The notes beneath the pieces were generated by a model, which made no database searches, was not told the origin of the DNA, and worked only from the letters and a program-made list of their open reading frames with translations. Made by a program: the position numbers and the translations under genes. Below, piece by piece: positions 1-64,000 of a stretch of DNA of 64,000 nucleotides; positions within the stretch are counted from its first letter, which is position 1; each line of letters starts with the position of its first letter. Source of the stretch: Candidatus Manganitrophus sp. (GTDB lineage Bacteria > Nitrospirota > Nitrospiria > SBBL01 > Manganitrophaceae); NCBI GenBank assembly GCA_028865235.1, contig CP114561.1, positions 1,260,001-1,324,000 of the forward strand, written 5' to 3'.

Positions 1-249
1 CGCAAAAACTGCTGATGATTGAGAAAGCTTCTTAGACAATTGAAGAGATTCCATATGGATAAGAAATTGGAGACTCTCATCTAAAAGGACAATCCAAAGC
101 TGCAGATGTTGCTTTGCTGCATTGCGGACCTTTTTCCTAATATTAATAATCTTTCTATCAATATTTATACGATGAGCTTTACCTATGGAATGAGCAGCCG
201 CTTTAGCCCACAATTCTTCGGGTTCCGCAAAGGGTATTTGAATAGGCAT
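1..249 (-). CDS. Hypothetical protein, 5' part only
   Basis: An open frame of 83 codons begins at an ATG at 249 and runs off the left edge, so the C-terminus is missing. The visible part begins MPIQIPFAEPEELW and is rich in Lys, Arg and Ile, with no membrane segment and no motif I recognise. No strong ribosome binding site precedes the ATG; a weak GAGTG lies about 8 bases upstream. The short frame at 294-374 lies just before it. I cannot assign a function. Confidence 0.4.
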   Translation of the reverse strand, partial: MPIQIPFAEPEELWAKAAAHSIGKAHRINIDRKIINIRKKVRNAAKQHLQLWIVLLDESLQFLIHMESLQLSKKLSQSSAVFA

Positions 250-293
250 TTAGTAATCACTCATGTAAGATATTGTCGTTTCAAGAAAGTTGG

Positions 294-374
294 TCATGCG
301 CGGGGCTTGGCAAATACGAACGAACCTCCTTCAACAAAAACAGCCACTGTAAACACCGCCACGAGGACTCTCAT
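294..374 (-). CDS. Possible 26-residue leader-like peptide
   Basis: A short frame starts with ATG preceded by GAGAGGA at 9-base spacing, a convincing ribosome binding site. It encodes MRVLVAVFTVAVFVEGGSFV and ends at AKPRA. The first 20 residues resemble a signal peptide, so this may be the start of a secreted protein cut off by a frameshift, or a chance frame. Its TGA overlaps an ATG of another short frame. Confidence 0.2.
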   Translation of the reverse strand: MRVLVAVFTVAVFVEGGSFVFAKPRA

Positions 375-463
375 TGTCGGATTTCCTCTCATAATATCTA
401 TCGTTCCTATTGTTTTTAATGGATGAACAGAGCTTGGTCAAAACCCGATTGGACCGGACGGCG

Positions 464-1030
464 TCAGGAATCCGAATTCAACCCGGAGAGGGCGTTGTAA
501 TAGCGGACGACGTTTCTTTTTTTATAGAGATACCAGCTCAGCAAGCCGATGAGGATCGCGGAGAGGATGAACCGTGGAATGAAGGCGTGAGCCGGCGCCG
601 CACTCCATCGCGGTGTGAGATATTTGCCGAACTCGGGAATCGCGAAGAACGCGACGAGGAGCGGCCGGGTCCAGGGCCGTTCCTTCCAGAGGCCGTAGGC
701 GATCGGCGCCGCGGCGAGATAGAGCAGAATAAAGGGGAGCATCTTGATCAGAAAATCGCTTTGGGTGGCAAGCCGATTATCGACAATATAATCTTCGTTC
801 CCCGGCACGGTCACGGCCATGAAAGTAATGATGAGCCCGATCGTCGCAAGGGACGCAAGAAAAACCATCAACATCAACAGAAGAAGGGGACGCTGTCTCT
901 CTGCCGCTTGGTTACCGGCCGCATCGGCACGCGCCGAAAGCCTCGTTCCGCAAGCACTGCACGCCGGCTGCCCGGAGCCTTGGTATTCGGTGGGGGTTCT
1001 GCAGTTGGGGCAGATCAGTACCGAATTCAT
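464..1030 (-). CDS. Zinc-ribbon membrane protein, unknown function
   Basis: This 188-residue protein opens with two CxxC pairs (CPNC near residue 8 and CSAC near residue 29), a typical short zinc ribbon. Four hydrophobic segments follow, at roughly residues 48-72, 95-113, 119-133 and 147-166, separated by short charged loops. Zinc-ribbon plus multi-pass membrane proteins of this size are common and mostly uncharacterised. The start chosen puts the first Cys pair at the N-terminus; the ribosome binding site is weak. It stands alone, divergent from the FIST gene. Membrane location is inferred from hydrophobicity. Confidence 0.6.
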   Translation of the reverse strand: MNSVLICPNCRTPTEYQGSGQPACSACGTRLSARADAAGNQAAERQRPLLLLMLMVFLASLATIGLIITFMAVTVPGNEDYIVDNRLATQSDFLIKMLPFILLYLAAAPIAYGLWKERPWTRPLLVAFFAIPEFGKYLTPRWSAAPAHAFIPRFILSAILIGLLSWYLYKKRNVVRYYNALSGLNSDS

Positions 1031-1242
1031 CGACAGGACCGATATTGTGATGGAGTTTTTTTGAAAACCAATTTTTGCTCACTTTTCATGCGGGGTTTTC
1101 TGAAGATCCATCCCCCTTTTTACCTGAAATCGTCCCCTTTTTCCAGCAAGAAAAAAGCGCGATCATCATCCCCCTCGACAGACAGCCCCGAATAAAGGTA
1201 TGATGTTGCGTTATCGCCATATAAATAAAGGAGAATCGTTCG

Positions 1243-2439
1243 ATGAAATGGGCATCCGCACTCAGCGAAGGGAAGTCCACCCCGGAAGTGATCGCAGAAT
1301 TGACGGAAGCGATCCGGACCCAGATGGGAGACGAACCGATCGACCTCGCCTTTCTCTTCGTCTCCCCGGCGCTTCTCAATGACAAGCTACCGGCCACGGT
1401 GATGGAATCAATCGGCTGCAGAACCCTGGTCGGCTGCTCCGGCGGGGGGATCATCGGAGGGGGGCGGGAAATCGAACACTTGCCGGCGGCGGCGCTGATG
1501 GCGGCCCGGCTCCCGGAGGTGGAGATCACCCTGTTCCATTTGGATTCGTCGGATCTTCCCGATCTCGATGCAAGCCCCAAAAAATGGCAGGACTGTTTTC
1601 AGGTCGATGCAGAGCAGAAGTCTCAGTTCGTCCTCTTCGCCGATCCGCTCACGTTCGAAGCCGAGAAGGGGCTGATGGGGCTCGACTTCGCCTATCCGAG
1701 GGCGGTTAAGGTCGGCGGTCTTGTCAGCGGCGGGAACAACCCCGGCGAAAACGCCCTTTTTCTCAACCAAAAGATCTATCGCTCCGGGATGGTCGGCGTA
1801 GCATTGAGCGGAAACATCGAGGTCGATACAATCGTGGCGCAGGGTTGCCGGCCGATCGGCGCCCCCTTTCCGATTACAAAATGCAACCGGAACCTCCTCA
1901 CCGAGCTCGACCACAAACCCCCGCTGGAGGTTCTTCAAGAAGTCTACAAGCAATTAACTGAGGAAGATCAAAAGTTGATGCAGCACTCTCTTTTCCTCGG
2001 GCTGGCGATGACCCCTTTCAAAGAGACCCTGAAGAGAGGTGATTTCCTGATTCGAAACCTCATCGGCATGGATTCAAAAACGGGGAGCCTTGCGGTGGGG
2101 GCTTTCCTTCGCGAAGGCCAGCTGGTTCAGTTCCATCTGCGGGACGCCGAAACCTCGACGGAAGATCTGAAGTGGTACCTGACGGAGTACCAGATGGAAG
2201 GAAAAGCCCGATCTGCAAAAGGGGCCCTTCTCTTCTCCTGCATGGGGCGCGGCGAGCATCTTTACGGCGAGCCGAACCACGACAGCGAGCTCTTTCACAC
2301 CCGGTTCGGCCCGCTCCCCCTGGGGGGATTCTTCTGCAACGGAGAAATCGGCGCCGTCGGCGGGACGACATTCCTGCACGGGTATACAAGCTGTTTCGGT
2401 ATCTTCAAACCCGCTTCGACCTCTTCTTCCAACGGCTAA
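1243..2439 (+). CDS. FIST-domain sensory protein
   Basis: This is a 398-residue protein with the FIST N-terminal and FIST C domains. The FIST_N part (about 30-210) carries the glycine-rich stretch around VGCSGGGIIGGG, followed by alternating beta strands. The FIST_C part (about 220-380) ends in the conserved GGFFCNGEIGAVGG region. FIST domains are thought to bind small ligands, possibly amino acids, and usually accompany signalling proteins; here the domain stands alone with no kinase or methyltransferase partner, so its output is unknown. An AAAGGAGAA ribosome binding site precedes the ATG. The last 4 bases overlap the 3' end of the convergent lipoprotein gene. Confidence 0.8.
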   Translation: MKWASALSEGKSTPEVIAELTEAIRTQMGDEPIDLAFLFVSPALLNDKLPATVMESIGCRTLVGCSGGGIIGGGREIEHLPAAALMAARLPEVEITLFHLDSSDLPDLDASPKKWQDCFQVDAEQKSQFVLFADPLTFEAEKGLMGLDFAYPRAVKVGGLVSGGNNPGENALFLNQKIYRSGMVGVALSGNIEVDTIVAQGCRPIGAPFPITKCNRNLLTELDHKPPLEVLQEVYKQLTEEDQKLMQHSLFLGLAMTPFKETLKRGDFLIRNLIGMDSKTGSLAVGAFLREGQLVQFHLRDAETSTEDLKWYLTEYQMEGKARSAKGALLFSCMGRGEHLYGEPNHDSELFHTRFGPLPLGGFFCNGEIGAVGGTTFLHGYTSCFGIFKPASTSSSNG

Positions 2440-2957
2440 AAGCTGAACCCGAAACCGAGCCCGATTCCAATCGAAGGCTCCGATCGGCCTCCCTCTCCCG
2501 GCGGCCAAAGATGGATATGCTCGCTCTGCAGGACCGGCTGGACCATCTCCGCCTCTCCGACCTGCTCCAAACGCCCTCCCTCCACTAATCCGACCGCCGT
2601 CAATCTTCGCCCGCTGCGGAAGACCGAAGGGTCCAAAAAAGAGGGGTGAATGAGGACAAACCGTCCACCCGATTCATCCACGGTGATCGGAGCGCGATCT
2701 CGTCCGAGCGGTTTCTGGAGAATTTCAATCTCCGTTTTATCTTGCAGATTGCGGATCTCGATAATCTCCCCGCCGACCAGGATTCTCTTCCCCTTGTACG
2801 ACTCAGGATTTTTTTTCACTTCCTGAAATGAAATCTCTTTCTCCACTTTGCGTTCCAGATCCTCGGGGATCACCTTCTGACCACAGGAGGAAAATATCAA
2901 AGAAGAAAGGAAAAGGAGGAGTACCGCCGGCATTTTGGAATTTAATTTTTTTTTCAT
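2436..2957 (-). CDS. Slp-family outer-membrane lipoprotein
   Basis: This 173-residue protein has a signal peptide of about 24 residues ending in a lipobox (LIFSSC), so it should be lipid-modified and Lol-sorted. The mature part has the Slp-type core, FQEVKKNPESYKGKRIL followed by GGEIIEIRN, typical of the starvation-inducible Slp family. The C-terminal tail is Gly/Phe-rich (GIGIGLGFGFSF-like). It is convergent with the FIST gene and shares 4 bases at the 3' ends. The role of Slp proteins in the outer membrane is poorly defined; stress or stationary-phase expression is known for the E. coli member only. Confidence 0.75.
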   Translation of the reverse strand: MKKKLNSKMPAVLLLFLSSLIFSSCGQKVIPEDLERKVEKEISFQEVKKNPESYKGKRILVGGEIIEIRNLQDKTEIEILQKPLGRDRAPITVDESGGRFVLIHPSFLDPSVFRSGRRLTAVGLVEGGRLEQVGEAEMVQPVLQSEHIHLWPPGEGGRSEPSIGIGLGFGFSF

Positions 2958-3064
2958 TGCTGCCCCTTAAGCGCAGGAAGTCAATCCGGCATGAAGAAAT
3001 AATGATGTTAATTCATTTTAATATTAAGGGGACTTAAAAGTCGATGGGTGATGATTGGATCTGT

Positions 3065-3547
3065 CTACATCGGCTCTTCCTCTTTCCACATCGTCCGAAT
3101 ATAGTGGACGATCATCCAGACTTCTTCCTCGGTCAGGTGCCGGGGAACAAAAGCGAACATGGCCGTATCCGGAATGCCATATCGAATGGTCCAGAAGATC
3201 TCCCCATCGGCCCGCAGCCTCTGGAATTGGACATCGGTGAAATTGCGCGGAGGAGGACTGAGCATCACCCCGGCTTCTCCGTCGCCATTCCCGTTCATTC
3301 CGTGGCAGACGAAGCAGTTCCCCTTTCCCTCATACAGGGCCTTGCCGTTCGAGATCGCATCCCCCGAAAGTGGAATCGGGTTCTTAAGCTTTCTCGCATC
3401 GGAGGGAGCGCGCGGGCGGCTCATATCAAAGGCCGACACCATCGGATCGGTGCCAGTCGTCACAAAGATGCTGGTCATCATATGAATCAAACCCGAGAAG
3501 AGAAGGATGATCGATCCCAGGATCAAAAAGATGCGAATTGGGTTCAT
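3065..3547 (-). CDS. Membrane-anchored cytochrome c, class I type
   Basis: The protein has 160 residues, with one N-terminal membrane segment (about 5-28) and a periplasmic cytochrome c domain. The haem site CFVCH is at 78-82 and the likely axial methionine is M130 in DTAMFAF. The layout resembles small monohaem electron carriers. Its ATG overlaps the stop of the PilP-like gene by 4 bases (ATGA), so it is translationally coupled to a type IV pilus-type operon, an unusual place for a cytochrome. A possible role is electron transfer near the cell envelope; the link with the pilus system is inference from position only. Confidence 0.85.
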   Translation of the reverse strand: MNPIRIFLILGSIILLFSGLIHMMTSIFVTTGTDPMVSAFDMSRPRAPSDARKLKNPIPLSGDAISNGKALYEGKGNCFVCHGMNGNGDGEAGVMLSPPPRNFTDVQFQRLRADGEIFWTIRYGIPDTAMFAFVPRHLTEEEVWMIVHYIRTMWKEEEPM

Positions 3548-4137
3548 TGTTGATTTCTTCCTTCGGAGAGCTGAAGCGTCACCTCAGCTTGGGTGTCTTT
3601 GTCAGCTAGGACGGCGACGGAGCTCGATAACTCCCGGATGAGAAAACGGCTGAAGAGAAGCCCCCCCTTCTCACCGATCACCGTCTCCTGCCTTCTTGAG
3701 AAAAAACCCTCCTGTTTTCCATTCCCCCGGTCCAAGAAACCGAGATAGCGAATCTCCCCCAAATCGGCTCTTGCCCGCGCCAGGGCCAGCTCCTCTGCGG
3801 TCGGCCCCATGATCACCGGCGGCGGGGGAAGCGCCAACTCGGCGGAAGGAGGAGGAACCGGACGTGGAGCAACCGCCCGCGGCGGCGCGGGGGGCTTGGG
3901 GGCCGGAATCGGCGCGAAGATATTTTTGACCTCTGCCGGCAGCGGAGGAGGCGCTTGGCTTAAGAGCTCCGTTTGGATTTTAATCGGGGAGTTGCTCTCC
4001 TTTTTCGTGGCGGTCTGGACCGCCCCCTTTACATATTTCAACGGGGCTCGCTGGGGACCTTCACTAAAAAGGGCCCGATACGAGAGAAGCGCTCCCCAGA
4101 AAACCAACAGGCCGATTAAGAGTTTTTTCTGATCCAT
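3544..4137 (-). CDS. PilP/GspC-like pilus or secretion assembly protein
   Basis: This protein has about 197 residues: a single N-terminal membrane helix (about 5-20), a long Pro/Ala-rich linker (about 60-105) and a small C-terminal beta domain. The motif NIFAP after the linker start and the later LGFLDRGNGKQEGFFS stretch resemble PilP/GspC proteins, which link the inner-membrane PilNO platform to the secretin. I start at the ATG at 4137, which has GAGGA upstream and lies 7 bases after the pilO stop. An upstream start would overlap pilO by about 80 bases. No secretin gene follows; a cytochrome c does. Confidence 0.65.
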   Translation of the reverse strand: MDQKKLLIGLLVFWGALLSYRALFSEGPQRAPLKYVKGAVQTATKKESNSPIKIQTELLSQAPPPLPAEVKNIFAPIPAPKPPAPPRAVAPRPVPPPSAELALPPPPVIMGPTAEELALARARADLGEIRYLGFLDRGNGKQEGFFSRRQETVIGEKGGLLFSRFLIRELSSSVAVLADKDTQAEVTLQLSEGRNQQ

Positions 4138-4144
4138 CCGTCCT

Positions 4145-4678
4145 CTACGAACCCTTTCCTTCTCGGAAATAGGCCGCGATCCGAAGTTGAAGTTGGATCG
4201 CTTCCCCTTCTCTGCTGGAGGAGGCAAGCACCAGATTCTCCAGAACGAGGAAATAGCCCGACTGCTCCAAACGATAAATCAAATTCCGAATATCCCGATA
4301 GTTCCCTTTGACGCTGAATGAAATCAGCACCTTCATCAGCCCCGGCGCGCCGACGTTTTCCGGCTGATACGAAATCGCCGGAATCGAGAGGCGATGGGCC
4401 GCGGCCGAATCGGAAACAAACGAGACCACTTCCGAAAGCGCCGTCTCCTCGGGAAGGCGCTGGCGGAAGAGAATCAACTCTTGCTGCGCCGTTTTCAGCG
4501 TGGTGAGTTGACCGATTTTCGGCCGCTCCGATTGCCATGTGGTTTCCCTGGCAATGATCTCTTTCTGAAGCGGAACGACCCTTCCGGCGTGCACAAAGAG
4601 AAGAAGCCCCGCCAAAAGGAGAAATAAAAAAAGCGGCCGGCCGAAACGGGCGAGGAACCCCTTTACGGAGAGGATCAT
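4145..4678 (-). CDS. pilO: PilO-type inner-membrane platform protein
   Basis: The protein has 177 residues, with one N-terminal membrane helix (about 14-30), a coiled-coil segment (about 35-75) and a C-terminal ferredoxin-like domain that includes a VKGNYRDIRNLIYRLE stretch, characteristic of PilO/GspM-like proteins. PilO pairs with PilN in the inner-membrane alignment complex of type IV pili. The ATG overlaps the pilN stop by 4 bases (ATGA). The symbol follows the family; the exact system (type IV pilus, MSHA-type or type II secretion) is not decided by sequence. Confidence 0.8.
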   Translation of the reverse strand: MILSVKGFLARFGRPLFLFLLLAGLLLFVHAGRVVPLQKEIIARETTWQSERPKIGQLTTLKTAQQELILFRQRLPEETALSEVVSFVSDSAAAHRLSIPAISYQPENVGAPGLMKVLISFSVKGNYRDIRNLIYRLEQSGYFLVLENLVLASSSREGEAIQLQLRIAAYFREGKGS

Positions 4679-5244
4679 ATCCCTCCTCCCCTCGCATTGT
4701 ACTTAAATCGGATGGAGAAATTCACCTCCTTTTTCCCCTCCCTCTCCGACTCCTCCTGCTGCATTAAAAAGGCCTCCTCGAAAGGAGGTTCCTGGAGACG
4801 ACCGATCAATTCGGTGACCTCTTTTAAAGAAGGGGCGGACCCTCCCAGAATGACCTGGCCGGTGTTGAAGTCGGGCTGAATCCGGGCGACGGAGAGTTTG
4901 GCGGGAACACGCTCTTCCAGATCGGAAAGAAAGGCGGTCCAGGAGAAACTCTTTTGGCGGAGGAGCTGGTTGATCAGTTGGATCTCATTCTGCATCGCTT
5001 TGACCGCATCGTCTGAAACCCTCCGCCCCATCTTTCCGATTTCTTCCTGGAGCTCCCGCTGTTCATTCATCACGCGGCCGATCCGCGCATCAAAGGCCGC
5101 CTTACTCTCTTTCATCTCATTGAGCTTCATCAGATCGATTCCGATCAACACGACCATCACGACCATCGCGAGATAAAGGGTGAGAAGGATCACCCTTCGC
5201 TTGAGGTAGTCTCCCGACGAGAGATTGATATCAAACCGATCCAA
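4675..5244 (-). CDS. pilN: PilN-type inner-membrane platform protein
   Basis: The protein has 189 residues and begins with a short cytoplasmic tail containing DINL, the PilN signature that docks into PilM. A membrane helix follows (about 20-40), then a coiled coil (about 42-95) and a C-terminal domain. The gene lies 4 bases after pilM and overlaps pilO by 4 bases. With PilM and PilO it forms the cytoplasm-to-periplasm platform of type IV pilus-type machines. Confidence 0.82.
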   Translation of the reverse strand: MDRFDINLSSGDYLKRRVILLTLYLAMVVMVVLIGIDLMKLNEMKESKAAFDARIGRVMNEQRELQEEIGKMGRRVSDDAVKAMQNEIQLINQLLRQKSFSWTAFLSDLEERVPAKLSVARIQPDFNTGQVILGGSAPSLKEVTELIGRLQEPPFEEAFLMQQEESEREGKKEVNFSIRFKYNARGGGI

Positions 5245-5248
5245 CGGG

Positions 5249-6195
5249 TTATCCTCCGACCGCGGCCGCCGCCGCAGAGATCATCCGCAGGGTCCATTCG
5301 GAAGATTCGGGAAGCGAAGACGGAACCGACCGGATGACTTGAGACGGGTTCAAGAAAACAGGAGTGATATGAAATATCTCCTGAAAACGGGCTTCCATTT
5401 CGGGAGCGCTATTTTCGAGCAGGAGGAAGAGATGGGTCAGCGTTTGAAGGCGGTTGCCCCCCTCATCGTAAAAAGAGAGGGAATTCCCCAGCTCCTCCAA
5501 GAGAAAGTCGGTCGAGCGTTCCGCATCTTCTCCCGTGTGGGGAACCTCCTTCACCCGGATGAAACGGACATGCCCTTGCTCAAAGACCAAGACGGTGAAA
5601 TTTCGGTCGATCAGACAGGCAAAAACGAAGTGGCCCGTCTCCCCTGCGGTCCGAGTGATGAGGGGCCGGAACAGATTGAAGAGATAAAACGAAGTAGGAG
5701 AAATACGCCGCGCCTCGATCGGGCGCGCTTCATCGAGCGATTCATACTGCTCGATCACCTCTTTCTTGACCGCCGTTGCAAGGATTTTCGTCCGGCCCCC
5801 TTCACGGAAAAGCACCTGATACGAAAACCGAGACGCGCCCAACGGATAGAGGAAGGTCTTCTCCATGTGCCACTGGATCAATTTTTCGAAGTCCTTCCGG
5901 CCCGTTGGAAGCTGCTGCAGGTCAAGCAACAGCATCCGAACCGCCGAATCGGGAAGGGCCAGCGTCAGGTGGCGAACGCGGGGAAAGCGATCCAACATGG
6001 AACCGACCGATTTTTTCCACCGGTCGATCTGAAGAATATTTTTTTCAACCGGAGAGGGACGGCAGACCCCTTCTTCCAACGCCTCAACGGCGCAATGTCG
6101 AATGTCGATCGAATCCCCCGCTGCGCCGCGGAAGCAATCGAGAGATGGGTCGGCCCGATGGAGAGACCGACATGATCTTGCTTCAAAAAACCCAT
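5249..6195 (-). CDS. pilM: PilM-type actin-like protein (apparent frameshift)
   Basis: The N-terminus (MGFLKQDHVGLSIGPTHLSI) carries the first phosphate-binding loop of the PilM/actin-like ATPase fold. The body from about 6079 on lies in a different frame. The N-terminal frame runs to about 6090, and the continuing frame reads AVEALEEGVCRPSPVEKNIL, the expected next segment of PilM. One base missing or added near 6085-6095 explains the break; a sequencing error is likely because many neighbours show the same problem. The rejoined protein is about 315 residues. PilM is cytoplasmic and binds the PilN tail. It follows gspE by 21 bases. Confidence 0.72.
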
Positions 6196-6216
6196 TTAAA
6201 GACCCACATAACGTGC

Positions 6217-7938
6217 TTATTGAATAAATGTGACCCGATTGATCTCCTTGAGGGTTGTCTCTCCTTTGAATACTTTCTCCAGCCCCGCTTGGCGCAGCGT
6301 CGTCATCCCCTCTGCCAGCGCCGCGCGGCGGACTTCGGAGGTCGGGCGGCGCGACAGGATCATCTCACGGATCGTATCGGAGAGATTGAGGAACTCGGTG
6401 ATCGCGGCCCTCCCCTTGAACCCGGTCCCATTGCACTCCGGGCACCCCTTCGGAAGGGCAAAGAGCCGATCTTTATGCTCCGCCGGCTTGAGCCCCGAAA
6501 TCTCCAAGAGATCTTCAGGGAGGGTCGCCTCTTGTTTACAGACCACACAGAGACCCCGAACCAGCCGCTGCGCCAAAATGCAATTGAGGGAGGAGACGAA
6601 GTTATACGGCTCGACCCCCATGTTCACGAAACGACCGATGACATCGAACGCATTGTTGGCGTGAACGGTCGTAAACACAAGGTGGCCGGTCAGCGCCGAC
6701 TGGATGGCGATGTGGGCGGTCTCCGCGTCGCGGATCTCGCCGACCATAATCTTGTCGGGGTCGTGACGCAAGATGGAGCGCAGGCCCCGGGCGAAGGTCA
6801 GCCCCTTCTTTTCGTTGACCGGAATCTGGACCACGTCCTGCAGCTGGTATTCGACCGGATCTTCGATGGTGATGATCTTGTCCTCGCGCGTGTTGATCTC
6901 GGTGAGCGCCGCGTAGAGCGTCGTCGTCTTGCCGCTGCCGGTCGGGCCGGTAACCAGGACCATGCCGTACGGCTCCATGATCGCTTTTCGGAATTTTCTC
7001 AGATCCCCCTCGTTAAAACCGAGCCGGTCGAGGCGAAGCTCATTGAGCTCCGCCGTAATGTACTCTTTGTCCAGAATCCGGATCACGACATCTTCGCCGA
7101 AGACGCTCGGAAGAATCGAAACCCGGAAATCGACCTTTCGCTCTTCCAGCCGCATCTTGAAGCGGCCGTCTTGCGGAACCCGCTTCTCGGCGATATCGAG
7201 CTCGGAGAGGACTTTGATCCGGGTGATCAGCGCCGGATGGAATTTAATATCGAGGGGATCCATCGCGCGATAGAGCACCCCGTCGATCCGGTATTTCATC
7301 TGCACCTGCGTTTCGCTCGCTTCAATATGGATGTCGCTCGCCCGCTTATGAAGGGCGTTGAGAATCAGGGTATCGAGGAGCTTGATGACCGGGCTGGTAT
7401 CCTTACTGACCTTCTCGATCGAGAGGATCTCCTCCCCCTTCTCATCCTCTTTGATCAGGACCGGTCTGAAATCGGCCTGGATCTGCTGAAGCACTTGGCC
7501 CGATCCCTCGCTCCGCTTCAACGTCTCGAGGAGGGCGGTCCGGCTACTGACGCCGAAGGTAATCTTCTCTTTCAGAATCAGCGCCAGTTCATCCATCGCC
7601 GCCAGCTTGGTCGGGTCGGAGATGAGAATGAGGATCTTCCCTTCCGCTTCTCCGTAAGGGACGAAGGGATAACGATACATCAACTCGACCGGAATTTTCT
7701 TGAAGTAGGCGGAATCGATCTTGAAATGATCGAGCGGATAATACGCAAGGTGATACTGCTCTGCGAGCGCCTGGGCGAGATCTTCCTCCGTGATGAACCC
7801 CTTCTCGATCAATGCCTCGCCGAGACGCATCCCTTTCCCGCGGTACTCTTCGAGGATCTGATCGATCACCTCCAGGGTCACCTTTCCCCTTTTGACCAAG
7901 AGGGCGCCGATCGGTATTCTTTTTGTGAAAGGTTTCAT
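6217..7938 (-). CDS. GspE/PilB-family assembly ATPase
   Basis: This 573-residue hexameric-ATPase family protein has an N-terminal GspE domain (about 10-150) and then the catalytic domain, with Walker A GPTGSGKTTT (near 332), the Asp box, Walker B (MVGEIRD) and the His box. A tetracysteine zinc site (CVVC, then CPEC) lies near residues 470-510. It powers pilin or pseudopilin assembly at the inner membrane. It overlaps gspF by 4 bases. It is one of two such ATPases in the window; the other (29068-30866) sits with pilT. The set with PilMNO suggests a second type IV pilus, MSHA-like or type II secretion-like machine. Confidence 0.88.
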   Translation of the reverse strand: MKPFTKRIPIGALLVKRGKVTLEVIDQILEEYRGKGMRLGEALIEKGFITEEDLAQALAEQYHLAYYPLDHFKIDSAYFKKIPVELMYRYPFVPYGEAEGKILILISDPTKLAAMDELALILKEKITFGVSSRTALLETLKRSEGSGQVLQQIQADFRPVLIKEDEKGEEILSIEKVSKDTSPVIKLLDTLILNALHKRASDIHIEASETQVQMKYRIDGVLYRAMDPLDIKFHPALITRIKVLSELDIAEKRVPQDGRFKMRLEERKVDFRVSILPSVFGEDVVIRILDKEYITAELNELRLDRLGFNEGDLRKFRKAIMEPYGMVLVTGPTGSGKTTTLYAALTEINTREDKIITIEDPVEYQLQDVVQIPVNEKKGLTFARGLRSILRHDPDKIMVGEIRDAETAHIAIQSALTGHLVFTTVHANNAFDVIGRFVNMGVEPYNFVSSLNCILAQRLVRGLCVVCKQEATLPEDLLEISGLKPAEHKDRLFALPKGCPECNGTGFKGRAAITEFLNLSDTIREMILSRRPTSEVRRAALAEGMTTLRQAGLEKVFKGETTLKEINRVTFIQ

Positions 7939-9142
7939 CGGATCGTTCCTGCAAGATGGAAAATGGGAAGATACATGGCGATCAAGATCATCGCCACCAG
8001 GGAGCCGATCGTCAAAAGAAGGACCGGCTCGACCCAGGTCGTCACCCGCGAGAGGTAGAGATCCAGCTCCTCCTCATGGAAATTGGCCACCTCGTTGAGC
8101 ATCTCCTCCAGCGAACCGGTCGATTCCCCGACGGCGATCATCTCGATCGAGATCTTCGGAAAGAGATCGATCTGAGAGAGGGCGGCCGAGATCCCGATTC
8201 CCGTCTTCACCGCCTCCCCGGCCCGCCCGACATTATCACGGACCACCCGATTGGTCATCGACGACGCCACCATCCGGATCGCCTCCACCAGCGGGATGCC
8301 GCTCTTCAGGATCGTCGATAAGGTCCGGCTGATCCGGATCAAGTGATGCCGCCGGACAATCGGCTTGATAAAGGGGACAGAGAGAGAGAGCCGGTCGGCC
8401 TGCGCCCGTCCCCATCCGCTTTGGTAGAGGCTCCAGAGGAGCGCCCCGAGACCGGCGACGGCCACCGACAGCAAGAAAAGATTCCCCTGAATAAAGTGGA
8501 CGAGTCCAAGCAAGACCTTGGTGAAGAGGGGAAGCTCGACCTGTGATCCCTCATAGATTTCGGTGAAAGAAGGCATTACGTAGATCAGCAGAAAGCCGAG
8601 CACGCCGAACCCGATCGCCAAAAGAAAAGAAGGATAGGCCAACGCCCCGACGACCTTTTTCTTCACCTCCAAGATCTTCTTTTGATAATCCATAAAGCGA
8701 CCGATGACCTCGACCAGGTTCCCGCTCTTCTCCCCGCCCGGAGGGAGGAGACATAGAGATCCGAAAAATAGCCGGGATGTTTCGCCATGGCGTCGGACAT
8801 CGCGCTGCCGCTTCGAATATCGTGTTGCACCGCCTTGAGCGCCTCCACAAACCCGGGCTGGCTCCCCCGATCGACGAGGACATCGAAGATCTTCATGATC
8901 GGAAGACCGGCCTTCAAGAGGGCCATCAGCTCCTGATTAAAAACCAAAAAATCGCGCGGAGGAAGCCGCCTCTGCATGGAAAAGGTCGGAAGGGAGAGGC
9001 CGATCGTCTTCGAAATGGAGAGGACCAGATATCCCTGTTCTTCCAGGCGGCTTCGAAGGAGCGATTCGCTTTCGGCCTCTTCCTGTTGGGTGACGATTGT
9101 TCCGTCCCCTTTGGCGACACGATATGAAAAGAGAGCCATCAT
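7935..9142 (-). CDS. GspF/PilC-family platform protein (apparent frameshift)
   Basis: This is the integral inner-membrane platform protein of a type IV pilus or type II secretion-type system, about 402 residues once rejoined. The N-terminal half (to about 8745) and C-terminal half (from about 8750) are in different frames. Reading across the GGGCGGGGAG tract gives RAGEKSGNLVEVIGRFMDYQ, the expected GspF sequence. Two T2SSF domains are visible, one per half, with three hydrophobic segments. The break is most likely a sequencing error. Start: either of two adjacent ATGs at 9142 and 9139. Confidence 0.78.
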
Positions 9143-9181
9143 TAAAACCGAGAAGACGGAAGGGGGGAAGCGCCGAACGCC

Positions 9182-9981
9182 TCACGCCTCACGTGTTTCA
9201 TCTTTCTTCGCTTTTTCCCAGAGGGCATCCATTTCCTCCAGAGAGAGCGTGTCGAGCGACACCCCCCGCTGTTTCGCTTCCGACTCCATCATTTGAAACC
9301 GGTCGGTGAAACGTTGAATCGTCCCGCGAAGCGCATCTTCCGGGTTCACCTTTAGGAAGCGGGCCGCATTCACCACCGTGAAGAGGAGATCTCCCACCTC
9401 CGCTTCGATTCGTGCCGGAACGCCTTCCGCCGCCGCCGTTCGAACCTCCTGAAATTCTTCCTCAATTTTACCAAAGACCGGCTCAATCGTCTTCCAATCA
9501 AATCCGACCCGGGCCGCCCTCGCCTGGATCTGGTGCGCCCGCAAAAGCGCCGGAAGCTGTTGCGGAATCCCGTCTAATGCCGATTTGCGGGATTGATTTC
9601 GATCTTCTTTTTCTTCATCTCCTCCCAGCGGGATAAGACCGCTTGCTGATCGAGGGGAGGGGCCTCCGATTGCTCCGGGGAGAAGACATGCGGATGCCGG
9701 CGGGTCATTTTCTCCAACGAAGTCTTCACGACCGTTTCGATATCGAATTGGTTTCGCTCTTTCGCGATTTGAGAATGGAAGAGAACCTGGAAGAGAAGGT
9801 CGCCCAGCTCCTCGCAGAGCGGCTCGGCCTTTCCCGCTTCGATCGCTTCGAGGACTTCATACGCTTCTTCGATTAAAAAGGGCTTCAGCGATTCGGGGGT
9901 CTGCGCGCGGTCCCACGGACATCCCCCTTCCGCGCGCAGCCGGTCCATCAGCGCGACGAGCTGATCGAATGATTTCGACAT
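9182..9981 (-). CDS. mazG: MazG nucleoside triphosphate pyrophosphohydrolase (apparent frameshift)
   Basis: MazG hydrolyses dNTPs and NTPs to the monophosphate and pyrophosphate. Both MazG domains are present. The N-terminal one includes GGCPWDRAQTPESLKPFLIEE and the EELGDLLFQ metal site; the C-terminal one has EAEVGDLLFTVVN. They are in different frames, with the break near 9590. Reading through gives RKSALDGIPQQLPALLRAHQ, the usual linker of MazG, so this is probably a sequence error. The rejoined length, about 266 residues, matches the family. The start at 9981 is preceded by AAGGAGAAG. It lies about 40 bases upstream of gspF and could be co-transcribed. Confidence 0.8.
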
Positions 9982-10220
9982 ACTTCTCCTTATAAACCCG
10001 ACTATTATACAAGCTTTGAGGAGAGATGCAAGGGGGAACAGGCTGAGTCGCCGAATGGATGGACGGAAAATTTCTTGCTGACTATTTCCTCTTTGAACAC
10101 GCACGCGCATTGCAACCGCACGCGCTCACCGTGGCATGAGAATCACCCAGCATCAGCGGTCTTTAAATTGGGATGTGTCCCGGTTTTTAAAATGAGGCCA
10201 CACGGTCCAGCAAACTCCTA

Positions 10221-10562
10221 TCAGGACTCCGGGTCGAACATGATCTCGCGAACCTCCTGCGCGCAGCGACACGCAGCGGCGATCCGGGCAGCCCAAACGA
10301 GTGCTTCCTCACGTGAAGAAACCTCGATGATTGAAAACCCGCCGATAACCGCCTTTGCCTCCGGTACTGGTCCGGCCGAGATGGTCCCGTCTGTGGCAAC
10401 AATGGTCGATTGCTGGCGCTGGACACCGCCGCCGAAGATCCAAACCCCTGCGGCCTTTGCTTCCCGAACCACATTATGTGATGCCTCGCCCACCGACGGC
10501 CAATCTTCATCAGGAATATGGTCCATCGAGCCGTCATCAAACGAAATCAAGTACCGAGGCAT
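10221..10562 (-). CDS. YCII-family protein, cassette 6
   Basis: This is a 113-residue dimeric alpha/beta-barrel-type protein of the YCII (DGPF) family. The usual features are visible: a MPRYLISFDD-type start, a central GVWIFGGGV and a C-terminal helix following GGFSIIEVSSREEAL. The family is structurally related to muconolactone isomerase; most members have no known reaction. I start at 10562, where AGAAGGA precedes the ATG by 4 bases. It is the last cassette I can recognise; no attC is visible between its 3' end and mazG, so its own site may be lost or degenerate. Confidence 0.7.
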   Translation of the reverse strand: MPRYLISFDDGSMDHIPDEDWPSVGEASHNVVREAKAAGVWIFGGGVQRQQSTIVATDGTISAGPVPEAKAVIGGFSIIEVSSREEALVWAARIAAACRCAQEVREIMFDPES

Positions 10563-10582
10563 CGCATCGTTCCTTCTTTGTG

Positions 10583-10642
10583 GCCTAACGATTCGGTTCA
10601 GCGGCTGGCCGCGCAGCAGACGGTCCGCTGTCAAGGTTGGTC
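10583..10642 (-). repeat. attC site between cassettes 5 and 6
   Basis: Read on the minus strand, the site opens with a degenerate R'' box (GACCAAC) overlapping the stop of cassette 5 and closes with a perfect R' box GTTAGGC. The inner arms include GGCTG...CAGCC and GCGCGG...CCGCTG-type complements. It is 60 bases long, within the normal attC range. The R'' box does not strictly fit RYYYAAC. Confidence 0.55.
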
Positions 10643-11201
10643 AGCCGCGCGCGCGCCGATAGTGCATGGCGACCGCGCCGTTGCGGAGCGGCCTCGCCGA
10701 GACCAGCTCGAGCCGTCGCGTGCTGGGCAGCCCGCTCTGGTACAGGGTCGGGCCGTGGCCGGCGATCCTGGGGTGGACGAGGAACTTGTACTCGTCGATC
10801 AGATCCAGCCGGTCCAGCTCGGTCGCGAGCTTGCCGCTACCGAGGAGCACGCCGGCCGGGGTCGCGTCCTTGAGCTTCTGCACGCCCGAGCGCAGGTCGC
10901 CGGCGATGTGGTGGCTGTTGGTCCAGGGGAAGTCCGTTCGCGTCGACGACACGACGTACTTCGGCTTGGCCTCCAGCTTGACCGCCCACTCGCGCATCGC
11001 CGGCGGTGCCTCCACGTCGCCGCGGGCGACCGCCGGCCAGTAGCTCTCCATCATCTCGTAGGTGACGCGGCCCCACAGCATCGCTCCGCCCTCGTCCATG
11101 AGGCGGGTGAAGAAGGCGTGTGTCTCGTCGTCGGCGATTCCCTCCCGGTGGTCGACGCAGCCGTCCAGGGTGACGTTGATGCTGAAGGTCAGGAGTCCCA
11201 T
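10641..11201 (-). CDS. RibD C-terminal/dihydrofolate reductase-like protein, cassette 5
   Basis: This 186-residue protein has the fold of the RibD C-terminal domain, which is related to dihydrofolate reductase. It starts with SINVTLDGCVD, has LWGRVTYEMMESYWP in the nucleotide-binding region, VLLGSGKLATELDRLDLIDEY, and ends in HYRRARG. Such proteins probably bind NAD(P)H; the substrate is unknown. AGGAGA precedes the ATG at good spacing. Its GC is far higher than the adjacent cassettes, in line with independent capture. A second member of the same superfamily is at 12584-13192. Confidence 0.75.
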   Translation of the reverse strand: MGLLTFSINVTLDGCVDHREGIADDETHAFFTRLMDEGGAMLWGRVTYEMMESYWPAVARGDVEAPPAMREWAVKLEAKPKYVVSSTRTDFPWTNSHHIAGDLRSGVQKLKDATPAGVLLGSGKLATELDRLDLIDEYKFLVHPRIAGHGPTLYQSGLPSTRRLELVSARPLRNGAVAMHYRRARG

Positions 11202-11266
11202 GGCGCGAGTCTCCTCTCATTTGGGCGGTCTGCTGGACTGTCACTTGTCGACGAGTACCTCGCAGC

Positions 11267-11330
11267 GGCTAACGCAGAGTTCACCGGCGCGGCGTTGTGT
11301 GCCGCGGCCGGTGGAACGACGTGTTATAAC
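11267..11330 (-). repeat. attC site between cassettes 4 and 5
   Basis: On the minus strand this runs from TTATAAC (R'', containing the stop of cassette 4) to GTTAGCC (R'). The inner boxes CGTTCCACCGG and CCGGTGAACTCTGCG pair with a bulge, as expected of L''/L' boxes, around a GCGGC-rich loop. It is 64 bases long. The outer boxes deviate by one base each from RYYYAAC/GTTRRRY, but the TTATAAC form is common in chromosomal integrons. Confidence 0.6.
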
Positions 11331-11790
11331 TCACTCCTATAAGGAGACTCAAACTCCTCGACGAATAAGCCGTTCGTTGCGGCGTATGCGGAAGCCTGTT
11401 TCGGCGCACCTGGGACCCCGATATACATGTAGTAGTCCCAGCCGAAATGAATAAACGCGTTTTTTGTTTCCAGCTTTGCCCAATATTTCTCCCGCAAAAT
11501 CCCACGAAGCACCGGTGCGAGAGAATCCATTTTGACTATGGCTCTTCCGACAAAAAACCGGCTTCTATGTTCTTGCCGTGATCTTCTAGACCAACAACTC
11601 TTAACTCTACAATTTCTTGTTCTTTCAGAAATCCTATGGCGGTTTCGATATATGCCGTCTCGATTGTTTCGTATTCTTCCTTCGTAACGTTTTTCCCAAT
11701 ATCGCTATAGGAGGTCCATTCCTTCTTTGTGTATACACCCAAGGCGTCACGATACTTTGGGTTGTATTTGGTGATTCGAAACTGTTTCAT
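11324..11790 (-). CDS. Cassette 4 hypothetical protein (apparent frameshift)
   Basis: Two short frames, 84 residues (11536-11790, MKQFRITKYNPKYRD...) and 68 residues (11324-11530, ending YRSEL), probably form one protein of about 155 residues. Reading across the A6 run at 11552-11557 joins NIEAGF to VGRAIVKMDSLAPVLRGI without a stop. The second part has HFGWDYYMYIGV, a pattern found in integron-cassette and immunity-type hypothetical proteins that I recall but cannot name further. The function is unknown. The alternative, a true two-gene cassette, is possible because the second frame has its own ATG six bases after the first stop. Confidence 0.5.
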
Positions 11791-11805
11791 GAGTTATAAT
11801 GCCAA

Positions 11806-11887
11806 AGCTAACCCGCCGGCCACCGAGCCGGCGAGCGGAGCGAGTGGGCTAAGCTGGCATCCGGTCGGGTTGAGTGCCGGGTTAGAC
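11806..11887 (-). repeat. attC site between cassettes 3 and 4
   Basis: On the minus strand it opens with GTCTAAC (R'' fits RYYYAAC) just after the stop of cassette 3. It closes with GTTAGCT, one base off GTTRRRY. The interior has a long stem around GCTCCGCTCGCCGGC and GCCGGCGG. It is 82 bases long. Confidence 0.65.
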
Positions 11888-11895
11888 CAGTAGCA

Positions 11896-12471
11896 CTATC
11901 GAAGAGGTACATTGATAACCTTTCCAGGTTCCCCAGGACGTCCGTAGTCGAGGACATCAGTCCTGTACCACTGCTTATCTATTCCCCGGATATAAACGGA
12001 TTTCAGGCTAATGCTCCTGTCGTCATTTACACGTTCTGGTGTCCCGTAGACAATGACGAGATTTCCAGGACTTGCTGCCTTTCTCATTTCGTCAGTATTG
12101 CTTTCCTTCTTCACAAACCAAGACGTTTTAAACTGCCCCTCACCTCGCGGCGAGAGAAAGATCTTCTCCTTCTGGACGCTATGGTCTTCTAGCCAATCAT
12201 AGTAATGATGTTCGAGAACAAATTGGACTTCGATGTTGTCCGGGTGTTCAATGAACTCGCTGTTCAAGACCACCCCTGGCCACGCGACTACGGTGGAACT
12301 GTTACCGGCCAGATCGTTTCTCACATCATCAGGAAATACGTTGCGGTTTGCACGATCCGACGCTTGTTTCTCCCAAGATGAAACCGGCTGGTAGTAGTTT
12401 GTATGCGGACATCCGGCGAGCAGGAATAGTAGCGAGATAAGTAAACTATTGATCGGCGAGACTCTTCCCAT
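11896..12471 (-). CDS. Lipoprotein of unknown function, cassette 3
   Basis: This 191-residue protein starts with a lipoprotein signal peptide ending in the lipobox FLLAGC near residue 20. The mature domain is mainly beta and contains TVVAWPGVVLNSEF, IEVQFVLEHHYYDW and a FLSPRGEGQFKTSW stretch, ending in PGKVINVPLR. The layout is reminiscent of Slp-like OB-fold lipoproteins, but similarity is weak and I do not assign the family. I start at 12471, where AGGAGAGAGAA precedes the ATG; the earlier in-frame ATG at 12501 lies inside the attC R' box. Its cassette position means it was mobile. Confidence 0.65.
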   Translation of the reverse strand: MGRVSPINSLLISLLFLLAGCPHTNYYQPVSSWEKQASDRANRNVFPDDVRNDLAGNSSTVVAWPGVVLNSEFIEHPDNIEVQFVLEHHYYDWLEDHSVQKEKIFLSPRGEGQFKTSWFVKKESNTDEMRKAASPGNLVIVYGTPERVNDDRSISLKSVYIRGIDKQWYRTDVLDYGRPGEPGKVINVPLR

Positions 12472-12492
12472 TTCTCTCTCCTGCGCGCTGGG

Positions 12493-12552
12493 GTCTAACA
12501 TCGCTAATCAGCGGCGCGGTATTTTGCGTCCGCCGAATTAGCCTTGTTAGGC
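12493..12552 (-). repeat. attC site between cassettes 2 and 3
   Basis: This is a textbook 60-base element. On the minus strand it reads GCCTAAC (R'') to GTTAGAC (R'), with inner complementary stretches GGCTAATTCGGCGG and CCGCTGATTAGCG around a short AT-containing loop. Both outer boxes match RYYYAAC and GTTRRRY exactly. Confidence 0.85.
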
Positions 12553-12583
12553 GGTGATGCGATTCGCTACATAGATAAAAAAA

Positions 12584-13192
12584 TTAATCTCCAAGCGATA
12601 CTGTCTTCACTTCACCGGCCCGCTTATAATTGGCAACAATAACACCAAGTGGCGTAACTTTGCTGTCAGTTAATTTGAAAGCTGCCGGAATTGTACCTTC
12701 GGCAAATAGGCGTTTGCCCGGGCCGAGCGTTATAGGGAAAATTTTGAGCCACAATTCATCAACCAAATCGTGCTTCAAGAGCGTCTGTATCAAGTTGCCG
12801 CTTCCCCAAACGTGCAGATCGGGGCCGTCCTCACTTTTAAGGTTCTTCACCTTTTCGGCAACATTGCCAGAAAGAAGCACAGAATTCTCCCAATCAAGCT
12901 TGAGCGATGAGTCGTGAGACGCAACATACTTTTTTACTTCGTTGATGCCGGGCCAACCAGCAGCGTGGTGCGGCCAGTATCCTGCCCAGATGTCGTATGT
13001 CTTCCGACCAAGAAGCAGCTCAGATCGTTCTAACGACATCTGCTCGCCCATCACCTTGCCCGAAAAGTCGTCCATGTAGGGACCCACCCACCCGCCATAC
13101 TTGATGCCATCCGAGGTATCTTCCTCAGGGCCTCCAGGCGCCTGTATCACGCCGTCGAGGGTTACGAATAATACGACAATAAGTTTTCTCAT
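12584..13192 (-). CDS. RibD C-terminal/dihydrofolate reductase-like protein, cassette 2
   Basis: This 202-residue protein has the RibD C-terminal fold: LIVVLFVTLDGVIQAPGG at the start, ELLLGRKTYDIWAGYWP, LHVWGSGNLIQTLLKHDLVDE and ITLGPGKRLF. Proteins of this type bind NAD(P)H and are annotated as dihydrofolate reductase family or deaminase-reductase; the substrate is unknown. It differs clearly in sequence from the other such cassette in the array (10641-11201). The gene is lower in GC than the flanking chromosome. It is followed at once by a canonical attC. Confidence 0.78.
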   Translation of the reverse strand: MRKLIVVLFVTLDGVIQAPGGPEEDTSDGIKYGGWVGPYMDDFSGKVMGEQMSLERSELLLGRKTYDIWAGYWPHHAAGWPGINEVKKYVASHDSSLKLDWENSVLLSGNVAEKVKNLKSEDGPDLHVWGSGNLIQTLLKHDLVDELWLKIFPITLGPGKRLFAEGTIPAAFKLTDSKVTPLGVIVANYKRAGEVKTVSLGD

Positions 13193-13223
13193 AATATTAA
13201 TTCCTTAATCCTAATTAATATTG

Positions 13224-13302
13224 GCCTAACGTTTGAGTTCACCCGCGCGCGAAGGCTGGCGCAGCCAGCCGTAGCGCGTCGGTGTGGAACGAAGGGTTAG
13301 AC
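13224..13302 (-). repeat. attC site between cassettes 1 and 2
   Basis: On the minus strand it runs from GTCTAAC (R'', overlapping the stop of cassette 1) to GTTAGGC (R'), both exact matches to the attC boxes. Inner boxes CCTTCGTTCCAC and GTGAACTCAAACG pair with the usual bulged base, around a long GC-rich stem GGCTGGCTGCGCCAGCC. It is 79 bases long. This is the clearest attC in the array with 12493-12552. Confidence 0.87.
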
Positions 13303-13827
13303 CGCGGGCTCACGCTTTTGCGTACCAAGGGCGGTTAGCAGCAAACGCTGGCTGATGAGCACAACGGTCATGGTGAAGCGGTCGCGAGGGTTGCGCAACT
13401 GACCGGGGGTGTACAAGGGTTCATCTGTATTTCCGTTCTTCAACATCACCGGGTACATGAGCCTGCTGCAGCTCTCGGAAAGCTCCGGGCTTGCGAAAGA
13501 GAGAGACAGGTGGTGATGGGCGAACTGGTTGCGCATTTCAGCGAGGACCAGGAGGTCCTGATACAGGGGCTTTGAGACTAGACCGAGAACATAGCAAGCA
13601 TCTGCACGACTTGACAGCGAACCAAGCGAGCCAGATCGCGAGTCCAAGACCTTGGCAGACACCGCGCTCGCGACAAAGAACTTCTCTAGGAGAGCAGCAA
13701 GACAAGCATCGATGTAGGCAGCCGAGATGACGACCGCGGAAAGATCAGGCTCGTTGTTCAGAACGTCGAAGAACGCTTGGGTGTCAGCGGAGAGAGACTC
13801 CGCGGGTAAGAGCGTTCGCTTGGTCAT
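13297..13827 (-). CDS. MltR-like protein, cassette 1
   Basis: This protein of about 176 residues resembles the MltR (mannitol operon repressor) family, with SAAYIDACLAALLEKFF, GSLGSLSSRADACYVLGLVS and LAEMRNQFAHHHL motifs. MltR-type proteins are all-helical, lack a classical helix-turn-helix and occur often in cassettes and near mobile elements; the regulatory role is known only for the E. coli mannitol gene. I start at the ATG at 13827 with AAAGG upstream. The ATG at 13857 is formed by the recombination site itself. Being first in the array, it would be the cassette nearest any integron promoter. Confidence 0.6.
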   Translation of the reverse strand: MTKRTLLPAESLSADTQAFFDVLNNEPDLSAVVISAAYIDACLAALLEKFFVASAVSAKVLDSRSGSLGSLSSRADACYVLGLVSKPLYQDLLVLAEMRNQFAHHHLSLSFASPELSESCSRLMYPVMLKNGNTDEPLYTPGQLRNPRDRFTMTVVLISQRLLLTALGTQKREPAV

Positions 13828-13848
13828 GCTGTGCCTTTGTGTACAGCG

Positions 13849-13990
13849 GTCTAACATATAATAGACAGAAATTTTTCTGCCTTATTTTACGGAATTTTTT
13901 CTGTCTATCTCTTGTTGATCATTCCTAACATATTGAAAATGTAATGTAGTCAAAGACCAAACCGGAGATAGGCAGAAAATTTTGTGCTCT
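13849..13990 (-). promoter_or_regulatory. Probable attI region of the integron
   Basis: A lone simple site GTTAGAC (minus strand, 13855-13849) marks the junction with cassette 1 and has no attC-type partner on its right. The adjacent AT-rich stretch holds three copies of a TAGACAGAAATTTTT-like motif (near 13863, 13897-13909 inverted, and 13969 as ATAGGCAGAAAATTTT), arranged as inverted and direct repeats. These could be extra integrase-binding sites of attI or promoter elements. attI regions are not conserved in sequence, so the call rests on position between the integrase remnant and the first cassette. Confidence 0.5.
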
Positions 13991-14062
13991 AAAATTATGG
14001 ACGACTGTGGTATATCACATGGTATTTCTAAAATCAATACAGTATGTGTAAACCCGCCGTGA

Positions 14063-14176
14063 AGGATTGATCGGTCAAAATATGAATCCGCTCTTCTGAC
14101 CCATGTGCAGCCCTCCGCTCCTCAACCGAAAAAGCTACTCGACCAGGTCCGGGAAATCATTCGCCTAAACAAATAA
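14063..14176 (+). pseudogene. Integron integrase remnant, 5' end only
   Basis: An open stretch of 37 codons without an ATG ends in PKKLLDQVREIIRLNK and TAA. This matches the start of integron integrases and related tyrosine recombinases, where a KLLDQVREAIR-type helix precedes the YRTE...Y region. A GTG at 14105 could be the start. After the stop no frame resumes the recombinase, so the catalytic R-H-R-Y region is absent. Its orientation, opposite to the cassettes, is as in functional integrons. A genuine truncation is more likely than a sequencing error because the downstream 130 bases encode nothing similar. Confidence 0.55.
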
Positions 14177-14313
14177 ATGACGCCCCGTATGGTTTAGATG
14201 GGTTTATCTTATAGACTTTTTGGAGTGGGAAGAAAGTCTGATGAGGAGAGGTGGAGATCAGCTTAGCCGAAGAGAGAGGACGCAGAACGCTCCAGCCTTA
14301 AATCAGCGGAACG

Positions 14314-14760
14314 CTACCATTCATTATAAGAAGTCCCGTTGGTTCCGATGATATCGCTGCCGGAGTGGACGTCGTAAATTCCGGATTCATCCCCTTCGGA
14401 GACAAAAATCTCAACCCACGTCTCGGTGGTGCCGGTGAAAGGATCAACCGGAATGGCCCGCAGGTATCCTTTTTCGACGAGGTCGGGGAGGGCGGCGGGG
14501 TAGCTCCCCTGATCGGCGTGGTACTGATCGATGACATCGCGCATGACATAGAGATCCTTCTTGAGCGCCGCCTCTTTGGCTTTGATCGTGGCGATGCGAT
14601 ACGACGGCTCGGCGAGGGTGACGAGGATGCCGACGATCGCCACCACGACCATCAATTCGATGAGGGTAAAGCCCTTCTCCCCCCCCCGCCTTATTTTTTG
14701 AAATAGTCGATGAACCCGCTTCACAATTCCCCTTGTTCCTTTTATCCCTTGATTCCTCAT
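14314..14760 (-). CDS. Type IV pilin/GspG-like prepilin
   Basis: This 148-residue protein has a prepilin peptidase site, KGFTLIELMVVVAIVGIL, cut between G and F near residue 30, followed by the hydrophobic assembly helix. The remaining domain contains DQYHADQGSYPAALPDLVEKGYLRAIPVDPFTG, typical of GspG-type major pseudopilins and some type IVa pilins. The leader is unusually long (about 30 residues) if the ATG at 14760 is used; a shorter leader from a non-ATG start is possible. It could be a substrate for either assembly machine in the window; none is adjacent. Confidence 0.85.
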   Translation of the reverse strand: MRNQGIKGTRGIVKRVHRLFQKIRRGGEKGFTLIELMVVVAIVGILVTLAEPSYRIATIKAKEAALKKDLYVMRDVIDQYHADQGSYPAALPDLVEKGYLRAIPVDPFTGTTETWVEIFVSEGDESGIYDVHSGSDIIGTNGTSYNEW

Positions 14761-14781
14761 TCCTAATTTTCAGATTCCTAA

Positions 14782-15471
14782 TTATTCTCTTAGTATAATC
14801 GGTTTCAGCGACTCCGACGCGAGCTGCTTTCGGAGCCGGCCGACGGCCGCCCGGGCCGCCTTCTCGGAGCGAAACGGTCCGACCCGAACCCGGTGGGACG
14901 GTCCGTCTCCCGTTTCAATCGTCTCCATGCGGACCGTTTGACCTTCCCCTCCCAGCTTTTCCTTGATCCGAGCGGCATTCTCCTTGGATTGAAAGGAGCC
15001 GACCTGAATGAAAAAATCGCCGTGGCCGCGCATTTTCTCAAAGCCGACGATCTCTATTTCAACGTCGGCCGTTCCCTCTTGAATCATTCCCAATTTTCTG
15101 GCCGCCTCGTAGGAAAGATCGAGAATCCGATCATCCACGAACGGTCCCCGATCGGTCACCTTCACCCGAACGCTCCGGCCGCTGTCGAGTTTCGTCACGC
15201 GAAGGTGGGTCCCGAAAGGAAGGGTCTGATGGGCTGCAGAAAGTTCGAACATATTATAAATTTCGCCGCTGCTGGTCGGCCTTCCATGGAAATCTTTTCC
15301 ATACCAAGAAGCCCGGCCGGTCTCCCGGTAGCCGAGGTCATAATCGGCCTTGCGAGGGGAGCCGGCGCACCCGCTGAACGCAAGGAGTCCGACCCAAATA
15401 ACGAGATGAATAGAGAGAGAACGAGGAAAAGAGGTGGGAAAGAAGCGCTTTGTGTGAATCATCAAAGACAT
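14782..15471 (-). CDS. rlpA: RlpA-family lytic transglycosylase/septal ring lipoprotein
   Basis: The protein has 229 residues, with a signal peptide ending in a lipobox (LLAFSGC), then a double-psi beta-barrel domain (about 45-135) with GRASWYGKDFHGRPTSSGE and VTDRGPFVDDRILDLS, and a C-terminal SPOR domain (about 150-225). RlpA proteins cleave peptidoglycan strands lacking stem peptides; SPOR domains bind such denuded glycan at the septum. It lies immediately after the pilin gene on the same strand. The lipobox predicts outer-membrane anchoring. Confidence 0.88.
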   Translation of the reverse strand: MSLMIHTKRFFPTSFPRSLSIHLVIWVGLLAFSGCAGSPRKADYDLGYRETGRASWYGKDFHGRPTSSGEIYNMFELSAAHQTLPFGTHLRVTKLDSGRSVRVKVTDRGPFVDDRILDLSYEAARKLGMIQEGTADVEIEIVGFEKMRGHGDFFIQVGSFQSKENAARIKEKLGGEGQTVRMETIETGDGPSHRVRVGPFRSEKAARAAVGRLRKQLASESLKPIILRE

Positions 15472-15663
15472 GGCCGTCGATTCGCGGGGGTGGAAGGCAG
15501 ATCCCCCTTTGGGGTCGCGCCGACATCTTCTCCATCCTCCCGAACAGGGATCGAACCGCTCTGCCCTTTTTTTCCAGCGAAGATGGAAAGACCGTTGGGA
15601 AGAAGATCATCGCCCAGCTGAAAAGCCTTTTGTATTGAAAGCGATTTTGCCCGGCGAACCGGA

Positions 15664-15873
15664 TTAATTTCTAATCTTGATCACCCTCATCTTGCAGGAG
15701 GGGCAAAAAAGTTTGGGGGTCAGCTCGCTGGCGCAGACGGGACACGATTCTTTGCGTCGCTCAATCGCCCGGCGCGCCCCCTGCCGCCGATCTGCCTGCC
15801 GCCGATCTCCTTGGCGGCGGTCTTCCGTTTCATCCCGCCGTTCTCCGGCGCGTCTCTCTTGAGAGTCAATCAC
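15664..15873 (-). CDS. Small Arg-rich zinc-ribbon protein
   Basis: This is a 69-residue protein if started at the GTG at 15873, which has GGGGAGGA about 10 bases upstream; an ATG at 15945 would instead overlap the preceding gene. The first half consists of near-repeats of DRRQG/ADRRQ (about residues 15-35), very rich in Arg and Asp or Glu. The second half is a zinc ribbon with CPVC and CPSC pairs. The function is unknown; RNA or nucleic-acid binding would fit the composition but is inference. Confidence 0.5.
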   Translation of the reverse strand: MIDSQERRAGERRDETEDRRQGDRRQADRRQGARRAIERRKESCPVCASELTPKLFCPSCKMRVIKIRN

Positions 15874-15914
15874 TTCGGTCACTCCTCCCCTAAAGAAGCG
15901 CAAGCAGCCCGACT

Positions 15915-16483
15915 TCATGCCATCAGAAGGGCTACCACGCCGCAAATCAGATTAAGGCTCATCAGGCGAACCGATAGATGATGAAGCCGATTGAAGTCCG
16001 GAGGATTCTCCCCGGTTTCCACCTCTTCGAGCGTTTGGACGGCGGCCGAACCGGAAGAGGCCAGAACCATCGAGGGGCGCAACGCCCCCTCTCGGGCGAC
16101 GGCGCCGACTTTGGCCGAGGACTGGGAGGCCATCCAGCTGCGAAGTTTCGGCGAGACGACCAGGGCCGAGTAAAGCCCCCCCGCCGACATCACTAGGATG
16201 GCAAGATACCGCGTAAGATTCCAGGGGGTGAGATTCTCCCAGGTCCAATATTTGATGATTCCGGTGATCATCAGCGCCGCGATGCAAAAAGGGAGAGTAG
16301 ATCGAACTTCCTCAAAATCTCCCCCATCAGTTCGCCCGCGGTGCGCCGCGATTTGATCCGTCGAAAAAGAATGGGGGCGACGATTAAACCGATCGCCACG
16401 ATTCCGCCGACCCAAATGGAAAGGGCCAGCAGGTGAATGAATTGAATCCCCATGAAGTAAAAGTTCGGAATCGGAACTTCCAT
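15915..16483 (-). CDS. DUF4149/CopD-like membrane protein (apparent frameshift)
   Basis: This is a multi-pass membrane protein of about 189 residues once two frames are joined. The N-terminal part has FIHLLALSIWVGGIVAIGLIVAPILF, the HxxA..WxGG pattern of DUF4149/CopD-like membrane proteins. The C-terminal part has three further hydrophobic segments. The shift is at the T5 run near 16287-16291; reading across gives FDLLSLFCIAALMITGIIKYW. A sequence error is likely. Function is unknown; some relatives are linked with copper handling, but no metal motif decides it here. Confidence 0.6.
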
Positions 16484-16742
16484 CGTCCCCTCTTAATCAG
16501 TCTATCTCAGACTATCGAACGCGTGGCGCGTCGTTCTCCGACGATTTTTAATTCTGAAAATCATTCCCGCAAAAACCCAGGCTTGCGCCGACATCCCGTG
16601 ATTTCATCCGCGAGCGAGAAGCCCCCTTCCCAAACCCGGCGCAAGAGGAGGGAAAATAGATTGCCGGGAAGAAAAAATGAAAAGCAAAACGCGAAAGCGA
16701 TGTTTGGAGGAACGGGCGAGGATGCTTCAGACGGGGGCTTGC

Positions 16743-17117
16743 TCATGAACCACGTTTTTTCTTCTCTTCCTTATCGATCCAGCCGCTGATGATCTTCTTC
16801 TGACTCGCCGGAAGGTCGATAAAGCGAACGCCGACCCCTTCGGAAATAATTCCGTTGTGGTCATATTTCTTCTTCCAGGCGACCTCACAGGTGCAGCGAA
16901 CCTTCGTTTTGTTGTCGGGAAGGATAAACTCGATGGGAAAACGATCCCCCACCTTCAGCGTCTGCGCCGAGGAGAGGAAGAGCCCTCCTTGGCTGATATT
17001 CTCGGCATACGCCAGGAAGACCTTGTTGGAGTACTTTCCCTTGACCTCGAGAACGATGAATGGGACCCGGGTGGATTCCCGCCGGTTGACCTTTGGTTTC
17101 CGTTCCGAAGTCAGCAT
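16743..17117 (-). CDS. PilZ-domain protein, putative c-di-GMP receptor
   Basis: This protein has about 124 residues and is almost entirely a PilZ domain. The c-di-GMP site is intact: RRESTRVPF supplies the RxxxR motif near residue 13, and NISQGGLFL supplies the (D/N)xSxxG motif. I start at the ATG at 17117, directly behind a GAGGGGGGGG tract. It stands alone downstream of rpsR. With the HD-GYP protein at 58480-59760 it indicates c-di-GMP signalling in this organism; a link with pilus function is plausible but not shown. Confidence 0.82.
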   Translation of the reverse strand: MLTSERKPKVNRRESTRVPFIVLEVKGKYSNKVFLAYAENISQGGLFLSSAQTLKVGDRFPIEFILPDNKTKVRCTCEVAWKKKYDHNGIISEGVGVRFIDLPASQKKIISGWIDKEEKKKRGS

Positions 17118-17222
17118 ATCCCCCCCCTCAATCAAAGTAGAAAGATGAGGCTGACTATATCAATTTTGGGGAGATCCGTCAATCAAATTCAGCGACGCGG
17201 GGCGTCCCGTTGCTGCGCCGAT

Positions 17223-17259
17223 GTTCTTCCTTCGCCCGATGGGCGGGCGAAGGAAGAAC
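17223..17259. terminator. 15-bp perfect inverted repeat after rpsR
   Basis: The arms GTTCTTCCTTCGCCC and GGGCGAAGGAAGAAC are perfectly complementary around a 7-base loop. They lie 16 bases past the rpsR stop, where a terminator for the rpsF-ssb-rpsR operon is expected. No U-tract follows on either strand, so a different function (RNA stability, or a two-way terminator of another kind) is possible. Confidence 0.5.
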
Positions 17260-17275
17260 CCCTAGTCGATCGTGT

Positions 17276-17503
17276 CTATCGCTCTTCCGCGAAGGCCAAG
17301 AAGGCGATATTCCGGGCGCGCTTAATCGCGGCGGTCAGATGCCGCTGATGCGCGGCGCAGTTTCCGGAAATCCGCCGCGGGATGATCTTCCCCCGCTCGG
17401 TGAGAAATCCCTTTAAAACCTGGATCTCCTTGTAATCGACCGTCTCTTTCTTCTCGGTGCAAAAACGGCAGACGCGCCTCCGTTGAAAATATTTCTTCTC
17501 CAC
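17276..17503 (-). CDS. rpsR: 30S ribosomal protein S18
   Basis: S18 binds S6 and 16S rRNA in the platform of the small subunit. The 75-residue length is normal. The conserved core is present: [41 protein letters not shown] and [18 protein letters not shown] pair of Cys near the N-terminus (CRFC) suggests the zinc-binding variant. It is the last gene of rpsF-ssb-rpsR; no rplI follows. Confidence 0.95.
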
Positions 17504-17540
17504 AACTCCTCCGTTTTGTTCTTATTCCAGAACAGGCATC

Positions 17541-17568
17541 GTAGGGGCGTATTGCAATACGCCCCCTA
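17541..17568. repeat. Short palindromic repeat (GTAGGGGCG family)
   Basis: The sequence GTAGGGGCGTATTGCAATACGCCCCCTA contains a perfect 22-base palindrome (17544-17565). It sits between ssb and rpsR. It shares the GTAGGGGCG/CGCCCCTAC outer motif with the larger elements at 43843-43935 and 61649-61718. Confidence 0.7.
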
Positions 17569-17569
17569 T

Positions 17570-17971
17570 CTAAAATGGAACCTCATCCATCCCTTCATCA
17601 CCGGGCAGGTCGCTGCGTGAAGGCCCCTCCGAGGAGCCGTCTTGACGCTTGGGCAGAAACCGAATCGTCTGGGCGACAACTTCATGCTTATTCCGCTTCT
17701 GACCGTCTTCCGTCTCCCATCGACGCTGCTGAAGTCTCCCGTCGACGATGACCCCCTGGCCCTTGGAAAGATACTGTCCGCTGTTCTCCGCTTGTTTTCC
17801 AAAGACCACGATATCGATGAAGCAGACTTCATCTTTCATCTCGTCCCCCTGCTTGTAGCGGTGGTTGACGGCCAGCCCGAAACTGGCGACGGCCGTTCCG
17901 CTCGGCGTGTAGCGGATCTCCGGGTCCTTGGTAAGGTTTCCAATCAAAATGACTTTGTTAAAGCTGACCAT
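17570..17971 (-). CDS. ssb: Single-stranded DNA-binding protein
   Basis: This SSB has 133 residues. The OB fold spans about 1-105, with NKVILIGNLTKDPEIRYTPSG, FIDIVVFGKQAENSGQYLSKGQ and VDGRLQQRRWE. The acidic tail ends DEVPF, the tip that recruits partner proteins. I start at 17971 (MVSFNKV), as in other SSBs; an upstream in-frame start would add ten atypical residues. It lies between rpsF and rpsR, the standard order. Confidence 0.93.
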   Translation of the reverse strand: MVSFNKVILIGNLTKDPEIRYTPSGTAVASFGLAVNHRYKQGDEMKDEVCFIDIVVFGKQAENSGQYLSKGQGVIVDGRLQQRRWETEDGQKRNKHEVVAQTIRFLPKRQDGSSEGPSRSDLPGDEGMDEVPF

Positions 17972-18049
17972 TTTCTCACTCCTCGTTCCGCAGATAAGCA
18001 CCTTTCTGTCAAAAAAGACGAAAACGACCGCGGAACTCTCAAGTTGATA

Positions 18050-18417
18050 TTATCTCCCTCCGACCGATTCCCGATCACGGAACGATGAGACCGGCTTTTC
18101 ATCGCGTGCGGGAAGGGTTTTTCCAAGCTGCTCATCCTGGATTTTGATGGTGATGAATTTGATGATCGACTCGTCGAGTCGATAGCTCCGTTCCAGTTCG
18201 GAGACCGTCGTCCCGGTTCCCTTGAAATGGGCGATCAGATAGGTCCCTTTCTTTTCCTTCCGCACTTCGTAGGCGAGCTTCTTTTTGCCCCAATTCTCGG
18301 TGACAACCACTTCCCCTCCGCTTTCTGGATCACCCCTTTGATCTTTTCAGTGACCTTGGCGACCTCTTCATCGGAAAGGGACGGTTTGACGATGAAAATC
18401 GTCTCATATCCGTTCAT
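18050..18417 (-). CDS. rpsF: 30S ribosomal protein S6 (apparent frameshift)
   Basis: S6 binds S18 on the small-subunit platform. The N-terminal half (NGYETIFIVKPSLSDEEV) and the C-terminal half (TENWGKKKLAYEVRKEKKGTYL) lie in different frames. Reading through the GGGG run near 18312-18316 restores AEGEVVVTENWGKKKLAYE, the normal S6 sequence. An essential gene cannot be dead, so this is a sequencing error. The start at 18417 has GAGGGAGAATTC before the ATG. Confidence 0.88.
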
Positions 18418-18763
18418 GAATTCTCCCTCACGGTTCATCAAGCCCTAAAACAGGTTTAGAGCGAGGATGTTTACAAAGGCATTTTGTAGTGCAACCGCAC
18501 CACCCTGCCGCGATTTCGGACGGTTTCCCATCCGCTTTGCGCTTAAAGAAGAATCCCCTTCCAGGCATTGAAGCTCCCCGCAGCAAGCTGCGGGAATCTT
18601 CGACCCGAAAGGATGGAAAGACTCTATTTGTATTCGCGCATCTAACCTTCGCAGCAAGCTGCGAGGAATGCGACGCGCGTGCGGGTTCACTCAAGATCAA
18701 CGCCACATGTTTTTTAACATATCCGATTTTCCGAGTCAATTGGACCGTGACCGTCCGGCGCAT
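18418..18763. repeat. Intergenic region with two REP-like palindromes
   Basis: About 350 bases without a convincing gene. Two palindromes share the core CGCAGCAAGCTGCG: one at 18577-18594 (CCCGCAGCAAGCTGCGGG) and one at 18649-18664 (TCGCAGCAAGCTGCGA), both followed by GAAT or similar. Such repeats resemble REP-type extragenic palindromes. Translation of the region gives no known domain. The upstream promoter of rpsF presumably lies here but I cannot point to clear boxes. Confidence 0.55.
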
Positions 18764-19858
18764 CTAAACATTGAACCGGAAATAGACGCAGTCGCCGTCT
18801 TGGATGAGATACTCCTTCCCTTCCAGGCGGAGCAGTCCCTTCTCCTTGATCGCTTGCGCGCTGCCGAGACGGATCAAATCGTCGTAGCGGAAGATTTCGG
18901 CCCGGATGAAACCCCGTTCGATGTCGGAATGGATCTTTCCCGCCGCCTGCACCGCCGGGGTCCCCTTCGAAATCGTCCACCCTTTGACCTCATCCTCACC
19001 GACGGTAAAAAAGGTGATCAGTCCCAGAAGACGATACGAAGCGCGGATCAGCCGGGCGAGCCCCGGTTCGGTCAGCCCCAACTCCTTCAAGAAGACCGCT
19101 CCCTCCTCGGGGGAAAGGACGGCGATCTCCGACTCGATCTTTCCGCTGATAATGATGCACTCGGTCCCCTCCTGCCGGGCGATCTCAACGACGCGGTCGG
19201 AGTAGGCGTTCCCCTTCTCGACATCCCCTTCCGGCACGTTCGCCACGTAGAGAATCGGCTTTCCCGTCAAAAGGGCCAGCTCCTTCATGACCGGCGCCTC
19301 TTCTTCCGAGAACGGAACCTGTCTCGCCGATTTTCCTTCCGAGAGGGCCTCTTTCAAACGGGTCAGGAGCGTCGCCTCCCGCACCGATTCTTTATCGCCC
19401 GACTTCGCCTTCTTCTCGACCCGGAGAAGCCGCTTATCGACCGAATCCAAATCTTTCAGAATCAGCTCGGTATCGATGATCTCCACGTCGCGCTTCGGGT
19501 TAACCGCCCCGTTGACATGGACGATCTCCGGATCGTCGAAACAGCGGACGATGTGGACCAGCGCATCGACCTCCCGGATATGGCCCAGAAATTGATTTCC
19601 GAGCCCTTCCCCCTTGCTGGCCCCTTCGACCAAGCCGGCGATATCGACAAATTCCATATTCGTCGGCGTCCGCTTCTTCGGCCGATAGATCTCCGACAGC
19701 CGCGTGATCCGTTCATCCGGAACCTCCACGATCCCGACATTCGGCTCGACGGTACAGAAAGGATAGTTCGCGACCGCCGCGTTGGCGCGGGTCAGCGCAT
19801 TAAAGATCGTCGACTTTCCGACATTCGGAAGCCCGATAATTCCACAATTGACTGCCAT
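18764..19858 (-). CDS. ychF: Ribosome-binding ATPase YchF
   Basis: YchF is an Obg-related P-loop protein that hydrolyses ATP and binds ribosomes. The 364-residue length is standard. The G1 motif GLPNVGKST is at residues 8-16 and G3 is DIAGLVEGASKGEGLG. The specificity motif is NVPE in YVANVPEGD instead of NKxD, the feature that gives ATP preference. The C-terminal TGS-like domain ends in the usual LIQDGDCVYFRFNV. It follows pth on the same strand after a gap of about 50 bases. Confidence 0.95.
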   Translation of the reverse strand: MAVNCGIIGLPNVGKSTIFNALTRANAAVANYPFCTVEPNVGIVEVPDERITRLSEIYRPKKRTPTNMEFVDIAGLVEGASKGEGLGNQFLGHIREVDALVHIVRCFDDPEIVHVNGAVNPKRDVEIIDTELILKDLDSVDKRLLRVEKKAKSGDKESVREATLLTRLKEALSEGKSARQVPFSEEEAPVMKELALLTGKPILYVANVPEGDVEKGNAYSDRVVEIARQEGTECIIISGKIESEIAVLSPEEGAVFLKELGLTEPGLARLIRASYRLLGLITFFTVGEDEVKGWTISKGTPAVQAAGKIHSDIERGFIRAEIFRYDDLIRLGSAQAIKEKGLLRLEGKEYLIQDGDCVYFRFNV

Positions 19859-19906
19859 CTTCTTTCCTGAAAAACGTGAGGCGTGAGCCCTCTCCCCTCA
19901 CCGCCT

Positions 19907-20472
19907 TTAATGGTACCGATTCATCGCCTCGGTAATTCGTCCCTCTAGAAGAAGCGGAAGCGCCTCGACCCCTTTGTCGATCGATCCTTCCACCTGCTTC
20001 AATTCTTCCGATCGAAAGGGGGTCAGGACATAATCGGCCGGATCTTGGCTTGGGTCGCGACCGATTCCCACGCGGAGACGAATAAATTCATTGGTTCCAA
20101 TTGCATCGATGATCGACGCCACCCCGCGATGGCCCCCCGCGCTCCCTTTGGTCCGAACTCGAATCCGGCCGCACGGGAGGTCGAGATCATCATACACCAC
20201 AATCATTTCGGAGGGGGAGAGACCGAAAACCTGAAGAAGATACTGAATCGACCGGCCGCTTCGGTTCATGAAAGTCTGCGGCTTCACCAGAACCAAATCG
20301 ATCTGCCCGGAGGGAACGGCCAATCGGCCCCGTCCCACCCTGGCTTCACCCTTCTTTTCGGGAGAGAAATACCGTGGTCTTTTGCGAAAGAATCGATTAG
20401 CCAAAAACCGACGTTATGTTTGGTCTCCTCATACTCCGGGCCGGGGTTCCCCAGCCCGACGATCATTTTCAC
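19907..20472 (-). CDS. pth: Peptidyl-tRNA hydrolase (apparent frameshift)
   Basis: Pth releases tRNA from stalled peptidyl-tRNA. The start [21 protein letters not shown] carries the Asn and catalytic His; the later part has [10 protein letters not shown] and [22 protein letters not shown]. The two parts are in different frames, with the switch near 20350-20372 in an AAGAAGGG/GAAAA tract. The gene is essential and the rest is perfect, so a sequence error is likely. Rejoined length, about 188 residues, is typical. It lies between rplY and ychF, a frequent bacterial order. Confidence 0.87.
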
Positions 20473-20494
20473 GATCCGCTCCGCAAAAGAACGG

Positions 20495-20575
20495 GGCCGG
20501 GTGTCTGGGGCCGGGGATCGGTAATAAATTTTTGTTTCGCTGGCCCCTGACCCCTGACACCCAGCCCCTGCTCCT
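20495..20575. repeat. GGGGCC/GGGTGTC inverted repeat between rplY and pth
   Basis: The gap holds GGGGCCGGGTGTCTGGGGCCGGGG and, about 25 bases on, CCCCTGACCCCTGACACCCAGCCCC, which are largely complementary and can form a long imperfect hairpin. The CCCCTGACCCC units recall the GACCCCC tract inside trpF at about 61054. It may act as a terminator or be a repeat insertion. Confidence 0.45.
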
Positions 20576-20583
20576 GAAGGAGC

Positions 20584-21332
20584 TTACTTCTTGGTCTCTT
20601 TTTTCTCTTCCTTCCCCTTCGCCTCGGGTTTCGCTTTGGCCTCTCCGGCTTTGGCCTCTCCCTTTCCCCCTCGGCCTTCGGAGCTTCCTCTCCCTCCTTT
20701 TTGGTGAGGACCTCCGGCTCCTTGACCTCCTTGGGCGCGGTCAAGAGCTCTTCCAGCTTCGCCTCGGAAATCGGGGCGGCGACGGAGACGACCACCTGGT
20801 CGGGATCGGTCATCACTTCGATCCCTTCCGCCAATCGGATATCCTTCGCATGAACCGACTCTCCGATCGCCAATGCGGAGGCATCCACCTGAATATGATC
20901 TGGAATTAGCGAAGGGAGACAGCGAATCTCCATCTCGCGGAGGTTGTGCTGAAGCACCCCTCCCTCTTTCACCCCGACCGAAACCGCTCCGATGACCTCG
21001 ACCGGAACCTTGATGACGATCGGCTCGTTCATGTTGATCTCGAAGAGATCGGCATGCAAGACCTTTCCGGTGATCGGGTCCCGCTGAAAATCGCGCAAGA
21101 TCGCCACACGGGAGGCCTCTCCCGCTCCCCCCGTGATTTGGAGGGTAATCAGCGTATTTTCCCCCGAAGCCGAATGAAGCACCTTGTTGATATCTTTGGG
21201 GTCCATGGTGAGCAGGGTGGAAGCGCCGGCGCCGTAGAGCACCGCCGGGATTTTTCCGCGCATTCTCAGCTGCCGGGCGACACCCTTGCCGGCCTCTTTT
21301 CGAAATTCACTCTGAATCTCAATCTTTTGCAT
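20584..21332 (-). CDS. rplY: 50S ribosomal protein L25/Ctc (frameshift near 3' end)
   Basis: L25 binds 5S rRNA. The N-terminal domain (about 1-95) begins IEIQSEFRKEAGKGVARQLR, and the C-terminal TL5/Ctc domain (about 100-190) follows with LPSLIPDHIQVDASALAIGES. The last 50 codons shift frame at the C5 run 20666-20670. The correct frame gives a Lys/Ala/Glu-rich tail ending KEETKK-like and TAA at 20584, typical of long L25 proteins; without correction the frame runs on into an Arg-rich tail to 20469. It sits between prs and pth, the common order. Confidence 0.88.
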
Positions 21333-21390
21333 AAAACCTCTCTTGTGGGAGGGACCTCCCGGTCCCGATTCTGATCTAGCCTATCATTCT

Positions 21391-22327
21391 TTATACGAAT
21401 AGAGAGCTGACCGACGCCTCTTCGTGAATCCGCTTAATCGCTTCGCCGATGAGGGAAGCGATCGACAAAACGGTAATTTTCTTACAGATCTGCTCTTTCC
21501 CCTTCAGCGGGATCGTATTGGTCACCACGATCTCATCAATGGGGGCTTCGGAGAGCCGCTGCAAAGCCGGACCCGATAGGACCGGGTGCGTGCACCCGGC
21601 AACGATCCGGGCCGCCCCCTTCGCTTTAATCGCCGCCGCCGCCTGTGCGATGGTCCCTGCCGTATCGATCATATCGTCGAGGATCAGGATATCCCGTCCG
21701 ACGACATCACCGATAATATTCATAATCTTCGTCCGGTTGGGTCCCTCCCGCCGTTTATCGATAATAGCCAAACCGACATTTAATCTCTTGGCGAAAGCGC
21801 GCGCCCGCTCCACCCCCCGCATCGGGGGAGACCACCACGAGATCGTTAAACTTCTTCTTCCTGAAATAGTCGAGCAAAACCGGCGTCGCATAAAGATGAT
21901 CGACCGGGATGTTGAAAAAGCCTTGGATCTGTCCGGCATGAAGGTCGATCGTCAAAACCCGATCGGCCCCCGCCGTTGCGATCAGATCGGCCACGACCTT
22001 CGCCGTGATCGGCACCCGGGGTTGGTCTTTCCGGTCCTGCCGCGCATATCCGTAATAAGGGATGACCGCCGTGATCTTCTCTGCCGAGGCGCGCCGGAGG
22101 GCATCGATCAGGATCAGCAGTTCCATGATATGATTATTCACCGGTTCCGAAGTCGATTGAACGACAAAGACATCGCTGCCGCGAACATTCTCGTCGATCT
22201 TGATGAAGATTTCTCCATCACTGAACGTGGAGACAACGGCATGTCCGAGCGAGATACCGAGGTAATCACAGATCTCTTTGGTGAGGACTGGATTTGAATT
22301 ACCCGAAAATAGCTTCAACCGTCGCAT
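21391..22327 (-). CDS. prs: Ribose-phosphate pyrophosphokinase (apparent frameshift)
   Basis: Prs makes PRPP from ribose 5-phosphate and ATP, feeding purine, pyrimidine, His and Trp synthesis. The N-terminal frame has [37 protein letters not shown] and [11 protein letters not shown]. The C-terminal frame has [23 protein letters not shown], the PRPP-binding loop. The break is at the C6 run 21813-21818, and correction restores [20 protein letters not shown] sequencing error is almost certain. Start 22327 has GAGGA upstream. Confidence 0.9.
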
Positions 22328-22412
22328 GGGAAGCGATCCTCATCATAAGCCCCGCAGACAGTTCTGATGACGCTCCGTTTCCGCGTTAACAGACTGTTTT
22401 GGGGTGGTTTGG

Positions 22413-22483
22413 CTGGGGCGCCAGGGATCGAACCTGGGCTGCGAGATCCAAAATCTCGTGACCTGCCAGCTAGTCGACGCCCC
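22413..22483 (-). tRNA. tRNA-Gln (anticodon UUG)
   Basis: The minus strand folds as a cloverleaf: acceptor GGGGCG/CGCCCC with A discriminator, D arm with AGCTGGCAGGTC, anticodon stem CGAGA/TCTCG with loop TTTTGGA (anticodon TTG), and T arm CCCAGG TTCGATC CCTGG. CCA is not encoded. It lies between ispE and prs, a position seen in many bacteria for a tRNA-Gln. Confidence 0.93.
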
Positions 22484-22495
22484 AATAATAAAAAC

Positions 22496-23389
22496 TTATA
22501 CCGGCGACCTTCTCAATATTCGGGCGATCCACACCTTTACCAAGTCCTTCTTTTCGAAGGCGGCGGCGGCCTGTTTGGCCGAAGAATAGTCGCTGAAGCA
22601 GGCAAAAAGGGTCGGACCACTACCCGACATCATGACACCTTTTCCTCCCAAGCCGAGGAGTTCCTTCTTGATTTGGGTGAGTTGCGGAAAGGCCTCTAAC
22701 GTGACCGCTTCCAAGTCGTTATGAGGGCGGTGATAGATCTCCCTTAAAGAAGGTCTGTGCGCAATAAATTTGTTTATAGTAATCTCCCGGTCGCTTTTTG
22801 TCAACCCTAATTTTCGCGAAAACGCCTGATAAACCCAAGCAGTCGAGACGGCGATTCCGGGGTTGACCAGCACCATCCATCCCGCTCCGTTCGCCGTCGC
22901 CGGCTCAACCTCATCCCCCCTCCCCGTTGCCCAAGCGGTCGGACCATAGAGGAAGAAAGGAACATCGCTTCCGAGCGTGGCGCCGAGGCGGGCCAACCGT
23001 TCACGCGGCCAACGGAGACCCCAGAGGCGGTTCAGACCGACCAACGTCGCCGCCGCATCGCTGCTTCCCCCTCCCAGCCCCGCTGCAATCGGAATATTCT
23101 TGGTAAGCCGGATGGAAACACCCTTCGATCGCGCCTCACCCTGGAAAGCGGCCTTTTGGAGCGCTTCCGCCGCCCGAAAGACGAGGTTGGAGCGGTCGGT
23201 CGAAAGGGAAGATCCGTTTTCAATTGTTAAGCGAATATCGGATGGCTCTTCCCGGAGGGCGACGAAATCGTAGAGGCCGACCATCTGCATCAGGGAGAGG
23301 ATTTCATGGTAGCCGTCTTCTCTCCGCCCGAGAACCTTTAAATAAAGATTGACCTTGGCGGGGGCCTTCACCAAAACCGTTTTTTTCAT
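22496..23389 (-). CDS. ispE: 4-diphosphocytidyl-2-C-methyl-D-erythritol kinase
   Basis: IspE phosphorylates CDP-methylerythritol in the MEP pathway to isoprenoids. The protein has 297 residues of the GHMP kinase family, starting with APAKVNLYLKVLGRREDGYH (substrate binding), with the ATP-binding loop PIAAGLGGGSSDAAA near 100 and the C-terminal motif MMSGSGPTLFACF. The gene is intact. It lies just upstream of the tRNA-Gln. Confidence 0.94.
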   Translation of the reverse strand: MKKTVLVKAPAKVNLYLKVLGRREDGYHEILSLMQMVGLYDFVALREEPSDIRLTIENGSSLSTDRSNLVFRAAEALQKAAFQGEARSKGVSIRLTKNIPIAAGLGGGSSDAAATLVGLNRLWGLRWPRERLARLGATLGSDVPFFLYGPTAWATGRGDEVEPATANGAGWMVLVNPGIAVSTAWVYQAFSRKLGLTKSDREITINKFIAHRPSLREIYHRPHNDLEAVTLEAFPQLTQIKKELLGLGGKGVMMSGSGPTLFACFSDYSSAKQAAAAFEKKDLVKVWIARILRRSPV

Positions 23390-23473
23390 TTGATCGATGT
23401 CAGTTTTATGAGGTTATTCAGAGGGGGGATTGTACGATATTCCGGCGCAAAAGGCGAGCGGGGCGGAATTTTT

Positions 23474-24910
23474 CTAGGCAAGGGGATCGTCGGGGTTGTC
23501 ATCCGCGTCGTCTTCGAGGTCCGGATCGACCTCCCCGTTTTTCAGCTTCTTGATGCCGTATTTGTCGAGCCGGTAACGGAAGGAGCGAAAGTTGAGGTGA
23601 AGGAGCTTGGCCGCCTCTTTCTTGACCCAATTTGTCTCTTGAAGGGCTTTCAGAAGAAGCTCCTTTTCGATCTTCCCGATCAGATCTTCCAAATGGAGTC
23701 CGTCCTCCGGGATGGCAGCCGGAATCGGGAAGCTCTCCTCCGGCTTAAGAAAACCTTGGTTAAAATCGGCCAGGGTCAGCATTTTATGGGAGGCCAGCGC
23801 AACGGCGCGCTCGACCACGTTCTCGAGCTCGCGCACATTTCCCTTCCACTCGTGGTTCATCAAGACCCGCATCGCCTCCGGTTCAATCCCCTCGATTTCT
23901 TTTCCAAGGCTCTGATTGAACTTGCGCAGAAAGAAATCGGCGAGCAAGGGGATGTCTTCCGGCCGCTCCCGCAAGGGAGGAAGGTCGATCGGGATCACAT
24001 CCAAACGGTAGTAGAGATCCTCGCGGAATTTCCCTTCCGCGACCATCTTCTCCAGATCCCGATTGGTCGCCGCGATGATCCGCACATCGACCTTCAAATC
24101 TTTTGTCCCGCCGACGCGGCGGAACTCTTTCTCCTGGAGGACCCTCAAGAGCTTGACCTGGATAGATAGGGAGGTCTCCCCGATTTCGTCGAGGAAAATG
24201 CTCCCTTCGTGAGCAATCTCAAAAAGCCCTTCTTTATTTCCGATCGCCCCCGTAAAAGAGCCCTTCATATGGCCGAAGAGCTCGCTTTCCAGCAACGCTT
24301 CCGGAAGCGCGCTGCAGTTGACCGTGACGAAGGATCGATCGCGCCTGGCGCTGTTGAAATGAATCGCCCGCGCAATCAGCTCCTTCCCCGTTCCAGATTC
24401 CCCATAGATCAAGACGTTGCTCTTGCTGTCGGCGACTTTCCGGACCAGATCGAGCACCCGCTTCATCTTCTCGCTTCTTCCGATAATCTGGGTGAAGGTC
24501 GCCTGGCCCTTCAACTCGCGGCGAAGCTGGGTATTCTCCTGGCGCAGCTTTCTCCGCTCCAGGGCATTCTTGATGATCAGTTTGACCTCGTCGATCTGAA
24601 ACGGCTTGGTCAAATAATCATAGGCCCCCTCTTTCATCGCTTCGACGGCCGTTTCGGCGGAGGCATAGGCGGTCATCATGATAATGATCGTCTCGGGAGA
24701 AAGATCCTTCAGGGCTTTCAAAAGATCGAGGCCGCTCATCCGGGGCATCTTCATGTCGGTCAGGACCAGATCAAAGATATCCTTCTCCAACATCTTCAAG
24801 GCCTGATCGCCGTCTTCCGCCGTCTCGACAAAATAGCCCTCTTTCTTGAGGACAATCGACAAGAAATCCCGCATGCTCTTTTCATTGTCAACGACCAGTA
24901 CTTTCTCCAT
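23474..24910 (-). CDS. pilR: PilR-type sigma54-dependent response regulator
   Basis: This NtrC-family regulator has 478 residues: receiver domain (1-120, phospho-acceptor D52 in LVLTDMKMP), AAA+ domain (about 143-380) with Walker A GESGTGKE, and a Fis-type helix-turn-helix at about 420-460. The sigma54 contact loop reads GSFTGA where GAFTGA is usual. It should activate sigma54 promoters, presumably of pilin genes. It lies 9 bases after pilS and is the last gene of the pil operon. A C-terminal acidic tail (DPDLEDDADDNPDD) is unusual. Confidence 0.88.
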   Translation of the reverse strand: MEKVLVVDNEKSMRDFLSIVLKKEGYFVETAEDGDQALKMLEKDIFDLVLTDMKMPRMSGLDLLKALKDLSPETIIIMMTAYASAETAVEAMKEGAYDYLTKPFQIDEVKLIIKNALERRKLRQENTQLRRELKGQATFTQIIGRSEKMKRVLDLVRKVADSKSNVLIYGESGTGKELIARAIHFNSARRDRSFVTVNCSALPEALLESELFGHMKGSFTGAIGNKEGLFEIAHEGSIFLDEIGETSLSIQVKLLRVLQEKEFRRVGGTKDLKVDVRIIAATNRDLEKMVAEGKFREDLYYRLDVIPIDLPPLRERPEDIPLLADFFLRKFNQSLGKEIEGIEPEAMRVLMNHEWKGNVRELENVVERAVALASHKMLTLADFNQGFLKPEESFPIPAAIPEDGLHLEDLIGKIEKELLLKALQETNWVKKEAAKLLHLNFRSFRYRLDKYGIKKLKNGEVDPDLEDDADDNPDDPLA

Positions 24911-24919
24911 CTCTCTTTC

Positions 24920-26670
24920 CTATACCGATAACGACTTCAACCGGCTCTCTGCAGATTGAAAAAGATCGGACGGACGACCGACCCCGGGAGACCCCTCCGG
25001 ACGGGAATCTTCGGTATCCAGCCGGGCGCTTCTTGCCAGCTCATCCAGCGGAAGGGTGATAAAAAAGGTGGTTCCCTTGGGAGAGCTCTCAACGCGAATT
25101 TCTCCCGCATGTTCTTCGATGATCCGCTGGACAATCGCCAGACCCAAACCCGATCCCGAGCTTTTTGTCGTGAAGAAGGGATAAAAGATTTTCGGGAGAT
25201 CTCCTTTTTGGATCCCCCCTCCCGTGTCGGAGAAGAGGACCTCGATCCGCTCGTCGGGGACCGCCGCTCCTTTCCCCTTTTTAGGACGGCTCCGCCGCGT
25301 CGAAATCGTCAGCACCCCTTCTTCCGGCATCGCTTGAAAGGCATTGATCGCGAGGTTCCAGAAAACTTGCCGGATCTGGTCGGGATCGATCAGAATCATC
25401 AGCGGCTCCGACGGAATCAGCAAAGAAACCTTGATCCGATCGTGGTACTCGGGATGATTCTGAAGAAGCTGAACCGTTTCCGACAAAAGCGCATGGAGAT
25501 CGGTCGGCCTCCGCCGCGGCGGCAGCGGCTTCGCATAGAGAAGAAATTGCGTGATAATCGAGTTGAGCCGATCCGCTTCTCTGACGGCAATCTCCATCAA
25601 TTTGAGATGTTCATCGCGGAGGCTGAGATCCCCTTTGAGCACCTCGATCGAACCGCTGAGCGAAGCAAGCGGGTTTCGGATCTCATGCGCCATTCCCGCC
25701 GCCATCTCTCCGATGGTCGCCAGACGCTCCTTCTTTTGCATCTCCTCTTCGAGGCTTTTTAGCTGGGTCAAATCCTGGAACGTCCCGATAATCCCGATTT
25801 GCCCCCCATGCTCATTCCGAAGGGGCGAGATCGTCACGCCGAGCAGGCAGCGCTCTCCCTGCTTCGTAGAAATCTCTCCGTCGAATCGCTGTGGAACACC
25901 GGTGATCGCAAGGTCTCGGTAGCGGTCCCGAATCTCCCCCCAGGAAAAGAGCTCCCACCAGATCGCTCCCACCGCCTCTTCCGCCCGAAAACCGGTCATT
26001 TCGGAGGCCGACCGATTAAACGAGGTGATCTTTCCGGAGAGATCGGTCGTCACGAGACCGCTTGAGATGCTTTCCACGATATCTTCCGTGAAAACGCGCA
26101 GCTTCGAAAACCCGACCTCTTTCTCATGCAATCGTTCCGAGAGTCTTCCGCTGAGGCTGCCGACGGTAAAGAAGGTGATCATATAAAGAAAGAGCATATA
26201 AAACACCTCTTTCTCGCCGAGCAGACTGGGGGAATCAAAAGGAGGAACGTGGGCATATTGTAGATTCACGACGGTGCCGAACAAAAACGTCGCCGCAGCC
26301 GCGGTCAACACCCCCCCTTGCGGTGGAAGAAGATGCAGGCCGAAACGATCGTAATTACGTAAAGAAAAGAGAAGGGGCTCTGAATCCCCCCTGTCACCAC
26401 GATCAGGGCCGTTTCAAACAAAAGGTCGATCCCCAACTGAACCGAGACGAAAAAGAGGGGATACCGGGTCCGCGAGATGAAGAGGGTATAAACAAGGGTG
26501 AGGAAATAGGTCGACCCGATCAGAAAATAAAAGGTGGTGATCGACCATGGGTTTTTGAGGTAATTGAGCTCCAGCAGAAGAGGGATGCCGAGAAGAGAGG
26601 TCACCAGGAGGATCCGGAGGGCCATCAGCCACTTGATCCTCCCCAGAACGATCTCGTCTTCTCTTTTCAT
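24920..26670 (-). CDS. pilS: PilS-type membrane sensor histidine kinase (apparent frameshift)
   Basis: The rejoined protein has about 583 residues, with six membrane segments in the N-terminal part, a PAS domain (TEDIVESISSGLVTTDLSGKI start), the dimerisation/phospho-acceptor helix MAAGMAHEIRNPLASLSG, and a catalytic domain with N-box NLAINAFQAMPEEG, DTGGGI and FFTTKSSGSGLGLAI. The frame changes at the C7 run 26311-26317, inside the membrane region, most likely a sequencing error. PilS partners PilR; the pair sits downstream of pilC as in many pil operons. Confidence 0.86.
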
Positions 26671-26701
26671 CGACCCATCCTGCCGAAGTATTGCAATCGG
26701 T

Positions 26702-27907
26702 TTATCCCACCACCGAAGCCAGTTTGAAGATCGGAAGGTACATGGCGATCACGATCGTTCCGATGGTGATACCGAGGAAGACCATCAGCATCGGCTCCAG
26801 CAGGGAGGTGAGGGCGCCGACCGCAGAATCGACCTCGTCGTCGTAAAAATCGGCGATCTTGCTCAACATGGCGTCGAGCGCCCCGGTTGTTTCTCCGACG
26901 GCGATCATCTGGACCACCATCGGAGGAAAAACCTTCTCTTTCCCGAGCGGATCTGAAATGGTCTTCCCTTCGCTGATGCTTTGACGGGCGTTCATGAGCG
27001 CCTGCTCGATGACTTTGTTTCCCGCCGTCTTCGCAACGATCCCCAGCCCCTCGAGAATCGGAACCCCGCTGGCGATCAATGTCCCTAAGGTCCGTGTAAA
27101 CTTCGCAACGGCGGCCTTCCGGATCAAATCACCAAGCACCGGGAGTTTTAGAGCAAGCTTGTCGACCGTCTTCCTTCCATTCGGCGTCCGGTAATATTTT
27201 TTGAAACCAAAAACGGCCGAGCCGACGCCCCCTACAATGATGAGGATGTTCGATTTCATGAAATAGCTGATATCGATGACAAACTGGGTCAGCGCCGGAA
27301 GGGTACCGCCGAAATCGGTAAACATCTGCGCAAAAATCGGGATCACGAAGACGAGCAAGACCACAATCACGATCCCAGCTACCCCCATAATGGTGGAGGG
27401 ATAAACCATCGCCGACTTAATTTGTTTTTTCAACTTCATCGATTTTTCAATGTGCTTCGCCAACCGATTCAAAATCGTGTCGAGAATACCCCCCGCCTCC
27501 CCGGCGGCGACCATGTTCACGTAGAGATCATCGAAGACTTTGGGGTGTTTTCGCAGGGCATCGGCATAGGTCGATCCTCCCTCCACATCGCCCCGGACCT
27601 CTCCGACCGCCTTTGCTAACACTGGATTCTCGCATTGAGCCGATAAAATTTCAAGACATTGCACCAGCGGAAGCCCGGCATCGATCATCGTGGCGAATTG
27701 CCGCGTGAAGATCACAATATCCTTATCGCTGACCTTCCCTCCGCCAAATCCCGGGATTTTGAGCTCTTTAGCCTTTTGCTGAACGGAGGTGACAAGGATG
27801 TTTTCCTTTCTGAGAAGCGCGATGACCTCCTCCCGGCTGTTCGCCGCCAGCTGCCCCTTCTGAATCGTCCCCTGTCGGGTCTTCCCCGTCCATTCAAACG
27901 TCGCCAT
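26702..27907 (-). CDS. pilC: Type IV pilus inner-membrane protein PilC
   Basis: The protein has 401 residues and two T2SSF domains (about 70-190 and 270-395), with three membrane helices near 170-190, 215-240 and 370-392. It carries VIFTRQFATMIDAGLPLVQCLE, the first-domain signature, and the PilC-type MVVQMIAVGETTGALDAML. PilC is the platform on which PilB and PilT act. The gene is intact and lies between pilT and pilS. It is clearly distinct from the second platform protein at 7935-9142. Confidence 0.92.
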   Translation of the reverse strand: MATFEWTGKTRQGTIQKGQLAANSREEVIALLRKENILVTSVQQKAKELKIPGFGGGKVSDKDIVIFTRQFATMIDAGLPLVQCLEILSAQCENPVLAKAVGEVRGDVEGGSTYADALRKHPKVFDDLYVNMVAAGEAGGILDTILNRLAKHIEKSMKLKKQIKSAMVYPSTIMGVAGIVIVVLLVFVIPIFAQMFTDFGGTLPALTQFVIDISYFMKSNILIIVGGVGSAVFGFKKYYRTPNGRKTVDKLALKLPVLGDLIRKAAVAKFTRTLGTLIASGVPILEGLGIVAKTAGNKVIEQALMNARQSISEGKTISDPLGKEKVFPPMVVQMIAVGETTGALDAMLSKIADFYDDEVDSAVGALTSLLEPMLMVFLGITIGTIVIAMYLPIFKLASVVG

Positions 27908-27936
27908 GGATCACTCCTTGATGACTGGTGTCATCC

Positions 27937-29054
27937 TTAGTTCCGAACCATCTTCCCCGGATCGCGAGAGGCCGAACCCGGACCCGCCCCTCCGCCGCGA
28001 TTGATCATGTTGATCAACTCCTCGACATTGCTCGATCTTGCAAGCGCGTCTTCATAAGAGATGATCCGTTTTGTGTATAACTCATACAGCGACTGGTTCA
28101 TCGTCTGCATTCCATGTTTCCCTTGACCGGTCTGCATGGAAGAGTAAATCTGATGGACTTTGTCTTCGCGGATGAGGTTCCGGATCGCCGGGGTCGGGAT
28201 CAGGACTTCCATCGCCATCGCCCTCCCTTGGCCGTTCGACTTCGCGATCAGCTGCTGCGAGATAATCCCCTCCAACACAAATGAAAGCTGCGCCCGGACC
28301 TGAGGCTGCTGGTGGGGGGGAAAACATCGATGATCCGATTGACCGTCTGCGCGCAGGAATTGGTGTGGAGGGTCCCGAAGGTCAGATGGCCCGTTTCAGA
28401 GATGGTGAGCGCCGCCTCGATCGTCTCCAAATCGCGCATCTCCCCGATCAACACGACGTCGGGGTCCTGGCGAAGAATATATTTCAATGCCGCCTTGAAG
28501 CTCCTTGTATCGGTCGTCACCTCCCGCTGGTTCACCACCGATTTTTTATGGGGATGAAGAAACTCGATCGGGTCTTCGACGGTCAGGATATGATCGTGGC
28601 GCTCCGAGTTGATCCGATCGATCATCGAGGCCAGCGTGGTCGATTTTCCGCTCCCGGTCGGCCCGGTCACCAGGACCAATCCTCGCGGTTTCTTGACCAA
28701 CTCCTGGACGACGTGAGGAAGCCCTAATTCTTCAAAGGTTTTAATTTTGAAGGGGATGGTCCGAATGGCCGCGCCGACCGCGCCCCGCTGCATGAAAATA
28801 TTGCCGCGGAAGCGGCTGAAGCCCTTCAATCCAAACGAAAAGTCGAGCTCGTTTTCCTCTTCAAATCGATGTTTTTGCGCATCGGTCAGAACACTGTAAA
28901 CCAGCTGCTTCGTATCGGCCGGGGTCAACTGCGGGAGATCGAGCGGCGTCAGATGTCCGTTGACCCGGATCTGGGGGGCGGAGCCGGTGGTCAGATGTAA
29001 ATCCGACGCCCCCTTTTCAATCATGATCTGAAGTAATTGATGCAAATTGGCCAT
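27937..29054 (-). CDS. pilT: Twitching motility ATPase PilT (apparent frameshift)
   Basis: PilT is the retraction ATPase of type IV pili. The rejoined protein has about 372 residues. It begins MANLHQLLQIMIEKGASDLHL (PAS-like N-terminal domain), with Walker A GPTGSGKSTT, VEDPIEFLH, and the Asp/Walker B region IGEMRDLET. The C-terminal frame has the AIRNLIREDKVHQIYSSMQTG motif (the AIRNLIRE signature of PilT). The frame changes at the G7 run 28314-28320 after VFPP; correction gives HQQPQVRAQLSFVLEGIISQQL. Sequencing error is likely. It implies retractile pili. Confidence 0.92.
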
Positions 29055-29067
29055 GCGTGCTCCTTAC

Positions 29068-30866
29068 TTAATCCGCAAACGTGCTGTCCAATACCTCTTC
29101 GATCGTGGTCATTCCCTCTTTAACCTTCGATAAGCCGCTCATCCGAAGGGTTTTCATCCCGAGAGAGATCGCCTTTTTTTTGAGCTCATCCGCGGAAGCC
29201 CCCTGGAGGATCAATTCTCTTAATTCCTCTTTCACCGGCATCACTTCATAGAGCGCCACCCGCCCTTTGTAGCCGGTTTTGTTGCAAACATCACAGCCTT
29301 TCCCCTTATAGACGACCAACCCTTTCAGATCCTCCTGTTTGAAACCGGCCTTCAGAAGCGCCTCAGGAGGGAGAGGATCGGGCTCCTTGCATTTGGCGCA
29401 AATTCTCCTGGCGAGCCGCTGCGCTAGGATAAGGACAACGGAAGAGGCAACAAGAAAAGGCTCAATCCCCATGTTGAGGAGACGATTGACCGTACCGGGA
29501 GCATCATTGGTGTGCAGGGTCGATAAGACGAGATGGCCGGTGAGGGCCGCTTTGACGCCGATCTCGGCCGTTTCATAATCCCGGATCTCCCCGACCATGA
29601 CGACATCGGGGTCTTGCCGGAGAAAGGATCGGAGGGCCGCCGCGAAATTCAGACCGATTTCATCTTTCATCTGAACCTGATTGATCCCCATCAGATTATA
29701 CTCCACCGGATCTTCCGCCGTCATGATATTGATTTCGGTGGTATTGATGGTGCTCAGGGCAGAATAGAGGGTGGTCGTCTTTCCGCTTCCGGTCGGCCCG
29801 GTCACCAACACCATTCCATACGGCGCGTTGATCGCCTCCGTGAAGTCTTTCAGCGCCCCCTCTTCGAAACCGAGTTTGGTCAAATCGAGGGAAAGGTTTC
29901 CCTTATCGAGGATACGCATCACCACCTTCTCCCCAAAGAGGCAGGGGAGGGTGGAGACACGGAAATCGACCTCTTTCTTCTTTCCGAGCTTCAGCTTGAT
30001 CCGTCCGTCCTGGGGGAGACGGCGCTCCGCGATATCGAGCTTCGACATGATCTTCAGACGGGAAACGACGGCATTTTTGATCTTGATCGGAAGATTCATG
30101 ATCGTCTTCATCGAACCGTCGATCCGGAACCGGACCCGAAAAACGGTTTCAAAAGGCTCCACATGAATATCGCTGGCGCCCACTTTGATTGCATTGACCA
30201 AGACGCCGTTGACCAGTTTGACGATAGGAGCATCGACATCTTTGATCCCCCCGTCATCCTGCTGCTCCTCGACGACATCGATATTCTCCAGGGCATCTCC
30301 CACCACGGTATCGAAGTCATCGACCGAGACCATGGCGTTGTCATCATCCTGGCCTTGGAAGGGATTTTGTGTATCTTCTTCCGAGAGGGTATAGTCTTTG
30401 GCTTCGATTGTCATCGTTTTTTCGACGACGGCCAAAGCCCCCTTGCCATAATACTTATTGATTAATTCGACCACGGAAGACTCCGCGGCGATGATCGGCT
30501 CGACGTTATAACCGGTCATGAACTTGATATCATCAATGGCGAAGACATCGGAGGGATCGACCATCGCGAGACTCAGCGTGGCCCCCATCCGTTTGATGGG
30601 AACAACCAGATATTTCTTCACCACCTCGGCGGGAACCAATTTGACCACCGTAGGATCGATCTCTATTTTTGTAAGGTCCGCCGCCGGAACACCATACTGT
30701 TGGCTTAAGAATTTCAACAGTTTGGCCTCATCCATAAATCCCAAGCGCACCAGGATGCTCCCGAGCCGCCCCCCTCTTTCTTTTGGACCAGCAAGGCTTT
30801 TTGGAGCTGCTCATCGTTAATCAACTGCGCATTTACGATGAGCTTTCCAAGTTTTTCCGAAACCAA
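29068..30866 (-). CDS. pilB: Type IV pilus extension ATPase PilB (apparent frameshift)
   Basis: PilB is the extension ATPase. The rejoined protein has about 599 residues: an N-terminal MshEN/GspE domain (LGKLIVNAQLINDEQLQKAL), a central linker rich in Asp and Glu (QDDDNAMVSVDDFD), the catalytic core with Walker A GPTGSGKTTT and MVGEIRD, and a tetracysteine site (CAKC, CDVC). The frame changes at C6 30769-30774; correction reads KKEGGRLGSILVRLGFMDEA. I start at a TTG at 30866 because CGAGGGG precedes it; the in-frame start at 31007 would lie inside the promoter. Confidence 0.9.
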
Positions 30867-30978
30867 AGGAACCCCTCGATATGAACAGATAACCTGGGAT
30901 CGGTCCGGCCGAACGAGGAATGACGAGCCGTTCGGCGGACCACGCTTCCGACATGAAAACCACAAAAATGCTGAGGAA

Positions 30979-31007
30979 AGTCTATCCCAAGTTACAATTT
31001 CTGTCAA
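30979..31007 (-). promoter_or_regulatory. Sigma70-type promoter of the pilBTCSR operon
   Basis: On the minus strand TTGACA (31007-31002) and TAGACT (30984-30979) are separated by exactly 17 bases. The pilB start lies about 105 bases downstream, leaving a fairly long leader. No other promoter-like pair is visible before pilB. Confidence 0.7.
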
Positions 31008-31081
31008 CGAAACGGGGGATGAGACAAAAAATGGCGCCTACCGTTGTGGGATCGGTTTTATTCTCTCTTTTTTTCGAAAAA

Positions 31082-31968
31082 TCAATGTTGAAGAGGACCG
31101 CGAGAAAGCGCCTCTTGAAGGGCTTGCCTCATCTTGGAAAGGGGCGCTTTCTGCTTCGTCCAGATTTCAAAGGCGAGGGCCCCTTGATGGAGGAGCATCC
31201 CGAGACCCGGAATGACCGTCGCGCCCGCCTCTTTCGCCGCAGCAAGGAGTGGGGTCTCTTCAGGACGGTAGATCAGGTCGGCGACCGACCAACGGGGATC
31301 GAGCAGACGTGGGGGAAAGGGGGAGGGATCTCCTTGCTTCATTCCAAGGGGGGTGGTATTCACCAAGAGGGTCGGCCGATCCGAATCGGCCGGAAAACCG
31401 GGACCGAAATCGACCCCGATGATGGATATCTTTAAACGGGGCGCGACGGCGGTGACTCGATCGGCCAGCGCTTTCCCGCGCGACGCCGTCCGCGCCGCGA
31501 TGACCATCTCCGCGATCGGCTGTTGCGCCAGCGCCACCGCAACCCCCTTCGCGGCCCCCCGGCCCCCAGAAGAATCACCCTCTTTCCGGAGAGATCGACA
31601 TTCCTCTCTCGAAGCGATTCCAGAAAACCACGCCCGTCGGTATTGCGGCCGATCAGCCGGTCCGAGGCGACTTCGATCGTGTTGACCGCGCCGACTCTCC
31701 CGGCCTCTTCATCGATCTCGTCAAGAAAAGGGAGGATCGTCTCCTTATGGGGAATGGTGACATTCACTCCGAGCATCCCCAGCGGGAGGATCCCCTTGAC
31801 CGCCCCTTCCAACCGGTCGGGACGGACCTCAAAGGGAAGATAGCGATAGGGAAGACCGAGGGCGTCGAAAGCCGCGTTGTGCATCAGTGGGGAGAGGGTG
31901 TGGGCGACCGGGTGCCCGAAGATTCCAAAGATTTTCGTCTGGCCGGTGATTGGTTTCAAGTCACTCAT
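31082..31968 (-). CDS. aroE: Shikimate dehydrogenase (apparent frameshift)
   Basis: AroE reduces 3-dehydroshikimate to shikimate with NADPH. The N-terminal substrate domain has GHPVAHTLSPLMHNAAF and NVTIPHKE with the catalytic Lys; NTDGRGF carries the Asp. The nucleotide-binding start LLGAGG lies at the frame switch, in the C6 run 31555-31560, and the other frame continues AKGVAVALAQQPIAEMVIA. Rejoined length is about 295 residues. Sequencing error is likely. The C-terminal GLGMLLHQGALAFEIWT is canonical. Confidence 0.9.
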
Positions 31969-32025
31969 TCGGTCCGGTGGCCGCTCCCCTCGCTAAGGAT
32001 TGGAGGGCTGTTTTCTCGAAAACCG

Positions 32026-33387
32026 TTATCGGTACTGGGAAACCGGAATATTTTGGAGAAACCCCATCAGCCCTTCGGCATCGGCGGAGACGACCTGAAC
32101 GGAGAGATCCAATTCCTTCTCAAGGTCCTGCGGGGTCATCCCATCGAGAAAGAGGTTTCGATCCTCATTGAGGGCCACCGACGGAAGAAGAAGGATCCGG
32201 GTTCCGAATCGATCCGAAATCCGCTGTCGGACCGCCTTGACGATATCCCTGCCCGACATGAGACCGGCCACCGTCACCGAATCGCCGAAGAAATCGTTGA
32301 CGACGGTCACCACCTCCATCTCCGCGCCGCGGATTCGAACCCGTTTCAGGCATGACGTTAAAAAAGGAGAAAAGGAGGTCCCCGTCGCCATGAGAATTTG
32401 GGCCGGCTCGGAGATCTTTTTCGGTAAAAAAGGAAGCATCCCTTCGAAGTCGTTCAGGAAAAGGGGGACAATTCCGACGCCGTTTCCTTGTTGGGGGAGG
32501 TCGGCATATTCTTCCAAGGGAGGGAACGGAAGGCCCGCCTTGGTATACCATTCATCGGCCAGGAAGACGAACGGGTAGCCGATCTCCTTTCGGAACCGCC
32601 TCTGCCACGGCTTGATCCACTCGATCATCTCCCGCGCCCCCTCGACGCTCACCTCCCGAAGCTCTTGAAGTCCCTGCCGATGCCGGGTCAGGCCGATCGG
32701 GACGATTGCCAGCGATCCGACCGAGGGGTAGAACTTCACCAGATCCTCTATACTTTTAACCAGATAGTCGCCGTCGTTAATGCCCGGACAGAGAACGATC
32801 TGCGTGTGCAGGACAATTCCATGATCGGTCATCTCGCGTATTTCGGCCAGGATATCGCGCGCGCGCGGATTAACCAACATATAACGACGCAATTCCAGAT
32901 CGGTTGTATGGACCGAAATGTAAAGAGGGCTCATCTTCTGCTCGAAGATCCGCTCTTTATCTTTCCGGGTCAAATTCGTCAGGGTAATGTAGTTGCCGAA
33001 GAGGAAAGAGAACCGGTAATCTTCATCGCGGATATAGAGGGTGTCCCGCTGTCCTTCCGGCATTTGATCGACAAAACAGAAGAAACATTTGTTCGGACAA
33101 CTTCGGATCTTCATCTCCGGGAAGTCGATTCCGAGCGCTTCATCGAGATCTTTTTCGACCTCGACCTCCCACACTTCGCCGTTCGGCTTCGCCAGCTCCA
33201 GGAGAAGTTCTTCTTCTCCTTCGACAAAACGGTAATCGAGGACATCCTTCATCTCTCGGCCATTGACGCTGATCAATCGATCGCCGGCCTCCACCCCGAC
33301 CGCTTCCGCAATGCTGCCGGGCTCGACCTTCTCGATCGTCAATCCCGCACTTTTTGAAAGACGAACTCCCTTTTGTTCCACAAACAC
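32026..33387 (-). CDS. PDZ-radical SAM DUF512 protein
   Basis: This 453-residue protein has an N-terminal PDZ domain (about 14-75, with GSIAEAVGVEAGDRLISVNGR), a radical-SAM-like barrel with the cysteine motif SCPNKCFFCFVD near residue 95, and a C-terminal DUF512 domain (about 250-440). The family is widespread in anaerobes, cyanobacteria and Nitrospirota-like bacteria; its reaction is unknown. The three cysteines in CxxxCxxC spacing should hold an iron-sulphur cluster. The gene is intact. It lies just upstream of aroE, with a gap of about 57 bases. Confidence 0.85.
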   Translation of the reverse strand: MFVEQKGVRLSKSAGLTIEKVEPGSIAEAVGVEAGDRLISVNGREMKDVLDYRFVEGEEELLLELAKPNGEVWEVEVEKDLDEALGIDFPEMKIRSCPNKCFFCFVDQMPEGQRDTLYIRDEDYRFSFLFGNYITLTNLTRKDKERIFEQKMSPLYISVHTTDLELRRYMLVNPRARDILAEIREMTDHGIVLHTQIVLCPGINDGDYLVKSIEDLVKFYPSVGSLAIVPIGLTRHRQGLQELREVSVEGAREMIEWIKPWQRRFRKEIGYPFVFLADEWYTKAGLPFPPLEEYADLPQQGNGVGIVPLFLNDFEGMLPFLPKKISEPAQILMATGTSFSPFLTSCLKRVRIRGAEMEVVTVVNDFFGDSVTVAGLMSGRDIVKAVRQRISDRFGTRILLLPSVALNEDRNLFLDGMTPQDLEKELDLSVQVVSADAEGLMGFLQNIPVSQYR

Positions 33388-33662
33388 CTTCTCTCAGTTA
33401 CTTTCGGAGGAAAACAACCTCCAGTGAAACGTCGATTATAGAGGGGGGCCGCGCCGAAGTCAAATGGGGAGTTTTCAACACTTCGGGTGGAAAGATTGTG
33501 GATAAGCGCCTCTTCATCACGACAAAAGGCCGATCCCTCTAGGCGAGAGAGCAGTTTGCCTAAATTGGAGGCAACCCGCGGCACGGGAAATGAATCATTA
33601 TTGTTTCCGACATCCGGCCGATCTCATCTCCAAAATAAAAAATAAACGTTGATAAAAAAACC

Positions 33663-33691
33663 TTGCTCGACGAGATTCAATTCGTTATAAT
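33663..33691 (+). promoter_or_regulatory. Sigma70-type promoter before small gene at 33735
   Basis: TTGCTC (33663-33668) and a perfect TATAAT (33686-33691) are separated by 17 bases. The ATG of the next plus-strand gene lies about 44 bases after the -10 box. The remaining 270 bases between 33388 and 33662 hold nothing I can interpret. Confidence 0.65.
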
Positions 33692-33734
33692 CGGCTCGCC
33701 TTCGTCCATAGAAAAATCTGGGAGAAATTTTCAA

Positions 33735-33941
33735 ATGGTCTTTGAGATCCATCATATTGAAGGGTTCGATCCGACCGGAAGGATGTTCAGCCGTAACGTT
33801 CGGGTCAACGTCGGCGAGAACGGCTACACCGGCCACTGCAGCTACGAAGGGTTGACGGTCCAGACAAGTGAATATCCGACGGTCGAAGAAGTTTTAAACG
33901 ATCTCGCCAAGAAGCTTCAAAAAAAGGATTCACAGAGTTGA
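33735..33941 (+). CDS. Small hypothetical protein
   Basis: This is a 68-residue soluble protein starting MVFEIHHIEGFDPTGRMFSR and ending in a charged helix (TVEEVLNDLAKKLQKKDSQS). I start at 33735 because GGGAGA lies upstream and the promoter at 33663-33691 would place any earlier ATG in the leader. No domain is recognised. The pattern of short strands followed by a helix suggests a compact alpha/beta fold. Confidence 0.6.
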   Translation: MVFEIHHIEGFDPTGRMFSRNVRVNVGENGYTGHCSYEGLTVQTSEYPTVEEVLNDLAKKLQKKDSQS

Positions 33942-34089
33942 GGACGCGGGTCAATTTTAGAGAAGATCGCTATCTCGCCGAGAGAGAGCCCTGGGTTTAT
34001 TACAAAGCGTCGTAACACCCCGGTTCAACACAGTCCAAGGAAATTTCTTTTCATCTTTTTTCCGCCCACTGCCTACCTCCTCCCCTGTT

Positions 34090-34118
34090 TTGACTCTCGA
34101 AACCGGTTGTGTTAGGAT
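34090..34118 (+). promoter_or_regulatory. Sigma70-type promoter before TPR gene
   Basis: TTGACT (34090-34095) and TAGGAT (34113-34118) are 17 bases apart, with the TPR gene ATG 22 bases downstream of the -10 box, giving a very short leader. Confidence 0.55.
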
Positions 34119-34139
34119 GTCGCCGGTTTCGAAAAAGCG

Positions 34140-35321
34140 ATGAAGTCACGTTCATACAAAAAAACGTTCCTGTTTGCCCTCGTGGCCGCCCTTGTCGTGT
34201 GGGGGGTCGGCCAGCGGATTACCCTCCCCTCGTCGGCCCGGCAGACCGAGCCGAGAGAAATCAACCCCGACATGCTGAAAAAGACCAAGCTGGAAGAGTC
34301 GAAGCGACAGTTTCGCCTCTCCGAACGGAAAACGAACGACCCTGCTTCGCCCCTCCCCTCGCTTCTGGCCCTTTACGACGATAATCAGTTCCAAGCCGTC
34401 TCGGATCAAATTGTCGGCCTTTCGGACGATCGGAAAAATGCCCCCCTCCATCTCCTGCACGGCAACGCACTGGCCTTCCTCGGAAAACATGAGGAAGCCG
34501 CGGCAGCGTATCAGCAGGCTTATCGCAAGGCCGAGACCCCTCAAGAACAGGCCGCCGCGTTGGCGAACTTCGGTCTTCTCTTCTCTACGAAGCGGGTTTG
34601 GAAAGAGGGAATCACCTGGACCGAGCGGGCGCTGGCGATCGACCGCCAGACCGGCGACCGGCAGGCCGAAGGAGCCGACCTCGCCCTTTTGGGAACCCTT
34701 TATTATCAAGCGGGAGACACCGCGAAGGGATCGGAAGCGCACATGGAAGCGTTGAAAATCGCCGAGTCGATCTCCGACCGGCGGCTGATGGCGCGCCAGC
34801 TTGCGTCGATCGGCAATCTCCACTACCTCGATCGGTCCTACGAAACGGCCCTCGATTATCAACAAAAGGCGCTCAAGCTTTATCGGGAGTTGGGAAACCC
34901 GATCGGAGAGGCGGTCTCCCTCACCAGCCTCAGCTTCATCTATAAAGACCGAAAAGATTTCGCGAAAGCGCTCTCGTTCCAATCCGACGCTCTCGCCATC
35001 CATCAAGCCGGAAACGACCTTTCATCCCAGGCGAACTCTCATATCAATCTGGCGCTGATCCATCAGGATCAGGGGGAATTGGAGAAAGCGATTGGGTCGG
35101 CGGAGAAGGCGCTGAAAATCCGAGAGGAGATGAATGATCTCCCCGGAATGGCCAATGTCGAAGGGACCATCGGAACGATTCACCAGAGCTTCGGGAATCT
35201 CCCCCAAGCGATCGAACATCTCGAGAAATCAAAAGAGCTCTTCCAAAAGGGAGGGGCCTCCCAGCAGATCCATATCGTTGATCAACGGATTCAGACCCTG
35301 CGCGACCAGATGCAGAACTAA
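34140..35321 (+). CDS. Membrane-anchored TPR protein
   Basis: The protein has 393 residues, with an N-terminal signal anchor (about 8-28) and then six or more tetratricopeptide repeats from residue about 95 to 385, for example NLHYLDRSYETALDYQQKAL and INLALIHQDQGELEKAIGSAEKAL. TPR arrays mediate protein-protein contact; this one should lie in the periplasm. It stands alone between its own promoter and a convergent operon. No partner can be named. Confidence 0.82.
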   Translation: MKSRSYKKTFLFALVAALVVWGVGQRITLPSSARQTEPREINPDMLKKTKLEESKRQFRLSERKTNDPASPLPSLLALYDDNQFQAVSDQIVGLSDDRKNAPLHLLHGNALAFLGKHEEAAAAYQQAYRKAETPQEQAAALANFGLLFSTKRVWKEGITWTERALAIDRQTGDRQAEGADLALLGTLYYQAGDTAKGSEAHMEALKIAESISDRRLMARQLASIGNLHYLDRSYETALDYQQKALKLYRELGNPIGEAVSLTSLSFIYKDRKDFAKALSFQSDALAIHQAGNDLSSQANSHINLALIHQDQGELEKAIGSAEKALKIREEMNDLPGMANVEGTIGTIHQSFGNLPQAIEHLEKSKELFQKGGASQQIHIVDQRIQTLRDQMQN

Positions 35322-35360
35322 ATCCCCAAATCCCGCGTAAAATCTTCCTTCCGATTCTCT

Positions 35361-35960
35361 CTACAAAACCAGAATTCCCAGAACCGCCGTCACCGAGACC
35401 ACCGCCAAGATCCCTCCCCCCATCACAAAAAGACCCCCGACCCTGAAGTGGTCATGACGGCGGAGCCATTCTCCTATCCCGATGGCGGCAAAGCCGATTA
35501 GCGCCGGGGTTCCGAAGAAGGTCAGAAGATCCTGATAACCCGGTTTCAAGTAGATCGGCAAGGTTCCGATAAAGGGTTTCGCCTCCTTATCTTCCGCCTT
35601 GATGACAATATCGTATTGGGTCATCTGCTCGGTAAAAGTGGGAGGGCCCCGTTTTGGGATGAGCGTGACCCGGATCGGCATCTCCTCATGCGGGGCTAAA
35701 TCAACATTGCGCGGATCAACCCGGGCGATCCACCCTTCCGGCTTTCGCTCGATGCTGAGGGTATAAAAATTGATCTCTTCTCCCGGATTGGAAATGACGA
35801 TATCGATGACCCGCCGCTCTCCCGATTCCAGAAAGCGAGGAGAAGGGATCCGGGGAAAGACATCGGCCGATTGCGGCTCCCGCGGCGGCGCGTCTTGAGC
35901 AAACCCGAAGTTGGAGATCGAAATGAGGACGAAACCGATCAAGCCGATTAAGAGACCCAC
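35361..35960 (-). CDS. Membrane protein with NEW3/Ig-like domain
   Basis: This 199-residue protein has an N-terminal signal or anchor helix (about 2-22), an Ig-like beta domain (about 40-140) with RVIDIVISNPGEEINFYTLSIERKPEGW, matching NEW3-type domains in outline, and two C-terminal membrane helices (about 145-165 and 175-198). I start at a GTG at 35960, which has GGGGGA upstream and overlaps the end of the preceding gene. It is the last gene of a coupled four-gene operon with a glycosyltransferase. Function is unknown. Confidence 0.6.
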   Translation of the reverse strand: MGLLIGLIGFVLISISNFGFAQDAPPREPQSADVFPRIPSPRFLESGERRVIDIVISNPGEEINFYTLSIERKPEGWIARVDPRNVDLAPHEEMPIRVTLIPKRGPPTFTEQMTQYDIVIKAEDKEAKPFIGTLPIYLKPGYQDLLTFFGTPALIGFAAIGIGEWLRRHDHFRVGGLFVMGGGILAVVSVTAVLGILVL

Positions 35961-36484
35961 ATCCGTTCCCCCGTCAAGTAGGCCTTGATCTGACCGGAAT
36001 GACCCACCAGGCCGGCGAGCAGGCCGAGCGCAACCAGCAGGACCAGCGGCATCCAGGGAACAAGGACCGGCAGCCCCTTCGGGGGGAGGAGCCAGACGCC
36101 GTAGTTGAGCCACCAGGCCATTTGTGAGCGGGTATCGAAGAGATAATGCGTCGCGAACATGAAGGTGAGAAGGCGCGCCTCCTTCTCCCCATATCGGCGG
36201 AAGAGAAGCGGGGAGAGAATAAAGATCGGCGTGTGGAAGAAACTCCGGTACTGCGCCCAGATGACATGATCGATGTCGGGAATCAGCGTCGTGAAGATCC
36301 GGAGGAAAATCATCGGAGAGAACCCCTCAAGAACGATCAGGACGAAAAAGGCAAGGAAAAGATGCGTCGTCGCCTCCAAGAAAAGGTAAAGATGCCAGTG
36401 GCTGACCCAGAGCGGCTGGCCATATTTTTCAAAGAGGAGATAAAAAAGGATGATCCCCGACATCGGGAAGATAAAGCGCCTCAT
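35948..36484 (-). CDS. YdjM/DUF457-like membrane metal-dependent hydrolase
   Basis: This 178-residue membrane protein has four to five hydrophobic segments. The motifs DIDHVIWAQYRSFFHTPIF and ATHYLFDT match the His/Asp pattern of the YdjM (DUF457) inner-membrane hydrolase family. Members have been called LexA-regulated or predicted metal-dependent hydrolases; the substrate is unknown. It overlaps the glycosyltransferase gene by 4 bases (ATGA) and the next gene by 13. Confidence 0.65.
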   Translation of the reverse strand: MRRFIFPMSGIILFYLLFEKYGQPLWVSHWHLYLFLEATTHLFLAFFVLIVLEGFSPMIFLRIFTTLIPDIDHVIWAQYRSFFHTPIFILSPLLFRRYGEKEARLLTFMFATHYLFDTRSQMAWWLNYGVWLLPPKGLPVLVPWMPLVLLVALGLLAGLVGHSGQIKAYLTGERMWVS

Positions 36485-38223
36485 CCAACCCCCTCCCGCT
36501 TCTCCGGAACTTCCGCCAATCCCGCGACGGGGCCGAGTTCCGGACTCCCGGACGCAACGTCCCCTTCCTTCCTTTTCTTATCGGTCACCCAAAAGGTAAG
36601 ATAACGCCCCAGCATCAGCCGGGTCTGCGCATCGACCGCGGGGAGTCCGACCAGGAAAATATAAGAGAAGGGAACCAATGCCCATTGCAATGTCATCGAA
36701 GCGGTTCGCCATCGTCCGTATCGCGCAGGGCGGGGGGGAAGAAGCGCATGGCAGAGAAAAACCGAGAGGAGCACGCCGATCAGCGCCATCGATAAGATCG
36801 ACCGGGTGGTCGCGTTAAAATTGTAAGCGAGAACCGTCTGATAAAATTCTCTCCCGCCGACCAGCAGGGGAAGGCTCCCGAAAACCGGAATGACAAAAGG
36901 GGCGCTCGCCCAGCTGTAATTCCCCTCGAGCATTCGGAAGACATGTTTGATTTTCTTTCGAAGCGGAATGGCCCGATCGATCAGGAACCCGCGCATCATC
37001 AAGGGGAACTTCTCGATCCCCCAGGCCCACCGCCGCATCTGTTTATATTGGTTAATCAGCGTCCGCCAATAACTCTCCGCCAGGTTCGCATCCATCGAAA
37101 CGGGAACATAAAGCGGGATCGTCTCATACTCCCCTCCATAATACAAGTAGCAGGAGTAGAAGATGACCGAGTCGTCCGAAATAACATCGACCGGCCAATA
37201 TCCGACCTCCACCAGCGCCTGAAACGACATCGCGTGGCTGGAGAAGGTGATGAGAAGATCGGGCCGGATGCTCTGCACCATATGCCAAAAAGTGGTGCTG
37301 TTGGCGACCACCCGCGCGAACGACGGCGCATCCCAGATGTTGTTATGGTACATCGGGAGAGGCTGGTAGCTTCTCCGTGTCCGCTTCGGCTGGATGATGT
37401 AGTTGTAGGTAAGGCATCCGAAGTACTGCCGGTCGACACAGGTATCGGCGTCAAAGGCGGAAAGGATCACCCGGTCATAAGCCATTTTCTCTTGATCAAG
37501 GTACTGCTTGGCCTGACGGGCCGCCCAAGCCATGTTCGCCCCTTTGACGCGCGCCTCCCCCGGAATTCCATCGGGATGAAAGGTCGTTAAGAAGGCGCCG
37601 AAGGAAGATCCAAACTCCTTCCGAAGGGCCTTCGCCTTCCGGTAGGCGGGAATCCCCTCCCGCTCCTCGAAGGCGAGCACCACGATCATCCGCTCATTCG
37701 GATAGTCGGCCTGCAAGAGGGCCCTCAATGAAGAGCGAAGGATTTCGAGCCCTTCCCGATAAGTCGGGAAGATCACCAGATGGCGGATCGTCGTCCAATC
37801 CCAGACATCGACCTGCTCCGCTTCGATCCGCTCGATTTCCTGCAGATGAAGACGCAGGCTCTGAAGCCTCCGCTTTGGAGTCCCTTCACTTTCAGCACGC
37901 GCCATCTCCTCCTCGATCTCCCGGCGGTAGGCCGGAATCTCCCCGGACGCTTTTTCACATCGCCTTCGCCAATCGGTCCCCCACTCCATCCTCACCCGCC
38001 GGTAAGCGAGGAGCATGAAGATGGAAAAATAGGTCACACGGATCAGCCAATAAAGATCATAAGCGATGATGAAGATCGCGACGGCGACCGGTTGAAAGAA
38101 GGAGAAAACAAAAAGGCCGAGAAAAGTCGACCAGAGGAGAAGGCCGGGAACGATCTCAAAGGCCCGCTGCAGGAGCGCATCCCTTCGATGGGACGTGCGG
38201 GGAGAAGGAAGAAAAACACCCAT
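36481..38223 (-). CDS. Processive family-2 glycosyltransferase, membrane
   Basis: This 580-residue protein has two N-terminal membrane segments (about 25-70), a cytoplasmic GT-A domain and four or five C-terminal segments (about 425-540). Catalytic motifs visible: FPTYREG at the start of the domain, FDADTCVD (DxD), SDDSVIFY (general base region) and QMRRWAWG (QxxRW), the set typical of processive cellulose- and hyaluronan-synthase-like enzymes. There is no PilZ domain. It is coupled to both neighbours (TAATG upstream, ATGA downstream). The product polysaccharide is unknown. Confidence 0.82.
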   Translation of the reverse strand: MGVFLPSPRTSHRRDALLQRAFEIVPGLLLWSTFLGLFVFSFFQPVAVAIFIIAYDLYWLIRVTYFSIFMLLAYRRVRMEWGTDWRRRCEKASGEIPAYRREIEEEMARAESEGTPKRRLQSLRLHLQEIERIEAEQVDVWDWTTIRHLVIFPTYREGLEILRSSLRALLQADYPNERMIVVLAFEEREGIPAYRKAKALRKEFGSSFGAFLTTFHPDGIPGEARVKGANMAWAARQAKQYLDQEKMAYDRVILSAFDADTCVDRQYFGCLTYNYIIQPKRTRRSYQPLPMYHNNIWDAPSFARVVANSTTFWHMVQSIRPDLLITFSSHAMSFQALVEVGYWPVDVISDDSVIFYSCYLYYGGEYETIPLYVPVSMDANLAESYWRTLINQYKQMRRWAWGIEKFPLMMRGFLIDRAIPLRKKIKHVFRMLEGNYSWASAPFVIPVFGSLPLLVGGREFYQTVLAYNFNATTRSILSMALIGVLLSVFLCHALLPPRPARYGRWRTASMTLQWALVPFSYIFLVGLPAVDAQTRLMLGRYLTFWVTDKKRKEGDVASGSPELGPVAGLAEVPEKREGVG

Positions 38224-39670
38224 TAGAGACGGCTCCCGAGGAGCGTCGAGCGGGGTCTTCCAAAGGAAAGATCCGCCTGGTAAAGCCGTTTTCGAAAGAG
38301 AAAGGTAACCTGATCGTTATCGTGATAAACAAATTGGGGCGCTTCGCCGGGAATGCGAAAAAGCGGATAGGTATTGGGAGGAGCTTGTCCGCCGATCTCC
38401 GTAATATAAACGGTATCCCCGACACCGTAGAGAATGTGGAATTGATCGCTGTACCAGACCGGCGCAATGACCGTTCCTTTCCGCCGGACGGCCGTTTCAA
38501 AAGAACCGGCTTCCCGCCCCCCAAGGTCTTTCCCTCCTCAAGGTGATAAATGAAGATCCCCTGTTTCGTCTGATAGAGAAGCCGTTTTCCGTCTCCATTG
38601 AAGAGGACCGTTTGAACCCCGGACGCGACCGGCAGAGGGATCGCGGAGGGAACGTCGTCGATGAGCCAGAGAATATGGTGGCGATCGATCAAAGCGATTT
38701 TTCCCTGGGGCGAAGCGACGAGGCGCTCGGGATTATTTCTTTCGACCGGTTCGATCGGAAGCTCCGCCAGCGGGGTCCGCTCGCCGGTCACAAGATCTTG
38801 CCTGAAAAGAACCGGCGGGGAGGCCGTCACAAAATAGAGGTAATTTTCAAGAAGGGCATATCCTTGGACACGGTCGGGGGTCACCGGAGCGATCGATCTT
38901 GTTTCATAATCGGCCCGATAGAGCGATTGCCCTTGCATGAAGAAGAGATGAAGTCCGCTTTGGGTCCATTTCCAATGATCAACCTCTCCTCGTTCGGGCG
39001 GGGTCCATTCAAACGGCCTCTCCCGTTCTTCACCCTCCCCGACGGCTAGGATAAAATATCGTTTCGATCGAGCGCCCGAAACGGAAAAGGCCACCCCCTG
39101 GCCGTCCGCCAACCAAAGGAGGCGATCGATGGAATCTTGGGCAGAGAGCGACTCTGTTTGATCGGTATCCGGGAAAAGGAGACGCTCCTCTCCTCCGTCC
39201 AAATCGAAGAGCCAGAGGGACTCCGCCTCCTCCGCACTTTTTCGGTGGACATAGATCAGCTTCCGACCGTCCGGCGAAACGGCGAAGGTCCGAATTTCTT
39301 TCGCCGACACGGAGGAAAAGGCAATCCGTTTCGGAATCAATAAAATCTGATCCTCGACGGTAATTCGATTCGCCTGAATCTCCACCTCTTTTCGCCAGGG
39401 ACGGAAATCTTCCGAGTTCACCTCCAAGACATACCGTGAGGGAAGCAGGCCCTGAATCTCAGCCGGCGTCCGATCGGTCCCCTCCCGTTGGTTGATGCGT
39501 ATTTTCGCCCCCTCCGGATACGATTTCAAAACAAGGGTTCCCGTCGGAACCAGCGCCTGCCCCTGAAAATCATACCGGTATCCGCTCGCGCCGAGAATCA
39601 GCACGGGGGCCACGATCGTAAATAAGAAAAGCGCCCCTAGAAAGAAAACCCTTCGATAGCGCGGTTTCAT
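38223..39670 (-). CDS. PEGA domain/beta-propeller protein (frameshift near 3' end)
   Basis: The protein has about 482 residues. A signal anchor (about 7-28) is followed by a PEGA domain (about 43-110, with GTLVLKSYPEGAKIRINQREG) and a WD40/TolB-like propeller (about 115-480, with FAVSPDGRKLIYVHRK). The frame changes at the C6 run 38517-38522; correction gives more propeller (GTVIAPVWYSDQFHILYGVG) and a stop at 38223 overlapping the glycosyltransferase ATG as TAATG. The first gene of the operon, it probably works in the periplasm. Confidence 0.72.
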
Positions 39671-39690
39671 GAGAGCATCCGAAATTTTTC

Positions 39691-40221
39691 CTATTCGAGG
39701 ATCTCTAACTGATTTTCAACCGAAAGAACCCCGCTTGTATTCCGGGCAATCCGTTCCGCTTCTTTCTTTTCCCGTTCACTCTGAACGCGACCGGACAAGA
39801 TCACCTTCCCTTTTTCCGCCTCAACGTCGATGGCAAGCGCGTGGGTCATTGGATTTTGAATCAATCGCGATGTGATCGTGGAGGCGATCACCGCATCCTC
39901 AAATCGATCTCCCCGCTTCGTCTCCCCCACCCGCAGGAGATTCTCAACCTGCCGGACGCCGGTCACCCCTGCCGCAATCTCCGCCGCCCGGCGTTTCCGG
40001 TCTTCCGACGGAAGCATACCGGAAAGGGTGACGACCCCTTGGCGGCTGTCGACATGGATCCGGAAAAGATGGAGGGTTGCGTCATTGGCCAGCTTCGCCC
40101 GGATCCGGGAGGTGATGGCGGTGTCGTCTACCCGTTCTTCCGTCCCCTTCTTTAGAGGAGAGGCGCACCCGATCATTCCGATGCAGAGCCCCATCAATAA
40201 GGCATAATGAATCATCCGCAT
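39691..40221 (-). CDS. BON-domain lipoprotein with two BON domains
   Basis: The protein has 176 residues: a signal peptide with lipobox (IGMIGC), then two BON domains (about 33-98 and 108-174), each with a VTLSG or VILSG core (GVVTLSGMLPSEDRKRRAAEIA and GKVILSGRVQSEREKKEAE). BON proteins such as OsmY act in envelope stress or folding and may bind phospholipids. A second BON lipoprotein lies upstream; a strong hairpin separates them. Outer-membrane sorting is inferred from the lipobox. Confidence 0.82.
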   Translation of the reverse strand: MRMIHYALLMGLCIGMIGCASPLKKGTEERVDDTAITSRIRAKLANDATLHLFRIHVDSRQGVVTLSGMLPSEDRKRRAAEIAAGVTGVRQVENLLRVGETKRGDRFEDAVIASTITSRLIQNPMTHALAIDVEAEKGKVILSGRVQSEREKKEAERIARNTSGVLSVENQLEILE

Positions 40222-40250
40222 CTTTTTTCTCCAGATTGGAAATGTGGATC

Positions 40251-40286
40251 AAAACGCGGGGGCGGCTGAAACGACCGCCCCCGCGT
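40251..40286 (-). terminator. Intrinsic terminator after BON lipoprotein gene 40294-40701
   Basis: Arms ACGCGGGGGCGG and CCGCCCCCGCGT form a 12-bp GC-rich stem with a 9-base loop. On the minus strand it is followed by a short T tract (TTTTG). It ends the 40294-40701 transcript before the next BON gene. Confidence 0.75.
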
Positions 40287-40293
40287 CAAAGGA

Positions 40294-40701
40294 CTATCCT
40301 AGATCTTCCAGTAGATTCACAGGCAACGTGGTGCCAGACTCTTCTGAAGAAGAGCCCTCGAAACGACCAACCTTCAGATTGTCTTCGACCTCCCGGACCC
40401 CTTCCGTGTTCCGGGCCAACTCGATCGCCTTCCGCTTCTGGTCCTGACTATCAACCACCCCGTTTAGGAAGACAACCCCATTTTGGGTATCGACGTCGAT
40501 ATTCATCCCGTTCAGAACATCATCGGAGAGGAGCTTCGCCTTCACCTTTGCGGTCAACGCGGCATCATCGGTTTGGGTCGTCGTCCCCGCGCCGCGATCG
40601 GTCGGCGCGCTTTCCGTATCGTGTTCCCGCCAGCTGGCACAACCGGTTGTCGCTCCAATGAGCAGAATAAAAATCAACAGCTTGCTGAGTGTCTCTTTCA
40701 T
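40294..40701 (-). CDS. BON-domain lipoprotein, single domain
   Basis: This 135-residue protein has a lipoprotein signal (LIGATTGC), a short linker rich in Thr/Asp and one BON domain (about 45-115) with GVVFLNGVVDSQDQKRKAIELARNTEGVREVEDNL. It is shorter than its neighbour at 39691-40221 and probably arose by duplication. A role in envelope stress is the family's usual association, not shown here. Confidence 0.8.
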   Translation of the reverse strand: MKETLSKLLIFILLIGATTGCASWREHDTESAPTDRGAGTTTQTDDAALTAKVKAKLLSDDVLNGMNIDVDTQNGVVFLNGVVDSQDQKRKAIELARNTEGVREVEDNLKVGRFEGSSSEESGTTLPVNLLEDLG

Positions 40702-41301
40702 GGTGTTTCTCCTTGTGATTGGTGGAACAGGAACGTAAGCGCGCCGCGCACCGTGTCGTTGTTCGTCTCAAGATCGGGAAGTGCGGCGCGTACGGCGGCA
40801 TGGTCGATATTCTCCCTGAAGTCCCATAAGGTCGCGCGATACTCTCCACAAGAGTAATCGCTCGATCCGGTCTGTCATCGCGATGATTCGTTTTTGTCGA
40901 GAGGCGGCTACGATACGATGGGCCGATGGCACGCTGATATTTTGGAGAAGTTTTTGAACACCGCGATACATTCCGTCGATACGTCTGTGTGCGTTCTCTG
41001 GACCAATCGTGTATTGGTCGGCCGACCGCGTTTCACTTGATAGTATCTGCAAGAAATGACCCGTTGTTCCGTTTCACTTCGCGATCCGGATGCTTCTCCT
41101 TCGCCGCGAAATCATTTTGCCTGCTTTATGGATAAGGGGAGAAGATCATCCCATTGGCCTCATGATGGATCGAGAGCCCTGTCCCCGCTTCCCAAGATCA
41201 GCTTGAAGACCCAGGGGAATCGGCGTCGACTGAGGATGGCGGATCATGGCGCTTTTGTTGACAGGAGCGTCCATTCTCCTCTCCGCTCGCTCAATGAACG
41301 A
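40702..41301. other. 600-base region without a convincing gene
   Basis: Between the BON lipoprotein and the small zinc-ribbon gene I see no frame with a recognisable domain or good start signal. A minus-strand frame at 40768-41052 lacks a ribosome binding site and has unnatural composition. The promoter of the BON gene is presumably in the first 100 bases. Confidence 0.4.
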
Positions 41302-41475
41302 CTAGGCAGCCCGTCGATGAGGGCGGCTGACGACCTTGCGGTTGGATAGGATGACTTTATCCACAATCTCACCGCAGTAAACACATCTCCAGCCCGGATA
41401 AAACCATGCATATTCATCTTCCAGACCGTAGAAGTTCTCGTGGACCATCGATCCTGAGCATCTTGGGCAATTCAT
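41302..41475 (-). CDS. Small zinc-ribbon protein, 57 residues
   Basis: The short gene starts with ATG preceded by AGAGG at good spacing. It encodes MNCPRCSGSMVHENFYGLED and, after a Trp/Tyr-rich stretch, WRCVYCGEIVDKVILSNR. Two CxxC pairs (CPRC near 3, CVYC near 32) form a rubredoxin-like zinc ribbon. The second half is basic (KVVSRPHRRAA). Small proteins of this form are common in Nitrospira-like genomes as far as I recall; their function is unknown. Confidence 0.65.
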   Translation of the reverse strand: MNCPRCSGSMVHENFYGLEDEYAWFYPGWRCVYCGEIVDKVILSNRKVVSRPHRRAA

Positions 41476-41802
41476 AATCGACCTCTACTCCATATAAAGT
41501 TCGTTTCTGAGATGAGAGGAACATTTCCTCTTCGCCGACTCTGTATTAGGAAAAAAGCAAGTCCCATGCCAGTAGAACGCTTTCGAATTCATCGGTTAGA
41601 AGGGGCCTCTTCGGATGATCGATGAAAAAACATGCACTTTTTAGGAAGTGGAATCAACCCGTTGCAACGGAATGCGGCGAAGGAAAGAAAGACAAAATTA
41701 ATTGGAAATCAAAGTAGATAGAGAGGATTGCCTTGGGTAAGTTATATACAAACGATGCGAGGGCTTAATGAAGATATGTAAATCTTTCACACCTGGAGAT
41801 CA
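41476..41802. other. 330-base region without a recognised feature
   Basis: AT-richer than its surroundings, with no coding frame that carries a start signal, and no repeat or tRNA. It probably holds the promoter of the small zinc-ribbon gene and the 3' end of the carboxypeptidase transcript. Confidence 0.4.
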
Positions 41803-42716
41803 TCAAAGGACAGCCGGCTCCACCATTCCTATAGCGCCGGTCTTTCCATCGATCCGCACAGGAAGGCCGAAAGGAAGGGTGGCGAGCGAATCCCCATGGC
41901 CGGAAGGGAAACCAAAGAGAACCGGGACGGGGAGTTCATCAAAAATTTCCATAATGATCTCGGGAAGGAGCTCCGGCTGGCAACGGGGCATCTGACCGAA
42001 GACAACCCCCCGCACATGGTCGAATTTGCCCAACCCTTTTAGATAAGAGAGCATCCGATCGATTCGATAGGGGGCCTCATCGATGTCTTCAATAAAGAGG
42101 ATCTTATCTTCGGTCTCGATCTCATAGGGGGTCCCGATGGTTGTGCAGATCAGGGTAAGACAGCCGCCGGTCAAGATCCCCTCCGCTTGACCGGGCCGCA
42201 ATGTCCGGACACCGGGGAACGACATTTCCACCGCCTGGCCGCCGAGGACCTTCATGAAGTTCTCGTCCATCGCCTGATTCGGTCCTTTCCCAAACTGCGT
42301 TGCGACCATCGGACCATGGAAGGTCACCCAACCCAAGATGCGGGAGAAATAGAGGAGCAGGGTCGTGACATCGCTGCAGCCGAGGAAAATCTTCGGTTCA
42401 AGGCGGTTCCGATCGAGGAAACGAAGAAGCCGGGCGGTTCCAGAGCCCCCCGCGCGCAGAGGACGGCGCGGACATCACGGTTCTCGAACATCAACCGGAG
42501 GTCGGCCGCCCGGTCGGGGTCCTTCCCGGCGAGGTAGCGGTGGCTTTTCTCAACATGCCGCCCGACGATGACCTTGAACCCAAGCTGTTCGAGCCGGAGC
42601 ACACCGCGGTGAAGATCGGCCGGCTCCACCCGCCCGGCCGGCGCCACAACTCCGATCGTCTCCCCGGGGGAGAGCCGTTTCGGCTTGATGATCGACTGCC
42701 GGCGCTGATTAGACAC
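41803..42716 (-). CDS. LD-carboxypeptidase, LdcA/MccF family (apparent frameshift)
   Basis: Peptidase family S66: cytoplasmic LD-carboxypeptidases remove the terminal D-Ala from murein tetrapeptides during recycling. The triad is visible: Ser in FLGCSDVTT, Glu in FIEDIDEAPYRIDRML, His in FPSGHGDSLATLP. The N-terminal part has GETIGVVAPAG. The frame changes at the C6 run 42446-42451; correction reads CARGGSGTARLLRFLDRNRL, as in the family. Rejoined length is about 304 residues. I start at a GTG at 42716 with GAGGAGG upstream; it overlaps the preceding gene by 8 bases. Confidence 0.82.
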
Positions 42717-43831
42717 CGACCACCTCCTCAAAAATCAGATCGTGGAGCTCGGGGCGGAAGAGACGGATCTCCGAATTGTCCCGGCTCGGATGGACCCGAT
42801 TGGTCAACAAGATCACAATCAGATCTCTCTTCCGGTCGACCCAAATCGATGTTCCGGTAAAGCCAAGATGGCCGAAGCTCATTGGAGAAAAAAACCGACC
42901 TGAAGAGGAATGAGGATGTGAGGGGGTATCCCACCCCAACCCCCAGGAGGAGCCGACCGGAATGTCATTTCCCTTCTGGCAGGTGGTAAAGAGAGTCGCC
43001 AGCGTTGAATTGAGCGGCCCCGTTCCCGCGATCGAATCGAACCAAAGCCGGACCAGACGGTAGACCTCCCACGCCGTCGAGAATAAACCGGCATGGCCGG
43101 CCACCCCTCCCATCGCATACGCATTATCGTCGTGAACCCACCCCCGGATCACCTTGCCCCGCCAGGGACACTCCTCGGTCGCCGCAAAAAGGCGCCCCCG
43201 ATAGGCCTGCGGCCGCCGTCCGAGCCGGATAAAGAAAGTCTCCTTGCAATCGTGTTTTAAAAAGAGGTTCCGATAACAAAAGCGGTGAAGCGGCTCCGTC
43301 GCCACCGCTTCCACCACCTCTCCGAGGAGAATAAAACCGAGATCGCTATAGAGGCTTTTCGCCCCCGGATAGGCGATCAGCGGCTCCTCTTTCACCCGTT
43401 GGCAGATTTTCTGCTTGGCCGCAGAGGAGCCGAGAAAACCGGGATCTTTTTCCTCCTGTTCTGCAATCTCCTGATAATAGGGCTTCCAATCGGGAAGACC
43501 GGCGCTGTGGTTCAAGAGATGATAGAGGGTGATCTCCCGCTTCGCCCCGAAAGTAAACTCGGGAAAAAACTTCGAGAGCGGATCGGTGAGGGCAAGAAGG
43601 TTATTCTGAATTAAAATGAGGATCGCGGCGGCGGTGGCGAGCGGCTTCGTCAGGGAGGCGAGATCAAAAAGAGTATCGCAGGTCATCGGGACCTGGTTGG
43701 GAATCAGCGAGGCCGATCCGAACGCCTGATGAAAACGGACCTGCCCTTGGGAGGAGATCAACAGGACCCCCCCCCGGGAAGACCCCGGCGGCGACCCCCT
43801 CCTGCATTTTTTGGGAGATTCGGCTGGACAC
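42709..43831 (-). CDS. Beta-lactamase-family serine hydrolase (frameshift near 5' end)
   Basis: This is a protein of about 373 residues in the class C beta-lactamase/penicillin-binding fold. The nucleophile motif is SLTK in LFDLASLTKPLATA, the Tyr motif is YSD in SLYSDLGFILLG, and HLGFTGTSI stands for the third motif. The likely activity is on peptidoglycan or esters. The first codons shift at the C9 run 43767-43775; correction gives SRISQKMQEGVAAGVFPGG, the normal start of this family. The GTG at 43831 is my tentative start; an ATG at 43807 is an alternative. It sits with an LD-carboxypeptidase and mpl. Confidence 0.75.
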
Positions 43832-43842
43832 GTTCCTAACGG

Positions 43843-43935
43843 GTAGGGGCGATCCTCGTGATCGCCCATCACTTTCGTTATTGTCGGGCTAGGGCGAATA
43901 CACGGTGCTACAGTGCAAGCGAGATTCGCCCCTAC
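43843..43935. repeat. Nested palindromic element, GTAGGGGCG family
   Basis: The element begins GTAGGGGCGATCCTCGTGATCGCCC and ends GATTCGCCCCTAC. The outer ends are mutual inverted repeats (GTAGGGGCGA/TCGCCCCTAC-like), and the left half holds its own GGGCGATCCTCGTGATCGCCC hairpin; a further GGGCGAATACACGGTG unit lies inside. It lies between mpl and the serine hydrolase, and its end overlaps the mpl stop codon. A close copy is at 61649-61718 and a minimal one at 17541-17568. Confidence 0.8.
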
Positions 43936-45334
43936 ATCGCCAATTTCGAAATCAATTTTTGGTGAATCCCCCCGAAACCTCCGCTCGACATCACGCAGAC
44001 GACATCTCCCGGCACCAGCTCCTTCACCATTTCGGAGACGATCCGGTCGGGGGTCGATAAAAACCGGGCGTTCTTTCCAAGCGCAACGAGATCGGAGATG
44101 ATCTTTTCGGGATTGAGCCGATCCTCCGCCGGAATCTTCTCCGGGGCGAAGATGTCGGCCAAGATAATCCGGTCGGCCGGGGCAAGGGCGGCGACAAACT
44201 CCTTCTGAAAGACATTCCGCCGGCTGGTGGCGGAGCGCGGCTCGAAGACGGCCCAGAGCCGCCGGGTCGGATACCGGAGCCGGAGGGCCATGAGGGTCTC
44301 GGAGATGGCGGTCGGATGATGGGCGAAGTCATCGATGATCAAAATATCGCGAACCTTCCCCACGATCTCCTGGCGCCGCTTGATCCCCTCGAATCGCAGC
44401 ACCCCTTCCACGATTTTTTCCCAAGGAACGCCGACCTCGTACGCCAACGCGATCACTGCCAATGTATTTTTCAGGTTATGCCGGCCGGCCAAGGGGCTTC
44501 GAATCGTTCCCATTTTTTTTCGGCGGCGGAAAACGTCGAATGAAAGGAGCTCCCCGGTCATATGGATCTGCTCCGCCTGCCAATCGGCCTCTTCATCAAT
44601 CCCGTAGGTCTCGATCCGACAGCCGGCCCCTTTGATGACCTCCCCGATCGCGGGATCTCCCGCGGCCGTCACCAGCAATCCTTCCGCGGGGAGAAGCGCC
44701 ACGAACTTTCGGAAGGATTGTTTGATCGCCGTCAGATCGGCATAGATGTCGCCATGGTCGAACTCGATACTGGTCAGGATGGCATGATGGGGCTGATAAT
44801 GAAGGAACTTGGGTCCTTTGTCGAAGAAGGCGGTGTCGTATTCGTCTCCTTCAACGACGAAGTAATTCCCTTTGCCCGAGCGGTGGTTGCTGTTGAAGTT
44901 CTTCACCCAGCCGCCGATCATCATTCCCGGATCGAGCCCTGCCGAGGTCAAGACCCAGGCGAGAAGAGAAGAGGTGGTCGTCTTTCCGTGTGTCCCGGCC
45001 ACCACCAGCGACGTTTTTCCCTTGAGGAAAAACTCCCCCAGCGCCGCCGGCATGGAGAAATAGGGCAACCCCCGCTCCAGGGTGGCGACCACCTCCGGAT
45101 TGGTTTTGCCGACGGCGTTTCCGATGATCACCAGGTCGGTGTTCGGTTCGATGTGAGACGGGTCATATCCGATCTTGCAGGGAATTCCCGCTTCTTCAAG
45201 AAGGGTGCTCATGGGGGGGTAGATCTGTGTGTCGGAGCCGGTGACGGCGTGCCCCCCTTTTTGAGCAGTCCGGCGAGGGCGGCCATCCCCGTCCCGCAGA
45301 CGGCGATGATATGAATCCGTTTTGATTCCGGCAA
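43932..45334 (-). CDS. mpl: Murein peptide ligase Mpl (frameshift near 5' end)
   Basis: Mpl attaches the recycled tripeptide L-Ala-gamma-D-Glu-meso-DAP to UDP-MurNAc. The protein has about 467 residues of the Mur ligase type: ATP loop GTHGKTTTSSLLAW, central VVEGDEYDTAFFDKGPKFLHY (the Mpl-type DEYDTAF motif) and C-terminal GHPT-like region FAHHPTAISETL. The frame changes at 45252-45262 (C6 then T5); correction gives KRIHIIAVCGTGMAALAGLLKKGGHAV, the expected first nucleotide loop. I start at a TTG at 45334 with GAGGGACC upstream. Confidence 0.87.
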
Positions 45335-45468
45335 AGAGGTCCCTCATTCCTTCGGAATGAAGGGAGTGTATCAGGCTATTTCACTTTTATCAAGCGGGTA
45401 AACGAAAGAAATAGAGAGGATCTCAAAGAAATGGAAAGGATTGAAGAAAGGTGGATTGTGACCTGTTT

Positions 45469-45846
45469 CTAGTTGAGACCTTCTTGAAGATGGTGCCGTA
45501 CCTTCTGGAGAACTTCGCCGGGGTTGATCGGCTTTACGATATAATCCTTGGCACCCAATTCCATCCCCCGCGCCTTGGAGACCGGATCGACCTTGGCGGA
45601 GATAATCAGCACCGGGATCTGGTTCATCCCCGGATCGGCCCGCATCGCCTCCATGACCCCAAAGCCGTCCAGCTTCGGCATCATGAGATCCGAAAGGACC
45701 AGCGCCGGTCTTTCCTGTTGAACCTTCTCAACCGCCTCGACCCCGTCTCTCGCCGCCACGACGATATATCCCCCCCGTTTGAGTACGGCCGTTAAGATCT
45801 GAACCGTATCTTGGTTATCGTCGACGACTAAAATCTTTTTTTGCAC
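45469..45846 (-). CDS. Single-domain response regulator
   Basis: The protein has 125 residues, only a receiver domain. Phospho-acceptor D53 lies in LVLSDLMMPKLDG; the acidic pair is at DD (9-10) and the conserved Lys is in KDYIVKPI. There is no output domain, so it would act by protein contact like CheY or Spo0F-type proteins. No histidine kinase is adjacent; the nearest is the hybrid kinase at 52647-55487. Confidence 0.87.
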   Translation of the reverse strand: MQKKILVVDDNQDTVQILTAVLKRGGYIVVAARDGVEAVEKVQQERPALVLSDLMMPKLDGFGVMEAMRADPGMNQIPVLIISAKVDPVSKARGMELGAKDYIVKPINPGEVLQKVRHHLQEGLN

Positions 45847-46497
45847 GGATCTTCACCTCCTGGTTACGACAAAGAGGAAAGCTGGAACCTCCCCCTCGCG
45901 TGTGGAACGACACTTTCCTACAGTATAGCCGATTGTGGTGTCCATGCAGACTCCTCTTCACAGAGTCCACTCAACGCCTTCAATGCAAGCCGTCTCTACC
46001 ACCGCGCACTTTATCAATCCGAGCGATCGGAAGCCCATCCCGTTGAAACATGCAAATCCATTCACCCATCTTCAAGTAGACATCAATGACGAATCATCTC
46101 GTCGGGCCCGTAGGAGCGATCGCGCTGACCCCAGGGGGTGTTGGAACGCGCTGAATCGAATAAAAAACAAGAGCAGAATCGAAGAAGCAATGGGCGATCA
46201 CGGAGACAGCGTTTCATTGTATCACTACCTTTCAAGGAAATACAAGGAAGGAGTCGCGCGCCCTCGCCCGCTCAAGGTCTGTCTCGGTTCAGGATCAGTT
46301 GTAACCCAAGCTCATCAATGCCATTCCACATCGGCTGCCTCTGGTCCAGCTACCGGCATAAGTTTTGCTTTTTTGCTTTTGATGAGAGGATTGGAAAAGA
46401 TGAGGATGAAACGATGCGCGATACGAGGCGGTCTTGGGGGCGCTGACGCGCCGGAGAGAAGCGGCCTAACTGGAAAGCGGCGACCGCTTCGAGCCGA
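45847..46497. other. 650-base region without a recognised gene
   Basis: No frame in this stretch has both a start signal and a recognisable product, and I find no tRNA, attC or strong repeat. A short inverted pair GGTCTTGGGGGCGCTGACGCGCC lies near 46430. Promoter elements for the response regulator presumably lie close to 45850. Confidence 0.4.
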
Positions 46498-48903
46498 TTA
46501 CTGTCCCAAAAGAACAGAGACCGAGTTCCCGCTCCGATTCACCACGACGAGATCGCGTAAGGCATTCGGATCGACAGGATCATCATCAAAATACCCCGCG
46601 GCGGCGGCCACCGGATTTTTACTCGTCCCGAGGGTGATCTCAAGCGAGGGGCCAAACGTGCCGTCTCCGACCCCCACATAAACCGTGACCGACTGCGTCT
46701 CGACGGCGGTGCGGAAATTCGGAATGACCAGGTCCGGTTTTCCATCGCCGTTAAAGTCGCCGACCTCGATCCCTTGCGGCTCCAGTCCCACCGGGAAGCG
46801 GGTCGGCGCGGCAAAACCGCCGGCCCCGTCGTTCAGGAAGATCGAAACGCTCCCGCTCTCATTATTCACCGCCGCCAGATCGGGAGTGCCGTCTTCGTCG
46901 AAGTCCTCCGAAACCAAGGCCACTGGCCGATGGAACGCATCGGTCCCGATCGAAAAGGAGACCGGCGGATCAAACGTGCCGTCCCCGTTCCCCGAGAGAA
47001 GGGAGATCTCATTGGTTAAGCTGTTGGCAACGATCAGATCAAGGTTCATATCCCCGTCCAGATCAACGGCGACGACTCCCGAAGGGCTGGTTTCCGCCGG
47101 AAAGAGAACCGGCGTGCTGAATCCTCCCGCCCCGTCTCCCAGGAGGAAGGAGACATTTCCGATGCCGTTCATCACCGCGGTGACGGCCACATCGTCGTTT
47201 CCATCCTCGTTGAAGTCGGCGACGGCCAAGTCGGAGGGGAAGGTCCGGCCGCTGTCGTCCGGATCGATCCAAAGATCAAACGAGACGGCCGCCGCGAAGC
47301 CCCCCCGGTATTGAGAAGCAGCGTCATCGTTCCCACGGCGCCGTTGGAAACGACAAGATCAGGCATGCCGTCCTTATTAAAGTCTCCCAAGGCGAGATGC
47401 TGCGGAAAACCCTGCACACCGGGAGGGGTCGCCGGAAAATGGACGGCGGCATCGAACGTGCCGTCTCCGTTCCCGGTCAACAGCGAGACCTCGTGGGTCG
47501 CAAAATTCACCACGGCCAAATCGAATAGATCACCCGCATCGAATTTCGCCACCACGACATCGTTTGGGCTTCCTCCACCCCGGACCGGAAATTCATTCGG
47601 CTGACCGAGAAAGGGGAGGATGAAGCTCTGATCCGCTCCGAAGCTGGTTCCCCTATCGTTGCTCGCGACGATTCGATAGTGATAGGGAGTGTTCGGTAGC
47701 AGACCAGTTAAACTATCGGACACCGACACGAAAGTATTCCCGCCCGGCTTTGTTTGCGGCGTCGTGGTTCCGCCATATGCCGTCGTCGTCCCCCATTCGA
47801 AGTAAACGTCTGTTTGCCCTGAGAATCCAAGTGGGTTCACCTCCCCATGTAAGATCGCCGTGCCGGTCTTTAACACCTCGCTCGGAGGCAACGTCACCAC
47901 CGCCGGGGGCGGGGTCGGAATCGGCATCGCCGAGGCCTCCTCGGACGGAAGGCTTTCCCCGTGAGCATTCTCCGCTGTAAGAATGTAATGGTAAGTGGTG
48001 TTGTTCGTGAGGGCGGTGTGAGTATAGCTGGTGCCGGAAAGATTAGAAATTTTTGTTCCGTTGTCCGGGGTCACCCCCGCCGCCGTCCCCCAGTAGACAT
48101 TGTAAAACTGCGCCCCTGCGGCAGCATTCCAATGGAGGATGACCTCACTGTCGGCCGCGGAAGCGGTCAGGTTTGTCGGTTGCACCGGAACGGTGTCCGC
48201 CGCAAAGGGGGTCGCCGAAACCTCGGCCGACTCCTCGCTCTGGCCCAGACTGTTCTGGGCGGTGACGACGAAAAAGTAGGTCGTCCCGTTGGTCAGGCTG
48301 TCTTCGATATAGACCGTCGCGCCTCCCGGAACCTGGGTCCGATTTCCGCCGACAATGGTGTTCCAATTGTCTCGGTTGATCCCGGAAACGGTCGCCCTGT
48401 AGAGGAAATAACTCGAGGCGCCGGTGACGGAGTTCCATTCCAGGGTGACCTGACCGTCCGCGGCGATCGCTCTCAATCCGGTGGGAGGGAGAGGAAGCGC
48501 GGTCGACATCGGTGTCGCGGAGACCTCGGCCGATTCCACGCTTTCCCCCGCTTCATTCAGCGCCGTGACGACAAAATAATAGGTGGTTCCGTCGAAGAGG
48601 TCGCTCTGCGTGAAGGGACCGGCGGCCGCGGGATTCCGCTTCCCGAAAGGGAGGGTCTCGTAATTCGTTTTCGTCACCCCAGAACTGGCCGCCACGTAGA
48701 CATGGTAGGAGGTCGCCCCGTCGACCGGGTCCCATCCGATCACAACCGCCCCGCTGAATGCGGTCACAGCGACCCCGGTCGGCGCGGCGGGAGGACGGCC
48801 CCCCCGATGCCGACTCCCCCTCCCCGCCCGCAGGCGTGAAGAGATAAAGCAATCATGAGAAAAAAATCCCTGCTCCCCGTAAGGAGAGAGGGCTTATTTT
48901 CAT
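46498..48903 (-). CDS. Large lipoprotein with FnIII domains and VCBS/FG-GAP repeats (several apparent frameshifts)
   Basis: The gene codes for about 800 residues. The start MKISPLSLRGAGIFF leads to a lipobox (LSLHAC) across the A7 run at 48860-48866; a further shift is at C7 48799-48805. The first part has three to four fibronectin type III domains (repeated GLRAIAADGQVTLEWNSVTGA-like starts); the second has seven or more FG-GAP/VCBS repeats (GDFNKDGMPDLVVSNG, DFNEDGNDDVAVT). A third shift is at C7 47300-47306. The product should be surface exposed, with Ca-binding propeller repeats. No neighbour explains its role. Confidence 0.75.
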
Positions 48904-49005
48904 CCGGTTCATTGTTTTTCCAAGCGTTTCATACTTCATTTGAGTGTAACAGCCGATCCCCCTTTTGACAAGAAAACGGCCGTTCCGTCGTGCCATGTCT
49001 GATCC

Positions 49006-49034
49006 TTGACGTGTCCCAGCCAATCCTCTATAAT
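49006..49034 (+). promoter_or_regulatory. Near-consensus sigma70 promoter of lysS
   Basis: TTGACG (49006-49011), a 17-base spacer and a perfect TATAAT (49029-49034). The lysS ATG lies 78 bases downstream of the -10 box. The intervening leader shows no clear T-box or hairpin. Confidence 0.75.
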
Positions 49035-49111
49035 GATTTGATTTTTGAAAGGATTCTCACCGCTCAGAGAGTTATCCCAGCCCCAATACGAATTGAGGAG
49101 TTTCATCCTAG

Positions 49112-50619
49112 ATGGAAGAGACCAACGACCAGATTGTCCAGCGGATCAAGAAGCTGGAGAGCCTCCGCGCCGCCGGGATCGATCCATACGGCGCCCGCTT
49201 CGAGGGGAAGACACCGCTCGCCGAGATCGTCGAGAAACATCACTCCTCGACCAAAGAGACCCTTGAGGCGCAGCCGGTTTCCTATAAGATCTCAGGGAGG
49301 ATGATCTCGCTTCGCCGTTTCGGCAAAGCCGCTTTTTCGCACCTGCAAGACGCCGCCGGGCGGCTTCAGGTCTACTTCAAGAAAGACCATCTGGGGGAGG
49401 CCGGTTACGATCTCTTCGAGAAGCTCGATATCGGCGACTACATCGGAGTCGAAGGTCCCCTTTTCCGGACGAAGACCGACGAGCTGACCCTTCAAGCCAA
49501 TCGCCTGACCCTTCTCTCCAAATCGCTCCGGCCCCTTCCCGAGAAGTGGCATGGGTTGACCGATGTCGAAACCCGCTATCGAATGCGATATGTCGATCTG
49601 ATCGCCAACCCGGAAGTTCGGAAGGTCTTTGCGCTCCGCAGCATGATCATCGATTCGATCCGCCGCTTTCTGACACAGCATGATTTTCTGGAAGTGGAGA
49701 CACCGATGATGCACCCGATTCCCGGCGGGGCCGCGGCGCGTCCCTTCATCACCCACCACAACACCCTGGGGGTCGATCTTTATCTGAGAATTGCGCCGGA
49801 GCTTTATCTGAAGCGGCTGATCGTCGGGGGGTTCGAGCGGGTCTTCGAGATCAACCGGAATTTTCGGAACGAAGGGATCTCGACGATTCACAACCCCGAA
49901 TTCACCATGCTCGAATTCTACATGGCCTACGCCGATTACCGGGATTTGATGTCGTTCACCGAATCGCTCATTACCACCGTGGCGAAGGAGGTATTGGGGA
50001 CGCTGACGTTCGAATACCAAGGAAAGCAAATTGATCTGACCCCCCTTGGCGCCGGCTCGCTTATCTTGATGCGATTGCGGAGAAATATCAGGTCGCCGTG
50101 AGCGACCTCTCCGATCCGCAGAAGGTCGCCGAGCTGATGCAGCGGGCGGGGCTGCCGATCAAACAAGGCGCCTCTCTCGGAAAACAGTTGAACGATCTTT
50201 TTGAGATGACGGTCGAGCCGGAGCTGACGGGACCGGTCTTCATCACCGACTATCCGACGGAGATCTCACCGCTGGCAAAGCGGAAGCCGGACCAGCCGCA
50301 TCTCACCGAACGGTTTGAGATGTATATCGCCTCGCGCGAGATCGCAAACGCCTTCTCCGAATTAAACGACCCGCACGATCAGCGATCCCGCTTCGAATCG
50401 CAGGTGGCCCAGCGTGCGGCCGGCGATCTGGAAGCCCATGTGATGGATGAGGACTACCTCCGCGCTCTGGAATACGGGATGCCCCCGACCGCGGGGGAAG
50501 GGATCGGGATCGACCGGCTGGTGATGTTGTTGACCAACCAGAGCTCGATTCGCGACGTGATCCTCTTTCCGCAGATGAGACCGGAACACCGCTCCCCCTC
50601 CGCCGCGGAGAAGGAATAA
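49112..50619 (+). CDS. lysS: Lysyl-tRNA synthetase, class II (apparent frameshift)
   Basis: Charges tRNA-Lys. About 502 residues: an OB anticodon-binding domain (about 55-150, with [20 protein letters not shown]) and a class II catalytic core with [18 protein letters not shown] (motif 1 region), RNFRNEGIS (motif 2) and [10 protein letters not shown] (motif 3). The frame changes at C6 50040-50045; correction reads [20 protein letters not shown], the standard sequence. Sequencing error is almost certain. It has its own promoter and precedes lolC by about 20 bases. Confidence 0.94.
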
Positions 50620-50640
50620 TTTCGCAACGGAAAGGATGGG

Positions 50641-51948
50641 ATGGCATTTCCTTACGAATTTTTCGTCGGCCTTCGCTACCTGAAGGCCAAACGGCGCCAA
50701 AAAAGCATTTCCCTGAATACGCTGATCTCGATCGGCGGGGTCATGGTCGGTGTCGCTGCACTGATCGCCACCCTTGCCGTCATGACCGGCTTCAAGGAAG
50801 ACCTCCGCGATAAGATCCTCGGGACCAACTCCCACATCGTCATCACCGACCGGACCCGGGAAGAGATTCCTGAATATCCCCGGCTGGTCGACGAGGCGAA
50901 GAAGGTTCCGCAGGTGGTCGCCGCCACCCCCTTTATCTTCAGACAGGTCCTCCTCTCCTCCGATACCAATGTCTTCGGCGTGGTTCTGCGCGGCATTAAC
51001 CCCGAAACCGAAGCGGAGGTCACCGAGATCGGCAAAAACATCGTCGAAGGACGGCTCGACTACCTCACCAATCCTCCCGAATCTTCTCTTCCAGAAGAGG
51101 GAATCGAGGAGACGGAAGGGGAGCCGGCGAAGGTACTTCCCGGCATTATTATCGGCAGGGAGCTGGCGGGGCGATTGGGGGCGTTTCTCGGAGATCGGAT
51201 CAATATCGTCTCGCCGGTCGGCAAAGAGGGGACCTCGATCGGCAAATCGCTGACCGGCCCCATGGGTTTTACACCGAAGATTCGGAAATTCCGGGTGGTC
51301 GGCATCTTCGACTCCGGCATGTACGAATATGACTCTTCGCTCGCCTACATCTCGATCAAAGAGGCGCAGAACTTCTTCAACCTCTCCGACGTCGTCACCG
51401 GGATCGAGGTGAAGGTTGACGACATCTTCATCGCCGACCGGGTGGCGCAGCAGATCGAGACCCATCTTGGTTTTCCTTACCAGGCGCGCGACTGGATGAA
51501 GCTTAACCGGAACCTCTTCTCGGCGCTCCAGCTTGAAAAGATGATGATGTTCATTATCCTCGTCTTGATCATTCTGGTCGCCTCTTTCAACATCGTCAGC
51601 ACCCTCACGATGACGGTGGTTGAAAAGAGCCGGGAGATCGCCATTCTGAAGGCGATGGGGGCGACGCGAGACTCGATCATGCGGATCTTCATGCTGGAGG
51701 GGGTGATCATCGGCCTGGTGGGGGTGATCCTTGGAACGCCGTTGGGACTCGTCGTTTGTTGGTTGCTTCAGAAGTTTTATACGCTGCCGGCCGACATCTA
51801 CTACATCAGCCACCTGCCGGTGAAGATTAACGCGCTGGATGTCGTCATGGTCTCATTGGCGGCGGTCCTCATCGGTTTTTTCGCCACCCTCTACCCTTCC
51901 TGGCAGGCCGCCAAACTCGATCCCGCCGAAGCGCTGAGGTATGAGTAG
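50641..51948 (+). CDS. lolC: Lipoprotein-releasing system permease LolC/LolE-type
   Basis: The protein has 435 residues, with an N-terminal membrane helix (about 25-48), a large periplasmic domain (about 50-290) and three C-terminal helices with the FtsX fold, including [28 protein letters not shown]. LolC/LolE-type proteins extract lipoproteins from the inner membrane for LolA. A single permease gene with lolD suggests a homodimeric LolF-like arrangement instead of LolC plus LolE; no second permease is in the window. Confidence 0.88.
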
Positions 51949-51962
51949 CTTGGAATATATCG

Positions 51963-52631
51963 ATGATTGAAGTGATCGACCTCTACAAATCGTTTCCGAT
52001 CGCCGGCAAGGAGCTGGTCATCCTGAAAGGGGTAACGATCGGAATCCAAAAGGGAGAGCTGTTGGCGATCGTCGGGGCGTCGGGGGTCGGCAAAAGCACG
52101 CTGCTCCATCTCCTCGGCGCGCTCGACCGCCCAACCTCCGGGAAGGTCTTCTTTGAAGGGATCGACCTCTTCTCCCGCTCCGACCGGGAGCTGGCCGAAT
52201 TCCGGAATCGGAAGATCGGTTATGTTTTTCAGTTTCATCATCTTCTTCCCGAATTCACGGCGCTCGAAAATGTCATGATGCCGGGATTGATCCAACGGAT
52301 GGAGCGTCAGAAGATCGAAGCAGCCGCTCAGGAAATGCTCGAAGCGGTCGGGTTGGGTCATCGGCTGACCCACCGGCCGGGGCAACTCTCCGGGGGGGAG
52401 CAGCAACGGGTCGCCATTGCACGGGCGCTGGTCCTGCAGCCGCAATTAATTCTGGCCGACGAGCCGACCGGAAATCTCGACACCCACACGAGCGATGAGG
52501 TCTTCTCCCTGCTAAAAAAGCTCAACCGGGAAAGGGGAACCACCTTCGTCCTGGTGACGCATAACGAGAAGCTGTCGCTTCAGGCCGATCGGCTCATCAA
52601 AATGGTCGATGGGAAAATTGAAGGGGCGTAA
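51963..52631 (+). CDS. lolD: Lipoprotein-releasing ATPase LolD
   Basis: This ABC ATPase has 222 residues, with Walker [10 protein letters not shown] (near 40), the LolD-type Q-loop [19 protein letters not shown], signature [15 protein letters not shown] and Walker [13 protein letters not shown]. It follows lolC by 14 bases on the same strand. It provides energy for lipoprotein release. Confidence 0.92.
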
Positions 52632-52646
52632 AGGGAACGCGTCGGA

Positions 52647-55487
52647 TCAGCGGGAATTCGCTTCGTCCGAGGATCGATCGGGGGCCCGATGCTCCTCCCT
52701 CGGAAGTCCGATCAGGCCCGCCACCACGGCGACCAATCCCGCGGGATCGACCGGCTTGGGAACATGCTTTTGAAAACCGGCCATGAGGGCCCGCCGTCGA
52801 TCGGCCCTTCCGGCATAAGCGGTCAACGCCACCGCCGGAACGCTCCCTTCCCCGCGCTCGGCCTCTCGCGCCCGGACCCTCCGGATCAGGGAATAACCAT
52901 CCTCTCCCGGCATCTCAATATCGCTCACCAAAAGATCGGGTTTTTTCCGCTTGAGCCTGTCGATTGCCTCTCGGGCCGATGAAACGGTGATCACCCGGGC
53001 GCCCGATCTTTGAAGAATCAGGGTGAGCAGTTCACGGGCGTCGGCCTCATCGTCCACTAAGAGGATTTCAACTCCGTCCAACAACCTCGTGGAAGTCAAC
53101 GGGAGCATTCCCTCCTCCGGGCGTTTTATCTCCGGATCAAGCGATCCCGTGGAGGGAACCTTGACCGGAAGGGTCACCGTGAAGTTTGCCCCTTTCCCCT
53201 CGCCGGGGCTATGAGCCGAGACGGTCCCGCCGTGGAGCTCCACCAGATGGCGGACGATCGCTAGGCCAAGCCCCAAACCCCCGTAAAACCGGGTACTCGC
53301 CCCTTCGGCCTGACGGAACCGATCAAAAACAAAAGGGATAAATTCGGGATGGATACCGATTCCCGTATCTTGTACTTGAATCTGAACGGCGGAGTCGATC
53401 CGATTGATCCGGACCTCCACCCGGCCTCCGGTCGAGGTGAACTTGATGGCGTTCGACAGTAAATTCCAGACGACCTGCTGCAAACGGTCCGGGTCGCCCG
53501 AAATCGGTCCGACTGTTTCATCCAAACGCGACTGAAGCGTGATTCCCTTCGCGTCCGCCGCCGTTTGCACCGTCTCAATCGCCGCCTCGATGACCGGCTT
53601 CAACTCGATCCAGCGAACATCGAGCCGAAGTTTTCCGGCGATGATCCGGGAGACATCGAGGAGATCATCGATCAACTGCGCCTGGGCCTTGGCGTTCCGC
53701 TCGATCGTTTCATAAGCCGATGTGACCGTCTCCCGATCCAGCTCTCCCATTTGCAGAAGACGGGCCCATCCGTAGATCGCGTTCAGCGGGGTGCGCAGCT
53801 CATGGGAGACGGTCGCCAAGAACTCATCTTTGGCCCGGTTGGCCGCTTCCGCCTCCTGCCGCGCCTGCTGCTCTCGCGTGAGCAGACCGACCCGCTCCTC
53901 CTCCGCCCGACGACGCTCGGTGACGTCGCTGGCCAGAATGAGCAGCGCCTTTCTCCCTTTGAATGAGATCGGACTGCGGATGACCTCCACATCGATGATC
54001 GTCCCGTCTTTCTTGCGATGCCGCCACACCCCGGCGGAGCGAAGGCCTAAAGCCACCTCTTTGAGAGCATCCGCGTTTTTTTGAGCCAACTTCGGGATAT
54101 CCTCCGGCGGACGGATCTCTTTGATCGTCATCGATAGAAACTCCTCCCGGGAGTAGCCGTAATGCCGGACCGCCGCTTCGTTCACCTCCAGAAAGGCCAT
54201 GCTCTCGATTTCATAAACCCACATCGGCTGCGGGTTGGTCTCAAAGAGAAGGCGATATTGGGCTTCGCTCTCCTGAAGTTTTTGCTCGATCCGTTTGCGC
54301 TCGGTGATATCGACCATTGAGGCGAGCCAACCGGTCAAGGTTCCGTGGCTGTCTCTCAACGGAACGGGAGTGACCAGGATATTGAATCGCTCCCCATCCC
54401 GGCGACAAAAACGGAGTTCAAATCCTCCCGACGGCACCTCCCCCTGGATTGTTTTTTGGAATGCCTCCCGGATCGCCTCCCGCTCTTCGGGGGGCCAGTA
54501 AACATACGGAGGCATTGCGCCGACCAACTCCGTTTCGCTCCATCCCACCATCTCGCAGAAAGCGCGGTTGACATAGGTCTGCCGTCCGTTCGGATCGGCC
54601 ACGGCGATCCCGTCCGGGATCGCCTCTTCGATCGCCCGCCGGAAAGCAAACTCATTTTGAAGCGTTTCCTCGGCCTGCTTGCGCGCGGTGACATCCATAC
54701 AGAGACCGACGAAACGCTCCGCCCCCCCGTTCGGATCGTAGAAGACGCGGCCGCGGGCCTCGACCCACGCTGTTTCCCCGTTCGGCTTGATGATCCGATA
54801 TTCTACGCCGTAGTCGGTCTTTTTTTCTTGGATGGTCTGTTGAACCCGATTTAAAACCCGGTTCAAATCGTCGGGATGAATATCGCGTTTGAAATCTTCA
54901 AAGGTGCCGCCGAATGTCCCCGGCGCCAGGCCATGAATCTTTTCGAGATTAGGAGACCAGGCGACCTTGCCGCTCCGGACATCGAATTCAAAGACCCCCA
55001 TTTTGCCGGCTTCGAGCGCGATCTTGAGAAGCTCCTCGCTCTTATGCCACGCCTTCTCCGTCCGCTGCTGCGCCGTGATATCTTGAACCAGAGAGAAGTA
55101 TCCTTTCACTTTTCCATCGGCCCAATGCGGGGAGTAAGTCGCCCGGATATACCGCTCCCCGCCCTCCCGATAAGGAACTTTACCGTCAAAAACGACACGC
55201 TCCCCTGAGAACACTTTTTCGATATAAGGAAGCAGGGCGGCATAAGCCCCCTCACCCAGGATCTCTTTGACATGTCGTCCATCAAGATCGGATGGTTTCT
55301 GGCCGAACCACTCTTCATACACCTTATTATTGAATCGGTATCGATGCCCCGCATCGACATAGGCGATGAGGGCCGGCACCGAATCGGTGATGAGACGGAG
55401 TTTCTCGATCTCCTCGGCCGCCCTTGCCCCTTCCAGTCCGTCTTCGCCTGCGGGCCTGGGGTCTTTTTTCTGCATATTTTCTTCCAT
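52647..55487 (-). CDS. Hybrid sensor histidine kinase with multiple PAS domains
   Basis: The protein has about 946 residues and is probably cytoplasmic, as no membrane helix is seen. Four PAS/PAC units occupy about residues 30-530, starting with SVPALIAYVDAGHRYRFNNK. The phospho-acceptor helix has ATVSHELRTPLNAIYGWA (HisKA), followed by a catalytic domain with NLLSNAIKFTSTGG and GGLGLGLAIVRHLVE. A C-terminal receiver (about 815-925) has LLVSDIEMPGEDGYS. I start at 55487 because upstream residues look like non-coding sequence. No cognate regulator is adjacent. Confidence 0.87.
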   Translation of the reverse strand: MEENMQKKDPRPAGEDGLEGARAAEEIEKLRLITDSVPALIAYVDAGHRYRFNNKVYEEWFGQKPSDLDGRHVKEILGEGAYAALLPYIEKVFSGERVVFDGKVPYREGGERYIRATYSPHWADGKVKGYFSLVQDITAQQRTEKAWHKSEELLKIALEAGKMGVFEFDVRSGKVAWSPNLEKIHGLAPGTFGGTFEDFKRDIHPDDLNRVLNRVQQTIQEKKTDYGVEYRIIKPNGETAWVEARGRVFYDPNGGAERFVGLCMDVTARKQAEETLQNEFAFRRAIEEAIPDGIAVADPNGRQTYVNRAFCEMVGWSETELVGAMPPYVYWPPEEREAIREAFQKTIQGEVPSGGFELRFCRRDGERFNILVTPVPLRDSHGTLTGWLASMVDITERKRIEQKLQESEAQYRLLFETNPQPMWVYEIESMAFLEVNEAAVRHYGYSREEFLSMTIKEIRPPEDIPKLAQKNADALKEVALGLRSAGVWRHRKKDGTIIDVEVIRSPISFKGRKALLILASDVTERRRAEEERVGLLTREQQARQEAEAANRAKDEFLATVSHELRTPLNAIYGWARLLQMGELDRETVTSAYETIERNAKAQAQLIDDLLDVSRIIAGKLRLDVRWIELKPVIEAAIETVQTAADAKGITLQSRLDETVGPISGDPDRLQQVVWNLLSNAIKFTSTGGRVEVRINRIDSAVQIQVQDTGIGIHPEFIPFVFDRFRQAEGASTRFYGGLGLGLAIVRHLVELHGGTVSAHSPGEGKGANFTVTLPVKVPSTGSLDPEIKRPEEGMLPLTSTRLLDGVEILLVDDEADARELLTLILQRSGARVITVSSAREAIDRLKRKKPDLLVSDIEMPGEDGYSLIRRVRAREAERGEGSVPAVALTAYAGRADRRRALMAGFQKHVPKPVDPAGLVAVVAGLIGLPREEHRAPDRSSDEANSR

Positions 55488-55618
55488 GTCGTTAACAAAG
55501 GATCGGCAATAGATATATGATATTAAGGGAATCGAGGAAAAAAATGCAACCCCATGACTGGATCGGAAATCGTCTAAGCGGACCCGATTGGAAGCAGGCA
55601 AGATCATGAAGCTCGAAC

Positions 55619-55650
55619 AAAAAAAGGGAGCGACCGAAAGGTCGCTCCCC
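55619..55650 (-). terminator. Intrinsic terminator after PorV-like gene
   Basis: A 10-bp perfect stem (GGGAGCGACC/GGTCGCTCCC) with a GAAA-type tetraloop; on the minus strand it is followed by seven T. It lies 18 bases beyond the PorV-like gene stop. Confidence 0.88.
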
Positions 55651-55667
55651 CTGTGAGAAAGTCAGGC

Positions 55668-56741
55668 TTAAAACCCAAGACTCAGTTGAGCAACATAACG
55701 CCGATCAGCGCGCTGACCCGAGACGGCCCCGAGCTCTTCCGCATAGGTGGCGGCCGAAATGGATAGAATCCAGAAATCGACATCGACACCGGCCGCCGGA
55801 TAACCGCCGTTAATTCCGGCCCGAAGGGTCAAAATCATTGGGAAGCGGAACTCGGCTCCAAGATGGAGCCGTTTGTAAAGGTCGTCATCTGTTTCGATGC
55901 TCTTAGTGAGATCATCGATCTCAACGGCAAAGGTCGTCTTTAAAATCCAGAAATCGGGATTGATCGAAGCGCCGATGTTCACTGTTTGGGGAATTTCGCC
56001 AAGCTCTTCGAAGTCGAGATCGGTGATGTTCGAAACGACGAGCGCGACGCTCGGCTTGAGGAAATTTTTGAAATTGACCTTCGTGCCGATATCGAGAGCG
56101 AAGTCTGACTTTTTCCCAGCTTCTTCGGCATCGTCAATTGGGTCGAAAGTATCGTTCACAATATCGACGGCCGAATAAGTTTTATTCACTCCCTCCCGCC
56201 GAATAAATTTCCCCGTCACACCGACCTGTAACTTCTGATCAAAAAATCCGAACGCTCCGGAAGCCATGATCCCGGTGTCGATCCGAACATTTGTAGGGAT
56301 CGTGGGATTCGCCCCGCTATCCCGAATCTCCATGTCGACCGTCGCCTGTCCCAGGGCTGCGATGGCAAAGTTGTGCATGTAAAAATTCGGTAGGAGCGCC
56401 GCGCGGACATGCTGATGTTCCCCAATCCGCTCATTCAAAAAGTCAACGACTTCCTGCTGATCCTCCGTATCCAAGTCATTTAAATCCTGGTAGAAGCCCA
56501 TCGTGTTCTTTGAGACCTCCACCAGCGGATTTATTAGACCGACCCCGAATCCACTCACATCATTCAGACCGGCCGGGTTATAAAACATCGCGTTCTCATC
56601 GTCAGAGAGGGTGATGAAAGCCCCTCCCATCCCAAGCGGCCGAATTCCCCGATAGAGATTCGGCAACTCCTCGGCAGCGGCCACCCCCATTCCCAAAAAT
56701 CCTCCGATCAAAACCCCGAAGATAATTCCTTTTTTTACCAT
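55668..56741 (-). CDS. PorV/FadL-like outer-membrane beta-barrel protein
   Basis: The protein has 357 residues, with a signal peptide (MVKKGIIFGVLIGGFLGMG, cleaved near VAAAEE). The mature start LYRGIRPLGMGGAFITLSDD followed by NAMFYNPAGL is the diagnostic N-terminus of PorV/OMPP1-type barrels, and the C-terminus ends in aromatic VAQLSLGF, as in barrel proteins. I start at 56741 (GGGAG upstream); the ATG at 56771 overlaps the previous stop as TAATG. Probable operon with the secreted protein upstream. The cargo or role is unknown. Confidence 0.75.
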   Translation of the reverse strand: MVKKGIIFGVLIGGFLGMGVAAAEELPNLYRGIRPLGMGGAFITLSDDENAMFYNPAGLNDVSGFGVGLINPLVEVSKNTMGFYQDLNDLDTEDQQEVVDFLNERIGEHQHVRAALLPNFYMHNFAIAALGQATVDMEIRDSGANPTIPTNVRIDTGIMASGAFGFFDQKLQVGVTGKFIRREGVNKTYSAVDIVNDTFDPIDDAEEAGKKSDFALDIGTKVNFKNFLKPSVALVVSNITDLDFEELGEIPQTVNIGASINPDFWILKTTFAVEIDDLTKSIETDDDLYKRLHLGAEFRFPMILTLRAGINGGYPAAGVDVDFWILSISAATYAEELGAVSGQRADRRYVAQLSLGF

Positions 56742-56770
56742 CGCGCTTTCTCCCAAAGGTTTCCGAGTCA

Positions 56771-57535
56771 TTAAAAGTTCAGAAGATCCAGGACCGTCGT
56801 TGAATTAACATTAGACAATCTCTCCTGAATCTGCTCAATATGGTCGGTGATGTCATTTTCGGTTTGGTTAACAACAGCCTCGCCTAATCCCAAACCCATA
56901 TTGTTCACGTCTCGGGAAACCCGGTTGATCAGGGTCAGTCCCTGAATCGGGGTCAAGTCGTCGAGATCCTGCGTGGTCGGCATTTGGTTTGGTCTTCCAT
57001 CTGAATCATACCCGTCGGTCTTCGTTCCGAGCAGGACAACAATATCGACAACGGTTGCCACGGCGAGTTGAAGCCCCTGGGCTGGCGTTCGGACCGGAAG
57101 GGAACTCAACAAAATGACGGCATTATTCATATCGCTGAGCTGACTGCTTGTGGGAGCCGAAAAGTGAGCCGAGAAAAGGGCATAGCTCTCATTATTAGAG
57201 GGGGTTTTATCGACCGCTTCTTTAACAAGGTCGAAAACAGCAAGCCCGGCGCGCCCGGCATATGCGGATGCATAGAGGCTGACCACTTCAGGATCGCAAC
57301 TCGGTGCGGTCAGATCGGTCCCGCAAAGATCCGCAAGGATCTCGACCGCATCAGCAAACTCTCCATCGTCAAGCGCGATCTTTGCTTTTTCAAGCTTGGC
57401 TTCATCGGTACTGTCATCGGCCATGCTTTCGAAAACGCTCTTTCCCCCGCAGCCCTGTCCCTCCGCGCCGCCGAGAAACAAACCGGTGCTGAGAAGAAAC
57501 CCGATCCAGACAACCGTCCTTAAATTAAACCGCAT
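56771..57535 (-). CDS. Secreted hypothetical protein, helical
   Basis: This 254-residue protein has a signal peptide with FLGGAEGQGC near residue 30, possibly a lipobox-like site. The remainder is mostly helical, with TPR-like early part (AKIALDDGEFADAVEILADL) and long Asp/Asn-rich helices later. I start at 57535 behind GAGGAGAGG. It is adjacent to and upstream of the PorV-like gene, with TAATG spacing, so the two may form an outer-membrane pair. No domain is recognised. Confidence 0.6.
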   Translation of the reverse strand: MRFNLRTVVWIGFLLSTGLFLGGAEGQGCGGKSVFESMADDSTDEAKLEKAKIALDDGEFADAVEILADLCGTDLTAPSCDPEVVSLYASAYAGRAGLAVFDLVKEAVDKTPSNNESYALFSAHFSAPTSSQLSDMNNAVILLSSLPVRTPAQGLQLAVATVVDIVVLLGTKTDGYDSDGRPNQMPTTQDLDDLTPIQGLTLINRVSRDVNNMGLGLGEAVVNQTENDITDHIEQIQERLSNVNSTTVLDLLNF

Positions 57536-57707
57536 GGTCCTCTCCTCTTTAATCATTCCTTATTTGGATATATTTTTAAGGGATTACAAATGACAGAGTG
57601 GTCCGAAACACGTTTACAAAGGTAACAGGAAATCGAGGTTTGTCAAGGAAAGGAGGAATACCGGTTGGGCCTGAAACCGGCATAATGTTATCTACTATAT
57701 AGAGAGG

Positions 57708-58505
57708 TCAGGAGCGGATCGCGGCTTTTAATGAGGAGACGAGTCCCGAGAGCCGGGAGAGATACGCGGGGTCGTTCTGGGAGGTTTCGATGATTTTGAC
57801 CAGGGCGCTGCCGACGATGATCCCATCGGCCGCTTGTCCCATTTCTTTCGCCTCTTCCGGCGTCGAGATGCCGAAGCCGACGGCGACCGGGCGGTCGGTC
57901 ATCGACTTCAACTTCTGAATCCGTGTTCGGATCGATTCCTTCTCGGTGAGAGCGGCGCCGGTGATTCCGGTGAGGGAGACATAATAAACAAACCCGCCGC
58001 TGTCTTTGACGATCCGCTCCGCCCGCTCGGGAGGCGTAGTCGGCGCCACCAGGAAAATCAAATCGATCAGGTGGCGCTTCGCGAGAGACAAGAATTCCTT
58101 CGCCTCTTCATGAGGAAGGTCGGGAACGATCAAACCGTCCACCCCGGCTCCTTTCGCCTCTTTGAAGAAAGCGCCGAGGCCGAAAGCATACATCGGATTG
58201 GAATAGGTCATCAAAATCAGCGGGATTTTCGTCTGCCGGCGAAGCAGGGTGACCAGATCCAAAACGCCGCGCAGCGTCACCCCCTGCCGCAGCGCCCGCT
58301 CCGATGCTTTCTGGATGGTGGGGCCGTCGGCAACCGGGTCGGAAAAGGGGACCCCCAATTCAATCAGGTCGGCTCCCGCTTTTTCCATCTCCAAAACGAT
58401 TTGCGCCGTTTCGGAAAGGGTCGGATCGCCGGCCATCACGTAGGCGATCAGCGCCTTCTCGCCCCGCGCCGTTATATTTTTAATCGTAGACTCGATCCGG
58501 CTCAT
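57708..58505 (-). CDS. trpA: Tryptophan synthase alpha subunit
   Basis: TrpA cleaves indole-3-glycerol phosphate to indole, which passes to TrpB. The TIM barrel of 265 residues is complete: ALIAYVMAGDPTL, ELGVPFSDPVADGPTIQKA (catalytic Glu and Asp), GLIVPDLPHEE and PVAVGFGISTPEEAK. I start at the ATG at 58505; it overlaps the HD-GYP gene by 26 bases, so it is translated after it. It is the last gene of the trp operon in the window and is intact. Confidence 0.94.
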   Translation of the reverse strand: MSRIESTIKNITARGEKALIAYVMAGDPTLSETAQIVLEMEKAGADLIELGVPFSDPVADGPTIQKASERALRQGVTLRGVLDLVTLLRRQTKIPLILMTYSNPMYAFGLGAFFKEAKGAGVDGLIVPDLPHEEAKEFLSLAKRHLIDLIFLVAPTTPPERAERIVKDSGGFVYYVSLTGITGAALTEKESIRTRIQKLKSMTDRPVAVGFGISTPEEAKEMGQAADGIIVGSALVKIIETSQNDPAYLSRLSGLVSSLKAAIRS

Positions 58506-59760
58506 CGGGGGCTCTTTTCTTCTGAAGGGGGGTGGAAGGGCCGGCGGCCGGCGGCCGATTTCGATGGAGGATCGGCTCGATCTCTCCGTTCTCGAAGGCC
58601 GCGATAAAGGTATCAACGACCTTCGGATCGAATTGCGTTCCGGCATGTCGCCGCAGCTCTTGGAGGGCAATCTCCGAATGAAGCCCTTTTCGGTAGGGAC
58701 GGTCGGAGGTGATCGCGTCGAATGTGTCGCTGACCGAGATAATGCGGGCCATGATCGGAATCCCCCCTCCCTTCAACGCATCGGGGTACCCTTTTCCATC
58801 ATACTTCTCATGATGGTGGCGGATGCCGGGGACAATCGCGCGGAGCGGCCGGATATTTTCGACGATCTTGGCCCCGATCACGGTGTGATTCTCCATAATC
58901 TGGGCCTCCTCCGGCTCAAGACGGCTCGGTTTTCCGAGAATCCGATCTTCAATCCCGATCTTCCCGATGTCATGAAGCGCCGCCGCGAGCTTTAACTGAT
59001 CCAATTCTTCCGGGGAAAGGCCCATCCGTTTTCCGACGACCATGCTATATTCCAATACCCGCTTCGTGTGGCCGCCGGTGTAGGCGTCTTTCGCCTCGAT
59101 GGCGTCCCCGAGCGCCGCGGCCGTGCTCAAAAAGGTTTCTTTCAATTCTTTGTACAAACCGGCATTTTCGATGGCGATGGCGACCTGGTCGGCCAACGAT
59201 TTGAATCCCTCCAGATCGATCTCGGTAAATTTTCCCCGCTTTTTGTTGATCGCTTGGAGGACGCCGACAATCCTCTCGCGAATCTTCACCGGAACGCAGA
59301 TCATGTTGCGGGTCACGAAACCGCTCTTCTCATCCGCGCTCTTGAAAAAACGAGGGTTCGCCCGGGTATCGTTCACAATTTGCGGCTCCCCCGTTTGCGC
59401 GACCCAGCCGGCGATCCCCTCCCCCGGACGAAGGCGGATCTCACGGACCTTTTCCCCCTTCTCTCCAAGGGCCACTTCGAAAAAAAGCTCCTGCGTTTCG
59501 GGGTCGATCAACAATAAAGATCCGACCTCCGACCGCATCAAGCGGGTCGCCGATTCCATGGCGCGCCTGCGAACCTCCCGCTCGTCGAGTGTGGAGTTCA
59601 GAAGCCGGCCGATCTCCTCCATTGTCTCCAGGATCTCGAGCCGCGCTTTCTGGGCGGCGATCTTATTTTTTAAGCCGATCTCTGCGCGCACCTGAACCGC
59701 GGGCTTTTTGCGCTTTTTCCCTCCGCCCTCCTTCACTCTCTTTTTCGTCGTTGCAGGCAT
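58480..59760 (-). CDS. GAF-HD-GYP phosphodiesterase in the trp operon
   Basis: The protein has 426 residues: a basic N-terminus (about 1-30), a GAF domain (about 45-203) and an HD-GYP domain (about 207-390). Catalytic residues are present: HDIGK at 263-267 and HHHEKYDGKGYP at 315-326 (with the GYP triad). It probably hydrolyses cyclic di-GMP in response to a GAF ligand. It lies between trpB (14 bases after it) and trpA (26-base overlap), so it is expressed with tryptophan synthesis. The reason for this coupling is unknown. Confidence 0.88.
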   Translation of the reverse strand: MPATTKKRVKEGGGKKRKKPAVQVRAEIGLKNKIAAQKARLEILETMEEIGRLLNSTLDEREVRRRAMESATRLMRSEVGSLLLIDPETQELFFEVALGEKGEKVREIRLRPGEGIAGWVAQTGEPQIVNDTRANPRFFKSADEKSGFVTRNMICVPVKIRERIVGVLQAINKKRGKFTEIDLEGFKSLADQVAIAIENAGLYKELKETFLSTAAALGDAIEAKDAYTGGHTKRVLEYSMVVGKRMGLSPEELDQLKLAAALHDIGKIGIEDRILGKPSRLEPEEAQIMENHTVIGAKIVENIRPLRAIVPGIRHHHEKYDGKGYPDALKGGGIPIMARIISVSDTFDAITSDRPYRKGLHSEIALQELRRHAGTQFDPKVVDTFIAAFENGEIEPILHRNRPPAAGPSTPLQKKRAPDEPDRVYD

Positions 59761-59774
59761 GATCCCTCCCCGCT

Positions 59775-60972
<1,198 letters not shown>

Positions 60973-60989
<17 letters not shown>

Positions 60990-61635
60990 ACTTCTCCCCC
61001 GCCCGCTTCGCCGCTTCGATAAATCGTTTCATCTTCACGTGATCTTTCTTTCTCCGACCCCCGACCCCCGACCCCCGGCCCCCTGTCTCGATCTCCACCC
61101 CGCTGCTCACATCAACGCCGTAAGGACGGACCGCCGCAATGGCCGCTTCGACATTCTCCGGCGTCAGCCCCCCTGCAAGGAGGATCCGACAGAGCCGCGT
61201 TGCCTTCGCCGCAATCTTCCAATCAAATGAAACGCCGCTTCCGCCGAGATGCTGATCGTGGTACGTGTCGAGCAGAACGGCGCGTGCGGGATGGGACGAT
61301 ATTTCATCGAGATCCTCCTCATCCCGGACGCGGATCACCTTGATCGCCCGCGATGCAAACGGCCGGATCGTTTCAGGTGAAAAAGGACCATGAAATTGAA
61401 TCAGGTCGAGTCCGCACTCTTCAACCGCCTGCCTGAAATCCTTTTCCTCTCCAGAGGTGAAAACGCCGACGGTGGTTACGAAGGCGGGCAGGGAGGAGAT
61501 AATTTTTCGGACCGTCTCCGGCGGGGTGAATCGCGGACTCTCCGGGGCGAAGATGAATCCGATCGCATCGGCCCCATACTCCGCCGCCATCATCGCATCT
61601 TCCAGATTGGTGATCCCGCAGATCTTGACGCGCAT
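60973..61635 (-). CDS. trpF: Phosphoribosylanthranilate isomerase
   Basis: TrpF isomerises phosphoribosylanthranilate. The barrel of about 220 residues has the catalytic Cys in [13 protein letters not shown] and the Asp in [21 protein letters not shown]. Near the C-terminus an in-frame low-complexity insert ([15 protein letters not shown]) lies between VDVSSGVE and [15 protein letters not shown]; it comes from a GGGGGTC-repeat tract at about 61054-61086. The insert follows the last beta strand and may be tolerated. The gene overlaps trpB by 17 bases. Confidence 0.88.
61054..61086. repeat. GACCCCC tandem tract inside trpF
   Basis: On the plus strand three copies of GACCCCC (or CGACCCC) are followed by GGCCCCCTG. 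The tract is within coding sequence, in frame, and adds about 12 residues. Similar CCCCTGACCCC units occur at 20540-20570. Confidence 0.7.
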
Positions 61636-61648
61636 GGCGATTATATTC

Positions 61649-61718
61649 GTAGGGGCGATCCTTGTGATCGCCCGCTTGTTACCCGTGAGACCTGGGCGAA
61701 TACAAGATTCGCCCCTAC
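61649..61718. repeat. Nested palindromic element, GTAGGGGCG family
   Basis: A 70-base element starting GTAGGGGCGATCCTTGTGATCGCCC and ending GATTCGCCCCTAC, in the gap between trpF and trpC. It contains an inner hairpin GGGCGATCCTTGTGATCGCCC-type and a second GGGCGAATACAAGATTCGCCC hairpin, so the element is two hairpins with inverted outer ends. It matches the element at 43843-43935 closely. Confidence 0.85.
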
Positions 61719-61735
61719 AGAACAGGGATGCACAA

Positions 61736-62530
61736 TCATCTTCCCAACAATTCCTTCATTTTGTCCGCCATCTTCTCAGCTACCATGAAGGTCTCGCCGA
61801 TCAGCATCGCCTCGACCCCGGCATCGTAGAGCCGCTCGACTTCCTTTCGAGAATGAATCCCGCTTTCGCTGATTACGACCCGGTCCTTCCGTAAGATAGA
61901 TGGAATTTCGCGGAGAAGGCGGAAGGTCGTTTCCAGATCAGTCTTGAAGGTGCGCAGATCCCGATTGTTGATCCCGATGACCGGCGCCCAATCGACCACC
62001 TGCTCCAGTTCCTTCTCGTCATGAACTTCCACAAGAATATCGAGCGAGAGCTCCCGCGCCAGATGGAAATAGTCTATCGCCTGTTGGCGTTCCAACAAGG
62101 CGGCGATCAGGAGGAGCGCGTCGGCTCCCCAGGCGCGCGCTTCGTACACTTGAAACTCATCGAGGATAAAATCTTTTTTCAGCAAGGGAAGCGCGATCGC
62201 TGACCGCACTTCCTTTAGATAAGAAGGCTTGCCGAGGAAAAAGTGCTCTTCCGTGAGAACGGAGACCGCTGCTGCCCCTTCTCCCTCGTAGATCCGGGCA
62301 ATCTCAACCGGCTGGAACTTTTCCCGAATGATCCCTTTCGAAGGAGAGGCCTTCTTGATCTCGGCGATCAGCCGGGGAGCCCCCTCTTGGCGTTCTCGAA
62401 GCGCCTTCTGAAATCGACGGGTCGGCTCCGCATCGGCAATCCGCGACCGGAGCTCTTGAAGCGCGCTCCGCCCCTTCCGGCGTTGAACCGACTCGCGTTT
62501 GACTTTAAGAATGTCGTCTAGGAAAGTCAT
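61736..62530 (-). CDS. trpC: Indole-3-glycerol phosphate synthase
   Basis: TrpC closes the indole ring from CdRP. The barrel of 264 residues has LIAEIKKASPSKG (catalytic Lys), FQVYEARAWGADALLLIAALL, DILVEVHDEKELE, IGINNRDLRTF and VVISESGIHSRKEVERL. I start at 62530 (MTFLDDILKVKRESV), the usual N-terminus of the family. The gene is intact, so the sequence quality here is good. It follows trpD by about 44 bases. Confidence 0.94.
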   Translation of the reverse strand: MTFLDDILKVKRESVQRRKGRSALQELRSRIADAEPTRRFQKALRERQEGAPRLIAEIKKASPSKGIIREKFQPVEIARIYEGEGAAAVSVLTEEHFFLGKPSYLKEVRSAIALPLLKKDFILDEFQVYEARAWGADALLLIAALLERQQAIDYFHLARELSLDILVEVHDEKELEQVVDWAPVIGINNRDLRTFKTDLETTFRLLREIPSILRKDRVVISESGIHSRKEVERLYDAGVEAMLIGETFMVAEKMADKMKELLGR

Positions 62531-62574
62531 AGAATAAGTGAGGAGTGAAGTGTAAGGAGTCAACGACTTACTCC

Positions 62575-63602
62575 TTACTTATTGGTCATCTCCTTCAAAG
62601 CTTCCAGCTTGCCCATCGCCCTTCCGGAGTCGATCGATTCCTCCGCCAGATGGACCCCCTCCTGGAGGGTCTTTGCCTTTCCGACGGCGACGAGCGCCGG
62701 GGCGGCATTCATCAAAACCACATCCCGCTTCGGTCCCTGTTCACCTTTCAGGATATCGAGGAGAATCGCCGCATTGACGTCGGCGTTGCCTCCGGCCAAA
62801 TCTTTGAGACTTCCACCCGGAAGTTGAAAGTCTTTCGGCTCCAGCGGATAGGTTAGAACGCGGCCCCCTTTTCCCTCGGAGATCCGGCTCTTGCCGGTGA
62901 TGGTGATCTCATCGAGGCCGTCGGCGCCGTGGACGACGAAACAGTGGCGCGAGCCGAGATTGAGGAGCACCTGCGCCATCAGCTCGGTGTAGATGGAGGA
63001 GAAAACCCCAAGGACCTGGACGGTCGCCCCGGCCGGATTGGTCAGCGGTCCCAGCAGGTTGAACAGGGTGCGGATGCCGGTCTCCCGGCGCGGACCGACG
63101 GCATGGCGCATGGCGCCGTGGTGTGCGGGGCGAAAAGAAAGCCGATGCCGAGCTCATCGATGCAGCGCGCGCCCCGCTCGGGGGTAAGATCGAGGCGCAC
63201 TCCCGGCGGCTTCCAGCACATCGGCGCTGCCGCTGGTGCTGGACACCGACGGTTGCCGTGCTTGGCCACGCTGACCCCGCAGCCGGCCACCACGAAGGCG
63301 CCCGTCGTCGAGACGTTGAACAGGGTGGCGCCGATCGCCGCCGGTGCCGCAGATGTCGACCACGATCGGATCGGTGACACCGGACGCGAACCGCAGTCTC
63401 GCGCATCACCTCCGCCGCGCCGGTGATCTCGTCGACCGTCTCGCCCTTCATGCGCAGGGCGACGAGGAAGCCGGCGATCTGCGCCGGCGTCGCCTCGCCC
63501 TCATCAGCTCCTGCATGGCCTGCTCCGCATCTTCGGCTCGCTCGAGGCTGCCACCCTTTCGACCACTTTGGCAAGCGCTTCTTGATCAGGCGTCGCCCTT
63601 AT
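62575..63602 (-). CDS. trpD: Anthranilate phosphoribosyltransferase, 5' half frame-disrupted
   Basis: TrpD transfers phosphoribose to anthranilate. The C-terminal half (62575 to about 63110) reads cleanly in one frame, [27 protein letters not shown] to the end. The N-terminal half is broken by many indels: [34 protein letters not shown] is in one frame, the [10 protein letters not shown] core in another and the ATLFNVST piece in a third. No ATG is visible near the expected start (about 63602), so the 5' limit is approximate. The disrupted half is very GC-rich. Confidence 0.75.
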
Positions 63603-63606
63603 CCTC

Positions 63607-64000
<394 letters not shown>

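Follow-up and report, generated by a model that had tools for sequence, protein, structure and literature searches.

The gene located between trpB and trpA in this stretch of Candidatus Manganitrophus DNA probably encodes an HD-GYP-type phosphodiesterase for c-di-GMP, as judged from its sequence. It is proposed, with somewhat better than even confidence, that the product is a soluble enzyme acting on c-di-GMP or a related cyclic dinucleotide, that its GAF domain would be switched by cAMP or cGMP and that its gene would be co-transcribed with the trp genes. A response to a cyclic nucleotide appears more likely than a response to tryptophan, because in the relatives the gene is an old neighbour of the trp genes, usually placed after trpA, and occurs alongside genes of cyclic-nucleotide signalling. 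A position between trpB and trpA does not by itself make a gene a sensor of that pathway, and here the relatives point to other partners.

The gene, its junctions and its conservation within the genus

The window, being the whole stretch of 64,000 nucleotides that was analysed, belongs to a genome assembly of 4.55 Mb in three contigs (86.7% complete). All its features described here are on the minus strand. An ATG-started open frame of 426 residues (P0001, positions 58480-59760) is found between trpB (59775-60989) and trpA (57708-58505; PF00290, 6e-93), and it encodes a GAF domain (residues 58-198, 59167-59589) followed by an HD-GYP catalytic domain (residues 218-381, 58618-59109). The open frame, the Pfam matches, the motifs and the sibling genomes all confirm the sequence-only reading, which had placed a phosphodiesterase-type gene with intact catalytic motifs at this junction. 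There are ten HD_5 matches in the source genome, and the protein is therefore one among several such proteins. Upstream of trpB, trpF (60973-61635) and trpC (61736-62563) are recognized by Pfam, and the 3' part of trpD is at 62575-63111.

Two stretches of the window are frameshifted and have a high GC content (0.65-0.72, as compared with about 0.57), at 59930-60880 and at 62880-64000. The first breaks trpB and the second includes the 5' part of trpD and trpG. In the siblings, the trp genes are intact and have normal GC at these places, and the stretch in trpB has only a 62% match when compared with sibling TrpB. Most likely, these stretches are due to a chimeric consensus or to mis-polishing with the reads of another organism.

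When surveying the trpB-trpA junctions of the genus (Nitrospirota; the nearest named record is Candidatus Manganitrophaceae), it is found that the placement of the gene is conserved, the order trpB-HD-GYP-trpA being present in 6/6 genomes. Since, in addition, the HD-GYP proteins of the genus are 81-97% identical to the window protein (90% for Candidatus Manganitrophaceae GW715_bin.13), a chance placement is excluded. In one genome (G001), the HD-GYP frame is interrupted. The genus cluster has trpE-G-D-C-F upstream, where the contig reaches that far, and downstream a lipoprotein-like gene (orf261 in the window, 56771-57556) and then the gene of a TraF_2-like, outer-membrane-protein-like protein (55668-56771; weak Pfam match, below the cut-off). 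These two genes (55668-57556) follow trpA here, and their relatives in the sister family f10 follow the HD-GYP gene.

The trpB stop and the HD-GYP start are separated by 14 nt in the window copy, and this gap contains the ribosome-binding-like sequence GGGGAGGG (59764-59771). Across the genus this distance is 14-18 nt, and the HD-GYP/trpA junction is ATGA (about 4 bases), or TGATGA in one genome (G004). The overlap of 26 bases with trpA claimed by the earlier reading is indeed present in the window (58480-58505), but it is peculiar to this copy. It arises because a base is missing from the variable C-terminal tail of the HD-GYP gene (58505-58560) in the window when compared with the aligned siblings, which shifts the HD-GYP end by some residues; either a true deletion or a mistake in the assembly may account for this. 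As a general coupling device, the 26-base overlap is therefore rejected.

The junctions of 14-18 nt and ATGA, together with a trpB lacking any coding-strand promoter-like site in the sibling locus where this was checked (L052), suggest that the HD-GYP gene is co-transcribed with the trp genes. One sibling has a promoter-like site between trpC and trpF, which is discounted, as it is not conserved in the genus. A TTGACT...TAGCCT-like sequence, read by eye and not from a promoter scan, is located shortly 5' of trpE in 5/5 genomes that reach that far, and no Rfam leader RNA (T-box, trp leader and others) is matched at the gathering thresholds in five loci covering the cluster. Transcription would start at the trpE promoter and proceed through trpB into the HD-GYP gene, and translation would be coupled to that of trpA.

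The catalytic domain and the GAF domain

The HD-GYP domain is matched by Pfam HD_5/HD (residues 218-381, 4.5e-37, above the curated cut-offs), and its HD pair and HHExxDGxGYP(x7)I motif are intact, as shown by H263, D264, H316-H317-E318, G324-Y325-P326 and I334. When compared with PmGH, seven of the eight metal ligands are kept, E185 being replaced by Tyr227, as in the Y/F subfamily; D183, K225 and D308 of PmGH are also kept. For proteins without an E185-type ligand, like Tyr227 here, the authors of the PmGH study predict a binuclear centre (PMC4159591). The HD-GYP relative V-cGAP3 (PDB 5z7c) shows that such proteins can prefer 3'3'-cGAMP.

The GAF domain is matched by Pfam GAF_2/GAF (residues 58-198, 6e-23, above the curated cut-offs). 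When the GAF domain is considered alone, the closest solved structure is that of Lcd1 with cAMP (PDB 5w10, E 1e-28, 35% identical), followed by CyaB2, PDE5, PDE10 and PDE2. This is in agreement with the predicted structure (mean pLDDT 78, pTM 0.57), whose best GAF-only match is again Lcd1 with cAMP (Foldseek TM 0.82 by target). The NKFDE motif is described as a mark of cyclic-nucleotide-binding GAF domains and as a requirement for binding (PMC11977230). Of 75 orthologs, 74-75 have N172, K/R173, F178 and D/E182 of this motif; the window protein has N172, K173, F178 and D182, and the final glutamate is Leu183. The loop D143...F148.T150 is likewise kept in the orthologs and is missing from most of 17 paralogs. 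Four CyaB2 residues that are reported to interact with cAMP (PMC4411481), T293, I308, T309 and D356, align with S81, V96, A97 and D143, and Arg291 of CyaB2 corresponds to Val79. By sequence and by fold, the GAF domain is therefore closest to the cAMP/cGMP-binding type, although Leu183 and Val79 count against such a ligand.

Orthologs, linkage to trpA and neighbouring genes

Orthologs were selected by similarity to the window protein (E<=1e-95) in 296 Nitrospirota genomes and are found in 74 of these, corresponding to 44/135 genera. In 43 of the 74 genomes, spanning 28 genera, the ortholog adjoins trpA on the same strand, being directly downstream in 41 and upstream in two, both of this genus; the position between trpB and trpA is seen only in the family of the window. 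The typical order across the phylum is trpB-trpA-HD-GYP-[CRP-like]-[metallo-beta-lactamase fold]-accD-folC. The sister family f10 has trpB-trpA-HD-GYP and then, in most cases, genes related to the two that lie downstream of trpA in the genus of the window. Orthologs are also found in 7/79 Methylomirabilota genomes, where trpA-HD-GYP followed by a gene of the metallo-beta-lactamase fold is seen as well. In a quick maximum-likelihood tree, 71 orthologs form one group (SH-aLRT 99), which includes the window protein and leaves out the HD-GYP paralogs that rank next in related genomes; within it, the genus groups beside f10 (99).

The window gene is thus a member of the ortholog clade having a variant order, as it is not downstream of trpA. 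The 41/43 downstream placements and the restriction of the other order to one family indicate a local swap, and the simplest history that the sequences suggest is an old trpA-HD-GYP linkage with one local exchange of order. Perhaps this exchange proceeded via a duplication of trpA-HD-GYP with loss of the outer copies, for which a tandem duplication would be plausible. What had been described as an insertion at the trpB-trpA junction is better seen as such an exchange within an old trpB-trpA-HD-GYP cluster. As to relatives that lack the gene, the genus has it and many others have it after trpA, but in family f5 of the same taxonomic order there is no ortholog-strength match, and trpB is directly followed by trpA. 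Family f6 has one genome in which trpB-trpA is directly followed by the gene of a longer HD-GYP-like protein (an 859-residue frame, locus L089, G041:C15:87749-90460); the other f6 genomes have no ortholog-strength match.

The gene of the metallo-beta-lactamase fold matches PF02112 (class-II cAMP phosphodiesterases) and PF12706, and H53, H55, D57, H58, H139, D160 and H223 are invariant in its product. Such a phosphodiesterase-like gene lies within 5 kb of the ortholog, on the same strand, in 52/74 genomes, and it is a commoner neighbour than trpA (52 versus 43, both raw counts in which shared ancestry is ignored). Where trpA is not adjacent (31/74), 20 genomes keep the link to this gene. Also at the level of presence the two genes go together, the phosphodiesterase-like gene being found in 67/74 genomes with the HD-GYP ortholog versus 78/222 without (Fisher 6.6e-18, shared ancestry ignored). 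Of 38 genomes tested, 7 have a nucleotide-cyclase gene no more than 6 kb from the HD-GYP gene, as compared with 0.47 expected for random placement (ancestry ignored); in the neighbouring loci that were scanned these are CHASE2-cyclases, and in three genomes the cyclase is also at most about 300 bases away from the phosphodiesterase-like gene. CRP-type cyclic-nucleotide-binding genes are also found near the orthologs.

In the genus of the window, the phosphodiesterase-like gene shows no linkage to the HD-GYP gene and is located beside a TPR/cNMP-binding gene (G000:C1:2569669-2570445 in the source genome), and class-III cyclases are present in every genome, one or more in each. In family f10, a pair of a phosphodiesterase-like and a TPR/cNMP-binding gene is followed by accD-folC. 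In two loci of the Thermodesulfovibrio-like family f29 (L156 and L157), two tandem HD-GYP genes lie behind a T2SSE/MshEN ATPase gene and are followed by a phosphodiesterase-like gene, with a CHASE2-cyclase in L157; a link of this tandem locus to type IV pili is possible.

Interpretation and comparison with known systems

In the preferred reading, a cyclic mononucleotide (cAMP or cGMP) would bind to the GAF domain, and this signal, relayed along the linker, a long helix (residues 180-224), would alter the hydrolysis of c-di-GMP or a related cyclic dinucleotide, in a direction that is likewise conjectural. The chief contribution of the trp genes would be to keep expression steady, and the cyclic-nucleotide genes would be the partners in function. 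A simpler account, which we consider somewhat unlikely, is that of an active HD-GYP phosphodiesterase having another GAF ligand, or none, that stays in place only as a member of a rarely broken cluster, such that its position has no regulatory meaning. This would fit with the presence of accD-folC, unrelated to tryptophan, in the same cluster and with the many genomes in which the trp link or the gene itself is lost, and a GAF ligand is difficult to predict from sequence. However, the pocket loop and the N-K-F-D residues hardly vary within the clade, unlike in the paralogs, and the cyclic-nucleotide genes recur as neighbours.

It is improbable that the GAF domain senses a metabolite of the tryptophan pathway, as the sequence-only reading had proposed, with c-di-GMP breakdown following tryptophan synthesis and the gene staying in the trp operon for this reason. 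The adjacency to trpA over 28 genera, extending to the Methylomirabilota, and the tight junctions in the genus agree with this proposal, but the GAF domain is nearest to the cAMP/cGMP-binding type, 31/74 genomes retain the ortholog away from the trp genes (20 of them still linked to the phosphodiesterase-like gene, the commonest neighbour), CRP-like and CHASE2-cyclase genes are nearby, and the words tryptophan and indole are absent from a review on the stimuli of c-di-GMP enzymes. The tie to tryptophan is positional, and a regulatory meaning of it is possible but unsupported. Despite the foreign-looking high-GC stretches in trpB, trpD and trpG, an assembly artefact or a recent foreign insertion, with the gene not being native to this place, is rejected with near certainty, as five further genomes of the genus agree on the gene order with an intact trpB (four checked by frame, one by alignment) and the orthologs of the sister families adjoin trpA and form one clade.

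Returning to the reading of a cyclic-nucleotide-switched phosphodiesterase, a wider extension of it can be offered only tentatively and is rather doubtful: a cross-talk module of the Nitrospirota and Methylomirabilota, in which a CHASE2 cyclase, a CRP-like or TPR/cNMP-binding protein, a class-II phosphodiesterase and a gated GAF-HD-GYP protein would be set in a trp-accD-folC cluster, such that the removal of c-di-GMP would follow the cAMP/cGMP level and the anabolic capacity. If the preferred reading is true, this is a clade-wide conserved case, in poorly studied phyla, in which the breakdown of c-di-GMP is under the control of another second messenger, cAMP or cGMP, and a gene that seems out of place among biosynthetic genes leads to a directly testable ligand prediction. 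The kind of protein is already known, including a cAMP-responsive GAF-HD-GYP protein. In the open-licence literature, no report was found of an HD-GYP gene in a trp operon, which does not prove absence, nor of a trp linkage across the clade, of cyclase, CRP-like and phosphodiesterase-like genes as neighbours of the HD-GYP gene or of the swapped order.

Two GAF-HD-GYP proteins, PmGH and Tlr0485, can be compared with the window protein. We know of no ligand of the PmGH GAF domain, which has the same features as the window GAF domain, and of no trp linkage of Tlr0485. PmGH of Persephonella marina (PDB 4MCW), an active c-di-GMP phosphodiesterase, is the best solved match to the window protein, sharing with it the two-domain architecture and all catalytic motifs and differing in having a glutamate, E185, at the position of Tyr227 (PMC4159591). 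No trp linkage of PmGH is known to us. Tlr0485 of Thermosynechococcus vulcanus is responsive to cAMP (PMC8846402); it is cyanobacterial, and the likeness, drawn from its description, concerns the way of working, a GAF domain being linked to an HD-GYP domain in both. Lcd1 of Leptospira (PDB 5W10) has a cAMP-binding GAF domain with the same pocket loop as the window GAF domain, but its output is a GGDEF diguanylate cyclase, which makes c-di-GMP, whereas an HD-GYP output destroys it (PMC8846402). The closest likeness in gene arrangement is provided by the trpB-trpA-HD-GYP clusters of other Nitrospirota and of Methylomirabilota, in which an orthologous HD-GYP gene of the same clade lies beside trpA; in the window the HD-GYP gene instead precedes trpA, and the phosphodiesterase-like gene is elsewhere in the genome, next to the TPR/cNMP-binding gene.
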